A DNA stretch of 47,539 bases. Source: Phycisphaerales bacterium (lineage in GTDB: Bacteria > Planctomycetota > Phycisphaerae > Phycisphaerales > UBA1924). The notes beneath the pieces were generated by a model that saw nothing but the letters and a program-made list of their open reading frames with translations, did not search any database and was not told where the DNA came from. Numbering within the stretch: the stretch's first letter is position 1; each line of letters opens with the position of its first letter. Positions 1-47,539 of this stretch are shown here, one piece after another. Location: assembly GCA_026647565.1 (NCBI GenBank), contig JAPKGU010000009.1:1-47539 (forward strand), written 5' to 3'. Both the position numbers and the translations under genes were made by a program.

Positions 1-345
1 CGTTTGGGGTGGCGTTCGGGATTGCGGTCAAGCAGCGGCAACACCAACAAAAAGAACACGAACGCGCCGTTGCCCAACACGCCCAGCCAGCCCGGCACAT
101 ATTTCAAGCTTTGATAAACCGGCAAAAAATACCATTCCGGCTTGATGCCTTCGGGCGTGACCAGCGGATTCGCGGCTTGCCCGAGATGCGGTTTGACGGT
201 GAAGGCAACGATGACGAGCAGCGCAAGCACGCTGTACGCGACGAGCGCTTCTTTTTTGAAATGATCGGGATAATAAGGCCGGGCGCCCGCCGCGCGCAAT
301 TGTTCGTCGTCCGGCTGCGGCTGATCCGTGCGCGTGAGCGGCGCG
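1..345 (-). CDS. Cytochrome b/b6 C-terminal domain, partial (runs off left edge; 5' limit unclear)
   Basis: Hand translation of the minus strand: PDDEQLRAAGARPYYPDHFKKEALVAYSVLALLVIVAFTVKPHLGQAANPLVTPEGIKPEWYFLPVYQSLKYVPGWLGVLGNGAFVFFLLVLPLLDRNPERHPK. This contains the cytochrome b hallmark 'P-E-W-Y-F-L-P-x-Y/F' segment and TM helices. Not in the supplied ORF list because it has no stop inside the window. Confidence 0.85.
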
Positions 346-2283
346 ATGCGGCCGCGCGTGGCGACAGGCCTCGACAAGGTGGCGACGAGACTCTCCGCTC
401 GTCTGAGGAATCGGCGCACGGCGCTGGCATTCCTTCTCGCGGAGGCGGGGCGGGTGGACGCGCTGGCGCCGGAGATCCGGGGTCACTCCGAGGCCGCGCT
501 GGACGAGTCCGTCCGCGAGGTGCGTGAGTCCATGGTGCGCGGCGCGCGCGACGACGCGACCCTTCGGCGGGCCATGGCCCTGATCCGCGAGGTCGCGCGA
601 AGGGAGACCGGGGAGGAGGCGTTCCTCGTCCAGCTGGCGGGCGCCCTCGGGCTTGTGCACGGGCGGATCGTCGAGATGAAGACGGGCGAGGGCAAGACGC
701 TCACGGGGTCGATCGCGGCCCCGATCATCGCGTGGCAGCGCCGGCACCTGCATGTCTTCACGGTCAACGATTATCTGGCCAGGCGCGACGCGCACTCGCG
801 CGAGGGGATCTATCGGCGCTGCGGCGTCTCCGTCGGCGCGATCGTGCAGGAGATGCAGCCCTCGGAGCGAGCGTCGGTGTATGCCCGGGCGGTGGTCTAC
901 GGCACGCCGAAGCAGATCACGGCGGACTGGCTCCGGGATCAGATCCGGACGGGGCCGCTCACGTCCGCGTGGGAGGGGCGGCGTCTGTTCGCGGGATTTG
1001 CAGAAGGCGTGGGGGGGGACGGCGCGGGAGGTCCGCTCGTGCCCGGCCTTCGGGCGGCGCTCGTGGACGAGGCCGACGCGGTGCTGATCGACGAGGGCGT
1101 GGTGCCGTTGATCATCGCGCGCTCGCGCCACGAGGACGAGATGGCGCCGATCTACAAACAGGCCGATGCGCTGGCGTCGAAGCTGGACGAGGGGCCGGAT
1201 TACAAGATCGATTACCTGAGACGCAAGTCGGAGCTGCGTCGGCGCGGCGAGCATCGGCTCGAGGAGATGTTCAAGCAGCTTGATGATCCGATCTGGCGTG
1301 CCACGCGCCGCGCGAAGGAACTGGTCCGCACGGCACTGGTCGCGCGTCACTGCTATCTCCCCGGACAGCAGTACCAGATCGTGGACGGACGCGTCGTGAT
1401 CGTGGACGAGTTCACCGGCAGATTCCTCGCGGATCGCTCCTGGGAGCACGGGCTCCATCAGGCCGTCGAGGCCAAGGAAGGGCTGGAGGTCACGGCCGAT
1501 CGCGAGACGCTGGCGCGAATGTCGTTCCAGCGGTTCTTCCGGAGTTACCCGTTCCTCGCGGGCATGACCGGGACCGCGGCGGACGCGACGGTCGAGATGG
1601 AACAGGTCTACGCACGCCCGGTCACCATCGTTCCGACCAACCGCCCGGTGATCCGCGAGCAGTGGCCGATGCGGGTCTTCCGCTCCGCGGAGCACAAGTG
1701 GGCCGAGATCGCGGCATCGATCGAGCGGGTTCATGCGCAGGGCCGCCCCATCCTTGTCGGCACTCGCTCCATCGCGGCATCGGAGCACATCGCCGAGCGG
1801 CTCGCGGCACGCGGGCTGGAGCATCGCGTGCTCAACGCCAACTTCGACAAGGAAGAGGCGACCTTGATCGCGCAGGCCGGTCGCGCCGGCGCCATCACCG
1901 TCGCGACCAACATGGCGGGCCGCGGCACGGACATCCTGCTCGACGATCGCGCCCGCGAGGCGGGCGGCCTGCACGTGATCCTCACCGAGGTGCACGGCGC
2001 CCGGCGCGTCGACCTCCAGTTCATCGGGCGAGCCGGACGCCAGGGCGACCCCGGATCGGCTCAGGTCTTCTGCTCGCTGGAGGACGAGCTGGTCGCGCAG
2101 CACGCGTCAAAGCTCGCGGCGACGCTGAAGGCAACGGGCACGGGGGACGAGATCGGCCAGAACCCTCTCGTCCGGCGACTGGTGCGGCTCTCGCAGGCGC
2201 GAGCCGAGAAGCGGGCCCGCATCATGCGAGCGGGGGTGCTCAGGCAGGACGACTGGGTGGAGAAGCACTTGCCGGGGATGTGA
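328..2283 (+). CDS. SecA-like preprotein translocase ATPase, short form (start 328 or ATG 346)
   Basis: Walker A 'EMKTGEGKTL', 'VFTVNDYLARRD', 'DEADAVLIDEG', 'VDGRVVIVDEFTGR', 'GMTGTA', 'NMAGRGTDILL', 'QFIGRAGRQGDPGSA..F.SLEDEL'. 651 aa, ending about 70 aa after SLEDEL. Confidence 0.92.
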   Translation: MRVSGAMRPRVATGLDKVATRLSARLRNRRTALAFLLAEAGRVDALAPEIRGHSEAALDESVREVRESMVRGARDDATLRRAMALIREVARRETGEEAFLVQLAGALGLVHGRIVEMKTGEGKTLTGSIAAPIIAWQRRHLHVFTVNDYLARRDAHSREGIYRRCGVSVGAIVQEMQPSERASVYARAVVYGTPKQITADWLRDQIRTGPLTSAWEGRRLFAGFAEGVGGDGAGGPLVPGLRAALVDEADAVLIDEGVVPLIIARSRHEDEMAPIYKQADALASKLDEGPDYKIDYLRRKSELRRRGEHRLEEMFKQLDDPIWRATRRAKELVRTALVARHCYLPGQQYQIVDGRVVIVDEFTGRFLADRSWEHGLHQAVEAKEGLEVTADRETLARMSFQRFFRSYPFLAGMTGTAADATVEMEQVYARPVTIVPTNRPVIREQWPMRVFRSAEHKWAEIAASIERVHAQGRPILVGTRSIAASEHIAERLAARGLEHRVLNANFDKEEATLIAQAGRAGAITVATNMAGRGTDILLDDRAREAGGLHVILTEVHGARRVDLQFIGRAGRQGDPGSAQVFCSLEDELVAQHASKLAATLKATGTGDEIGQNPLVRRLVRLSQARAEKRARIMRAGVLRQDDWVEKHLPGM

Positions 2284-2410
2284 GGGGATCGGCGCAAGGC
2301 TCAAGGTCTCCGGAGCGAGAGAGCGGAGTTGCGTTTCGCAGCAAGTCCATGCGAGAATGCGCGCCGGCACGGGGCGGGCTGGTCTTGCTCGATGTGCCGG
2401 GAGGTGCTCC

Positions 2411-3850
2411 ATGGGATCAGGTCTGCGGATTCTCGCACGGGCTCGTGTGTGGGCGGTCGCGATATCGGCTTGTGCGATGCTCGCGCCGGTGCGGAACGGT
2501 GGCGCCTCTGCGCAGGGCCTCAAGGTCTGGTTCGGCAACCTGCACGCCCACACCAGTTACAGCGACGGCTCCGGCACGCCCGCGATGGCCTTCGACCACG
2601 CGCGTCTGCGGGGCCTGGATTTCATGGCCGTCACCGAGCACAACCACAAGGACGCGGAACGCGGCATCGACAACCGGGACCGTCGCAAGGACGGCGTGAT
2701 GATCGCGCGCGAGCCGGCGCTCTACAACGGCGCGCCCTCCAACGGAGAGGCCTCGCTTGTGGATGCGGCTCTCGCGGCGTCGGTGCCGGGGGAGTTCGTG
2801 GCGCTGTACGGGCAGGAGTTCAGCGCGATCAGCCGCGGCAACCACGTGAACGTCTTTGAGGTGGGGAGCGTGATCCCCGCTGCGAACGGGGCCTTCGATG
2901 AGCTTGTCGGCTGGCTCGGCGCAAACCCGGACTCGCGCGGGTCGGCGCCGATCGTTCAGCTCAACCACCCCAGCTCTCAGTTCCGGCGGACGAACGAGTA
3001 TGGCCGCGACGACTTCGGGGGCGATGAGGCGTGGGTGCGGGAGATGGGGCGTCACGCGGCCCTGATCGAGATCATCTGCGGCCCGGGACTGAATCCCGGC
3101 GTGGGCGTCGCGCACGATCGAGCGGCCGAGGTCGATTACGTCCACTATCTGAACATGGGTTTCCGCGTCGCGCCAACGGCGAACCAGGACAACCATTACT
3201 ACAACTGGGGCGACGCGACGAGCGCGCGGACGGGCGTGATCGCGCCGGAGCTTACGCGCGAGTCGATCCTCGACGCGATGCGTGCCAGGCACGTCTACGC
3301 GACGACGGACCCGAACCTGCGTGTGATCGCGAGGGTGAACGGGAAGTTGTGCGGCGATGCGATTCCCGTTCCCCAGAGCGGCTCCGAGCTCGACATCACG
3401 ATCGAGATCTCGGACGACGACGAGCCGAACGCCGAGTACCAGGTCGAGGTCTTCGGCGATCCTTCTCCCGGAGGGGACGTCGCGTCGACCATCGAGTTCA
3501 AGGACCTCGGAACGGGCAACGGCACGCACCGCGTGGAGGGGATCGCCGCGACGGGGGCGCATCAGTACGTCTTCTTCCGAATCTACCAGCGTGTGGGCGA
3601 TGATGACGGCGAGGATGCTCGGGGGGACAGCGTGTGGACCGCACCGGTGTGGATGGATCCGACGGTGACCGATGACGGTGGCGGACCGGGGCCGGCGCCC
3701 GTGAACACGTCGATCGTGGCGTCGAAGAACTCACGGATCTACCACGTTGATGCGTCGTGCAGCGGCGCGCGGGCGATCAAGGAGAGCAACAAGCTGTTCG
3801 GTGATGATGCCACGCGGGGAAGGACGCCGCACGAGGGGTGTCCGAGGTAG
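2411..3850 (+). CDS. Secreted PHP-domain metallo-hydrolase-like protein with C-terminal Ada-like 'SKNSRIYHxxxxC' domain
   Basis: Signal peptide; PHP motifs 'GNLHAHTSYSDGSGTP', 'MAVTEHNH', 'NHPSS'; C-terminal 'VASKNSRIYHVDASCSGARAIKESN...GRTPHEGCPR'. Confidence 0.8.
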   Translation: MGSGLRILARARVWAVAISACAMLAPVRNGGASAQGLKVWFGNLHAHTSYSDGSGTPAMAFDHARLRGLDFMAVTEHNHKDAERGIDNRDRRKDGVMIAREPALYNGAPSNGEASLVDAALAASVPGEFVALYGQEFSAISRGNHVNVFEVGSVIPAANGAFDELVGWLGANPDSRGSAPIVQLNHPSSQFRRTNEYGRDDFGGDEAWVREMGRHAALIEIICGPGLNPGVGVAHDRAAEVDYVHYLNMGFRVAPTANQDNHYYNWGDATSARTGVIAPELTRESILDAMRARHVYATTDPNLRVIARVNGKLCGDAIPVPQSGSELDITIEISDDDEPNAEYQVEVFGDPSPGGDVASTIEFKDLGTGNGTHRVEGIAATGAHQYVFFRIYQRVGDDDGEDARGDSVWTAPVWMDPTVTDDGGGPGPAPVNTSIVASKNSRIYHVDASCSGARAIKESNKLFGDDATRGRTPHEGCPR

Positions 3851-4013
3851 GCGGAGAAAAGGAATGGAAAGCGGCGGGCATGTCGGTCGCTTTCGTGTCT
3901 TACCTAACAGCGCAAGTCGCGAGGCGAGCGAGCCGCGAGGTGTGTAAACTGGCAGTTGATCCCTATGCGCGGAAAGAGCGCAAGAGGTCGCCTCATTGCG
4001 AACGGGAGGAATC

Positions 4014-4880
4014 ATGCTGAAACTGTGTCTGACGTTCATAGTTGCGATTTAAGCAAGCGTGGTCTACGCCCAACCGGGTGGTGGAAGCGGCACTCCGAGT
4101 GGTTCGGGAGGGACGCCACAGTATGATCCGCACGCGGATACGCGATTCTACTGCGGGCATCTGGCTGTCGAACATGTCTCGACAGAAGCGTTCGGGTGGT
4201 ACGACATGTCTGCGTCTGTGGATCTTCGGATCACAGAGCCGATCGTTGCCGGTGATGAGAGCGCAACGGGTGTGAACTCGATCGCGCAGTCGTTCAGTAT
4301 CCACTTCACCTCGCTCGTCGCCATCGACCCAGACAATCAGGCGCCAAGGCGCTTGGCATGGGCATGGAGCGGGCTCTTTGAAGGTCCCTTCGGGGACTAT
4401 CCGTGCTATGGCTTGATGGTTCAAGACGAGGACACACTCTGGTGCCTTCCAACTGTCGTCTTTCGGAACGGAGCCACGGCGAACGATCTTTATGAGTTCG
4501 TGAGCGATATGCAGTCGCGAGCCCTGTGTGCTCTCGACGAGATCGCGATGTTCACGAGGGATCAGAATCTGATTGAATACGAAGCGTGCAGCAATGAGGG
4601 CGAGACGTTCTGTGAGGTCGCACTGATAGGCGTCGGTGTGCCTGCCCTAGTTGCCTGCTATGCGGGCGGTCCGCCGGGGTGCCTTGCAGGAGGCGCGGCC
4701 ATACTTGGCATTGGCATCATGCATGAGCTCTGGAAGTACAACATGAAGAACGAGTGGGAACGATCAATGCAGCAGTTGTGTCTTGAGTCACAGTGGCGAA
4801 GGGATCATCCGAGTGGTCCGCCTCCTCCTTCCTCTCAGGGAGAGTTTGAGTGCCAGGAGCCTGTGTCGTTTCCTTGGTAA
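4014..4880 (+). pseudogene. Hypothetical secreted protein; signal peptide interrupted by in-frame TAA at 4050-4052 (remaining ORF 4059-4880)
   Basis: ATG at 4014 preceded by 'gggagga'; the frame reads MLKLCLTFIVAI*ASVVYAQPGGGSG..., continuous with ORF 4059..4880. Confidence 0.55.
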
Positions 4881-4923
4881 TGACGCTTGCCTAGCAAAGT
4901 GATAACGAACTCGGAGGCGGGAC

Positions 4924-5106
4924 GTGTTTAGAACGATCTGGATCGCAATGATGGGCCTGCTTGTGGTGATGCTCATCGCCAAGGTTGCGCGGAATCGAGC
5001 CGAAGGTGTACCGGTCTTTGAATGCAAGAGCCGATCCGAACGGATCTACGTGATCGTGATGGGCTTATTCGCGACGGTCCTGCTCATCGGGCTCGCGATA
5101 CAATGA
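4924..5106 (+). CDS. Small two-TM hypothetical membrane protein (60 aa)
   Basis: GTG start with 'ggaggcggg' upstream; two hydrophobic segments (IWIAMMGLLVVMLIAKV, IYVIVMGLFATVLLIGLAI). Confidence 0.5.
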   Translation: MFRTIWIAMMGLLVVMLIAKVARNRAEGVPVFECKSRSERIYVIVMGLFATVLLIGLAIQ

Positions 5107-5175
5107 CCTAATTGTGCCTGCACAGAGCGTTATTGGGACCCATCGCCAGGAACGGCAACCAACGGTGCGATACAG

Positions 5176-5210
5176 CGGGCCACCTGTGTTTGAACAGTGG
5201 CCCGTTTCTT
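5176..5210 (+). terminator. Rho-independent-terminator-like hairpin
   Basis: CGGGCCAC(C)TGT-gtttga-ACAGTGGCCCG, with one bulged base, followed by TTTCTT; just downstream of the ORF ending at 5106. Confidence 0.65.
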
Positions 5211-5228
5211 GCGCCGACTCTGGGCCGC

Positions 5229-6569
5229 CTACTTCAACAACCGCTCCAGATAGTGGATATCCACGCCGCCCTTGCGGAAGTCGGCGTTCTCCATCAGGCG
5301 CTGGTGGAGCGGGATGGTGGTCTTGATCGGGCCGACGTTGAACTCGCGGAGGGCGCGGGCCATGCGATTCATGCACTGCTCGCGATCGTCGGCGTGGACG
5401 ATCAGCTTGCCGATCATGGAGTCGTAGTTCGGCGGCACCGTGTACCCGGTGACGACGTGCGAGTCGAGGCGCACGCCCGGGCCGCCCGGCGGCTCAAAGG
5501 TCGTGATGCGTCCGGCGCAGGGCATGAAGTTCTTGTCGGGGTCCTCGGCGTTGATGCGGCACTCCATCGCGTGTCCGCGGATCTCGATGTCCTTCTGCTT
5601 GTAAGGCAGCGGCTCGCCGGCCGCGACGAGGATGGACATCTTGACAATGTCGACACCCGTGATCATCTCTGTGACCGGGTGCTCGACCTGCACGCGCGTG
5701 TTCACTTCGAGCATGTAGAAGTTCTGCTTGCCGTCCATCAGGAACTCGACGGTGGCGGCGCCCGAGTACTCCGCGGCCTTGATGAGCCGCGCCGCGGCCT
5801 CGCACGTCGCATCGCGCCTCTTGCGGTCGATCAGTGGGCCGGGGGCCTCTTCGATGAGCTTCTGGTGGCGGCGCTGCGTCGAGCAGTCGCGTTCGAAAAG
5901 GTGGATGGCGTGCCCATGCTTGTCGCCGAGGCACTGGACCTCGACGTGGCGGGCATGCTCCAGGAACTTCTCGATGAAGACCGCGCCGTTGCCGAAGGCG
6001 GCGAGGGCCTCCTGGCTGGCGATGCGGAGGTTGGTTCGCAGGGTCGCCTCGTTGTGGCAGACCTTCATGCCGCGCCCGCCGCCGCCGGCGGAGGCCTTGA
6101 TGATGACCGGATAGCCGATCTCGGAGGCGACCTTGACGGCCTCTTCCTCGTCCTCGATCGCGCCCTCCGAGCCGGGGAAGATCGGAACCTTCGCGGCCTT
6201 GGCCGTCCGCTTGCACTCGACCTTGTCACCGAGCTTGGCCATCGCCTCGGGCGAGGGGCCGATGAACTCGATCTTGCAGTCGCGGCAGATCTGTGCGAAG
6301 TCGGCGCGCTCCGAGAGGAAGCCGTAGCCGGGGTGGATCGCGTCGACGTCGGCGATCTCTGCCGCGGCGATGATCTTGGGGATGTTGATGTACGACTCGC
6401 GGGCCGGGGGCGGGCCGATGCAGATGGCTCGGTCGGCGAGCTTGAGGTAAGGGGCGTCCTTGTCGGCGGTGGAGTACACGCAGACGGCCTCGACGCCGAG
6501 CTCGCGGCAGGCGCGGATGATGCGGAGGGCGATCTCGCCGCGATTTGCTATCAAGATGCGACGGAACAT
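5229..6569 (-). CDS. accC: Acetyl-CoA carboxylase biotin carboxylase subunit
   Basis: MFRRILIANRGEIALRIIRACRELGVEAV...; 'IIKASAGGGGRGMKV'; 'MLEVNTRVQVEHPVTEM'; full length 446 aa. Confidence 0.97.
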   Translation of the reverse strand: MFRRILIANRGEIALRIIRACRELGVEAVCVYSTADKDAPYLKLADRAICIGPPPARESYINIPKIIAAAEIADVDAIHPGYGFLSERADFAQICRDCKIEFIGPSPEAMAKLGDKVECKRTAKAAKVPIFPGSEGAIEDEEEAVKVASEIGYPVIIKASAGGGGRGMKVCHNEATLRTNLRIASQEALAAFGNGAVFIEKFLEHARHVEVQCLGDKHGHAIHLFERDCSTQRRHQKLIEEAPGPLIDRKRRDATCEAAARLIKAAEYSGAATVEFLMDGKQNFYMLEVNTRVQVEHPVTEMITGVDIVKMSILVAAGEPLPYKQKDIEIRGHAMECRINAEDPDKNFMPCAGRITTFEPPGGPGVRLDSHVVTGYTVPPNYDSMIGKLIVHADDREQCMNRMARALREFNVGPIKTTIPLHQRLMENADFRKGGVDIHYLERLLK

Positions 6570-6597
6570 GGACGCTCCAGGGCAAGAAATGCAAAGG

Positions 6598-6732
6598 CAT
6601 TCACCACAGAGGACACAGAGAGCACAGAGAAGAGAAGAAGGGGAACGGATTGAGGGGGAAGTACCGAACAGAGACTATTGGATGGAAAGATTGTGCCTTT
6701 CTCCGTGTGCTCCGAGCTTTCCGTGGTGAATG
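6598..6732. repeat. Inverted-repeat element (MITE-like) between accB and accC
   Basis: Left arm 6598 CATTCACCACAGAGGACACAGAGAGCACAGAG; right arm 6701-6732 CTCCGTGTGCTCCGAGCTTTCCGTGGTGAATG. Outermost 10 bp are perfect inverted repeats and about 23/32 match over the arms (counted by hand). Confidence 0.75.
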
Positions 6733-6735
6733 TCT

Positions 6736-7200
6736 TCAGGGCTTGACGAGAAAGAGCTTCTGCCCGAACTCGACGGCGTCGCCGTTCTTGACCAGCACGC
6801 GCTCGACGGTTCCGGAGACCTCGGACTTGATCTCGTTGAAGACCTTCATCGCCTCAACGAGGCAGACGACCGAGCCGGGGCCCACCTGCGAGCCGACCTT
6901 CGCGAAGGGGGGGGAGTCCGGGTTCGAGGCGGAATAGAACGTGCCCACCATCGGGGACTCGATCGCGACGAGACCCGCATCAGAGGCAGGAGCTGCCGCG
7001 GCACCCGGTGCGGCGCCGCCGGAGCCGGGAGCGCCCGACGGCATCGCCATCGGCATCATCATCTGGGGTGCCATCATCGGGACACCCGAATGACCCCGCT
7101 TGAGGACCACGGTTTCTTCGCCGTCTCTGAGCTCGAGTTCGGTGAGACCGTTCTCGGTCATCATCTGAACGAGTTCGGTCAACTTCTTCATGTCCATCAT
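6736..7200 (-). CDS. accB: Acetyl-CoA carboxylase biotin carboxyl carrier protein
   Basis: MMDMKKLTELVQMMTENGLTELELRDGEETVVLKRG...; biotinyl motif 'CLVEAMKVFNEI'; Ala/Pro/Gly-rich linker. Confidence 0.95.
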   Translation of the reverse strand: MMDMKKLTELVQMMTENGLTELELRDGEETVVLKRGHSGVPMMAPQMMMPMAMPSGAPGSGGAAPGAAAAPASDAGLVAIESPMVGTFYSASNPDSPPFAKVGSQVGPGSVVCLVEAMKVFNEIKSEVSGTVERVLVKNGDAVEFGQKLFLVKP

Positions 7201-7349
7201 GGGTGGGGGTCCGCGAGAATCGCACGGATACCGAACGGTTACGCCACGCTCGGGCCGGTCGGAAGCGGCGCATGATACGCGAAGGGGGCCGGAGCGGCGA
7301 ACACCGGACAACCCCCCAATCGGAGCCGCCGATCCGTAGACTCACCCCC

Positions 7350-9023
7350 ATGCGCGAGTGTCGTGTCGAGCGCCGGAGCGAGGAGCGTACGGGAGTTCAA
7401 CGCCCAACCGTGTTCGTTCGCGTGGTGAACACAGCAATCTGGGTTTGCGCGGCCGCACTCGTCGGTCCGATCCTGATCGGCTCTTTCGGCGGCATGCTCA
7501 GGCACCCCGGGGCGATGTCAGACCCCGGCGCCCCGGGGGCGGGGATCGCGGTTTCGACGGGTCCGCTCCTCCTAAATACCACGTTGGTCGCCGTTGCGGT
7601 CGGAGTCGTCGCGGCCGCGATCGGAACGATTGTCGCGTGGTCGCTGCCGCGTCGATTGCCGGCGTCTGTGGTTGCGATCGGGGCCCTGCCCCTGGTGATG
7701 CCTCCATACCTGGCGTACGCGGGGTGGGGCGTGCTGCGGTCGCCCGGCTGGGCGATCGGCGACTGGATCAGTGCGCAGCCGGGAGCGCGGGCCGGCGAGC
7801 TCAGCTACGCCTTCGGGGTCGGGCTTGCCGTGCTCGGGCTCGCGCTCTGGGCTTGGCCTCTGGCGGCGCTGATCGTCGGCGCATCGGTCCGGCGCATCGA
7901 CGCGGACCTCCGGACGATGATGGATCACGAGTTGCGTGGGCCTCTCGCGGGGGCGCTGATCCGGGTGCGGCTGGTGGCCCCGGCGATCGGAGCGGCGTTG
8001 CTGGTCGTGGGTCTGCTCGTGTGCGGGACGGCCGTGCCCCTTCACCTTGCCAACGTCCCGACGCTGGCGATCAACGTCTGGCTGATGCTGGATCGCTCGG
8101 CGCCGGAGCAGGCGTGGAGGGCGCACGCCGCGGCGTGGCCCCTCTACACCCTGGCGGTGGTGGCGGGCTGGTGGCTCGGCGGGCGGCTCTCGGCGTGGAG
8201 TCTTGGGGAGCGTGTGAACGCGCCCGAGCGTCGGGCACATGGGCGCGGCGCCGGACTTGCCGTGGTCGCGTGCGTGGTGGGTGCGTCCTTCGTCGCGCCG
8301 GCGGTCCTTATGGTGATGACCATCCGCGAGCGCCGGTCGATCTTTCAGTTCTGGACGATCAGCGGGGAGGCGGTCGCGCACGGGGCGCTGGTGGCGTCCA
8401 TCACGGGTCTCGTCGTTGCGCTCGTGGCGATTGCCGTGTCAGTCTCGCTCGGCGCGCGGAGAGAGGGCATGAAGCCGGTGCCGGCGGGCGCGTGGGCGAC
8501 GCGCCTCTTGCTGATGCTCGGGCTGGCTCCCGGCGTTCTGATCGGGTCTGGGCTGGTCTCGGGGTGGAACCGGATCGATCCATCTGGGGCGATCGCCTCA
8601 TCGATCGTGATCGAGGTGCTCGCACACCTTGCGCGTTTCGGTTGGATCGGTGCGGTGGGCGGCTGTCTCTTGGTTCGTCTGGAGCACCCGTCGTTGCGAG
8701 ATCTGCGTCGATCGGAGGGAGGGGACTCGGCCCTGGGGTACCTTCGGAGCCGGTGTGTGCTCGACGCGCCGGTGCTGGCTGCGGTCGGGCTGTGTGCGGC
8801 GTTCCTCTCCATGACCGAGATCGAGGCCTCGGTCGTCGTGGCTGTTCCGGGGCCGGGCAATCTCGCTCGCCAGATCCTCAACAACCTGCACTTTGCCAGG
8901 AATGAGGAACTCTCGGCATCGGCGGTGTGGATCGTGGCCTCCGGGCTTGGCGTGGTGCTGTCGGTCGCGACGCTGGGACTGGTCAGGGCGCGGACCCAGC
9001 GCGCCGCCCCGAATTCTCCGTAA
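7350..9023 (+). CDS. ABC transporter permease (two-domain, iron(III)/thiamine-type topology)
   Basis: Multi-TM protein of ~557 aa with two related halves; C-terminal 'MTEIEASVVVAVPGPGNLARQILNNLHFARNEELSA' resembles FbpB/ThiP-type permeases. Confidence 0.6.
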   Translation: MRECRVERRSEERTGVQRPTVFVRVVNTAIWVCAAALVGPILIGSFGGMLRHPGAMSDPGAPGAGIAVSTGPLLLNTTLVAVAVGVVAAAIGTIVAWSLPRRLPASVVAIGALPLVMPPYLAYAGWGVLRSPGWAIGDWISAQPGARAGELSYAFGVGLAVLGLALWAWPLAALIVGASVRRIDADLRTMMDHELRGPLAGALIRVRLVAPAIGAALLVVGLLVCGTAVPLHLANVPTLAINVWLMLDRSAPEQAWRAHAAAWPLYTLAVVAGWWLGGRLSAWSLGERVNAPERRAHGRGAGLAVVACVVGASFVAPAVLMVMTIRERRSIFQFWTISGEAVAHGALVASITGLVVALVAIAVSVSLGARREGMKPVPAGAWATRLLLMLGLAPGVLIGSGLVSGWNRIDPSGAIASSIVIEVLAHLARFGWIGAVGGCLLVRLEHPSLRDLRRSEGGDSALGYLRSRCVLDAPVLAAVGLCAAFLSMTEIEASVVVAVPGPGNLARQILNNLHFARNEELSASAVWIVASGLGVVLSVATLGLVRARTQRAAPNSP

Positions 9024-9024
9024 G

Positions 9025-10164
9025 ATGCACCCGATGCTGAAGGGACGCCGGTCATTGGTCAGGGAGCGCGCGAACGGGGTCGCCGTCCCGGTGCACCGCC
9101 GTGCGGCGTTGGTGTTGGCCGCGGCGGCGCTGGTCGCTCCGGCATCCTGCGGTCGCCGTAGCGAACGGGCGGGCGGTGCGATGCCTGTCGAGCGCGTCAT
9201 CGGCTCGGTGGGGACGTGGCCGGGCCAGTTCGCGACGCCCCGGGCGATCGACACGGACGGATCGACGCTCTGGGTGATCGACAAGACGGCGCGGATCCAG
9301 CGCATCGATCCGCGCACGGGCGACCAACTCTCCGAGATCAAGACGCCGCGTCACGCGAAGGGGATGCCGGTCGGTCTGACCTGCGCAACGCTCGACGGGA
9401 AGCCGGTCCTGATCGTGCCCGACACGCACGAGCATCGTGTGCTCATCTACGACATCCCGGAGGACCCTGCGCGGCCTCCGTCGATCGTGGCCGAGTTCGG
9501 CACGTACGGCGAGGGGCCGGGACGGTTCATCTATCCCACGGACGTCGAGGTCGTCAGCGACCCGGCCTTCGGCACGCGTCTATACGTCGGGGAGTACGGC
9601 GGCACCGATCGCGTGAGCGTGTACAACGATCGCTTCGAGTTCCAGTTCTCTTTCGGGAAGTTCGGGTCCGGCGCGGACGCGTCCAGCATCGAGTTCAATC
9701 GGCCCCAGTCGATCTCGTTCGATCCGTCGCGCCGCGAGCTGGTCATCGCGGACGCCTGCAACCACCGGATCGGCCGCTTCACGCTCGACGGAGCGCTGGT
9801 CGCATGGATCGGATCTCCCGAACAAGCAGGACAGGAACCGGGTCGGTTCATGTACCCGTACGGCGTGGAGATGCTCGACGACGGCACGGCGCTGGTGGTG
9901 GAGTTCCAGAACGGTCGTGTGCAGCGGATCGACCTGGGATCGGGCAAGGGGCTGGAGGTGTACGGAACTCGGGGTCGGGGTGACGGGCAGATGGTCTCGC
10001 CTTGGGCGGTCTGCCTGATCGATCGGACGGCGTACGTTGTCGACGGCGGGAACAATCGCGTGATCGCGTTCCGGTCTCCGAGGCCGGCGGCTTCGCCAAC
10101 GTCGGGTATTGCCCGCGCGCCGATGCCGGTATCGTCCGCCTCCGGACCCGGGGGTGGGCCATGA
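9025..10164 (+). CDS. NHL-repeat beta-propeller exported protein
   Basis: Repeats of type 'GQFATPRAIDTDGSTLWVIDKTARIQRID', 'GEGPGRFIYPTDVEVV', 'EFNRPQSISFDPSRRELVIADACNHRIGRF', 'GRFMYPYGVEMLDDGTALVVEFQNGRVQRI'; N-terminal hydrophobic segment. Confidence 0.8.
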   Translation: MHPMLKGRRSLVRERANGVAVPVHRRAALVLAAAALVAPASCGRRSERAGGAMPVERVIGSVGTWPGQFATPRAIDTDGSTLWVIDKTARIQRIDPRTGDQLSEIKTPRHAKGMPVGLTCATLDGKPVLIVPDTHEHRVLIYDIPEDPARPPSIVAEFGTYGEGPGRFIYPTDVEVVSDPAFGTRLYVGEYGGTDRVSVYNDRFEFQFSFGKFGSGADASSIEFNRPQSISFDPSRRELVIADACNHRIGRFTLDGALVAWIGSPEQAGQEPGRFMYPYGVEMLDDGTALVVEFQNGRVQRIDLGSGKGLEVYGTRGRGDGQMVSPWAVCLIDRTAYVVDGGNNRVIAFRSPRPAASPTSGIARAPMPVSSASGPGGGP

Positions 10165-13100
10165 TGGCGCTCGGATCGATCGCCGTCGGCCCGGTGCAGT
10201 TCGACGCGCCGGTCTTTCTGCTGCTCCTGGCGATCCTGCTGCCCCTGGTGCTCTGGATCGCGCGTCGCAACCTCTCCGGTCTGAGCAGCCCCTCGCGCAA
10301 GGTCGCGATCGCGGTTCGCTTCATTCTGGTCACGCTCATCGTGCTCGTGCTCGCCGAGCCGCACACGCGGAGGACCAGCAAGGATGTCAGCGTCACTGCG
10401 GTGCTCGACGCGAGCCGGTCCATTCCCGGTGAGCTCGTGGCGGAGATCGACGGGTACATCGCGGAGGCGGCGTCGAGCGGCAAGCGTCCGGACGATCGGC
10501 TGGGCGTGGTGACCGTCGCGCGCGAGTCCCGCGTGCAGGACCTTCCCAATCCGCGCGTCGCCGGCGTCGATCGCAAGGACACCGGTCCTCTGGACGGGAC
10601 GAACCTCGCCTCGTCCGTGCGCCTGGCGATGGCGGTGATGCCCAGGGACGCCGCGAACCGGCTCGTGCTCGTCACGGACGGCAACGAGACGGACGGATCG
10701 CTGATCCAGGCGGCGGAGGCTGCGCGGGCCGCAAAGGTCCCGATCGACGTGCTTCCGATCCAGTACGAGCACGAGAGCGAGGTGATCGTCGAGCGGATTG
10801 TGGCGCCGGCGACGGCCCGCATGGGCGAGACCGTGGCGATCAAAGTGGTGCTCACGTCGACGGCGAAGGTGGCGGGGCTGCTGTCGATTCTCCAGAACGG
10901 GAGCAAGATCGATCTCGATCCGCAGTCGTCGGATCTCTCCATGCGCGTGGACCTGGAGCCGGGCGTGAACGTCAATGTGGTGCCCCTGGTCCTTGCCGGC
11001 GCGGGGCCCCAGGAGTTCGAGGCGGTCTTCGAGCCGCTGGCGGGCGACGGGTCCGCCGTGGGCGGGTCGGGCGATGCGATCCAGGAGAACAACCGAGCGC
11101 TCGCCGTGACGTTCGTGTCGGGGAAGGGCAAGGTGCTGGTGGTCTCGCGCAGCGACGCCGAGTCCCGAGCGTTCCTGAACGCGATGGAGACCGGGCGGAT
11201 CGAGACGGTTGCCGTCGGCCCCGAGCAGTTCCCCGGCTCGCTCACGGAGCTCAACGGCTTCGACGCCATCGTGCTCATCAACCAGTCCGCGTACAACTTC
11301 ACGCTCTCGCAGCAGTCCATCATCCGCCAGTACGTGCACGATTCGGGCGGCGGGCTCGTCATGATCGGCGGCGACGAGTCTTTCGGCGCCGGCGGCTGGA
11401 TCGGCTCGCCCGTCGAGGAGGTGCTCCCGGTCCGGCTCGATCCGCCGCAGAAGCGACAGATGCCTCGCGGCGCGCTGGTGCTCGTGATCCACTCCGTCGA
11501 GATGCCCTCGGGCGTCTTCTACGGGAAGCAGGTGTGCAACGCCGCGATCGACGCTCTCTCCCGTCTGGACATGGCGGGGATCGTCGAGTACGGGCACGCG
11601 ACGGGAGTGGACTGGACGCACCCCCTGGCGGAGCTGGGCGACAAGAGCGCGATCAAGCAGGCGATCAACAACCTCGTTTTCGGCGACATGCCGGACTTCG
11701 CGCCCTCGCTCAACGTCGCGCTGGCGGGGCTTCAGCGCGTCAACGCCGGGCAGAAGCACGTCATCATGATCTCCGACGGCGACCCCTCGATGCCCTCGCA
11801 GTCGCTTCTCCAGAAGTACCGAGAGTCCAAGGTCTCCATCAGCTGCGTCAGCGTCTTTCCGCACTCGGGCTGGGACACGGGGCGTATGCGGGACATCGCC
11901 AAGGACACCGGAGGGGAGTACTACGAGGTCAACACCCAGGCCGCGCTCGCCACGCTCCCACAGATATTCATCAAGGAAGCCCAGACCGTGCGCCGGTCCC
12001 TGATCTGGGAGGGCACGCCGTTCGTGCCGCGCGTGGTGGACGTCGCGGCCGAGACGATGCGCGGCGTGACGGGGGTGCCGCCGATCTCGGGCTACGTCGT
12101 GACGGCGGATCGCGAGGGGCTGAGCGTGGTGACGATCCGGGGCCAGGAGAACGACCCGATCGCCGCGATGTGGCAGCACGGTCTGGGCCGGGCGGTGGCC
12201 TTCACCTCGGACGTGTCGACAAAGTGGGCGGCGTCGTGGGTGGCGTGGCCCGGTTTCAACCAGTTCTGGCAGCAGCACGTGCGGTGGGCGATGCGTCCGT
12301 CCGGCTCGGCGAACATCCGCGTGACCACGGAGAACCGCGGCGACCAGACGCTGATCTCGATCGACGCGCTCGACCAGAACGGCGAGCGGCTGAACTTCGC
12401 GCAGTTCCAGGGACGCCTTGCGCGTCCCGACGGGAAAGGTGACGACGTGCAGGTGCAGCAGGTGGGTCCGGGCCGCTACGAGGCGCGTGTTCCGACCGAG
12501 CAGGCGGGAACCTATCTGCTCGGCCTTCGGTACACGGCGCGTGATGTGGCGCCTGACGGCACGGCCGGGCCGATGATCGAGGGGACGGTGCAGGCGGCCG
12601 TGACGCGCCCCTTTGCCGACGAGTTCCGCGCGCTCAAGGACAACGCGCCGCTGCTTCGTCAGATCGCCGAGATGACCGGAGGGCGGGTGCTTCCCGCAGA
12701 TCCGCAGAGCGCAGATCTCTGGAGCCGCGACGGACTGACGATGCCCGTGGCGACGACTCCGGTGTGGATGGCGATGGCGATCGCGTGCCTCGGGCTGTTC
12801 CTCGTGGATGTCGGGATTCGGCGGGTTCGGATCGACCCGGGTGCGATCTGGAGGCGGACGCTGGCGCTCTTCGGTGCCGCGGGCGCGAAGCAGGGCGCGA
12901 GGATCGACACGCTCCAGGCGGCGCGGGCGAAGGCGCGCGAGCGGATGGGCGAAGGGGATCGCGTGATGGGCGGCATGTCGCAAGGCGGGCCGGCCCAGGG
13001 CCAGGCGCAGCGGGACGCGGGCCGCAAGTTCGAGGCAACGCCCGGGTCGACGGTCGCCGGTCCCAGCCCGCTGACGGGCGTGAAGCCGACTGAGCAGCCG

Positions 13101-13244
13101 ATCGCGCGTCCGAAGCCGGAAGCGCAGAAGGCGGGCGCCGAGGCTGGCGAGCAGGGCATGTCGGCGCTGATGAGGGCCAAGAAGCGCGCACAGGACGAGA
13201 TCGAGCGGCAATCGCGCGAGCGACAGGACAAGAACACGGACTGA
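10161..13244 (+). CDS. Large membrane VWA / glutamine-amidotransferase-like domain protein
   Basis: N-terminal TM helices; 'SVTAVLDASRSIPGEL' VWA-like segment; 'GGGLVMIGGDESFGAGGW'; second VWA-like 'KHVIMISDGDPS'; C-terminal TM. ATG overlaps the upstream stop by 4 bp. Confidence 0.8.
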   Translation: MMALGSIAVGPVQFDAPVFLLLLAILLPLVLWIARRNLSGLSSPSRKVAIAVRFILVTLIVLVLAEPHTRRTSKDVSVTAVLDASRSIPGELVAEIDGYIAEAASSGKRPDDRLGVVTVARESRVQDLPNPRVAGVDRKDTGPLDGTNLASSVRLAMAVMPRDAANRLVLVTDGNETDGSLIQAAEAARAAKVPIDVLPIQYEHESEVIVERIVAPATARMGETVAIKVVLTSTAKVAGLLSILQNGSKIDLDPQSSDLSMRVDLEPGVNVNVVPLVLAGAGPQEFEAVFEPLAGDGSAVGGSGDAIQENNRALAVTFVSGKGKVLVVSRSDAESRAFLNAMETGRIETVAVGPEQFPGSLTELNGFDAIVLINQSAYNFTLSQQSIIRQYVHDSGGGLVMIGGDESFGAGGWIGSPVEEVLPVRLDPPQKRQMPRGALVLVIHSVEMPSGVFYGKQVCNAAIDALSRLDMAGIVEYGHATGVDWTHPLAELGDKSAIKQAINNLVFGDMPDFAPSLNVALAGLQRVNAGQKHVIMISDGDPSMPSQSLLQKYRESKVSISCVSVFPHSGWDTGRMRDIAKDTGGEYYEVNTQAALATLPQIFIKEAQTVRRSLIWEGTPFVPRVVDVAAETMRGVTGVPPISGYVVTADREGLSVVTIRGQENDPIAAMWQHGLGRAVAFTSDVSTKWAASWVAWPGFNQFWQQHVRWAMRPSGSANIRVTTENRGDQTLISIDALDQNGERLNFAQFQGRLARPDGKGDDVQVQQVGPGRYEARVPTEQAGTYLLGLRYTARDVAPDGTAGPMIEGTVQAAVTRPFADEFRALKDNAPLLRQIAEMTGGRVLPADPQSADLWSRDGLTMPVATTPVWMAMAIACLGLFLVDVGIRRVRIDPGAIWRRTLALFGAAGAKQGARIDTLQAARAKARERMGEGDRVMGGMSQGGPAQGQAQRDAGRKFEATPGSTVAGPSPLTGVKPTEQPIARPKPEAQKAGAEAGEQGMSALMRAKKRAQDEIERQSRERQDKNTD

Positions 13245-13293
13245 CCGGAAGCCACAGTGTCGGGTGTCTCCCGACAGACTACGGAGTGCGAAC

Positions 13294-14349
<1,056 letters not shown>

Positions 14350-14363
14350 GCGATCAGGAACAG

Positions 14364-14425
14364 GCAGCCCGAGCGCGAGCGAGGGCGTGGCACAAGCATG
14401 CAGCCCGACCGTGAGGGAGGGCGTG
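14364..14425. repeat. Two degenerate copies of a 26-bp GCAGCCCGAGCG(C/T)GAGCGAGGGCGTG repeat
   Basis: Copy 1 at 14364-14389 GCAGCCCGAGCGCGAGCGAGGGCGTG; copy 2 at 14400-14425 GCAGCCCGACCGTGAGGGAGGGCGTG; 23/26 identical. Confidence 0.75.
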
Positions 14426-14485
14426 AGCGAAAAGAGAACGCATCGGCCGCAGAAGACCCACAGGGGCGCAAAGAAGGAGCGAATC

Positions 14486-15022
14486 ATGAACCGGACAATC
14501 ATCGCGCCCGCCATCATCGGGCTCGCCATCCTCGCCGGCGGCTGCCAGTCCGGCGCAAGCCCCGTCTTCGCCAAGTCCGAGCGCGTCAGCGCCTCGGCCA
14601 TCGCCGGCACGTGGGTCGGCACCGACGGACGTGAGTTCTCGATCCGCGAAACCCCCGGCGGCGGCCTCCGCATCAAGGCCACCGAGGGCGATGAGCACAC
14701 CGGCGTGCTCGTGGATATCGGCGGCAGATCCATCGTCGAGATCCCGATGAGCGATCCCGCCCGCATGTCCGACGACGCATCCCCCGTGTACCACTACGGG
14801 CTCATCAAGGTCAGCGGCGACACCATGGAGCACCAGTCGCTCAACCCCGCGTGGCTCACCAGCCAGCAGCAGCAGAGCAGCGCGATCGTCGCCGCCCCCC
14901 TCGCCAGCGGCGCCGGAACCGTAACGGCGACCGATCCCGAAACCATGCGCGGGCTGCTGAAGAAAGCCGTCGCGGATCCGAACGCGTGGGGGGCGAAGGA
15001 AATCCTGACTCGCAGGCCATAG
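14486..15022 (+). CDS. Hypothetical lipoprotein
   Basis: MNRTIIAPAIIGLAILAGGC lipobox; ~178 aa; consistent codon frame. Confidence 0.65.
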   Translation: MNRTIIAPAIIGLAILAGGCQSGASPVFAKSERVSASAIAGTWVGTDGREFSIRETPGGGLRIKATEGDEHTGVLVDIGGRSIVEIPMSDPARMSDDASPVYHYGLIKVSGDTMEHQSLNPAWLTSQQQQSSAIVAAPLASGAGTVTATDPETMRGLLKKAVADPNAWGAKEILTRRP

Positions 15023-15047
15023 TCCAGCATGGTGTGTGAGCGAGACA

Positions 15048-15611
15048 AAGAGAACGCAGAGGGCGCAGAGGAATCGGAGTGACGCAGAGGAGGCAGAGTG
15101 GAAAGGGATGGGTCAATCCCGAAGCAAGTATCTCGCGAATCGAGGGAATGTCCGCCAGAGTGGAACGCGCTCACTGGCTCGGTCATTGCCGCCGCGATGG
15201 AGGTCCACTCCGCTCTCGGTGCCGGATTGCTCGAGCGTTTGTACGAGCAGGCGTTGTGCCATGAGTTGGATCTGCGCAGGATCAGGTACTCGCGCCAGGT
15301 ACCGGTCCGCGTGAGTTACAAGGGTCTGGAACTTGGTGAGCAGGTCGTAGACATGGTTGTTGGAGATACTGTGGTCTTAGAGCTGAAGTCGGTCGAGCGA
15401 GTCCATGACGCGCATCTTGCCCAGATGCTCAGCTACATGCGATCGATGCGATTGCCTCTCGGATTGCTGATCAACTTCAACGTTGCGCGTTTGAAGGAGG
15501 GTATCTACAGGCGTGTCCTCGCCACGACGACACCTGTCCCGCCCGCCTTTCTTGACGAAGTGCCTTCAACTCCGCGTCCCTCTGATTTCTCCGCGCCCTC
15601 TGCGTTCTCTT
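15048..15611. mobile_element. Candidate GxxExxY cassette bounded by 43-bp terminal inverted repeats
   Basis: Left arm 15048-15090 AAGAGAACGCAGAGGGCGCAGAGGAATCGGAGTGACGCAGAGG; the reverse complement of right arm 15569-15611 is AAGAGAACGCAGAGGGCGCGGAGAAATCAGAGGGACGCGGAGT; 37/43 identical, outermost 19 nt perfect. Confidence 0.7.
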
Positions 15612-15613
15612 AA
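15098..15613 (+). CDS. GxxExxY family protein (PD-(D/E)XK-type nuclease fold)
   Basis: 'LTGSVIAAAMEVHSALGAGLLERLYEQALCHELDLRRI...YKGLELGEQVVDMVVGDTVVLELKSVERVHDAHLAQMLSYMRSMRLPLGLLINFNV'. GxxExxY motif GLLERLY, D...ELK and Q-x(3)-Y motifs. GTG start, or an alternative downstream start. Confidence 0.85.
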   Translation: MERDGSIPKQVSRESRECPPEWNALTGSVIAAAMEVHSALGAGLLERLYEQALCHELDLRRIRYSRQVPVRVSYKGLELGEQVVDMVVGDTVVLELKSVERVHDAHLAQMLSYMRSMRLPLGLLINFNVARLKEGIYRRVLATTTPVPPAFLDEVPSTPRPSDFSAPSAFS

Positions 15614-15618
15614 TTCTC

Positions 15619-16551
15619 ATGCTTAGAACTCAAACCATCTCCCGTCCCACCTCCATCGACGACCTGCTCGACGGCCGCCTCGCCGCGCGGATCGCGCAGC
15701 TCGACCTCGCCTCCAAGAAGATCTTCGCCGGCAAGATGAAGGGCGAGCGCCGCTCCAAGAAACGCGGCGAGTCCGTCGAGTTCGCCGACCACCGGCCATA
15801 TGTGTCCGGCGACGACCTCCGCCACATCGACTGGAACATCTTCGGGCGCCTCGACCGCCTCTTCCTGAAGCTCTTCCTTGAGGAGGAGGACCTCTCGCTC
15901 CACGTCGTGATCGATGCCTCGGCCTCCAGCGACTGCGGCGAGCCCAACAAGTTCATCTTCATGCAGAAGGCCGCGATGGCCCTCTCGTACTTGGGGCTTG
16001 TGAACTACAACCGTGTCGCCGCGACGGCGATCGGAGGCGGGGCGCGTGCCGAGGGCGGCATCTCGGGCTCCATCCGCGACCTGCGGGGCAAACGCCGCAC
16101 GCTGGAGATGGGCTCGTTCCTCTGCGGCCTGACCCCGGAGGGTTCGACGAGCTTCGGCGAGGCCGCGAAACGCATCTCCCTCACCCGCCGCGGCAGGGGC
16201 GTCATGGTCGTCCTCTCCGACTTCTTCATGAAAGAGGGATACGAGACCGGCCTTCGCCTCCTCGTCGGTCGTGGCTACGACGTCTTCGCCATCCAGGTCC
16301 TCAGCCCGCAGGAGGTCGATCCCACCATCGCCGGTGATCTTCGCCTGAAGGACGTCGAGGACGGCGACATGGCCGAGGTCACGATCTCCGCCCCGCTCAT
16401 CAAGAAGTACAAGCAGAATCTCGCGGCGTACTGCGACCAGTTCCGCCTCTTCTGCGCCCGGCGAGAGATCACCGCGATCACCGTGCAGAGCGACCTCTCC
16501 GTCGAGGCCCTGATCCTCGACTACCTCCAGACGAGGGGGCTGCTGCGATGA
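15619..16551 (+). CDS. DUF58 domain-containing protein
   Basis: 'GERRSKKRGESVEFADHRPYVSGDDLRHIDWNIFGRLDRLFLKLFLEEEDLSLHVVIDASASSD'. Confidence 0.92.
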   Translation: MLRTQTISRPTSIDDLLDGRLAARIAQLDLASKKIFAGKMKGERRSKKRGESVEFADHRPYVSGDDLRHIDWNIFGRLDRLFLKLFLEEEDLSLHVVIDASASSDCGEPNKFIFMQKAAMALSYLGLVNYNRVAATAIGGGARAEGGISGSIRDLRGKRRTLEMGSFLCGLTPEGSTSFGEAAKRISLTRRGRGVMVVLSDFFMKEGYETGLRLLVGRGYDVFAIQVLSPQEVDPTIAGDLRLKDVEDGDMAEVTISAPLIKKYKQNLAAYCDQFRLFCARREITAITVQSDLSVEALILDYLQTRGLLR

Positions 16552-18647
16552 CCTGGCTCACCCCATGGGTCGGCGCGATCGCCGCGGCTGTCGCGGTCCC
16601 CACCCTCCTCATCCTCTACTTCCTCAAGCTCCGGCGGCGTGACGTCGAGGTCTCCACCACGCTCCTCTGGAAGAAGGCGATCCAGGACCTCCAGGCCAAC
16701 GCCCCCTTCCAGCGCCTCCGTAAGAACCTGCTCCTTCTGCTCCAGCTTATCGTTCTCGGCGCGGCACTCTTCGCCCTCGCCCAGCCGCAGTTCAAGGGCA
16801 TGGCGACGACCGGCCAGCGTCACATCATCCTGATCGATCGCTCCGCGTCGATGCAGTCGCTGGATGAGACGGCCTCCGGTGGGCCGCGGGCCGTGCAGCG
16901 GCTCGATGCGGCGAAGCAGCAGGCGATCGAGCTGGTGGAGTCGCTGCGTGAGTCGAACGCGTTCCAGCGCGACAAGGCGGACGAGGCGATGGTCATCGCC
17001 TTCGATTCCACCGCCGAGGTCGTCGCCAACTTCACCTCCGACAAGGGCGCGCTCACCCGCGCGATCGAGGGGATCGAGGCCCGCGACTCGATCTCGTTCA
17101 TGGAAGAGGCGATGCGTCTTGCCCAGGCGCACGCCCCGCGCCGCGTCGTCGAGGGGCAGGCGATCGAGGGGCTTTCGCTCGCCGAGCCGGCAACGATCCA
17201 TCTCTGGACGGACGGGGCGATCGAGGACGCCGACCGAGTCCTTCCGACGATCGAGAAAGACGTGAAGTACCACGCCGTCGGGCTGGAGGGCGCGATCAAC
17301 CTCGGCATCACCAGCATCCGCGCCGAGCGCGACTTTGAGAATCCGAATCGGCTGAGCGTCTACGTGTCGATCTCGTCGACCGATCCATCGGCACGGACGC
17401 TCGACGTCGAGCTCGCGATCGACGGCGTTGTCGCCGGGGTGAAGTCCGTGACTGTTCCCGGCGTGGCCGTTCTGCCCGCGCCCGCGCCGACCGAGGACGG
17501 CGAGGCCGCGCCGCCACCCGAGCGATCGTCCGCATCGACCTCTGGCGTCGTGTTTGCGCTTAACCAGCCCGAGGGCGGCGTGATCACGACGCGCCTGCGA
17601 ACCGGCGGCGATGATGATCCTCGCGTCGACGCGCTCCGCGTCGACGACCGCGCATCCATCATCGTGCCTCCGGCCAAGCGCCTCGCCGTGGCGCTCGTGA
17701 CGCGGGGAAGTCTCTTCATCGAGGCCGCCCTTCAGGGACTTCCGCTGGCCCGGCTGGTCACGTACACGCCCGAGCAGTTCCAGACCGAGATGGACCAGGG
17801 TCGAGCCACGCAGTTCGACGTGGTGATTCTTGATTCCTGGCTCCCGCGCACGAGCGCCGGCGAGACTCTCCCGCCGGGTCGCTGGCTGGTCTTCAACGCG
17901 GTGCCGGGAGGCACGCTCGGACTCGCCGACGGGGGCGAGGGCGAGTCGGCGCTCTTCGTCGACTGGGCGCGAGACCATCCGGTCATGCGCGGGCTTGTTC
18001 TCGATAACGCCGTGATCGCCAGATCGAGGCGTGTCACGATCCCTGACGGCAACCCGATCGCCGTGCTCGCCATGACCTCCGTCGGCCCCGGCATCGCCGA
18101 GCTCATCACGCCCGAGGCCCGGGCGATCGTCGTTCCCTTCAACATCGCCGAGTCCACATGGCCCTTCGACGTCTCCTTTGTCGTCTTCACCGCGTCCGCA
18201 GTCACGTATCTCGGAGCCGACATCTCCGATCCGTCCGTGCGGCGCATGCTCCGGCCCGGCGGCATCCTCGCCGATCAGTTGCCCCCGGGAGCGACGGAGC
18301 CGGTGCTCGTGGAGCCGGATCAGCGCGAGACTTCGCTCGTGCTCGCTCCGGATCGACGCGTGACGTTCGGGCCAATCCGGCGCGTGGGGCTGTACCAGAT
18401 CCGCTGGTCCGGCGCTGGCACGGATCCGGGCGCGATCCGACCGCTCCGAACCTACTCCGCGAACCTGACCGATGCTTCGGAGAGCGACATCCGTGCGCAC
18501 CCGAGACTCGTGCTCGCCTCACGGACGGTCGCCGCGGAGAACGAGGGACGCGTCAAGGACCGCCGGCTCTGGCCGTGGCTCCTGCTTGTTGCTCTGCTCG
18601 TGCTGATGTTCGAGTGGTACGTCTACAACCGCAAGGTGTACTACTAG
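16548..18647 (+). CDS. BatA/VWA domain membrane protein
   Basis: N-terminal BatA-type double-TM region 'LLILYFLKLRRRDVEVSTTLLWKKAIQDLQANAPFQRLRKNLLLLLQLIVL'; VWA 'IILIDRSASMQ'; C-terminal TM; 4-bp overlap with the DUF58 gene. Confidence 0.88.
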   Translation: MTWLTPWVGAIAAAVAVPTLLILYFLKLRRRDVEVSTTLLWKKAIQDLQANAPFQRLRKNLLLLLQLIVLGAALFALAQPQFKGMATTGQRHIILIDRSASMQSLDETASGGPRAVQRLDAAKQQAIELVESLRESNAFQRDKADEAMVIAFDSTAEVVANFTSDKGALTRAIEGIEARDSISFMEEAMRLAQAHAPRRVVEGQAIEGLSLAEPATIHLWTDGAIEDADRVLPTIEKDVKYHAVGLEGAINLGITSIRAERDFENPNRLSVYVSISSTDPSARTLDVELAIDGVVAGVKSVTVPGVAVLPAPAPTEDGEAAPPPERSSASTSGVVFALNQPEGGVITTRLRTGGDDDPRVDALRVDDRASIIVPPAKRLAVALVTRGSLFIEAALQGLPLARLVTYTPEQFQTEMDQGRATQFDVVILDSWLPRTSAGETLPPGRWLVFNAVPGGTLGLADGGEGESALFVDWARDHPVMRGLVLDNAVIARSRRVTIPDGNPIAVLAMTSVGPGIAELITPEARAIVVPFNIAESTWPFDVSFVVFTASAVTYLGADISDPSVRRMLRPGGILADQLPPGATEPVLVEPDQRETSLVLAPDRRVTFGPIRRVGLYQIRWSGAGTDPGAIRPLRTYSANLTDASESDIRAHPRLVLASRTVAAENEGRVKDRRLWPWLLLVALLVLMFEWYVYNRKVYY

Positions 18648-18660
18648 GCAAGTCACGAGG

Positions 18661-19317
18661 TCAGGCCCTCACGACCAGGATCTCGTCGAGCGGCTTGCGC
18701 TTGATGTCCGGCACCACGCAGTCCGCGGCCGGATAGCCCACCGGGATCAGGAGGTACGGCCGCTCATGGTCGGGCCGTCCCAGGATCTCGCCCAGGAACT
18801 TCATCGGGCTGGGGGTGTGCGTCAGCGTCGCCAGCCCCGCGTGATGCGCCGCCGCGAGCAGCAACCCGACCGCGATGCCCACGCTCTCGTTCGCGTAGTA
18901 GACCTGTCCGCCCTCATCCGTCTTCATCATCTTGAAGACCACGATCAGCCACGGCGCGATCTCCAGGAAATCCTTTTTCTCGTCCGTGCCGAAGGGGATC
19001 AGGTCCGTCAGCCACTCGTCCCCCGCCTTTCGCCCGTAGAACTCCCGCTCTTCGTGCTCTGCGCCCTCGCGGATCTGCCTCTTGAGCGCCGGATTCGACA
19101 CCGCCACGAACCGCCACGGCTGCTTGTTCGCGCCGGAAGGGGCGGTGCCCGCCGCGGCACAGATCCAACGGATCGTCTCCTCGCTCACCGGACGGTCGCT
19201 GAACATCCGGACCGACCTCCGAGCGTTCATCGTCCTGTAGAACCGCTCCGAAGCGACAGTCGCGTCGAGACCCGGTCTGAAGGGGCGATACGGGATCGGA
19301 TTGGGGGGGAGCGCCAC
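18661..19317 (-). CDS. Nitroreductase family protein
   Basis: 'ARRSVRMFSDRPVSEETIRWICAAAGTAPSGANKQPWRFVAVSN', 'YANESVGIAVGLLLAAAHHAGLATLTHTPSPM', 'LIPVGYPA'. GTG start chosen at 19317. Confidence 0.9.
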   Translation of the reverse strand: MALPPNPIPYRPFRPGLDATVASERFYRTMNARRSVRMFSDRPVSEETIRWICAAAGTAPSGANKQPWRFVAVSNPALKRQIREGAEHEEREFYGRKAGDEWLTDLIPFGTDEKKDFLEIAPWLIVVFKMMKTDEGGQVYYANESVGIAVGLLLAAAHHAGLATLTHTPSPMKFLGEILGRPDHERPYLLIPVGYPAADCVVPDIKRKPLDEILVVRA

Positions 19318-19433
19318 GGTCGAGACCTCCGGTTCGGCTCGCAGGCGTGCAGCATACCCGCGCCCGATGCCAGCCGATCCTGTGGGCTGCGGCTGCATCC
19401 CTGCCCCCCTCTCTGGCCGATAACCCCCGTCTG

Positions 19434-22253
19434 ATGCGCGCCTCTCTGTCCATGTTGCTCTTGCTGATTGCGGCCGATGGCTCGGCGCAGGCCTCCCCGA
19501 ACGCCGGCGTGCAACGTCCTTCCCTGGCGGGGCGCGTCGTCCGGGCCTTCGACTTCGAGGAGCGTGAGACCAACCCATTGCCGGTTCCCCAGCACTGGTT
19601 CCGCGCGCAGTCCACCCCGGAGGAGGCGGGAGAGGGAACCGGCTCGGCACGCCCCGGCTTCCCGCCGTGGAACGCCGCCGAACTCGACTACACCGTGGCC
19701 CACACCGGCGTGGGGAGCGTTCGGCTTCCCGCGCTCGGCGGGTCGGCGTGCCTCCGGCTCGAGCCCGGCGTGGTCCCGGTGCTGCCCGGCGCGGACTACT
19801 CGATCACGGTCGCGATCCGTACGGACGGAGGTCACCATGCGCGGGCGCGTCTGACGGCCAGACTCCTGGACGCGAAGGGAGCGCCGATTCCGGATTCGTC
19901 CCGATCGACCGCTCCCATCGACACGCTGGGTGGCTGGGAGGTCGTTTCGCTGTCGGTGCGGGGCGACGCGTCGGATGCTGCATTTCTTCAGCTCGATCTG
20001 GAGATGCTCCAGCCAAGAGAGTGGGAACGGGCCACCCTGCCGGACTTCAAGGTCTGGCCCGAGGACTTCCGTGCCGGTGCGTGGTTCGACGACATTCGCA
20101 TCTCCCAGCTCCCCCGCGTCGAACTGCGCGTCGATGGAAGTTCTTCGGTCGTTCGGTCCGAGCAGCCACCGACGCTCCGGGCCTCACTCCGCGACCTGAC
20201 CGGTCAGCGGCTGGTGGCCCGGATGTCCGTGCGAGACCTCGACGGCACGTTGGTGGACGCGGCGGTGGTCGGCGCGGACCGCGGGCCGGGTGGACTGGAG
20301 TGGCAGCCGCAACTCGACCAGTTCGGGTGGTTCCGGGCGCGTCTGGAGCTGTTCGCCGATGGTGAACTGGTCGGCGTCTCGGACGCGCCTTTCGGCTGGC
20401 TCCCACCGGATGCCGCCGATCGGGCGCCGGCGCGTCGATTCGTGCTCATCGCGGACAGGATGACGCCTCGGCTCATGCCGGCGCTCCCGCCGCTCGTAGC
20501 GGATGTAGGTGCCGGGGCGGTTGTCATACCGGCCTGGCACTCGGGATTCGAGGCGGCGTCGATCGCGTCGCAGATGGTGCCGATCGAGCGAGCGATCGAC
20601 GCGATGCTCGACGCTCGCGTCCAGGTCGGGCTGTCGCTCCCGGTGGTTCCGGATGAGCTTGCGACCCGGGCTTCCGTCGATCCGCGCGATCCGCTCCGCC
20701 TGTTCGCGGGTGATCCCGCGCTGATCGAGCCATACTTGGCGCGCCTCGTGGACCGATACGGCCAGGTGGTGCAGCGCTGGCTCATCGGCAGCCCCGCCAT
20801 CGGCACCGTCGCGCAGGATGCGGTACTGACGGAGCAGCTCACGCGGGCCGACAGCGCGCTGGGCCGACTCGTTCCCGGTCCGATCGTTGCCGTGCCGTGG
20901 GACGGCGCCAGCACGCTTCCCACTGAGGTCACGGCGCTGCCGCCCGATGCGATGGTGATGACCGAACCGCAGGGCGTGGGGCCGGGCGGCATCGTGGACT
21001 GGCTGGGCGCGGTCCTGCAGTCCCTCGGCACCGGGCCCCGGCGTTCGAACGATCCGATCGAGATCACGCTCGTCGCTCGGGTGCCGGACGCGTCGTCGTT
21101 CGGGGGAAGTGCCGCGATCGCGCAGTTCGCGCGCCAGGTCGTGCAGGCGTGGACCATGGCAGGACCAGCGGAGCAAGCCGGGGTCACGCTGAGAATGGGA
21201 CTGGTCGATCCGTGGGACGCCGCCGGCGGGGCCGATCCGCTGCTCCAGGCGACGCCGGAGCTGGTGGCGTTCGCAGGGCTGGCCTCTCAACTGACGGCGC
21301 GGCGCGTGGTCCTCCGACTCCCCACGGCGCCGGGTGTGCACGCCTATCTGCTCGAGCCGGCGCCGAACGCGCCGCGAGGCCGAGAGGCGGCGATCGTGGC
21401 GTGGTGCGACGGTCCGGCCGGAGAGGAATCGCTTGAGCTCTATCTCGGTCCGGACGCAATCTCGGCTGCCGACCCTTTCATGAACCGGAGTGTGCCCACA
21501 ATCCGAGCCGGCTCCTCGCGGTCCCAGGTCCATCTGCACGTGGTCCCGCTCTCACCGATGCCGGTGTTCATCGAGGGCGTGGACGCAGGGATTGTCGCGC
21601 TCGGCGCCTCTTTCCGTGTTGAGCCGCCCTTCATCCCGGCCACGAACGAGGCGCACGAGCGAACGCTCGTGATCCGCAATCCGTTCCGAACGACCATCGA
21701 TCTGCGGTACTTCATCTCCAAGCCCGGAACGGACGAGAGCGGGAGGCCGGATCGATCGTGGAACGTCAGCCCGAGGTCGGGGAGCATTCTCGTTCCGCCC
21801 GGTGAGGAGGGGCGGATCCCGATCACGGTCGTGCCGTCCTCGGTCGAGGAGGCCGGGCCCAAGCAGTTCGTTCTCGATGCCCAGGTCAGCGCAGACCGCG
21901 CGTACGGGTGGATCCAGCTCGTCTCGTCCGCCGAGCTCGGGCTGCCCGGACTGCGCGTGGACATCGGCGTGACCGCCACCGGCGACGACCAGCGGGCCGA
22001 CGTGGTGCTCGACGCACACATCGCCAACACGGGTACCGACCCGATGACGCTCGATGTCGCGGCGTTCGCTCCGGGTTTCCCGCGCCAACGCTCATCGGTC
22101 AGCGAACTGGCGCCGGGAACCTCCGTGGTCAGACGCTTCGTCTTTCCGGCTTCGAGGCAGATACTCGAAGGCGAGCGGCTGATCGTGAGCGTGGTCGACA
22201 CCGGCACCGGGGGACGGCTCAACACCGGCGCGACGCTGGCCCCGGGTCGCTAG
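19434..22253 (+). CDS. Large secreted protein of unknown function (possible TIM-barrel/glycoside-hydrolase-like core)
   Basis: Signal peptide MRASLSMLLLLIAADGSAQA; N-terminal beta-rich ligand-binding-like region; ~939 aa ORF with consistent GC3. Assignment beyond 'secreted' is weak. Confidence 0.6.
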   Translation: MRASLSMLLLLIAADGSAQASPNAGVQRPSLAGRVVRAFDFEERETNPLPVPQHWFRAQSTPEEAGEGTGSARPGFPPWNAAELDYTVAHTGVGSVRLPALGGSACLRLEPGVVPVLPGADYSITVAIRTDGGHHARARLTARLLDAKGAPIPDSSRSTAPIDTLGGWEVVSLSVRGDASDAAFLQLDLEMLQPREWERATLPDFKVWPEDFRAGAWFDDIRISQLPRVELRVDGSSSVVRSEQPPTLRASLRDLTGQRLVARMSVRDLDGTLVDAAVVGADRGPGGLEWQPQLDQFGWFRARLELFADGELVGVSDAPFGWLPPDAADRAPARRFVLIADRMTPRLMPALPPLVADVGAGAVVIPAWHSGFEAASIASQMVPIERAIDAMLDARVQVGLSLPVVPDELATRASVDPRDPLRLFAGDPALIEPYLARLVDRYGQVVQRWLIGSPAIGTVAQDAVLTEQLTRADSALGRLVPGPIVAVPWDGASTLPTEVTALPPDAMVMTEPQGVGPGGIVDWLGAVLQSLGTGPRRSNDPIEITLVARVPDASSFGGSAAIAQFARQVVQAWTMAGPAEQAGVTLRMGLVDPWDAAGGADPLLQATPELVAFAGLASQLTARRVVLRLPTAPGVHAYLLEPAPNAPRGREAAIVAWCDGPAGEESLELYLGPDAISAADPFMNRSVPTIRAGSSRSQVHLHVVPLSPMPVFIEGVDAGIVALGASFRVEPPFIPATNEAHERTLVIRNPFRTTIDLRYFISKPGTDESGRPDRSWNVSPRSGSILVPPGEEGRIPITVVPSSVEEAGPKQFVLDAQVSADRAYGWIQLVSSAELGLPGLRVDIGVTATGDDQRADVVLDAHIANTGTDPMTLDVAAFAPGFPRQRSSVSELAPGTSVVRRFVFPASRQILEGERLIVSVVDTGTGGRLNTGATLAPGR

Positions 22254-22428
22254 CCATTCTCGAATCTGTCGCAGCAGACTCCATCCCAAGGACACCCGGC
22301 ATGGACCGACGTGGACGCCGGCAAAGTCCCCAGGTATCGACTCGGGCCGATAATGTCGGCCCAAACTGGGCGCAAACAGCGATTCCCGCGACTCCCGGTA
22401 AATATCCGAACTTTCCTCTCATTGGCAC

Positions 22429-22456
22429 TTGACAGCGTCCGAATCGTATGGATAAT
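22429..22456 (+). promoter_or_regulatory. Sigma70-type promoter
   Basis: TTGACA (22429-22434), 16-bp spacer, GATAAT (22451-22456); perfect -35 and 5/6 -10 in an otherwise GC-rich context. Confidence 0.65.
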
Positions 22457-22842
22457 ACTTGGATATCATCGACCAAACCGTGGCGTGCAAAAGATCGTGA
22501 TGTTCGCTCCGTTCGGTCGATGGTGTGAGGGTGCGGTTGTCGGTCACACGCATCGGAACGCACGCATGTTTGCTCGGACTGCACATCATCTCGGGCCACA
22601 GCAACTCGAGCGAGAGGGCTTCCCCCGCTCGCACGAGCCACGGTGCCAGATCCGGTTGAGGCAGACCGATGACCTCGAATCGTCGCGGTGGAACCGCTGC
22701 TCCGTTCGCATCGTTCGCTCCAGCCCGTTGTCGGCATCGTCAATGTGCCGGCGGAGCATCCGGGCTGGCGCGGCGTCTGGGAGTTCGACCGGGCATCTGA
22801 CCCGGACCGGTCTCCGAGCCGAGCACGCACAGGGATCGTGCC

Positions 22843-23469
22843 ATGTTTCACGCCGCCGTCGAGTCCACCGATCAATCGTCGAACACATCGCCCATCCGAG
22901 CCACGCCGGTCGCCACGAACGACGCGGAGCAGCCGCTGCTCCGTCTGGGGCCGGGCGGCATGTTTGTGTCGGAGTACCGGAGCGCCTCCCGTGGGGGGCG
23001 ATTCGGGGACCGCTTCGGCGCTCTCCAGCGGTCGGACGCCGATTTCGGTTGCGAGGAGTCGCGCCAGGCGCGGCTGGGCATGGCCCTGGTGCGTCGCGCG
23101 ACGGACCGGGCGCTTGTGCTCGGGCGTGTCGCGATCTGCGAGAGTCTCTTGTCGTCACAGGCGCGGGCGCAGCACCGCGTTCTCATGAGCATCCGTGGTC
23201 TTCGGGCGGCGATCGGGGAGCATCGCCCGCTCGGGTCCCATCGAACCGTGTTGGAGGGCCTTGCCGATGAACCTGACACCCAAGCAACTTCGCATCCTGC
23301 AGCTCATCCGCGACTGGCGGGTGCGCAAGGGCTATTCCCCGACCATGCAGGAACTCGCGGACGAGATCGGCGTCAGCAAGGTCACGGTCTTCGAGCACGT
23401 CGAGGCGCTCATCCGCAAGGGCGCGCTGGTGCGCGAGCCGAACAAGGCACGCTCTTTGTCGATCGCTGA
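22843..23469 (+). CDS. Hypothetical ORF upstream of and overlapping lexA
   Basis: Codons up to ~23266 show strong G/C third-position bias; overlaps the lexA 5' end out of frame by ~203 bp. Confidence 0.4.
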   Translation: MFHAAVESTDQSSNTSPIRATPVATNDAEQPLLRLGPGGMFVSEYRSASRGGRFGDRFGALQRSDADFGCEESRQARLGMALVRRATDRALVLGRVAICESLLSSQARAQHRVLMSIRGLRAAIGEHRPLGSHRTVLEGLADEPDTQATSHPAAHPRLAGAQGLFPDHAGTRGRDRRQQGHGLRARRGAHPQGRAGARAEQGTLFVDR

Positions 23470-23884
23470 GGGGATCCCGGTTCCGGATGAGTCCCGTCCG
23501 CTCCGGTTCCCGCTCGTCGGGAAGATCGCCGCCGGCTATCCGATCGAGAAGCTCCCCGACGCCGACGAGATCGACCTCACGGAGTACCTTTTCCCAACCG
23601 CCCGGGGAGAGTCCACGTTCGCGCTCAAGGTCGATGGTGACTCCATGCGCGATGAGGGGATCTTCAACGGCGACATCGTCCTTGTCGAGCGCACGCAGGT
23701 CGCGCAGAACGGGGATCGCGTCGTCGCCCTCCTCCCCGACGGCTCAACCACGCTGAAGACCTTCTTCAAGGAAGACGATCACATCCGTCTCCAGCCGGCG
23801 AACCCGGACTTCGAGCCGATCCGTGTGCGCTTCTGCCAGATCCAGGGGATCGTCAAGGGTGTCGTCCGCCGCTACGGGCGCTGA
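23267..23884 (+). CDS. lexA: LexA SOS-response repressor
   Basis: 'MNLTPKQLRILQLIRDWRVRKGYSPTMQELADEIGVSKVTVFEHVEALIRKGAL'; cleavage region 'LVGKIAAGYP'; catalytic 'KVDGDSM' and 'STTLKTF'. Confidence 0.95.
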   Translation: MNLTPKQLRILQLIRDWRVRKGYSPTMQELADEIGVSKVTVFEHVEALIRKGALVREPNKARSLSIAEGIPVPDESRPLRFPLVGKIAAGYPIEKLPDADEIDLTEYLFPTARGESTFALKVDGDSMRDEGIFNGDIVLVERTQVAQNGDRVVALLPDGSTTLKTFFKEDDHIRLQPANPDFEPIRVRFCQIQGIVKGVVRRYGR

Positions 23885-23912
23885 CTTCGTGACTTTCTGA
23901 CTTCGTGACTTC
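23881..23912. repeat. Tandem 16-bp direct repeat (x2) between convergent lexA and ispD
   Basis: ctgacttcgtgacttt / ctgacttcgtgacttc, 15/16 identical. Confidence 0.8.
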
Positions 23913-23915
23913 TTC

Positions 23916-24746
23916 TCAGAACCTCTTGTGCGTCGCGCGACCCTCGGGCTCGCGTAGGCCCAGGATGTTCCGGCAGAGGGCCAGGTCGCTCGGCCTCGTG
24001 ATCTTGATGTTCCGCGCCTCGCCGGGCACGGTGATCACCCGTTCACCCAGTCGCTCCACCAGGCCCGCATCGTCAGTGCTTGAGAGGTCCTTCTGCGCGT
24101 ACGCGCGCACGATCAGGTCCCGCTCGAAGACCTGGGGCGTTTGCACCAGGACCAGGCGTGTCCGATCGATCGTCTGCTCGACCGCGTAGTACGGCGTCCC
24201 TTTGGACTCGTCCGCGCCCGCTCCGACTCCAAGGATCGCCGCGAACGGGTCCGGCTTCGGGTCGGGCACGCGCTCCGATCCGATCCGCTTGATCGTGTCA
24301 CCCACCTCGATCACCGGGAGCACGGCCGGGAACTTCAACGCCGCGTCGAACACGCGGTCCAGGAGCTCGCGCGTCGCGCACGGCCTCGCGCCGTCGTGCA
24401 CCGCCACGTGCGTTGCATCGGCTGGAACGTGCGAGAGAGCCGCCTTGACCGTCTCCCATCTGTGCGTCACGCCGCCCGGCACCACCCGCGCCCCGAGCAG
24501 CCCGAGCTTGTCCCCGTGGCGAGCCCGAAACTGCTCCATCTGCTTGTCATCATGAGGGCCCGCAACGATGATCGACCCGATCGTGACCTCCTCGTGCTCG
24601 TAGTTCACGAAGGTCTCGACGGTCCGCTGGAGCACGGGCCTCCCACCCAGATCCTCGTCCAGCTTGGAGCGAGGGACCTCCATTCCTGCGATGTACCGCC
24701 CGCTGAATCCCGCGGCTGGAATGATCACGGCAACGCGAATGCTCAT
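23916..24746 (-). CDS. ispD: 2-C-methyl-D-erythritol 4-phosphate cytidylyltransferase
   Basis: 'VAVIIPAAGFSGRY', 'HRWETVKAALSHVPADATHVAVHDGARP', 'RTRLVLVQTPQVFERDLIVRAYAQ', 'STDDAGLVERLGERVITVPGEARNIKITRPSDL'. Confidence 0.88.
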   Translation of the reverse strand: MSIRVAVIIPAAGFSGRYIAGMEVPRSKLDEDLGGRPVLQRTVETFVNYEHEEVTIGSIIVAGPHDDKQMEQFRARHGDKLGLLGARVVPGGVTHRWETVKAALSHVPADATHVAVHDGARPCATRELLDRVFDAALKFPAVLPVIEVGDTIKRIGSERVPDPKPDPFAAILGVGAGADESKGTPYYAVEQTIDRTRLVLVQTPQVFERDLIVRAYAQKDLSSTDDAGLVERLGERVITVPGEARNIKITRPSDLALCRNILGLREPEGRATHKRF

Positions 24747-24811
24747 GCGTCACAATAGGAGCCGACCCGCCCAGCATGGCGCGCGCCCGACACAGGGGCT
24801 CGCCTCGCGGC

Positions 24812-25162
24812 TCACTGCAGCAGCGAGATGGCCATCGGGTCTGTCGGCCGGATCCCCGCCCGAATCGGCAGAACCGGGCCGCCCGTCTTCACATCCGACA
24901 TGGGAGGCCAACGCACCTCGGCGTACGTCCATGTCGGCTGGCTCGGGGTTGATGTCGGCAGGATCCGGAGGCCGATCGACGTCGCCAGAACCACCACAAC
25001 CACGGCGCCCGTGGCCCGCGTCGCACGCCGAATCAACCGACGCCGGCGCACGCGTCCCATGAACGCCCGGGGCGGCTCACCGGGCTTGCCGCCGCTCCCA
25101 AGCGCATCGAGCAATGGAGCCATCTCGTGTTCGATCGCCTCGATGGGATCGTGGTCGTTCAT
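24812..25162 (-). CDS. Small single-TM protein, candidate anti-sigma/sigma partner
   Basis: One TM segment (GAVVVVVLATSIGLRIL); start overlaps the upstream sigma-factor stop by 4 bp. Confidence 0.5.
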   Translation of the reverse strand: MNDHDPIEAIEHEMAPLLDALGSGGKPGEPPRAFMGRVRRRRLIRRATRATGAVVVVVLATSIGLRILPTSTPSQPTWTYAEVRWPPMSDVKTGGPVLPIRAGIRPTDPMAISLLQ

Positions 25163-25746
25163 CGTGTCGCTCCCGTGACGGCGCGATCGGCAGAGTTTCC
25201 GTTCGCGGCGCTCAGGACCCGCGAGAGTTCATCGATCGCGCGCCTGTACCTTCCGGCGATTGTGCTCCGATTCTCGTTGAGCGCCTGCGCGAGCTGGTCG
25301 AACGTCAGTCCCCCGACGTGTTTCAGGAGAATGACCTCTCCCAACTCGTCCGGGAGCGATGCGACCGCGTCCCTGAGACGTTCTTCTCTGTGATCGCTGC
25401 TCGCGTGGGCTTCTCCGGCAGAAGCCCTGCCCGGCGTGATCGCCGCGTCGCGCTCCCGCAGCCTGCGACGCGACTCACCTCGTTCCTGGTTCAGCGCCAG
25501 CCGCCGCACCATGCACGCAAGGAACGCGCCGACGTCGCGGATCTCCCTGACCTGACGCTCCTTCAGCTCAAGCAGGCGGCCCATCGCCTGCTGCACCGCG
25601 TCCTCTGCCCGTTGCTCGTTCCGGGTCGCCGCCCGCGCCACCGCGAGCAGCGACGGGCCGGCCCGAGCCCAGAGCTCGCGTGCGGCCCGCTCGTCGCCCC
25701 TGCGAATCAGGCGAACAAGCTCGATATCGCTGCCGGCGTTCGTCAC
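25159..25746 (-). CDS. ECF-type RNA polymerase sigma factor
   Basis: 'IELVRLIRRGDERAARELWARAGPSLLAVARAATRNEQRAEDAVQQAMGRLLEL' (region 2) and 'LPDELGEVILLKHVGGLTFDQLAQALNENRSTIAGRYRRAIDELSRVL' (region 4). Confidence 0.88.
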   Translation of the reverse strand: MTNAGSDIELVRLIRRGDERAARELWARAGPSLLAVARAATRNEQRAEDAVQQAMGRLLELKERQVREIRDVGAFLACMVRRLALNQERGESRRRLRERDAAITPGRASAGEAHASSDHREERLRDAVASLPDELGEVILLKHVGGLTFDQLAQALNENRSTIAGRYRRAIDELSRVLSAANGNSADRAVTGATR

Positions 25747-25756
25747 GGGGGGTTGC

Positions 25757-26827
25757 TCACTTCACCTGCTGGAGGCGCTTCGACAGGGCATCGAGCATGG
25801 CGTTGGACTCAGTGGTCTGCGCGCGGCTCCGCGAGAAGTTGGGCACGAACGCCCGGGCCAGGGTTCCATACTCGCCATTCAGGACCTTGGCGTACACGTC
25901 CTCAAGCGCCGCATCATTCCCCGTCGCGTTCCATGCCTTGATCAGGTCGGCGTACGCACGCTCAATCCCGTCGAACTGGGGCTGGAGACCCGCCTCGTCG
26001 AGGAGCTCCAGGCCCTTGAGCGCGTTCGCTCCGTCCTCGACCATCCAGCCGATCCCTTCCACGAGCAGCGCACCCGCCCGAGGGCCCGTGTACGCGGCAC
26101 GCATCCACTGCGAGGCCATCCATCCCTCCGTGGTCAGTGCCTCGACCATCCGGAAGTCTCTGGCGTCCCTCAGACGCTTCACCGAAGAGAGCACCAGTTC
26201 GGCGCCCGTCCGATCGAGCTGGCCCGCGTCCAGCATCTCGTTGACGCGGTTCGCGCCGACCCTTGACATCGAAGCGCCCACGAGCGACGAGATCATGATC
26301 CGGTCCTGCGTCATGTGCTCGGCCATGCGGAAGATCGCCGCGGCATGTTCGGCCGCCCCCTGGCGATCTCCCCGTGCCGCAAGGGCCCTGGTCTGTGCAT
26401 CCATCATGTGCGTGAGGTTCCGCATCGGTCCGGCGTGATCGAGCAGGGCCATCGGCCCCTTTGAATACTGCACGCCCCAGTCGCATCGCTCGAGCCGCGA
26501 TGCGTCGACCACGGCACGCAGCGATCCCTCGGTGTTCTCCAGGATCTCCGCGACGCGCTCCGCGCTCGGCGCATCCTCCGCACCTGACTGCGCATCCCTG
26601 ATCTGCCTGAAGTCCTCGGGCGCAATCATGCGCAGCGCACGCGCGTACAACAGTGCCGCGTTGGTCGGATCGGACATCCCCGCGGGCAGTGGCGGGACCA
26701 GGGCGGGAACAACGTCGGTCTGCGCCGCCGCGACGCCCGGCATGAGGGTCCCGAGCGCAAGGCCGGAGCCGACGAAGATGGTGGCGAGCGGCCGTCGCAA
26801 GAGGTTGGATCGAGAGAGCACTGGCAT
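25757..26827 (-). CDS. Hypothetical secreted protein
   Basis: MPVLSRSNLLRRPLATIFVGSGLALGTLMPGVAAAQTDV signal peptide; ~356 aa with uniform codon usage. Confidence 0.7.
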   Translation of the reverse strand: MPVLSRSNLLRRPLATIFVGSGLALGTLMPGVAAAQTDVVPALVPPLPAGMSDPTNAALLYARALRMIAPEDFRQIRDAQSGAEDAPSAERVAEILENTEGSLRAVVDASRLERCDWGVQYSKGPMALLDHAGPMRNLTHMMDAQTRALAARGDRQGAAEHAAAIFRMAEHMTQDRIMISSLVGASMSRVGANRVNEMLDAGQLDRTGAELVLSSVKRLRDARDFRMVEALTTEGWMASQWMRAAYTGPRAGALLVEGIGWMVEDGANALKGLELLDEAGLQPQFDGIERAYADLIKAWNATGNDAALEDVYAKVLNGEYGTLARAFVPNFSRSRAQTTESNAMLDALSKRLQQVK

Positions 26828-26964
26828 GATGGGACTCCGTTGGATGTGGCCGCATCGCCGGAATGCTGAGCCTTTCAAGTATGACACCGCCGGCGTGCTC
26901 TCGTGCGCGCGATTCGCGGCTTCGACCCCTCGATCACACCCTTCCGTTTCCCTAGTCTTCCGCG

Positions 26965-27819
26965 ATGCCCGCCCGAACCACCGCTCCCGATTCCGCTCAG
27001 CAACCCTCCGACCGCGTCGAGCACCTCTACGGCAAGCCCGAGGTCTACGACATCCTTCACGCGCCCGACACACCTTGGGAAGTCGGTGGCCTCTTCAGGA
27101 TCGCCCGGCGATTCCTCGGTCCGCGTGAGCCGTCTTCGATGCGATGGCTCGAGCCCGCGTGCGGGAGCGGCCGCTACCTCCGCCTGGCCGCGAAGAAGGG
27201 CGTCCGCGTCGTCGGCTTCGATCGCGAACCGGAGATGATCGCGTACGCGTCGGGCAAGCTCCGCGAATCGGGCGTCTCCGTCGGTCGTGGCCGCGCCGCG
27301 GACCTGTTCGTCGGTGACATGGTCGGGTTCGAGTCGCGGGTGCGAGCGCGTTCCATCGACATGGCCTTCAACCTCATCAACACCATTCGGCACCTCCCCA
27401 GCGACCGCGCGATGCTCGAGCACTTGCGTGGCATCGCGGCCGTCCTCAGACCCGGCGGCGTGTACGTTGTCGGCATCTCGCTCTCGTCGTACGGCAACGA
27501 GGAGCCTGACGAGGATGTCTGGCGGGGCAGGCGAGGCAAGACCGAGGTGACGCAGATTGTCTCGTACACACCCGCACCCGGTGGGCGCGCCGCCGCCGCG
27601 AGATCCGAACGAGTCCACAGCCACTTGATGGCGAAATCTCGGGGTGTCGTCGCCCACCACGACGACACCTACAACCTCCGCGCGTACGACACGAAACAGT
27701 GGCGATCGATCATCCGGCGCTCCGGCTTCCGTCTGACGGCGACGATCGACGAGCAGGGCGAAGACCACACGCCCCGCGAGCCGGGATACTGCCTGTACGT
27801 CCTCGCGCCCCTCGGATGA
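26965..27819 (+). CDS. SAM-dependent class I methyltransferase
   Basis: 'MRWLEPACGSGRYLRLAAKKGVRVVGFDREPEMIAYA', 'SIDMAFNLINTIRHLPSDRAMLEHLRGIAAVLRPGGVYVVGI'. Confidence 0.9.
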   Translation: MPARTTAPDSAQQPSDRVEHLYGKPEVYDILHAPDTPWEVGGLFRIARRFLGPREPSSMRWLEPACGSGRYLRLAAKKGVRVVGFDREPEMIAYASGKLRESGVSVGRGRAADLFVGDMVGFESRVRARSIDMAFNLINTIRHLPSDRAMLEHLRGIAAVLRPGGVYVVGISLSSYGNEEPDEDVWRGRRGKTEVTQIVSYTPAPGGRAAAARSERVHSHLMAKSRGVVAHHDDTYNLRAYDTKQWRSIIRRSGFRLTATIDEQGEDHTPREPGYCLYVLAPLG

Positions 27820-27830
27820 ACCGCGCGCCG

Positions 27831-29090
27831 TCAGCGCACGCGCTCAAGGTGCGTCCCGATCCGCTTCACGCGGCGCTGGATCTCCAGCATCGTCAGGCGG
27901 CCGCGCAGCTCGTGCATCGGCATCTCGACGCGAGCGCCCAGCTGGTCCGGCGACATGGGCTCGTCGAGCGCCGCGAGGATCCTCGCGTCGATGGGGTCTG
28001 TCGCGAGCACGGACGAGCCCTCGTCCACGCCGTCGCGAGGGCCGATCGGCCCGAGCGGCCGCATCCCCGGTGCCGCGCGCCGCTCCGGCATGAACAGGCC
28101 GTCTTCGCGATCGGCCTCGACGGACACGCCCGTGCCTGTGCGATCGCGAGCGAGCGCCGCGGGCTCGCGCACGCCGAAGGTCGGTGCGTCGCGCAGCACA
28201 TCGAGGATGTCGGCCGGCTCGGTCGCCATCGTCGCGCCGCCCGACTTGATGAGATCGAGCGAGCCCGCAGAGCACGCCGAGTCCACGCGCCCCGGGATCG
28301 CAAAGACCTCGCGTCCGTGGTCCTCCGCCGCAAGACGCGCGGTGATGAGCGATCCGGACTTGTGTCCTGCTTCGATGACGAGGGTTCCGTGGGAAAGCCC
28401 CGAGATGATTCGGTTCCGGGCCGGGAAGTTCTCGGCCGTCGGCGGCGTGTGGAACGGCAGCTCGGAGATGAGGCACCCGCGTTCGGCGATCCTCGCGAAG
28501 AGCTCCTCGTTCTCCGGCGGGTATGCGCGGGAAAGCCCGCATCCCATCACCGCGATCGTGCGTCCGCCCGCGTCGAGGGCGCCCTTGTGCGCCGCGGTGT
28601 CGATCCCACGCGCTCCGCCCGAGACGATCGACACGCCCGCCTGCGCCAGCGCCGACGCGAATCGCCTGGACTGCTCCAGCCCGTAATGCGAGCACTTCCG
28701 CGATCCCACGATCGCAAGCGTCGCTCGATCCACGTCCCGCCAGTCCAAGGCCCCGCGGACATACAGGACCGGCGGCGGGTCGTCGATATGTGACAACAGC
28801 GGGGGATACTCATCGTCCCCAAGCCCGACCAGACGCACGCCCGCAGCGGCGATGGCGCGGACCTCCTCGGACGCGAGCCGATCCAGATCCGCCCGCGCGT
28901 CCTCGATCAGCCTCGCCTTTGCGTCCCCGATCCCTCTGACCGACCGCAGCCCGCTCGGAGTCGCGCGCAGCACCTCTTCTGACGAGCCGAGCGCTCGCAC
29001 CAGTCGCGCGATCAGCACCGGCCCAAGCCCCGGCACCATCGTCAGCCGCAGCAAACCCCACGTGTTCGGAGAAAGGTCGGTCACGCACAC
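27831..29090 (-). CDS. dprA: DNA-processing protein DprA
   Basis: 'ATLAIVGSRKCSHYGLEQSRRFASALAQAGVSIVSGGARGIDTAAHKGALDAGGRTIAVMGCGLSRAYPPENEEL', 'FPARNRIISGLSHGTLVIEAGHKSGSLITARLAAEDHGREVFAIPG'. Confidence 0.96.
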   Translation of the reverse strand: MCVTDLSPNTWGLLRLTMVPGLGPVLIARLVRALGSSEEVLRATPSGLRSVRGIGDAKARLIEDARADLDRLASEEVRAIAAAGVRLVGLGDDEYPPLLSHIDDPPPVLYVRGALDWRDVDRATLAIVGSRKCSHYGLEQSRRFASALAQAGVSIVSGGARGIDTAAHKGALDAGGRTIAVMGCGLSRAYPPENEELFARIAERGCLISELPFHTPPTAENFPARNRIISGLSHGTLVIEAGHKSGSLITARLAAEDHGREVFAIPGRVDSACSAGSLDLIKSGGATMATEPADILDVLRDAPTFGVREPAALARDRTGTGVSVEADREDGLFMPERRAAPGMRPLGPIGPRDGVDEGSSVLATDPIDARILAALDEPMSPDQLGARVEMPMHELRGRLTMLEIQRRVKRIGTHLERVR

Positions 29091-29130
29091 AGCATAGCGA
29101 CGGCCTGGGCCTGTCGAAAGTCCATGCGGT

Positions 29131-29586
29131 TCACGGCTTGGCGTCGGTGGGTGGCTGGCCCCCGGTCATCGGCCCGAATCGCCCCACGAGGGGATAGATC
29201 GGCGACTTGTTCTTGGAGACGAACGGGGCAACCCGGGCGTGAACGACAATGGGTGTTGCGGTTTCGACCGTGGTGAGAACGTCTTGTGTGACAATGACTT
29301 GGGCGTGCATGTACGACGGATCTGGCTCACGGGCCGTGACCAGAAGGGTGGCGTTGTCCAGCGACGGGCGGACCTCGTCGAGCGTGACCTGCCAGCCGGC
29401 GCTCGGGGCCTGGAACCGGATCATGTAGAACTTGCCCCGCTCGGTCACGGTGAGGTCCGGACCTTTGTACGCATCCTGCGAGAGAACCGGGCCGGACGAT
29501 CCGCACCCGCCAAGCCCGAGCACCCCGATCACGCCGAGCGCGATCGCCGCGGCGGCCAGAAACCGCTGGAGCCAGTCCCGATTCAT
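29131..29586 (-). CDS. Hypothetical lipoprotein
   Basis: MNRDWLQRFLAAAAIALGVIGVLGLGGCGSS lipobox. Confidence 0.7.
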   Translation of the reverse strand: MNRDWLQRFLAAAAIALGVIGVLGLGGCGSSGPVLSQDAYKGPDLTVTERGKFYMIRFQAPSAGWQVTLDEVRPSLDNATLLVTAREPDPSYMHAQVIVTQDVLTTVETATPIVVHARVAPFVSKNKSPIYPLVGRFGPMTGGQPPTDAKP

Positions 29587-29699
29587 CGTGGATCGTGCTG
29601 CGATCATTGCGCGTTCTCCATGGGTGTGGGCCGATGATACTGTCGCGCCTCGGGCGTGCGTCGGTCCGCGCGCGCCCAACTCGACTGACCGGAGCAACC

Positions 29700-31085
29700 A
29701 TGCCGCCTGCAGTTCACGCCGAAAGACCGAACCGTACCGTCGCTCCGACCTCCGGATCGTCTGCCTTCCGACGCCTGTCTTCCACCATGCGCGGGCTTGC
29801 GCCGCTCCTGGTGCTGTTCGCCGCGATCGGGATGACCGGCTGCGAGTCCGGAACCAAGGAATCCGGCGTCGCCGACATCAAACCCTTCGGTGTCGAGCCG
29901 GACATTCGCGTGCGCATCCGAGACGGGATCGAGCTGGCGGACCTCGGGGCGGCGAACGCGTCGTCGCGCCTCGTCGCTCGCGGACTCGCCGGCAGGTCCG
30001 AGACCCTCAACGCGCCGGTGAAGGCACGCGCCGGGATCGGCGGCATCGAACTCACGGACCTCTACGGCCGGCGCATCGTCTTCGGCGACGGCGCCGATGT
30101 ACAGATCACCATGCCCGAAGGCCAGGGCGGCCTCGTCCGTGTTGACGGCACGCCCTACGCCTCCGGCGTCGTCCTCAAGCAGCGATCCGAACTCGGTGGC
30201 GGCTCCGGCGGCCGAGGCAAGCTCGACGTCATCGCCACCCTCCCCATGGAGCAGTACATCGAGGGCGTGATCTCCAAGGAACTCATCGCCTCCTGGCCCC
30301 TCGGCGCGTACGAGGCCCAGGCGGTCTGCGCCCGCTCATACGCGATGCACGAGCGCGCCCGCGCCAGGGCGGAGGGCAAGGCCTTCGACGTGGAATCCAC
30401 CACCGCCGACCAGGTCTTCGGCGGAAGCACCACACTCGAGGTCGCCAAGGCCGCCACACGCAACACCCGAGGCCTCGTCCTTGTTGAGGGCGGACGCACC
30501 CTCCGTTCCTACTACTCCAGCACCTGTGGCGGCAAACCCAACGCCGCGACGGACGTGTGGCCCTTCGGCCCCGGCTATGAGTACAACCGCTCGCCCTCCC
30601 TCCAGGCCCGCAGCCGCGCGTTCGCGTGCCAGGGCTCGCCCCTCTTCCGCTGGCGCGTCGAGCGCGACCTCGGCCAGCTCAGCCAGCGCATCCGCGAGTG
30701 GGGGAAGATCAACGGCGGGGGTGTGAACAGCATCGGCACCATCCGCTCCATCGAGTCGATCGAGCAGAACGTCGCCGGTCGCCCCACCAAGTACCGCATC
30801 ACCGACGACAAGGGCAAGGTCTACACGCTCAGCGCCGAGCAGCTCCGCTTCGCCTGCAACCAGAAGGTGGCGGGCCTGCCGGACATCACGCGCGAGACGC
30901 GCATGCACAGCGGCAACTTCCAGGTCCTCTTCGCCGGCAATCGGGCGGTGTTCGAGGGAGGTGGGTTCGGCCACGGCGTCGGCATGTGCCAGTACTGCTG
31001 CAAGGGCTGGGCCGACCAGGGTCTCTCGTACCGCGAGATGCTCGCCCGCTTCTACCCCGGCGCGACCGTGCAGAGGCAGTTCTGA
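29700..31085 (+). CDS. SpoIID/LytB domain-containing protein
   Basis: 'YIEGVISKELIASWPLGAYEAQAVCARSYAMHERARARAEGKAFDVESTTADQVFGG', 'YYSSTCGGKPNAATDVW', 'GFGHGVGMCQYCCKGWADQGLSYREML'. Confidence 0.9.
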   Translation: MPPAVHAERPNRTVAPTSGSSAFRRLSSTMRGLAPLLVLFAAIGMTGCESGTKESGVADIKPFGVEPDIRVRIRDGIELADLGAANASSRLVARGLAGRSETLNAPVKARAGIGGIELTDLYGRRIVFGDGADVQITMPEGQGGLVRVDGTPYASGVVLKQRSELGGGSGGRGKLDVIATLPMEQYIEGVISKELIASWPLGAYEAQAVCARSYAMHERARARAEGKAFDVESTTADQVFGGSTTLEVAKAATRNTRGLVLVEGGRTLRSYYSSTCGGKPNAATDVWPFGPGYEYNRSPSLQARSRAFACQGSPLFRWRVERDLGQLSQRIREWGKINGGGVNSIGTIRSIESIEQNVAGRPTKYRITDDKGKVYTLSAEQLRFACNQKVAGLPDITRETRMHSGNFQVLFAGNRAVFEGGGFGHGVGMCQYCCKGWADQGLSYREMLARFYPGATVQRQF

Positions 31086-31105
31086 CTTGGTTGCATTCTC
31101 GGGTG

Positions 31106-31143
31106 GCATCAGTTCCCGTCGTGTTTCACGACGGAACTGGTGC
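31106..31143. terminator. Long hairpin between convergent genes, possible bidirectional terminator
   Basis: GCATCAGTTC(C)CGTCGTG-TTT-CACGACGGAACTGGTGC: 17-bp stem with one bulge and one G-U pair, then (TC)6; lies between the SpoIID stop (31085) and the minus-strand ORF end (31193). Confidence 0.6.
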
Positions 31144-31192
31144 TCTCTCTCTCTCGTGGCGTCGCTCTCGCGGAGGTGCTCTGACTCGTCGC

Positions 31193-31666
31193 TTACGCGT
31201 ACAGATCCATGAAGCGCGCCACCAACTCCGGCCGTGAGCGGTTGAGCACGATTGCCTGCTTCTGCGCCGCGCCCTCCGCATGCCGACGCGTCGGTTCATT
31301 CTCCACGCGCGCCGGCCCCGACACCGAAGGCCCGTTCGTTGGATTCTGGCCTCGCTCAGGCATGGATGCACTCGCGCCTTCCGCCGGCGCGTGCTGATCG
31401 GTCATCCGGGGCTTCTCCAACTCCAGCCGCCGATTCTCCCGGTAGAGGAACTCCGCGAAGGGCACGGTGCCGCGCTCGAATGTGTCGCACGCCGCCGCCG
31501 AAGTCACCCCCCCGCACGCCGCATCCTTCCGCGCCGGGCAGTGGGGGAGACTGTGGGATGTGTACGCGGGACGTCCGTGGCCCCCATAGGTGCCTTCAAG
31601 ACCGAGCGAGAATGTGCCGCGGACGTCGGCCACGGAGAACCGGGTGCGAGTGCCGTGCCGCAGCAT
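31193..31666 (-). CDS. Hypothetical protein
   Basis: 157-aa ORF; 'CDTFERGTVPFAEFLYRENRRLELEKP'; no family recognised. Confidence 0.4.
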   Translation of the reverse strand: MLRHGTRTRFSVADVRGTFSLGLEGTYGGHGRPAYTSHSLPHCPARKDAACGGVTSAAACDTFERGTVPFAEFLYRENRRLELEKPRMTDQHAPAEGASASMPERGQNPTNGPSVSGPARVENEPTRRHAEGAAQKQAIVLNRSRPELVARFMDLYA

Positions 31667-31836
31667 CCGCCCCCATCTCCCGGCCCATAATCTCCTGCCC
31701 TCGGCCCCGATCCCGCTCGCGTCGCGGCTTCTGGGACCGTGCGTCGGCGGCGGCCTCGGAGGCCGTCGTCCTCAGGCGTCATAGGACGTTGCGTCCACGC
31801 AACGCGCCCACTCGGCATGCCACCATCGGAGCGATC

Positions 31837-32982
31837 GTGCGGACCAGCGAACTGGATTACGACCTGCCCGAGGGTGTGATCGCGACGCGTGCCGCGGAAC
31901 CCCGCGACAGTGCCCGCATGCTCGTCCTCAGCCGCTCCGATCCGGCGTTCCTCGCTCACGCGACCGTCCGCGAGCTGCCTTCTTACCTCACTGCCGCCGA
32001 CACGCTCGTTTTCAACCGCACCCGCGTCCTCGCCGCTCGCCTCATCGCCACCAACTCCACCACCGGCGGCAAGGTTGAGGGCCTCTTCCTCCATGAGTCT
32101 CCCGACCACCCCGGCCACTGGCGCGTCCTCATCAAGGCCCGCCGCGCCCGTCCCGGCTCGGTCCTCACTCTGCTCGACACCTCCGACCACCCCTCGGACG
32201 TGGTGCTCACGCTCGTTGAGCGCGTCGAAGACGAAGAGGGCGGCTGGCTCGCCTCGGTCACCTCAGGTGCCACGCCCGTCGAATCCGGCTCCTCCCCCGC
32301 GATCCTCGCCCGCGTCGGGCGCACGCCCCTTCCCCCCTACATCCTCGCGGCACGCCGCGCCCACGGCGAGGGTGTCCCCGATCAGGCCGACCGCGAGCGC
32401 TACCAGACGGTCTACGCCTCGGAACAGTCAGGATCTGTCGCCGCGCCGACCGCGGGGCTTCACTTCACACCCGTGCTTCTGGACACGCTCGAACGCGCCG
32501 GCGTCAGATCGGAGGAGGTCGTCCTCCACGTCGGCACCGGCACCTTCCGCCCGGTGGAGACCGAATCCCTCCTCGACCATCCGATGCACCGGGAGTGGTG
32601 CTCGATGTCTCCCGAAACATGCGCCCGCATCGCCGCCACCCGACTTGCGGGCGCCCCCTCCCGCGTGATCGCCGTCGGCACCACGACCGTTCGAACCCTC
32701 GAGTCCTACGCGACACACCCGGAAGCCGGGTCCGGTCTCTGGCCCCCCTCCATCGACACCCGCCTTCTCATCACCCCCGGCCACCGGTTCCGTTGGGTCG
32801 ATGGCATGCTGACGAACTTCCATCTCCCCCGCTCAACGCTCCTGGCCCTGGTCGCCGCGGCACTCGAACTCCCCGCATATCCCGGCTCCGGCATCCGACG
32901 CGTCAAGGAGGCGTACGCCATCGCCATCCGCGAGGGGTACCGCTTCTACTCCTACGGCGACGCGATGCTCATCCTCCCCTGA
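31837..32982 (+). CDS. queA: S-adenosylmethionine:tRNA ribosyltransferase-isomerase
   Basis: 'ELDYDLPEGVIATRAAEPRDSARMLVL', 'DTLVFNRTRVLAARL', 'YQTVYASEQSGSVAAPTAGLHFT', 'HVGTGTFRPV', 'TNFHLPRSTLLALVAA'. GTG start. Confidence 0.95.
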   Translation: MRTSELDYDLPEGVIATRAAEPRDSARMLVLSRSDPAFLAHATVRELPSYLTAADTLVFNRTRVLAARLIATNSTTGGKVEGLFLHESPDHPGHWRVLIKARRARPGSVLTLLDTSDHPSDVVLTLVERVEDEEGGWLASVTSGATPVESGSSPAILARVGRTPLPPYILAARRAHGEGVPDQADRERYQTVYASEQSGSVAAPTAGLHFTPVLLDTLERAGVRSEEVVLHVGTGTFRPVETESLLDHPMHREWCSMSPETCARIAATRLAGAPSRVIAVGTTTVRTLESYATHPEAGSGLWPPSIDTRLLITPGHRFRWVDGMLTNFHLPRSTLLALVAAALELPAYPGSGIRRVKEAYAIAIREGYRFYSYGDAMLILP

Positions 32983-33003
32983 CGTGCCCGTGCTTATCCC
33001 CAC

Positions 33004-33043
33004 GCTCCTCTCCGTGATCCTCCGTGGCCCTCCGTGGTGAGTG
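33004..33043. repeat. Half copy of the CTCCGTG...CCGTGGTGA(A/G)TG repeat element
   Basis: CTCCTCTCCGTGATCCTCCGTGGCCCTCCGTGGTGAGTGC resembles the right arm of the 6598-6732 element. Confidence 0.6.
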
Positions 33044-33181
33044 CTTTCTCCTCCCCAAGACTCCCGCACCCGGTGTGCAGACAATGTGGGGAACCCGATC
33101 GCCGTGGATTGAGCGCGGGCGACCGGCTCGGGCCGATGATTGAGCGGGTTTGCGCGGCCGATGGGCGGCACGGAGGGCGCG

Positions 33182-34792
33182 ATGAATCTTTCCGAACTCA
33201 TCGCCGGGACAGGAGCGAGCGTCGTCCGGGGAGATCCCTCGGTCGTGCGCATCTGCGACGTCACAGAGGACAGCCGCACCGTCATGCCCGGCTCCCTCTT
33301 CATTGCGAGACGGGGGACGAGGGCGGACGGTCGGGCGCACGTCGGCGAAGCGTGCGAGCAGGGTGCGGTGGCGATCGTCTCCGACGACGCCGAGGTCTGT
33401 TCCGGGGGTGTGTGCGAGCGGGGTGCGCACCATCGCGCCATCGACCAGGGCGTCGCTCTGGTCATCACGCCCGACGTCCCGCGCGTCTCGGCCATCATGG
33501 CGGAACGCTTCTATGGAAACCCCTCGTCGCGTCTGCGAATGGTCGGCGTCACCGGCACCAACGGCAAGACCACGATCGTCCACCTCGTCCACCAGGCGCT
33601 GAACGCGTGCGCCGTTCGGACTGGCATGATCGGGACCGTTCAGATCGACGACGGGCGTGAGACCGCGGCGGCCAGCATGACCACGCCCCCCGCCGTGGAG
33701 GTCAGCCGCACGCTCGCCAGCATGGTTGAGTTCGGCTGCGTCGCGTGCGCGATGGAGACGTCCAGCCACGCGCTGGATCAGGGTCGAGTCGCCGCCGTCC
33801 GATTCGGAGTCGGCGTCTTCACGAACCTGACCGGCGACCACCTCGACTACCACAAGACGATGGAGGCGTACGCCGACGCCAAGGCGCGTCTCTTCGCATC
33901 GCTCCCGGAGAGCGGCGTCGCGATCGTCAACGCCGAGGACCCGGCCCATGAGCGGATGCTCCGCGACTGCCGGGCCAACGTCTTTCGCTGCGTCACCCGG
34001 CCCCTCACGCCCTCGGAGCGATCGAGCGGCTGGTGCTCGATTGTCGTGAGGGAACGGTCGGTTCGGGGCACGACTGCCGACATCGTCGGGCCCTGGTCGG
34101 TGAGCGGAGAGCCGCTGACAGTCACGTACCACCTCATCGGCGATCACAACGCGATGAACGTGCTCCAGGCCTTCGCCGCCGCGTGGATCATCGGGCGCGA
34201 GTTCCGCCTGACGCACACGCGGCTGGCCGAGTCGTTGTCGGGCGTCACGGCGCCGTGTGGACGACTGGAGCGTGTCGGTCCCGAGCGTGCGGGCGAGCCG
34301 ATCGTGCTGGTGGACTATGCGCACACGGACGACGGGCTTCGAAAGGCGCTCGAGGCCGTGCGCAGCGTGATGGGCGCGGGGACCGTTGCGGGCGGGCGCT
34401 TATGGGTCGTGTTCGGCGCGGGTGGCGACAAGGACAAGGCCAAGCGCCCGCGCATGGGCCGCGCCGCGTGGGACCTGGCCGACAGGATCGTTGTGACAAG
34501 CGACAATCCGAGGCGGGAAAGCCCGTCCGAGATCATCGATCAGATCCTCTCGGGCATGGAGCGGACCGGCAGGGAGGATCGCGTCACGGTGCAGGCCGAT
34601 CGGCGCGAAGCGATCTACCACGCGGTCGCGAACGCGGGCCCCGGCGACGTTGTCCTCATCGCTGGCAAGGGGCACGAGACCGAGCAGGTGCTGTCGGACG
34701 GGCGGGGCGGCACACGGACGACCCGCTTTGTCGATCAGGAGGTCGCGTCGGAGGCCCTCGCCGCTCGTGCTCGTTCGGAGGAAGAGAAGTGA
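33182..34792 (+). CDS. murE: UDP-N-acetylmuramoyl-tripeptide synthetase MurE
   Basis: 'MVGVTGTNGKTTIVHLVHQAL', 'ETSSHALDQGRV', 'TNLTGDHLDYHKTMEAYADAKARLF', 'VDYAHTDDGLRKAL', 'VTSDNPRRESP' (DNPR motif). Confidence 0.95.
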   Translation: MNLSELIAGTGASVVRGDPSVVRICDVTEDSRTVMPGSLFIARRGTRADGRAHVGEACEQGAVAIVSDDAEVCSGGVCERGAHHRAIDQGVALVITPDVPRVSAIMAERFYGNPSSRLRMVGVTGTNGKTTIVHLVHQALNACAVRTGMIGTVQIDDGRETAAASMTTPPAVEVSRTLASMVEFGCVACAMETSSHALDQGRVAAVRFGVGVFTNLTGDHLDYHKTMEAYADAKARLFASLPESGVAIVNAEDPAHERMLRDCRANVFRCVTRPLTPSERSSGWCSIVVRERSVRGTTADIVGPWSVSGEPLTVTYHLIGDHNAMNVLQAFAAAWIIGREFRLTHTRLAESLSGVTAPCGRLERVGPERAGEPIVLVDYAHTDDGLRKALEAVRSVMGAGTVAGGRLWVVFGAGGDKDKAKRPRMGRAAWDLADRIVVTSDNPRRESPSEIIDQILSGMERTGREDRVTVQADRREAIYHAVANAGPGDVVLIAGKGHETEQVLSDGRGGTRTTRFVDQEVASEALAARARSEEEK

Positions 34793-34829
34793 TGCGTTCG
34801 ATGAAGCGTTCGCTCGATCGGAGGATGCG

Positions 34830-36278
34830 TTGACTCCACAGGATTCGTTCTGGACGCCCGACGGGATCAGGATCGCCGCCGGGGGCACGTGGCTCGCCCG
34901 TCCCGCGGACGGCGGCTCGGTGGTCTCCGGCGTCTCGATCGACAGCCGCGCCGTTGTGCCGGGTCAGGCGTTCATCGCGATCAGGGGCGATCGCACCGAC
35001 GGACACCTGTATCTCGCAGAGGCCTGCTCGCGCGGGGCGACGCTCCTGATCGTCTCCGACGGGCCGATCGCTCCCATGCCGCCGGGCGTCGGGGTCCTGC
35101 GCGTCGCCGACACGCGAGCGGCGCTGCTCCGGCTCGGCGCCGCGTGGCGGAGACTCCTCGATGGCACGCGAGTCGTCGCCGTGGTCGGCTCGAACGGGAA
35201 GACCACGACAGTCCGTCTCATCGACGCGGCACTCGGCGCCGCCCTGCGGGGCACGGCGTCGATCAAGAGCTTCAACAACTCGGTCGGTGTCCCGCTCACG
35301 ATCCTCGGCGCCAAACGCACCGACCAGTATCTCGTCTGCGAGGTCGGCACCAGCGCCCCGGGCGAGATCGCCTCTCTGTCGCAGATCGTCCAGCCCGACG
35401 TGGCCGTGATCACAAGCATCGGACGCGAGCACCTGGAGTTCCTCGGCTCACTCCGGGGCGTCGCCTCGGAGGAATCCAGCGTGCTCGATCACATCCGGCC
35501 GGGCGGCATCGGCGTCGTGACCTCCGACTCAACCGAGCTCGACGAGGTCATCCGCGCCCGTGCCGCCCGACGCGCGGACGGCGGACCGACCATCCTCCGC
35601 TTCGGTTCGGGCCCGAGCGCGGATGTGCGGGTCTGTCGGACGGAGCAGACCGAGCGCGGCACCGACTTTGAGCTCAACGACCGGGCCGCGTTCACGATCC
35701 CCCTGCTCGGTGCGCACAACGCGTGGAACGCGGCTGCCGCCGTCGCGGTCGCGCGACGCTTCCGTATCGCCGATGAGGACATCCGGCGCGGGCTTGCCTC
35801 CGCAACCGGCGCCGCGATGCGACTGGAGCGCAAACGCATCGGGCGCATCGAGGTCGTGAACGACGCGTACAACGCCAACCCCGACTCAGTCCTCGCCGCG
35901 ATCGGCACGCTCTCCGGACTCCGGCCCGCCGCGGGCGGCGGTCGCGTGCTCGTGCTCGGCGACATGCTCGAGCTGGGCCCCGAAGGGCCGTTGCTGCACG
36001 ACGAGGTTGTTCGGGCCGCGGCGGGTGACGCCTCCATCGAGCGAATCGCCCTCGTCGGCCCCTTGATGTCGGCTCGCGCCGCGATCATCCGCGCCGCGCG
36101 TGGAGACTCCGGCGTGGTGGCCGTGCACGACGCCTCGGCACCGAACGCCGCACGCGTCGCGGACATGGTCCTGCCCGGTGACGTTGTCCTCCTGAAGGGC
36201 TCTCGCGGCATGCGTCTGGAACGAATCGCCGAGGCGATCGAGACCGCCCACGCACGGGCCGGCAACGGAACCTCCTGA
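34830..36278 (+). CDS. murF: UDP-N-acetylmuramoyl-tripeptide--D-alanyl-D-alanine ligase MurF (TTG start proposed)
   Basis: 'VVAVVGSNGKTTTVRLIDAAL', 'KSFNNSVGVPLTIL', 'INDAYNANPDS'-type 'VNDAYNANPDSVLAAI', 'VLGDMLELGPEG', 'LLKGSRGMRLE'. 'ggagg' upstream of the TTG at 34830. Confidence 0.93.
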   Translation: MTPQDSFWTPDGIRIAAGGTWLARPADGGSVVSGVSIDSRAVVPGQAFIAIRGDRTDGHLYLAEACSRGATLLIVSDGPIAPMPPGVGVLRVADTRAALLRLGAAWRRLLDGTRVVAVVGSNGKTTTVRLIDAALGAALRGTASIKSFNNSVGVPLTILGAKRTDQYLVCEVGTSAPGEIASLSQIVQPDVAVITSIGREHLEFLGSLRGVASEESSVLDHIRPGGIGVVTSDSTELDEVIRARAARRADGGPTILRFGSGPSADVRVCRTEQTERGTDFELNDRAAFTIPLLGAHNAWNAAAAVAVARRFRIADEDIRRGLASATGAAMRLERKRIGRIEVVNDAYNANPDSVLAAIGTLSGLRPAAGGGRVLVLGDMLELGPEGPLLHDEVVRAAAGDASIERIALVGPLMSARAAIIRAARGDSGVVAVHDASAPNAARVADMVLPGDVVLLKGSRGMRLERIAEAIETAHARAGNGTS

Positions 36279-37462
36279 TGCTCTACCTGCTCATCTCCCG
36301 GCTGCGCGACTGGCTCGACGACAACCACATGACGTGGGCCACCGGCCTCATGGACCAGTTGCAGTTCCGCGCCCTGGCGGCCCTCCTCATCGCGTTCTTC
36401 CTCGTCCTCGCGCTCGGCAGGAGGACGATCCGGCTGCTCGTTCGCATGAAGATCGGGGACACCGGGGCGACCGATGCCGAAGCCCTCCGCGCCCATTCAC
36501 AGGGCAAGGCCAACACGCCGACGATGGGCGGTGCGCTGATCGTCGGGGCGATCGCTGTCGCGACCCTCATGCTCGCAGACGTCTCTCGCTTCTACGTCCA
36601 GCTCGCGCTCATCGTCATGCTCTGGACCGCGGCGCTCGGGGGGGTTGACGACTACCTCAAGCTCACGGCGGCGCGGCGCGGGGGCAGCCGTCAGGGCCTC
36701 TACGCATGGGAGAAGCTCGCGTTCCAGCTCGGCCTGGGGCTGCTCGTCGGGTACTTCGCGTTCAACCACGGCGATACCGACGCGGCGCACGACCTTGCCC
36801 ACGTGCTCAACCTGCCGTTCCAGAAGACCTTCGAGTCGAGCCAGGGAGACATCGCGCAAGGGCTTGTCTTCCTTGGGCGGGGCGCGTTCATCGTCATCGC
36901 CATGCTCATGCTCACGGGCATGAGCAACGCCGTGAACATCACCGACGGCATGGACGGGCTTGCCAGCGGCGTCTCCGCCGCGGTCTCGGTCGGCCTGCTC
37001 GTCATCGCCCTGATCGCCGGCAGCCAGGCCGCATCGACGTACCTGCTGGTGCCGCACATTCCGTTCGCCGACGAGCTGGCGGTGGTGGCGGGCGCGATGG
37101 TCGGGGCCACGCTCGGGTTCCTGTGGTGGAACTGCTCACCGGCGCAGGTGTTCATGGGCGACACCGGCTCTCTGGCGCTCGGAGCACTGATCGGCTACAT
37201 CGCGATCGTCACGCGCCAGGAGATCATCGTGCTCCTCATGTCCGGCGTCTTTCTGCTGGAGATCGCCTCGGTCACGATCCAGGTGGGCGTCTTCAAGGCG
37301 ACCCGCATCGCGACGGGCACCGGTCGGCGCGTCTTCAAGATCGCACCGTACCACCACGCCCTGCATCTCTCCGGTTGGAAGGAGCAGCAGATCGTTGCCC
37401 GTGCGTGGATCGTGGCGGTCCTGCTCGTCGCGGTCGCCATCTGGACGATCAAGGTCCGCTGA
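36278..37462 (+). CDS. mraY: Phospho-N-acetylmuramoyl-pentapeptide-transferase
   Basis: 'KANTPTMGGALIVGAIAVATLM', 'GGVDDYLKL', 'NAVNITDGMDGLASG', 'FMGDTGSLALGALIGYIAIVTRQE', 'APYHHALHLSGWKEQQIVAR'. Confidence 0.96.
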   Translation: MLYLLISRLRDWLDDNHMTWATGLMDQLQFRALAALLIAFFLVLALGRRTIRLLVRMKIGDTGATDAEALRAHSQGKANTPTMGGALIVGAIAVATLMLADVSRFYVQLALIVMLWTAALGGVDDYLKLTAARRGGSRQGLYAWEKLAFQLGLGLLVGYFAFNHGDTDAAHDLAHVLNLPFQKTFESSQGDIAQGLVFLGRGAFIVIAMLMLTGMSNAVNITDGMDGLASGVSAAVSVGLLVIALIAGSQAASTYLLVPHIPFADELAVVAGAMVGATLGFLWWNCSPAQVFMGDTGSLALGALIGYIAIVTRQEIIVLLMSGVFLLEIASVTIQVGVFKATRIATGTGRRVFKIAPYHHALHLSGWKEQQIVARAWIVAVLLVAVAIWTIKVR

Positions 37463-37474
37463 GTCCCGATCGGC

Positions 37475-38692
37475 TCAGCGAGCGGAGACCCGGATCATCG
37501 CGAACGCGAGCGTCGGCCGGTCCTGCACCGGACCACGCTCCCCCGGCTCCACCCGCACGACGAGCGTCGCGCTTCCCGCCGGAAGGTCTGCCGAGACGGT
37601 CGCGACCGGTCGCTCCGCATTCACACGCCCGCGCCACACGTCCGTCGGCGCCGTGCCGTCCGCCCGGCTCGATGCGCCGATCACCACCTCGCAATCGCCC
37701 CAGTCCCTGAACGCCTCGGGCAGCACCACCTCGCACGAAACCCCGTCCGCGTTCGGCGGGAGCTTCCACGTCGCCACGCACGGCCCCGGCATGCGGATCT
37801 CCGCGGCACTCAGCGGCGCCTCGTCGCCGGCGCCGATCACAGGGGCGTCGGTCCACGGGCGAGGCGCCAGCGGCGACACGCCCACGAACTCGAGTCGCGA
37901 GAGCGGCACGAGCCGCCCCGCGTCGGGCATCCAGCCGATCACATTGTCGAGGATCGTCGTCGGCACGCCCGGCGAGGGCTCGGACTCCGAGGCGGAATGG
38001 ACGCGGGTGAGTGCGGGATCGAGCGCGACAAGGCCGGCCTCGCTCGCGGTGCCCGGCATCGACACGCGGACCACGCACCCGTCGGCGAGCCAGACCGTCG
38101 GTCCGGACGCGCGCTGGATCGGGTTCTGGAGGCGCACGGACGCGACCGCGTCGAGCGGAATGAGGCGCTCGCCCCCCGACTCGCCCTCTATCGCGATCTG
38201 CGCGCCCACGCGCGTCACAAGGCCTCGCACGGCATCGCCGTTTGAGAGCAGCACAAGGTCGCCACCCGAAGCGCGGCCCGGTGCCGGCATGCCGGGCATG
38301 ACCAGAGTGGAGACAGCATCCAGCGGGACGCGCACCACGCCGAGGGAAGGGTGCTCAACCATCACGTCATCCCCGGTGCTCACCGTCAAGCCGTCCGCCG
38401 ACTTTGCCAGCGAGCCGACGATCCGCTGGCCGTCCGTGAGCGAAAGGACCGGCGTTCCGGGGACCGTCGTCACGCGCGCCGGCCGGTAGAGCGCCAACAG
38501 GTCGGTGTGCGGAATGATCCTGCGCGATCCCTTCGCGTCTCGCGTATGAACGCCCGAGGAATCGAGGGCGTCGACGACGATCTCCGTTCGCGACAGGTCC
38601 CGCCCGATCATCACTCGCCTCGGAGCATCCGGCTCGATCCCGAGCAGTGCGGACGCGAGCATCACGACCGGGATGGAGTGGAGAGCGATCAT
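37475..38692 (-). CDS. Hypothetical secreted protein
   Basis: ~405-aa ORF from 38692; N-terminal hydrophobic stretch; start overlaps the upstream gene's stop. Confidence 0.65.
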   Translation of the reverse strand: MIALHSIPVVMLASALLGIEPDAPRRVMIGRDLSRTEIVVDALDSSGVHTRDAKGSRRIIPHTDLLALYRPARVTTVPGTPVLSLTDGQRIVGSLAKSADGLTVSTGDDVMVEHPSLGVVRVPLDAVSTLVMPGMPAPGRASGGDLVLLSNGDAVRGLVTRVGAQIAIEGESGGERLIPLDAVASVRLQNPIQRASGPTVWLADGCVVRVSMPGTASEAGLVALDPALTRVHSASESEPSPGVPTTILDNVIGWMPDAGRLVPLSRLEFVGVSPLAPRPWTDAPVIGAGDEAPLSAAEIRMPGPCVATWKLPPNADGVSCEVVLPEAFRDWGDCEVVIGASSRADGTAPTDVWRGRVNAERPVATVSADLPAGSATLVVRVEPGERGPVQDRPTLAFAMIRVSAR

Positions 38693-39843
38693 TTCTGGAA
38701 GATCGGCAGATAACGCTTGGGGATCTGAAGGACAAGCAGCGCCATCGACGTGGAATAGGTCGGACCGACCGAACGATCGTCCCAGGCCCCCGAGTCGAGC
38801 TGCTGCGCGAGCAGTTCCTCCCGCGCCGCGGGCCACCACCGGGCCCACGACTCGCCCCCCGCAAGGTACATGGCCTGGATCGCGTAGTAGTGCCCGTAGT
38901 AGTAGTGCGTGCGCGGGGCCCGCCCGGTGCCGGGCATGGCGACCGCGTTCAGATACTCGAGCCCGCGATCGATCGAATCGTCGTTGTAGATACCGGCGTA
39001 GAAGAGCGTCGCCACGCCCGCCGCGGAGCGGGGCCACGCCGAGGCCCCGACATCCAGCTGGTACTTGAACCCGCCGTCGGGATTCTGGCACTGGCGCACA
39101 TACGCGACGGCGCGATCGATGGTGTCGCGTGAGACCTCGATGCCGGCGTTGCGCGCCGACCGAAGCCCCATGACCTGGCAGATCGTCACGGACGAATCGG
39201 CGTCGTAGGGCACGGGGTTGTACCGCCATCCGCCCTGGTCATTCTGCGTCGACTCGATCAGGCGAACCGCCTTGACCAGTGCCTCGTGGGTCCGCTGCGC
39301 CATCCGCGTGTCGCCGCCACCGGCCGTCATGCCGTAGACCTCGCCCAGGAAGAGCGTCGCGAATCCGTGGCCGTACATCGGTCCGTTGGTGGCGTCCGAG
39401 GCGACCAGCCCGTTCTCCGCGACATTGGCGAGCACAAACTCCAGGCCCCGCGTCACGTGCTCCGCGTACGGGCCCCGACCCGGCACGCTCCCGTCGGACA
39501 TGAACGCAAGACACGCCAGCGACGTGATCGCGATGTTCCGCTCGTAGCGAAGATCGCCGAAGGAGCCGTCCTGATTCTGCTGGAGCGCGAGGTACGCCAG
39601 ACCCTTGGCGATCGCGGCGTCGAGTTCGGGCGTGATTTCGTTCTCCAGGACGACGTTCTGTGCGCTCCGATGCCCCTCGGGCGCGATGTCGCTCAGCGGA
39701 TCCGACGCCGGCGGGCCGGACGTCACGGGTTCCGGCTCCGGCGGAGCGGGCGGCGGCTCGACGGCCTGGCCTCGCGCGCAGGCGCACGCGAAGACGCTCA
39801 GCACGCATGCGCCGGCCAGACGTCGTTGGCCCGCGGCCCTCAT
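38689..39843 (-). CDS. Prenyltransferase/squalene-oxidase-repeat (alpha/alpha-toroid) protein
   Basis: Repeats 'AIAKGLAYLALQQNQDGSFGD', 'KAVRLIESTQNDQGGWRYNP', 'DRAVAYVRQCQNPDGGFKYQL', 'LEYLNAVAMPG'; signal peptide. Confidence 0.85.
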   Translation of the reverse strand: MRAAGQRRLAGACVLSVFACACARGQAVEPPPAPPEPEPVTSGPPASDPLSDIAPEGHRSAQNVVLENEITPELDAAIAKGLAYLALQQNQDGSFGDLRYERNIAITSLACLAFMSDGSVPGRGPYAEHVTRGLEFVLANVAENGLVASDATNGPMYGHGFATLFLGEVYGMTAGGGDTRMAQRTHEALVKAVRLIESTQNDQGGWRYNPVPYDADSSVTICQVMGLRSARNAGIEVSRDTIDRAVAYVRQCQNPDGGFKYQLDVGASAWPRSAAGVATLFYAGIYNDDSIDRGLEYLNAVAMPGTGRAPRTHYYYGHYYAIQAMYLAGGESWARWWPAAREELLAQQLDSGAWDDRSVGPTYSTSMALLVLQIPKRYLPIFQK

Positions 39844-40514
39844 GGTCGTTTCTCCTCGGCCAGACGCCGGTAGTACTGCTCCGTCATGGTCTGATAGATC
39901 GAGCTGAACTTGTCGCTCGATCCCTGCACCAGCGCCTCGCGCAAGCGCTCGGGGAGCGCGCCCCACGCCGCGGCGTTCAGCTGAGCGTTGTTCAGCGCGC
40001 CGTCCCGGCGTCCGGGCGGCTGCCCGTCCTGCGGATCGCCCTCCTGTTGGTCGCGCCGCGCGTCCTGCTGCTGCTGCTGCTGTTGCTGGCTCTGGTTCGG
40101 CTGGTTCTGCTGCTCCTGCTCGGACGCCGAGGACGATGACGATGAGGAACTCTGGTTCTGCGTCGACGCCGCGATCACCGCGTCGAGCTTGCGCACCACA
40201 TCTTCCTGAAGGCGCTGCGTGACGAGTCCGGGATCGCGTCCGTCCGCGAGCCGACCGGCTGTCTGTTCCATCAACTGCACAGCCTGCTGGAACGCCTCCG
40301 CCGCGTCCTCGGCCGACAGCTTCCTGTCGAGTGCGGCTCGGTCCGCATCGGGCAGCTCAACAACCGGCGCATCGGTGCTTCCCGGTGGCGCGAGACCAAG
40401 AAGTTCATCGAGCGAGGGCAAGCGCCTGACGGGCCCGGATGCAGTCGCCGGCTGGGCCGCGCACAGCGTGCCGGTCGCCAGCGCGAGCGTCGAGATGATC
40501 GCGGCGCGCCTCAC
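39840..40514 (-). CDS. Secreted Q/S-rich low-complexity protein
   Basis: Signal peptide; 'TQNQSSSSSSSSASEQEQQNQPNQSQQQQQQQQDARRDQQEGD'; overlaps its neighbours by 4 bp. Confidence 0.7.
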   Translation of the reverse strand: MRRAAIISTLALATGTLCAAQPATASGPVRRLPSLDELLGLAPPGSTDAPVVELPDADRAALDRKLSAEDAAEAFQQAVQLMEQTAGRLADGRDPGLVTQRLQEDVVRKLDAVIAASTQNQSSSSSSSSASEQEQQNQPNQSQQQQQQQQDARRDQQEGDPQDGQPPGRRDGALNNAQLNAAAWGALPERLREALVQGSSDKFSSIYQTMTEQYYRRLAEEKRP

Positions 40515-43500
40515 GGTTCCACCTCCCGGCTCGACTCCCCGTCCTGTCCACTGCCCCGGCCCTCCGGCAACGCCTGCTCCGCCTGCGTCATCTGCTCGAC
40601 GAGCGCCCTGCCCTGCTCGGCCAGTTGCTTCTGGAGCGTCGCGAGCGATTCAAGATCTGCGGGGGTGAAGCTCGCGGGGTCGTCCGCAGCGGAGCGCGTC
40701 GAGTCAAGCACGAGCTGCTGCATCTCGCGGAGCAGTCGGACCTTCGCCATGTCCGGGATCAGCCGCTCGCCACCCTGCCCCTGTCCCTGCCCGCCCCCAC
40801 CCTGCGAGCCCCCCGCCTGATCCTGGAAGTCGCGTTCGTCCTTCGGGTCCTGCAGCGAGGCCAGGAGCGACTGGAGCAGGCGGGACGCGCTCTCCTGGTT
40901 CCTCACCACGGCGCGATCGATCGTCGCCTCGCGCAGCGCCGCGGCCGCGGCTCTCATCGCGTCATCGATCCGATCGTGCGCGAATCCGAAGACCTGGGCT
41001 TCAGACAACTCCTCCGTTTTCGCCCGCAGCTCGCTCATCGAGGTCCGGAGCGACTCCTGCTGCTCGCCCGCCTGCCTGACGCCGGCCCTCGCGCGCCGGT
41101 CCAGTTCGACACCCACGAGTGGAGCGCTACGGCCGATCAGATCGCGCTGCTGCTCCAGCGCCTCGCGATACGCGGCCCGCAGCTCCTTGCGCTTCCGACC
41201 GGCGTCGCGCTCGGCCGCCTCCTTGTCCAGTCGCTCGGCCTCGGCCTTCGCGTCGCGCAGGCGCGCCCCGCTGAGCCGCTCGGCCGTGTCGGCACCTTCG
41301 AGGTCGACCGGCTCGCGCAAGGCCGCGATCGCGTTCGCCTGCGCCGTCGCCGCGGCCATCACGAGGTTCGCAACAACTTCCATCTGGTTGCCGCCTGCGA
41401 TGATCTGGTCGACCACGCCAAGCGTGTTCTGGCTCAGCCGGATCATCCCCTGCTCAAGCCCCTGGCTCGATGCCCCGCCCCGCGCTCGCGTGAGCAGGGC
41501 GATCTGCGAGTCCTGCTGGGCGATGAGCGACTCGAGCGACTCGATCACGCTCGACAGCTGGCGGCGCAGGGACTCGTCGCGGCGCCGCTCGGCGCTGTCG
41601 AGGTCCTCCAGCATCTCCTCGAGCGTCTGGATCGCCTCGCGCTGGCGCTCCGCGGCCGCGTTCGCCTGGTTCTGCGAGATCTGCCTCGCCGCCTCGTCAA
41701 GTTTCGGCGCGACGTTGCTCGTGCGACCCCGCTGCGTTGCCAGCGCCATCGCCTGGGCCTGGGCCGCGTCGGCGTCCTTCAGGTCGCGGCTCCGCTCGGA
41801 CAACTCGTCGAGCGCGCCCTCGGCCTGGCGTGCCGCCTCCGACTGGCGCTCGGCGATGCGCTCCAACTCCGATCGCTCGTCGCGGGACAGCTGGTCGACC
41901 GTCCGTCCGGTCGTGCGTCCCGACATCGCCATCGTCTCTTCGAGCAGACGACGCTGATCAGACAGCAGCCGCTCGACAGACCGGCGAGCGACCCATGCGT
42001 CCTGTCCGTTGTCCAGCAGGCGGACCAGCTGGCCCAGCTCGTCGCGAACCTCGTCCTGCGACGCCTCGATCTCGCGGCGGTCCTCCTCGTTGATACTCGC
42101 CGGCGCTTCCTCGTCGGGGCGCGGCTCGGCGGCTGCACGCTGGATCCGCTGCGTCGCCTCCTGCGACGCGCGGGCGGCGCCGTCGACGAAGGACGCGGCG
42201 TCATCGAGCAGCCCCGCCAGCGACTCGTCCGACAGGTTGTTCCGCTGGGCCCTCGACACCAGGCGCTGCAGCGTCTCGCGCTGCGACGCGATCCGCTCGC
42301 CGAGGGCCGCCTGACGCTCCGATAGGTCCCTGGGGGGTGGCTCGCTCTTGACGGCGCGCGAGAGCTCCGCCTGCTCCGCATCAAGGCGGATCGCCGCCTG
42401 ACGGATCGACTGCAACTCCGCCCGGACCTGGTCGATGAGTTCCGGCTCCGTGATGATCCTGAGCCGGCGCGGCGCCGATCGTGCGGGCTCGTGCGCCCCG
42501 CTCCCGAGCGTGAAGCCGTCGGTCGCCACCGCCGTGACCCACACCTCGTCCCCGCCCTTCACACCGAGCGTCGACAGGTCGAGTGTGTGCTGCGTGCGCC
42601 CGATGCGTGAGATGGAAGCGGGGGCCTCCGGTCCCACCACGAGCGCGGGACCCGCGTCGGGGGCAGCCTCGGCGCCGACGCCGCTGCTCGGCGCCGGCGG
42701 ACGCGCGATCACGAACTCCAGGGACGTGTCGCGGACCTCCACGTCGTCCCGTCCCTCGCCGATGATGCCGATCGATGCCGTCGCCAGCACCGCCTCGTCC
42801 TGGGACGGCTGCACGACGGACGCGACGGGCGGAGCATCCGCGACGGCGTCGATGGAGATGACCGCCTCATCGGTCGACGCCACGCCGTGCTCATCGATCA
42901 CTCCGACTCGAAGGGTCGTCGGCGCGCCCAGCGTCCACGACAGCGTCCAACGCGAGCCGGAGAGATCCGCGATCAGGCCGTCGGGCAGCGCCTCGACGCC
43001 CAGGGTCCGCCGAAGGAACCCGGAGTACCCGAGATCGCCGGGAGCTGGCGAGGGCAGCGGCTTCGAGTGCTCGATCACCATCGAGACCTCGCTCCCGATG
43101 AGCGGAGCCGGCATCGGCTTGGACGGCGCCGGAAGCAGCACATGCTCGGCCTCGCCCCGCTCGGGCTCGAGAGCCGCGAACGCGAGCGCCGCATACGCCG
43201 GGGGCCGCACTCGCGCGATCGCGCCGAGCACAACCGGGGGACGGACGATCAGCACGCGGGTCGGATCCGTCTGGCTGTCCTCAGTCCTCAGCCAGTACTC
43301 CAGCGTGGCCTCATCGGCCGACGCGGCTCCGAGGATCGCGCCCGGTTCCAGCAGACGCTCGAAGAGCTCGCCGCTGACCGTCGTCTCACCCGCCGACGCC
43401 TCCGTCGTGCGCGCCTGCGAAGTCAGGACGACCGTCTGAAGAGGTCCCGCCTCCTCGCGCCCCGAGCGCTGGGTTGTGATCACCCGATACTGGGCAAGGA

Positions 43501-44203
43501 CCCGGGTCTGCCCCTCTCTCTTGTTCGTGCGGGCGAGAACACCCCGGATCGAGAGCGACCGATCCGCCGGATGCACGGTCGTTTCGGTCACATCAACGAT
43601 GAGCGTTCGCGTGGGCCAGCGAGCGTCCGTCCAGGGCGTGAGCACCCGCATCGCCGCCGTGCGCACCAGGCCCGGCCAGACGAAAGCCGGTGCAACCGCG
43701 ACGATCAGCGAGAGCACCAGCACGCCCGCAGCCCGCAGCGTTACTCTCGGAGACAGGATCGCGCCGGTCAGGCCGGGCGACCAAAGCCCCGCGGCGGCCT
43801 TCGAGACCTCCGATGCCAGCCCTTGCTCGATCGGCGATCGATGCTCCTCCGCGTCCAGTTCCAGACCCGACGCCAGCACCCCGGACAGCCCCGCGCTGCG
43901 CCCCGCCTCGCTCGCTTCGATACGCAGGGCAACCTCGCGCAGCGCCGGGCGGAACCTCGAGGCCGGCAGGACAAACCTGACCACACCGGCCAGCAACGCA
44001 CCGGCCAGAGCGATCAGAAACGCGATTCGCAGCGCCGCCGGGAAGCGGAGCACGTAATCGAGCATGCCGATCAGCACCATCGCGAGCACGATCGCCGCGA
44101 TGACAAGGCATGCCGCACGGGCCATGAGCAGGCCCCGAGCCCTGGCACGCACCCGCGCCAGCCCGCGTTGGATCTGCCCCGTCTGTCGGCTCTCCGTCGC
44201 CAT
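40511..44203 (-). CDS. DUF4175-like large membrane coiled-coil protein
   Basis: N-terminal TM helices (AACLVIAAIVLAMVLIGML; ALRIAFLIALAGALLAGVV), long E/R/Q-rich helical region, C-terminal 'LRLLREMQQLVLDSTRS'-type segment. ATG 44203 has 'agagaggg' upstream; the ORF extends to TTG 44272. Confidence 0.75.
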   Translation of the reverse strand: MATESRQTGQIQRGLARVRARARGLLMARAACLVIAAIVLAMVLIGMLDYVLRFPAALRIAFLIALAGALLAGVVRFVLPASRFRPALREVALRIEASEAGRSAGLSGVLASGLELDAEEHRSPIEQGLASEVSKAAAGLWSPGLTGAILSPRVTLRAAGVLVLSLIVAVAPAFVWPGLVRTAAMRVLTPWTDARWPTRTLIVDVTETTVHPADRSLSIRGVLARTNKREGQTRVLAQYRVITTQRSGREEAGPLQTVVLTSQARTTEASAGETTVSGELFERLLEPGAILGAASADEATLEYWLRTEDSQTDPTRVLIVRPPVVLGAIARVRPPAYAALAFAALEPERGEAEHVLLPAPSKPMPAPLIGSEVSMVIEHSKPLPSPAPGDLGYSGFLRRTLGVEALPDGLIADLSGSRWTLSWTLGAPTTLRVGVIDEHGVASTDEAVISIDAVADAPPVASVVQPSQDEAVLATASIGIIGEGRDDVEVRDTSLEFVIARPPAPSSGVGAEAAPDAGPALVVGPEAPASISRIGRTQHTLDLSTLGVKGGDEVWVTAVATDGFTLGSGAHEPARSAPRRLRIITEPELIDQVRAELQSIRQAAIRLDAEQAELSRAVKSEPPPRDLSERQAALGERIASQRETLQRLVSRAQRNNLSDESLAGLLDDAASFVDGAARASQEATQRIQRAAAEPRPDEEAPASINEEDRREIEASQDEVRDELGQLVRLLDNGQDAWVARRSVERLLSDQRRLLEETMAMSGRTTGRTVDQLSRDERSELERIAERQSEAARQAEGALDELSERSRDLKDADAAQAQAMALATQRGRTSNVAPKLDEAARQISQNQANAAAERQREAIQTLEEMLEDLDSAERRRDESLRRQLSSVIESLESLIAQQDSQIALLTRARGGASSQGLEQGMIRLSQNTLGVVDQIIAGGNQMEVVANLVMAAATAQANAIAALREPVDLEGADTAERLSGARLRDAKAEAERLDKEAAERDAGRKRKELRAAYREALEQQRDLIGRSAPLVGVELDRRARAGVRQAGEQQESLRTSMSELRAKTEELSEAQVFGFAHDRIDDAMRAAAAALREATIDRAVVRNQESASRLLQSLLASLQDPKDERDFQDQAGGSQGGGGQGQGQGGERLIPDMAKVRLLREMQQLVLDSTRSAADDPASFTPADLESLATLQKQLAEQGRALVEQMTQAEQALPEGRGSGQDGESSREVEP

Positions 44204-44275
44204 GAGGCCCTCTCTGGCACTGTCCCATCCGGGCTTGAGCGGCAGCGAGTCACGCTCGGCCGCCCCTATCAAACA

Positions 44276-44349
44276 TTCGACGCTCCCGAAGGTTGAGATC
44301 GGACAACCCCGATCCGGACGATTTCCGTACCGAAGCGTCGAACCTTCGG
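44276..44349 (-). promoter_or_regulatory. Candidate structured 5' leader with mutually exclusive stems
   Basis: TTCGACGCT (44276-44284) with AGCGTCGAA (44334-44342), CCGAAGGTT (44286-44294) with AACCTTCGG (44341-44349), and an internal GATCGG/CCGATC hairpin (44297-44302/44309-44314). Confidence 0.45.
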
Positions 44350-44477
44350 TTCACCTCTCCGCGCAGATCGTAACAGAAACCCTCGATCCGCCGGCGGCCA
44401 TTCGGCAACCGGCGCGTCACGCCTCCGTCGCGGCGCGGGCCGAGGCGCGATCCGACTCAACGTCCGCTCCGAACGCC

Positions 44478-47400
44478 TCAGGCCGCGCCCTGGTTCCGCC
44501 GGTTGTCCGGGCGAATGACGCGATTGCCCCGGGGGTCTTCCTCGTCCGCGTCATCTTCCTCTTGCGCGACCTCCGAGTCATCGAGAGCCGTGTGCTCATC
44601 GTCCGACTCGTCGTACACAAGCTCCGGCACGGCCGATTCACCGCCGTCCGGGTCATCATCCTCCGGCCCCTCGTCCGACAACTCGGCCTCGGGTGCGTCG
44701 GCCTCGTCGGACGCATCGTCGTCCCACGGTGCCTCCTGCGATCGGGCGTCGAGGCCGCCCTTCGGCTCGACGTCGGCGCTCGGTCGATCGCCTTGAAAGA
44801 GGGTTCCGGCGCTCTCCTGGCGCTGCTGATCTTCTGCCGCCAGGCGCTTCATCGCCTCCCACTGTTCGATCGTGATCAGGACGTCGCGCGCCACCGATCC
44901 CTTGTGGTCGGAGATGATGCCGGCGATGCCCATCAGGTCGATCAGGCGGCTCGAACGGGTGTACCCGATCGCCAGGCGACGCTGGAGCAGCGAAACCGAC
45001 CCGCGACCGGACTCGAGAACGATCTCGACGGCGCGGTCGAACATCGGGTCTTCCTGCGCCGCCGCGAGCGAAGCGGACGAGTTGTTCTCGCTCTCGATGA
45101 GCCGCTCCTCGTCGCTGCCTCCGGAGCGGATCTGCATGAGCTGGCGCTCGAAGGTCGGGCCCGCGATCTCGCGCATGAACCGGACCACCCGTCGAATCTC
45201 CTTGTCGTCGACCAGCGTGCCCTGCGAACGGACGAGCTTGCTCGTGCGTGGCGACAGATACAGCATGTCGCCCTGACCGAGCAGAAGCTCGCCGCCCTTC
45301 TGATCGAGCACGATGCGCGAGTCCATGCCGCTGGCCACCTTGAACGAGATGCGGCACGGCATGTTGGACTTGATCAGGCCCGTCACGACGTTCGCCTGGG
45401 GCCGCTGCGTCGCAAGGATCAGGTGGATGCCGACCGCACGGGCCTTCTGCGCGATGCGGATGATTGACCCCTCGACCTCCTTGTTCGTCATCATCAGGTC
45501 GGCCAGCTCGTCGATGATGAACACCATGTAGGGCAGGCGACGCGGGATGCGGGCCTCCTCCTCCGGTGACGCAGGGTTCAACGCCGCCTTCAGATCCTCC
45601 CACGGCAGCTCGTTGTACGACGCGATGTCGCGGCAGCCCGCCTCCGCCAGCAGCTCGTACCGCTCGTCCATCTTCTTGCACGCCCACTCGAGGATCGCCG
45701 CCGCCTTGGCCATCTCCGTCACCACAGGGCACATCAGGTGCGGGATGTCCTTGAACTGGCTCATCTCCACCATCTTCGGGTCGACCAGCACCAGCTTCAG
45801 CTCGTTGGGCTTCTTCGTGTAGAGGAAGCTCATGATGATCGTGTTCATGCACACCGACTTGCCGGAACCCGTGGTTCCCGCGATCAGCATGTGCGGCATC
45901 TGCGTCAGGTCCGCGATCAGCGGATCTCCCGCCGCGTCCTTCCCCAGGAACATCGGCAGCTTCATCTTGGCGAACGCCTCGGAGTTGCTCATCAGCTCCT
46001 TCAGCCGCACGCGCTCCTTCGTCGGGTTGGGCACCTCGATGCCGACCGTGTCACGCCCCGCCTGGTTCGGGACGATGCGGATGTTCACGGCCTTCAGCGA
46101 CCTCGCGATGTCCGAGTCGATGGCGTTCAGCTGCGCGACTTTCGTTCCCGGCGCGAGCCGCACGTCGTAGAGCGTGATCACCGGGCCGGACTCGATCCCC
46201 ACCACCTCGCCGTCGATCTTGTACTGGCGGAGCGCACCCTCCAGCGCCTGGGCCTGCTCCCGCACCATCTCCTCGAGGACCTGCGAGAAGTTCTCTTCCG
46301 GGGCCTCGAGCAGGTCAAGACTGGGGAACTGGTATCCCTCCATCTCAGAGACGCCCTGCAGGTCACGCAGGTCGTCCTCCGTTGCGACCTTGCGCGTGTC
46401 ACGTCCGAATCGCACGGGGAGCTTTGAGATCTTCTCGCGCAGCTCGTCCTCGGAATAGACCTGCGGCGCACCGGGGGCGTCGGCGCCATCCTCCTCCGAT
46501 TCGTCCGCTTCCTCGACGGGAATGAGCTTGCTCGACGCCAGCGTCGGGCGGGCCGACGGCACGTCGTCCTCCTCCCGGCGGGACCGGGGCCTCGTGCCCC
46601 TTTGATCCGGGCGGACCGGCTCGATGGGCTGCGTCGCCCCGAGGCCGCCCGCCTCCTCGTCGATCGCCTCCACCTGGCCGCCCGCGATGATCGCCCTCGC
46701 GCCCTTCGCGCTCCGTCCGGTCCGATCCGGACCGCTCCTGGCACTCCGATCCACTTCGGGCGTCTCGTCCAGATCGTGCTCACGCACCCGGATCGGACGC
46801 GCGTTCCTGAACATCCGCGCCAACGCCCCGAAGAGTCCGCCCCCGGCACGAACGGATGCCTTCATCGTCGCGCCCGCGGCGTTCACGCCCGCGCTCCCCG
46901 CGACCTCCGCCGTCCGCTTTGCGGCCGGTCGCAACGCCTCGATCGCCAGCGCGGGGATCGCCAGCACCCAGCGATCGAACACCACGATCAGCCCGATCAC
47001 CATGAACAGCAGGAGCCACAGCATGGACCCCGCCTGCTTGAAACGCAGCGCCAGTTCCTCGGCAAGGAACGCGCCGATCGTCCCGCCCGAGAGCCCCTCG
47101 ATCGCGCCCAGCGACGGCGCGACGAGAGCGAAGATCCCGGCGAGTGAGAGCGCGATGATCGCAACACCGAGCGCTCGCACGAACATGTGCGTCACCGCGC
47201 GCCCGAGCATCGGGAGCAGCATCGCAAGCCCGCCGAAACCCAGCAGGATCCACGTGCCGATGCCGAAGAGCTTGAACGTGTGGTACGACAGCACCGCCCC
47301 GACCGGGCCGCAGAGATTCCGCACCGGATCGTTCTGGGGATAGACCATGTGCGAAGGGGGATCGCCCGCGTCGAACGACACGATGCTGAGCGCCAGGAAC

Positions 47401-47537
47401 GCCCAGGCCGTCACCCCGATCAGCCACGCGACGCGCCGCCCGACCTGCGACTCGCCGCCTCCGACACCCCCCTTCCCGGCTGATGCGGAACGAGCGCGCG
47501 GAGTCTTCCCGACCTTCTTCTTGGTGTGTCCAGACAT
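44478..47537 (-). CDS. ftsK: DNA translocase FtsK/SpoIIIE
   Basis: N-terminal TM region; 'PHMLIAGTTGSGKSVCMNTIIMSFLY', 'VFIIDELADLMM', 'HLILATQRPQANVVTGLIKSNMPCRISFKVASGMDSRIVLDQKGGELLLGQGDML'; C-terminal winged-helix 'SVSLLQRRLAIGYTRSSRLIDLMG'; acidic tail. Confidence 0.96.
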   Translation of the reverse strand: MSGHTKKKVGKTPRARSASAGKGGVGGGESQVGRRVAWLIGVTAWAFLALSIVSFDAGDPPSHMVYPQNDPVRNLCGPVGAVLSYHTFKLFGIGTWILLGFGGLAMLLPMLGRAVTHMFVRALGVAIIALSLAGIFALVAPSLGAIEGLSGGTIGAFLAEELALRFKQAGSMLWLLLFMVIGLIVVFDRWVLAIPALAIEALRPAAKRTAEVAGSAGVNAAGATMKASVRAGGGLFGALARMFRNARPIRVREHDLDETPEVDRSARSGPDRTGRSAKGARAIIAGGQVEAIDEEAGGLGATQPIEPVRPDQRGTRPRSRREEDDVPSARPTLASSKLIPVEEADESEEDGADAPGAPQVYSEDELREKISKLPVRFGRDTRKVATEDDLRDLQGVSEMEGYQFPSLDLLEAPEENFSQVLEEMVREQAQALEGALRQYKIDGEVVGIESGPVITLYDVRLAPGTKVAQLNAIDSDIARSLKAVNIRIVPNQAGRDTVGIEVPNPTKERVRLKELMSNSEAFAKMKLPMFLGKDAAGDPLIADLTQMPHMLIAGTTGSGKSVCMNTIIMSFLYTKKPNELKLVLVDPKMVEMSQFKDIPHLMCPVVTEMAKAAAILEWACKKMDERYELLAEAGCRDIASYNELPWEDLKAALNPASPEEEARIPRRLPYMVFIIDELADLMMTNKEVEGSIIRIAQKARAVGIHLILATQRPQANVVTGLIKSNMPCRISFKVASGMDSRIVLDQKGGELLLGQGDMLYLSPRTSKLVRSQGTLVDDKEIRRVVRFMREIAGPTFERQLMQIRSGGSDEERLIESENNSSASLAAAQEDPMFDRAVEIVLESGRGSVSLLQRRLAIGYTRSSRLIDLMGIAGIISDHKGSVARDVLITIEQWEAMKRLAAEDQQRQESAGTLFQGDRPSADVEPKGGLDARSQEAPWDDDASDEADAPEAELSDEGPEDDDPDGGESAVPELVYDESDDEHTALDDSEVAQEEDDADEEDPRGNRVIRPDNRRNQGAA

Positions 47538-47539
47538 AC

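Follow-up and report, generated by a model that had tools for sequence, protein, structure and literature searches.

What is a single GxxExxY gene doing between two inverted repeats? GxxExxY proteins form a very common family without known function, and tying one of them to its own repeats would supply a function. The gene considered here lies in the window, the whole 47,539-nucleotide stretch of Phycisphaerales DNA that was analyzed, which is contig 255 of a 3.94-Mb genome (265 contigs, 89% complete). This genome, G000, was compared with G001, G002, and G003, the four representing different species of one genus. The locus and its neighbors comprise the following features, where the ORF at 13264..14349 is presumably a MoxR-type ATPase gene, the family name being assigned by recognition of its sequence.

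13264..14349, + strand: MoxR-type ATPase gene, the upstream orthologous flank
14470..15022 (start approximate), + strand: small lipoprotein-like gene, the immediate left flank, aligned in G000-G003
15048..15090, + strand: left arm, an inverted repeat of CGCAGAG-type units with the outer end AAGAGAACGCAGAGG
15098..15613, + strand: GxxExxY gene, 171 aa, GTG start
15170-15514, within the GxxExxY gene: PD-(D/E)XK domain (D, ExK, and QxxxY motifs)
15569..15611, - strand: right arm, an inverted copy of the left arm that incidentally codes for the last ~14 codons
15619..16551, + strand: DUF58-type gene, the right flank, which served to locate occupied and empty orthologous sites

The packaging of the ORF between inverted arms, described in a first-pass annotation of this DNA, was borne out. 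The arms align over 42 nt (15048-15089 and 15570-15611) with 88% complementarity and 480 nt between them, and their outer 19 nt are identical. Arms were scored by aligning the 250 bp upstream of a gene with the reverse complement of the 250 bp downstream, a score of at least 18 counting as a pass. The window element scores 32; given that 18 or more was reached by only 3/635 shuffled flanks (0.5%) and 1/68 shifted windows, its arms are far above chance. The ORF starts 7 nt inside the left arm, and its TAA stop begins on the last base of the right arm, as had been annotated. The accompanying idea that protein and element termini are co-designed did not survive a wider survey: among 95 elements, the stop codon precedes the right arm in 68 and falls inside or just past it in 27, and the detail at this locus is incidental.

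Family membership of the window protein is clear, with 130.9 bits against TIGR04256 GxxExxY (cut-off 35) and 130.4 bits against PF13366 PDDEXK_3 (cut-off 22), two models that describe the protein only. Its nearest named relatives come from Planctomycetota/Phycisphaeraceae. Across 101 aligned relatives, residues G26, D68, and K80 never vary, while E29, Y32, E78, Q92, and Y96 are conserved in at least 90%. The AlphaFold2 model (pLDDT 96) most closely resembles the solved folds of the Cas4 protein SSO0001 (TM 0.60), lambda exonuclease (0.53), and MGME1 (0.44), with all fold matches in the PDB at E 0.0035 or worse and none at E < 0.001; I-Bth0305I also appears weakly, and the best viral model matches are small PD-(D/E)XK nucleases. 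A Pfam scan at E up to 1 returned PDDEXK_3, a weak Cas4 profile match, and nothing else, so that neither the Y1 HUH domain (PF01797) nor any other known transposase fold (DDE, HUH) was detected in the window protein. Sequence searches of the PDB and of PHROGs gave no match. Judged by its conserved D, ExK, and QxxxY residues and by the modeled fold, the protein is a PD-(D/E)XK superfamily member, in line with the earlier assignment, and a predicted nuclease. It shares the RecB-type fold with QxxxY seen in Cas4, lambda exonuclease, and MGME1. Unlike Cas4, the GxxExxY nuclease is about 120 aa, and the window ORF contains two Cys, short of the four-Cys iron-sulfur cluster.

Genes of this family are carried by 49/61 close-relative genomes and by 70/149 sampled genomes of the phylum (about half), which allowed the arms to be examined as a general feature. 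The main set comprised 72 GxxExxY genes scoring above 100 bits from the 61 related genomes; matching inverted arms flank 66 of them, compared with the control rates given above. With the threshold fixed beforehand, a replication on 28 genes from further genomes of the phylum yielded 24 passes versus 0/25 shifted and 0/140 shuffled windows; several of the failures score 16.5-17, with units still visible. In other phyla, 26/35 genes pass. Inverted repeats are thus enriched around GxxExxY genes relative to controls, whereas a lack of enrichment had been named in the first-pass annotation as a refutation, and its description of a compact unit bounded by inverted repeats stands. Each arm is built from 9-11-bp units in tandem, chiefly CACAGAG, CGCGGAG, CGCAGAG, CACGGAG, CGCAAAG, and CACAAAG (CRCRGAG-like), with a minority of units ending in GAT, and arms plus gene usually span 430-600 bp. 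A divergent, low-scoring GxxExxY set (L012, L163-L181; about 60-98 bits) is arm-less and, within the window's family, frequently present as a single copy in a genome. Only 1/20 of these genes passes the arm test, the exception (L168) being a truncated hit of the high-scoring kind. This set is perhaps a domesticated, vertically inherited branch.

Whether the arms belong to the gene can be asked within and between genomes. Where one genome holds several elements, an element's own arm pair matches better than every other arm of that genome in 55/59 cases. In comparisons between genera, the more identical the proteins, the more similar the arms (r=0.40, 0/500 Mantel permutations). In 42 comparisons versus 8 (p=4e-7), an element's arms are closer to the arms around the nearest protein from another genus than to those of its genome-mates, from which it follows that arms track the protein rather than the host. 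On the protein tree, GAT-type arms cluster, needing 4 changes versus 7.7 for shuffled labels (0/500), and GAT-type and GAG-type elements coexist in G032, G045, G053, G056, and G057. The number of GxxExxY genes per genome correlates with the number of arm patterns (Spearman 0.67, p=3.6e-9; 0.00 for a reversed control pattern). Gene and arms are therefore one unit, and repeats that predate the ORF and are independent of it, an outcome the earlier annotation had allowed for, were not what we found: the arms change together with the protein. Because a gene and arms inherited together as one unit would give the same pattern, the covariation speaks for a unit rather than for recognition, and direct recognition of the arms by the protein is something we infer.

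Comparison of fixed sites among the four species revealed turnover of this unit. At the moxR/DUF58 junction, where the DUF58 proteins are 94-98% identical to that of the window, the species hold three distinct GxxExxY proteins that share 50-62% identity; the accompanying arms are of the CGCAGAG, CGCGGAG, and CGCGAAG types, and G002 retains only AACGCG-TCCTCCGCGTT, a scar-like remnant. In G003, a fragment of a G000-type left arm persists outside the element's own arms. Simple vertical inheritance at this site is ruled out for G003, whose protein groups with that of G020 and outside the G000 and G001 clade. At the groL-dnaJ junction, the element is present in G000 and G003; G002 has a short intergenic region, and G001 has an unrelated ORF without arms. 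An element-free orthologous site, the existence of which the first-pass annotation had made a point of checking, is thus available, and both presence/absence and replacement are seen. A third site is occupied in all four species, with G003 and G001 proteins 63% identical, flanking DNA 81-89% identical, and the two arms of the element altered in the same way (ACCACGG to AACGCGG, among others).

The junctions themselves are less sharply defined. The target-site duplications that the first-pass annotation had expected from occupied and empty sites were not visible at the outer ends of 95 elements, at the G002 moxR remnant, or at the G002 groL-dnaJ site, where flanks of 80-93% identity may hide short ones. 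No precise empty/occupied junction was found at the compared sites. No genome was noticed to carry nearly identical copies of the gene at separate sites, and recent self-copying of the gene is accordingly not seen. The right flanks of L127 (G003) and L010 (G000) contain a second right arm, and in L127 a duplicated dnaJ start follows the first arm, which suggests duplication of arm plus flank.

Beyond gene-bearing elements, arms occur without the gene. The window arm type has 14 copies in its own genome with a sharp shared outer boundary: information content at the outer end AAGAGAACGC climbs from about 0.3 to 2 bits and drops after about 42-45 nt. Among the 61 genomes, this 38-nt arm flavor is restricted to the genus. 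One of the G000 copies is an arm pair with a 72-bp loop. At orthologous positions, G001 has arms around an unrelated 330-aa ORF, G003 has decayed arms, and G002 has none. The G001 locus (L229, G001:C1:890550-892750, ORF 602-1594) brackets with window-type arms an ORF unrelated to GxxExxY, and cargo exchange between arms is possible; G001 carries window-type arms without an obvious cognate gene. In G000, a dus-like gene contains a solo arm in frame, which the other three species lack. This gene (L210, G000:C244:36600-37650) has a hypervariable in-frame insert at about 340-560, made up of the solo arm in G000, of GGGCAATGGGCAATGG-type repeats in G001, and of almost nothing in G002. The richest genome, G045 (L182-L201), has 125 arm-pattern hits, many of them in ORF-less pairs 55-250 bp apart, and GAT-unit palindromes are nested in GAG-unit palindromes. 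Neighboring arm sites face inward in 16 cases and are arranged otherwise in 3. Derivation of the G045 pairs by deletion from one gene-bearing element was rejected, as their loops share only short pieces. Dispersed ORF-less copies, suggested as a possibility in the first-pass annotation, are thus observed, and their existence makes the second half of that suggestion, movement in trans, a reasonable one.

We consider it probable that a widespread minimal element exists (~430-600 bp: left arm, GxxExxY gene, right arm), of which the window locus is one copy, and that its repeats and RecB/Cas4-like nuclease make up a mobile system operating in the manner of RAYT/REPIN. Fixed sites show gain, loss, or replacement of the unit, and copies made of repeats alone occur dispersed, either as pairs with 55-250 bp between them or as solo arms. 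Mechanistically, the predicted nuclease would bind the tandem CRCRGAG-like units of its own arms and nick or cut at or near them; cutting would drive the copying of arm-bounded DNA to new sites, including existing arms. The copied DNA would rarely be the nuclease's own gene and more often ORF-less pairs, mobilized in trans. Candidate chemistries are a double-strand cut followed by repair and a hairpin or single-stranded DNA intermediate. Several observations count against the mobile-unit reading: G046 has arms without the gene, G001 has window-type arms lacking an obvious cognate gene, one arm pair holds other cargo, neither a target-site duplication nor a precise empty/occupied junction was found, and nearly identical gene copies within a genome were not noticed.

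In RAYT/REPIN systems, each repeat flavor has one distinct gene, and doublets, singlets, and nesting are described (Bertels and Rainey 2011, PMC3116915). The GxxExxY elements resemble these systems in that a single gene is flanked by its own repeat flavor, inverted doublets and singlets are dispersed, repeats are inserted into repeats, and several flavors occur per genome. As in REPIN populations, cognate inverted repeats flank the gene while dispersed inverted doublets of the same flavor are present. The enzymes are unrelated, a GxxExxY protein being of the PD-(D/E)XK type and a RAYT being a Y1 HUH enzyme. The repeats differ as well: REPs are single palindromes, whereas a GxxExxY arm is a tandem array of several 9-11-bp units, present as an inverted copy on the other side of the gene. 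Terminal inverted repeat (TIR) insertion sequences and MITEs offer a second parallel, with one gene between TIRs plus ORF-less TIR pairs; unlike insertion sequences, the GxxExxY element has neither a DDE/HUH transposase nor, as far as was found, a target-site duplication.

The main mechanistic rival is homing-like copying into existing arms. PD-(D/E)XK homing nucleases exist, and a GxxExxY protein could be an endonuclease that cuts gene-less, arm-like sequences, with repair copying the gene in; arm pairs would then be pre-existing palindromic repeats, serving as targets rather than ends. Repeated replacement at the moxR/DUF58 junction with residues of older arms, the grouping of most proteins at that site into one clade, the nesting of arms of different flavors, and the weak fold match to I-Bth0305I would all suit such a process. 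Resident targets, however, would not readily explain why arms differ between elements of one genome while the two arms of one element match, or why arms follow the protein across genera; because of these two patterns, we favor gene and arms traveling together over a gene entering resident arms. In addition, the element-free G001 and G002 groL-dnaJ sites lack arms of the element's type. As to whether insertion interrupts the nuclease's own recognition site, the compared loci show replacement at the mox junction and no clean uninserted site with arms. Overall, we regard homing as unlikely. A quite improbable alternative makes GxxExxY a passenger, merely carried between MITE or REP ends that another transposase, such as a RAYT or a DDE enzyme, moves. 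RAYT-type Y1_Tnp genes are indeed common in the same genomes, the unrelated ORF in one arm pair shows that other cargo occurs, and G046, a 99% complete genome, has 20 arm-pattern hits and no GxxExxY gene. The correlation of RAYT number with arms (0.51) nevertheless drops to 0.24 once GxxExxY is controlled, whereas that of GxxExxY with arms given RAYT is 0.54 (partial rank correlations), and RAYT was rejected as the mobilizer. These genomes also contain repeated copies of another palindrome, GGGAGCCCCGAGCGCAAGCTCGGGG, which is the more plausible REP. Nor would a passenger readily recur in many phyla inside such arms, the type of which tracks the protein.

The last rival dispenses with mobility altogether, treating arms and gene as a fixed regulatory or DNA-maintenance module, such as an mRNA hairpin, an invertible switch, or a nucleoid repeat. 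Many copies do lie a short way upstream of start codons, and the copies found at the mox site run in the same direction as the gene downstream of them. Against a fixed module stand the presence/absence and replacement seen among close species and the dispersed ORF-less copies with sharp ends, one of them inside the dus-like coding region of G000 only. No orientation switching was seen at the orthologous mox site, and Rfam gave no match within positions 14000-17000 of the window. A fixed host module is in our assessment very improbable.

Returning to the repeat-nuclease element as the preferred reading, a broader proposition is possible, and we advance it tentatively, at somewhat short of an even chance: prokaryotic mobile DNA may include a class founded by GxxExxY proteins, in which one RecB/Cas4-like PD-(D/E)XK nuclease of ~120 aa recognizes tandem-unit inverted arms and mobilizes its own gene and arm-only DNA, across many phyla and independently of DDE, HUH, serine, and tyrosine recombinases. 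The data suggest that a family of very small mobile DNA units, present in many bacterial phyla, has been overlooked. If true, this would explain a large class of CRCAGAG-type repeats across bacterial genomes and would add a type of nuclease that is not known to mobilize DNA on its own; proof of mobility by the GxxExxY nuclease alone would establish a new class of mobile system. With a 120-aa protein and 43 bp of DNA, the system is directly testable. Annotation would benefit as well, since arms are currently read as false C-termini or false ORFs. In the open literature searched, we found the GxxExxY name in two papers, in passing only, with neither a link to inverted repeats nor a description of the repeats, although the notes of family curators may mention them.

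Two further repeats deserve mention. The GC-rich palindrome GGGAGCCCCGAGCGCAAGCTCGGGG is separate from the arms and occurs in L234, L127, L010, and elsewhere in G000-G003; it coexists with RAYTs in genomes that carry GxxExxY elements and is probably the REP of the RAYT genes present there. In the BF2782 region of Bacteroides fragilis, the published primer AACTCTGTGTTCTCTGTGGTG, which lies close to an invertible promoter, corresponds to an arm of the kind described here (PMC3090145).
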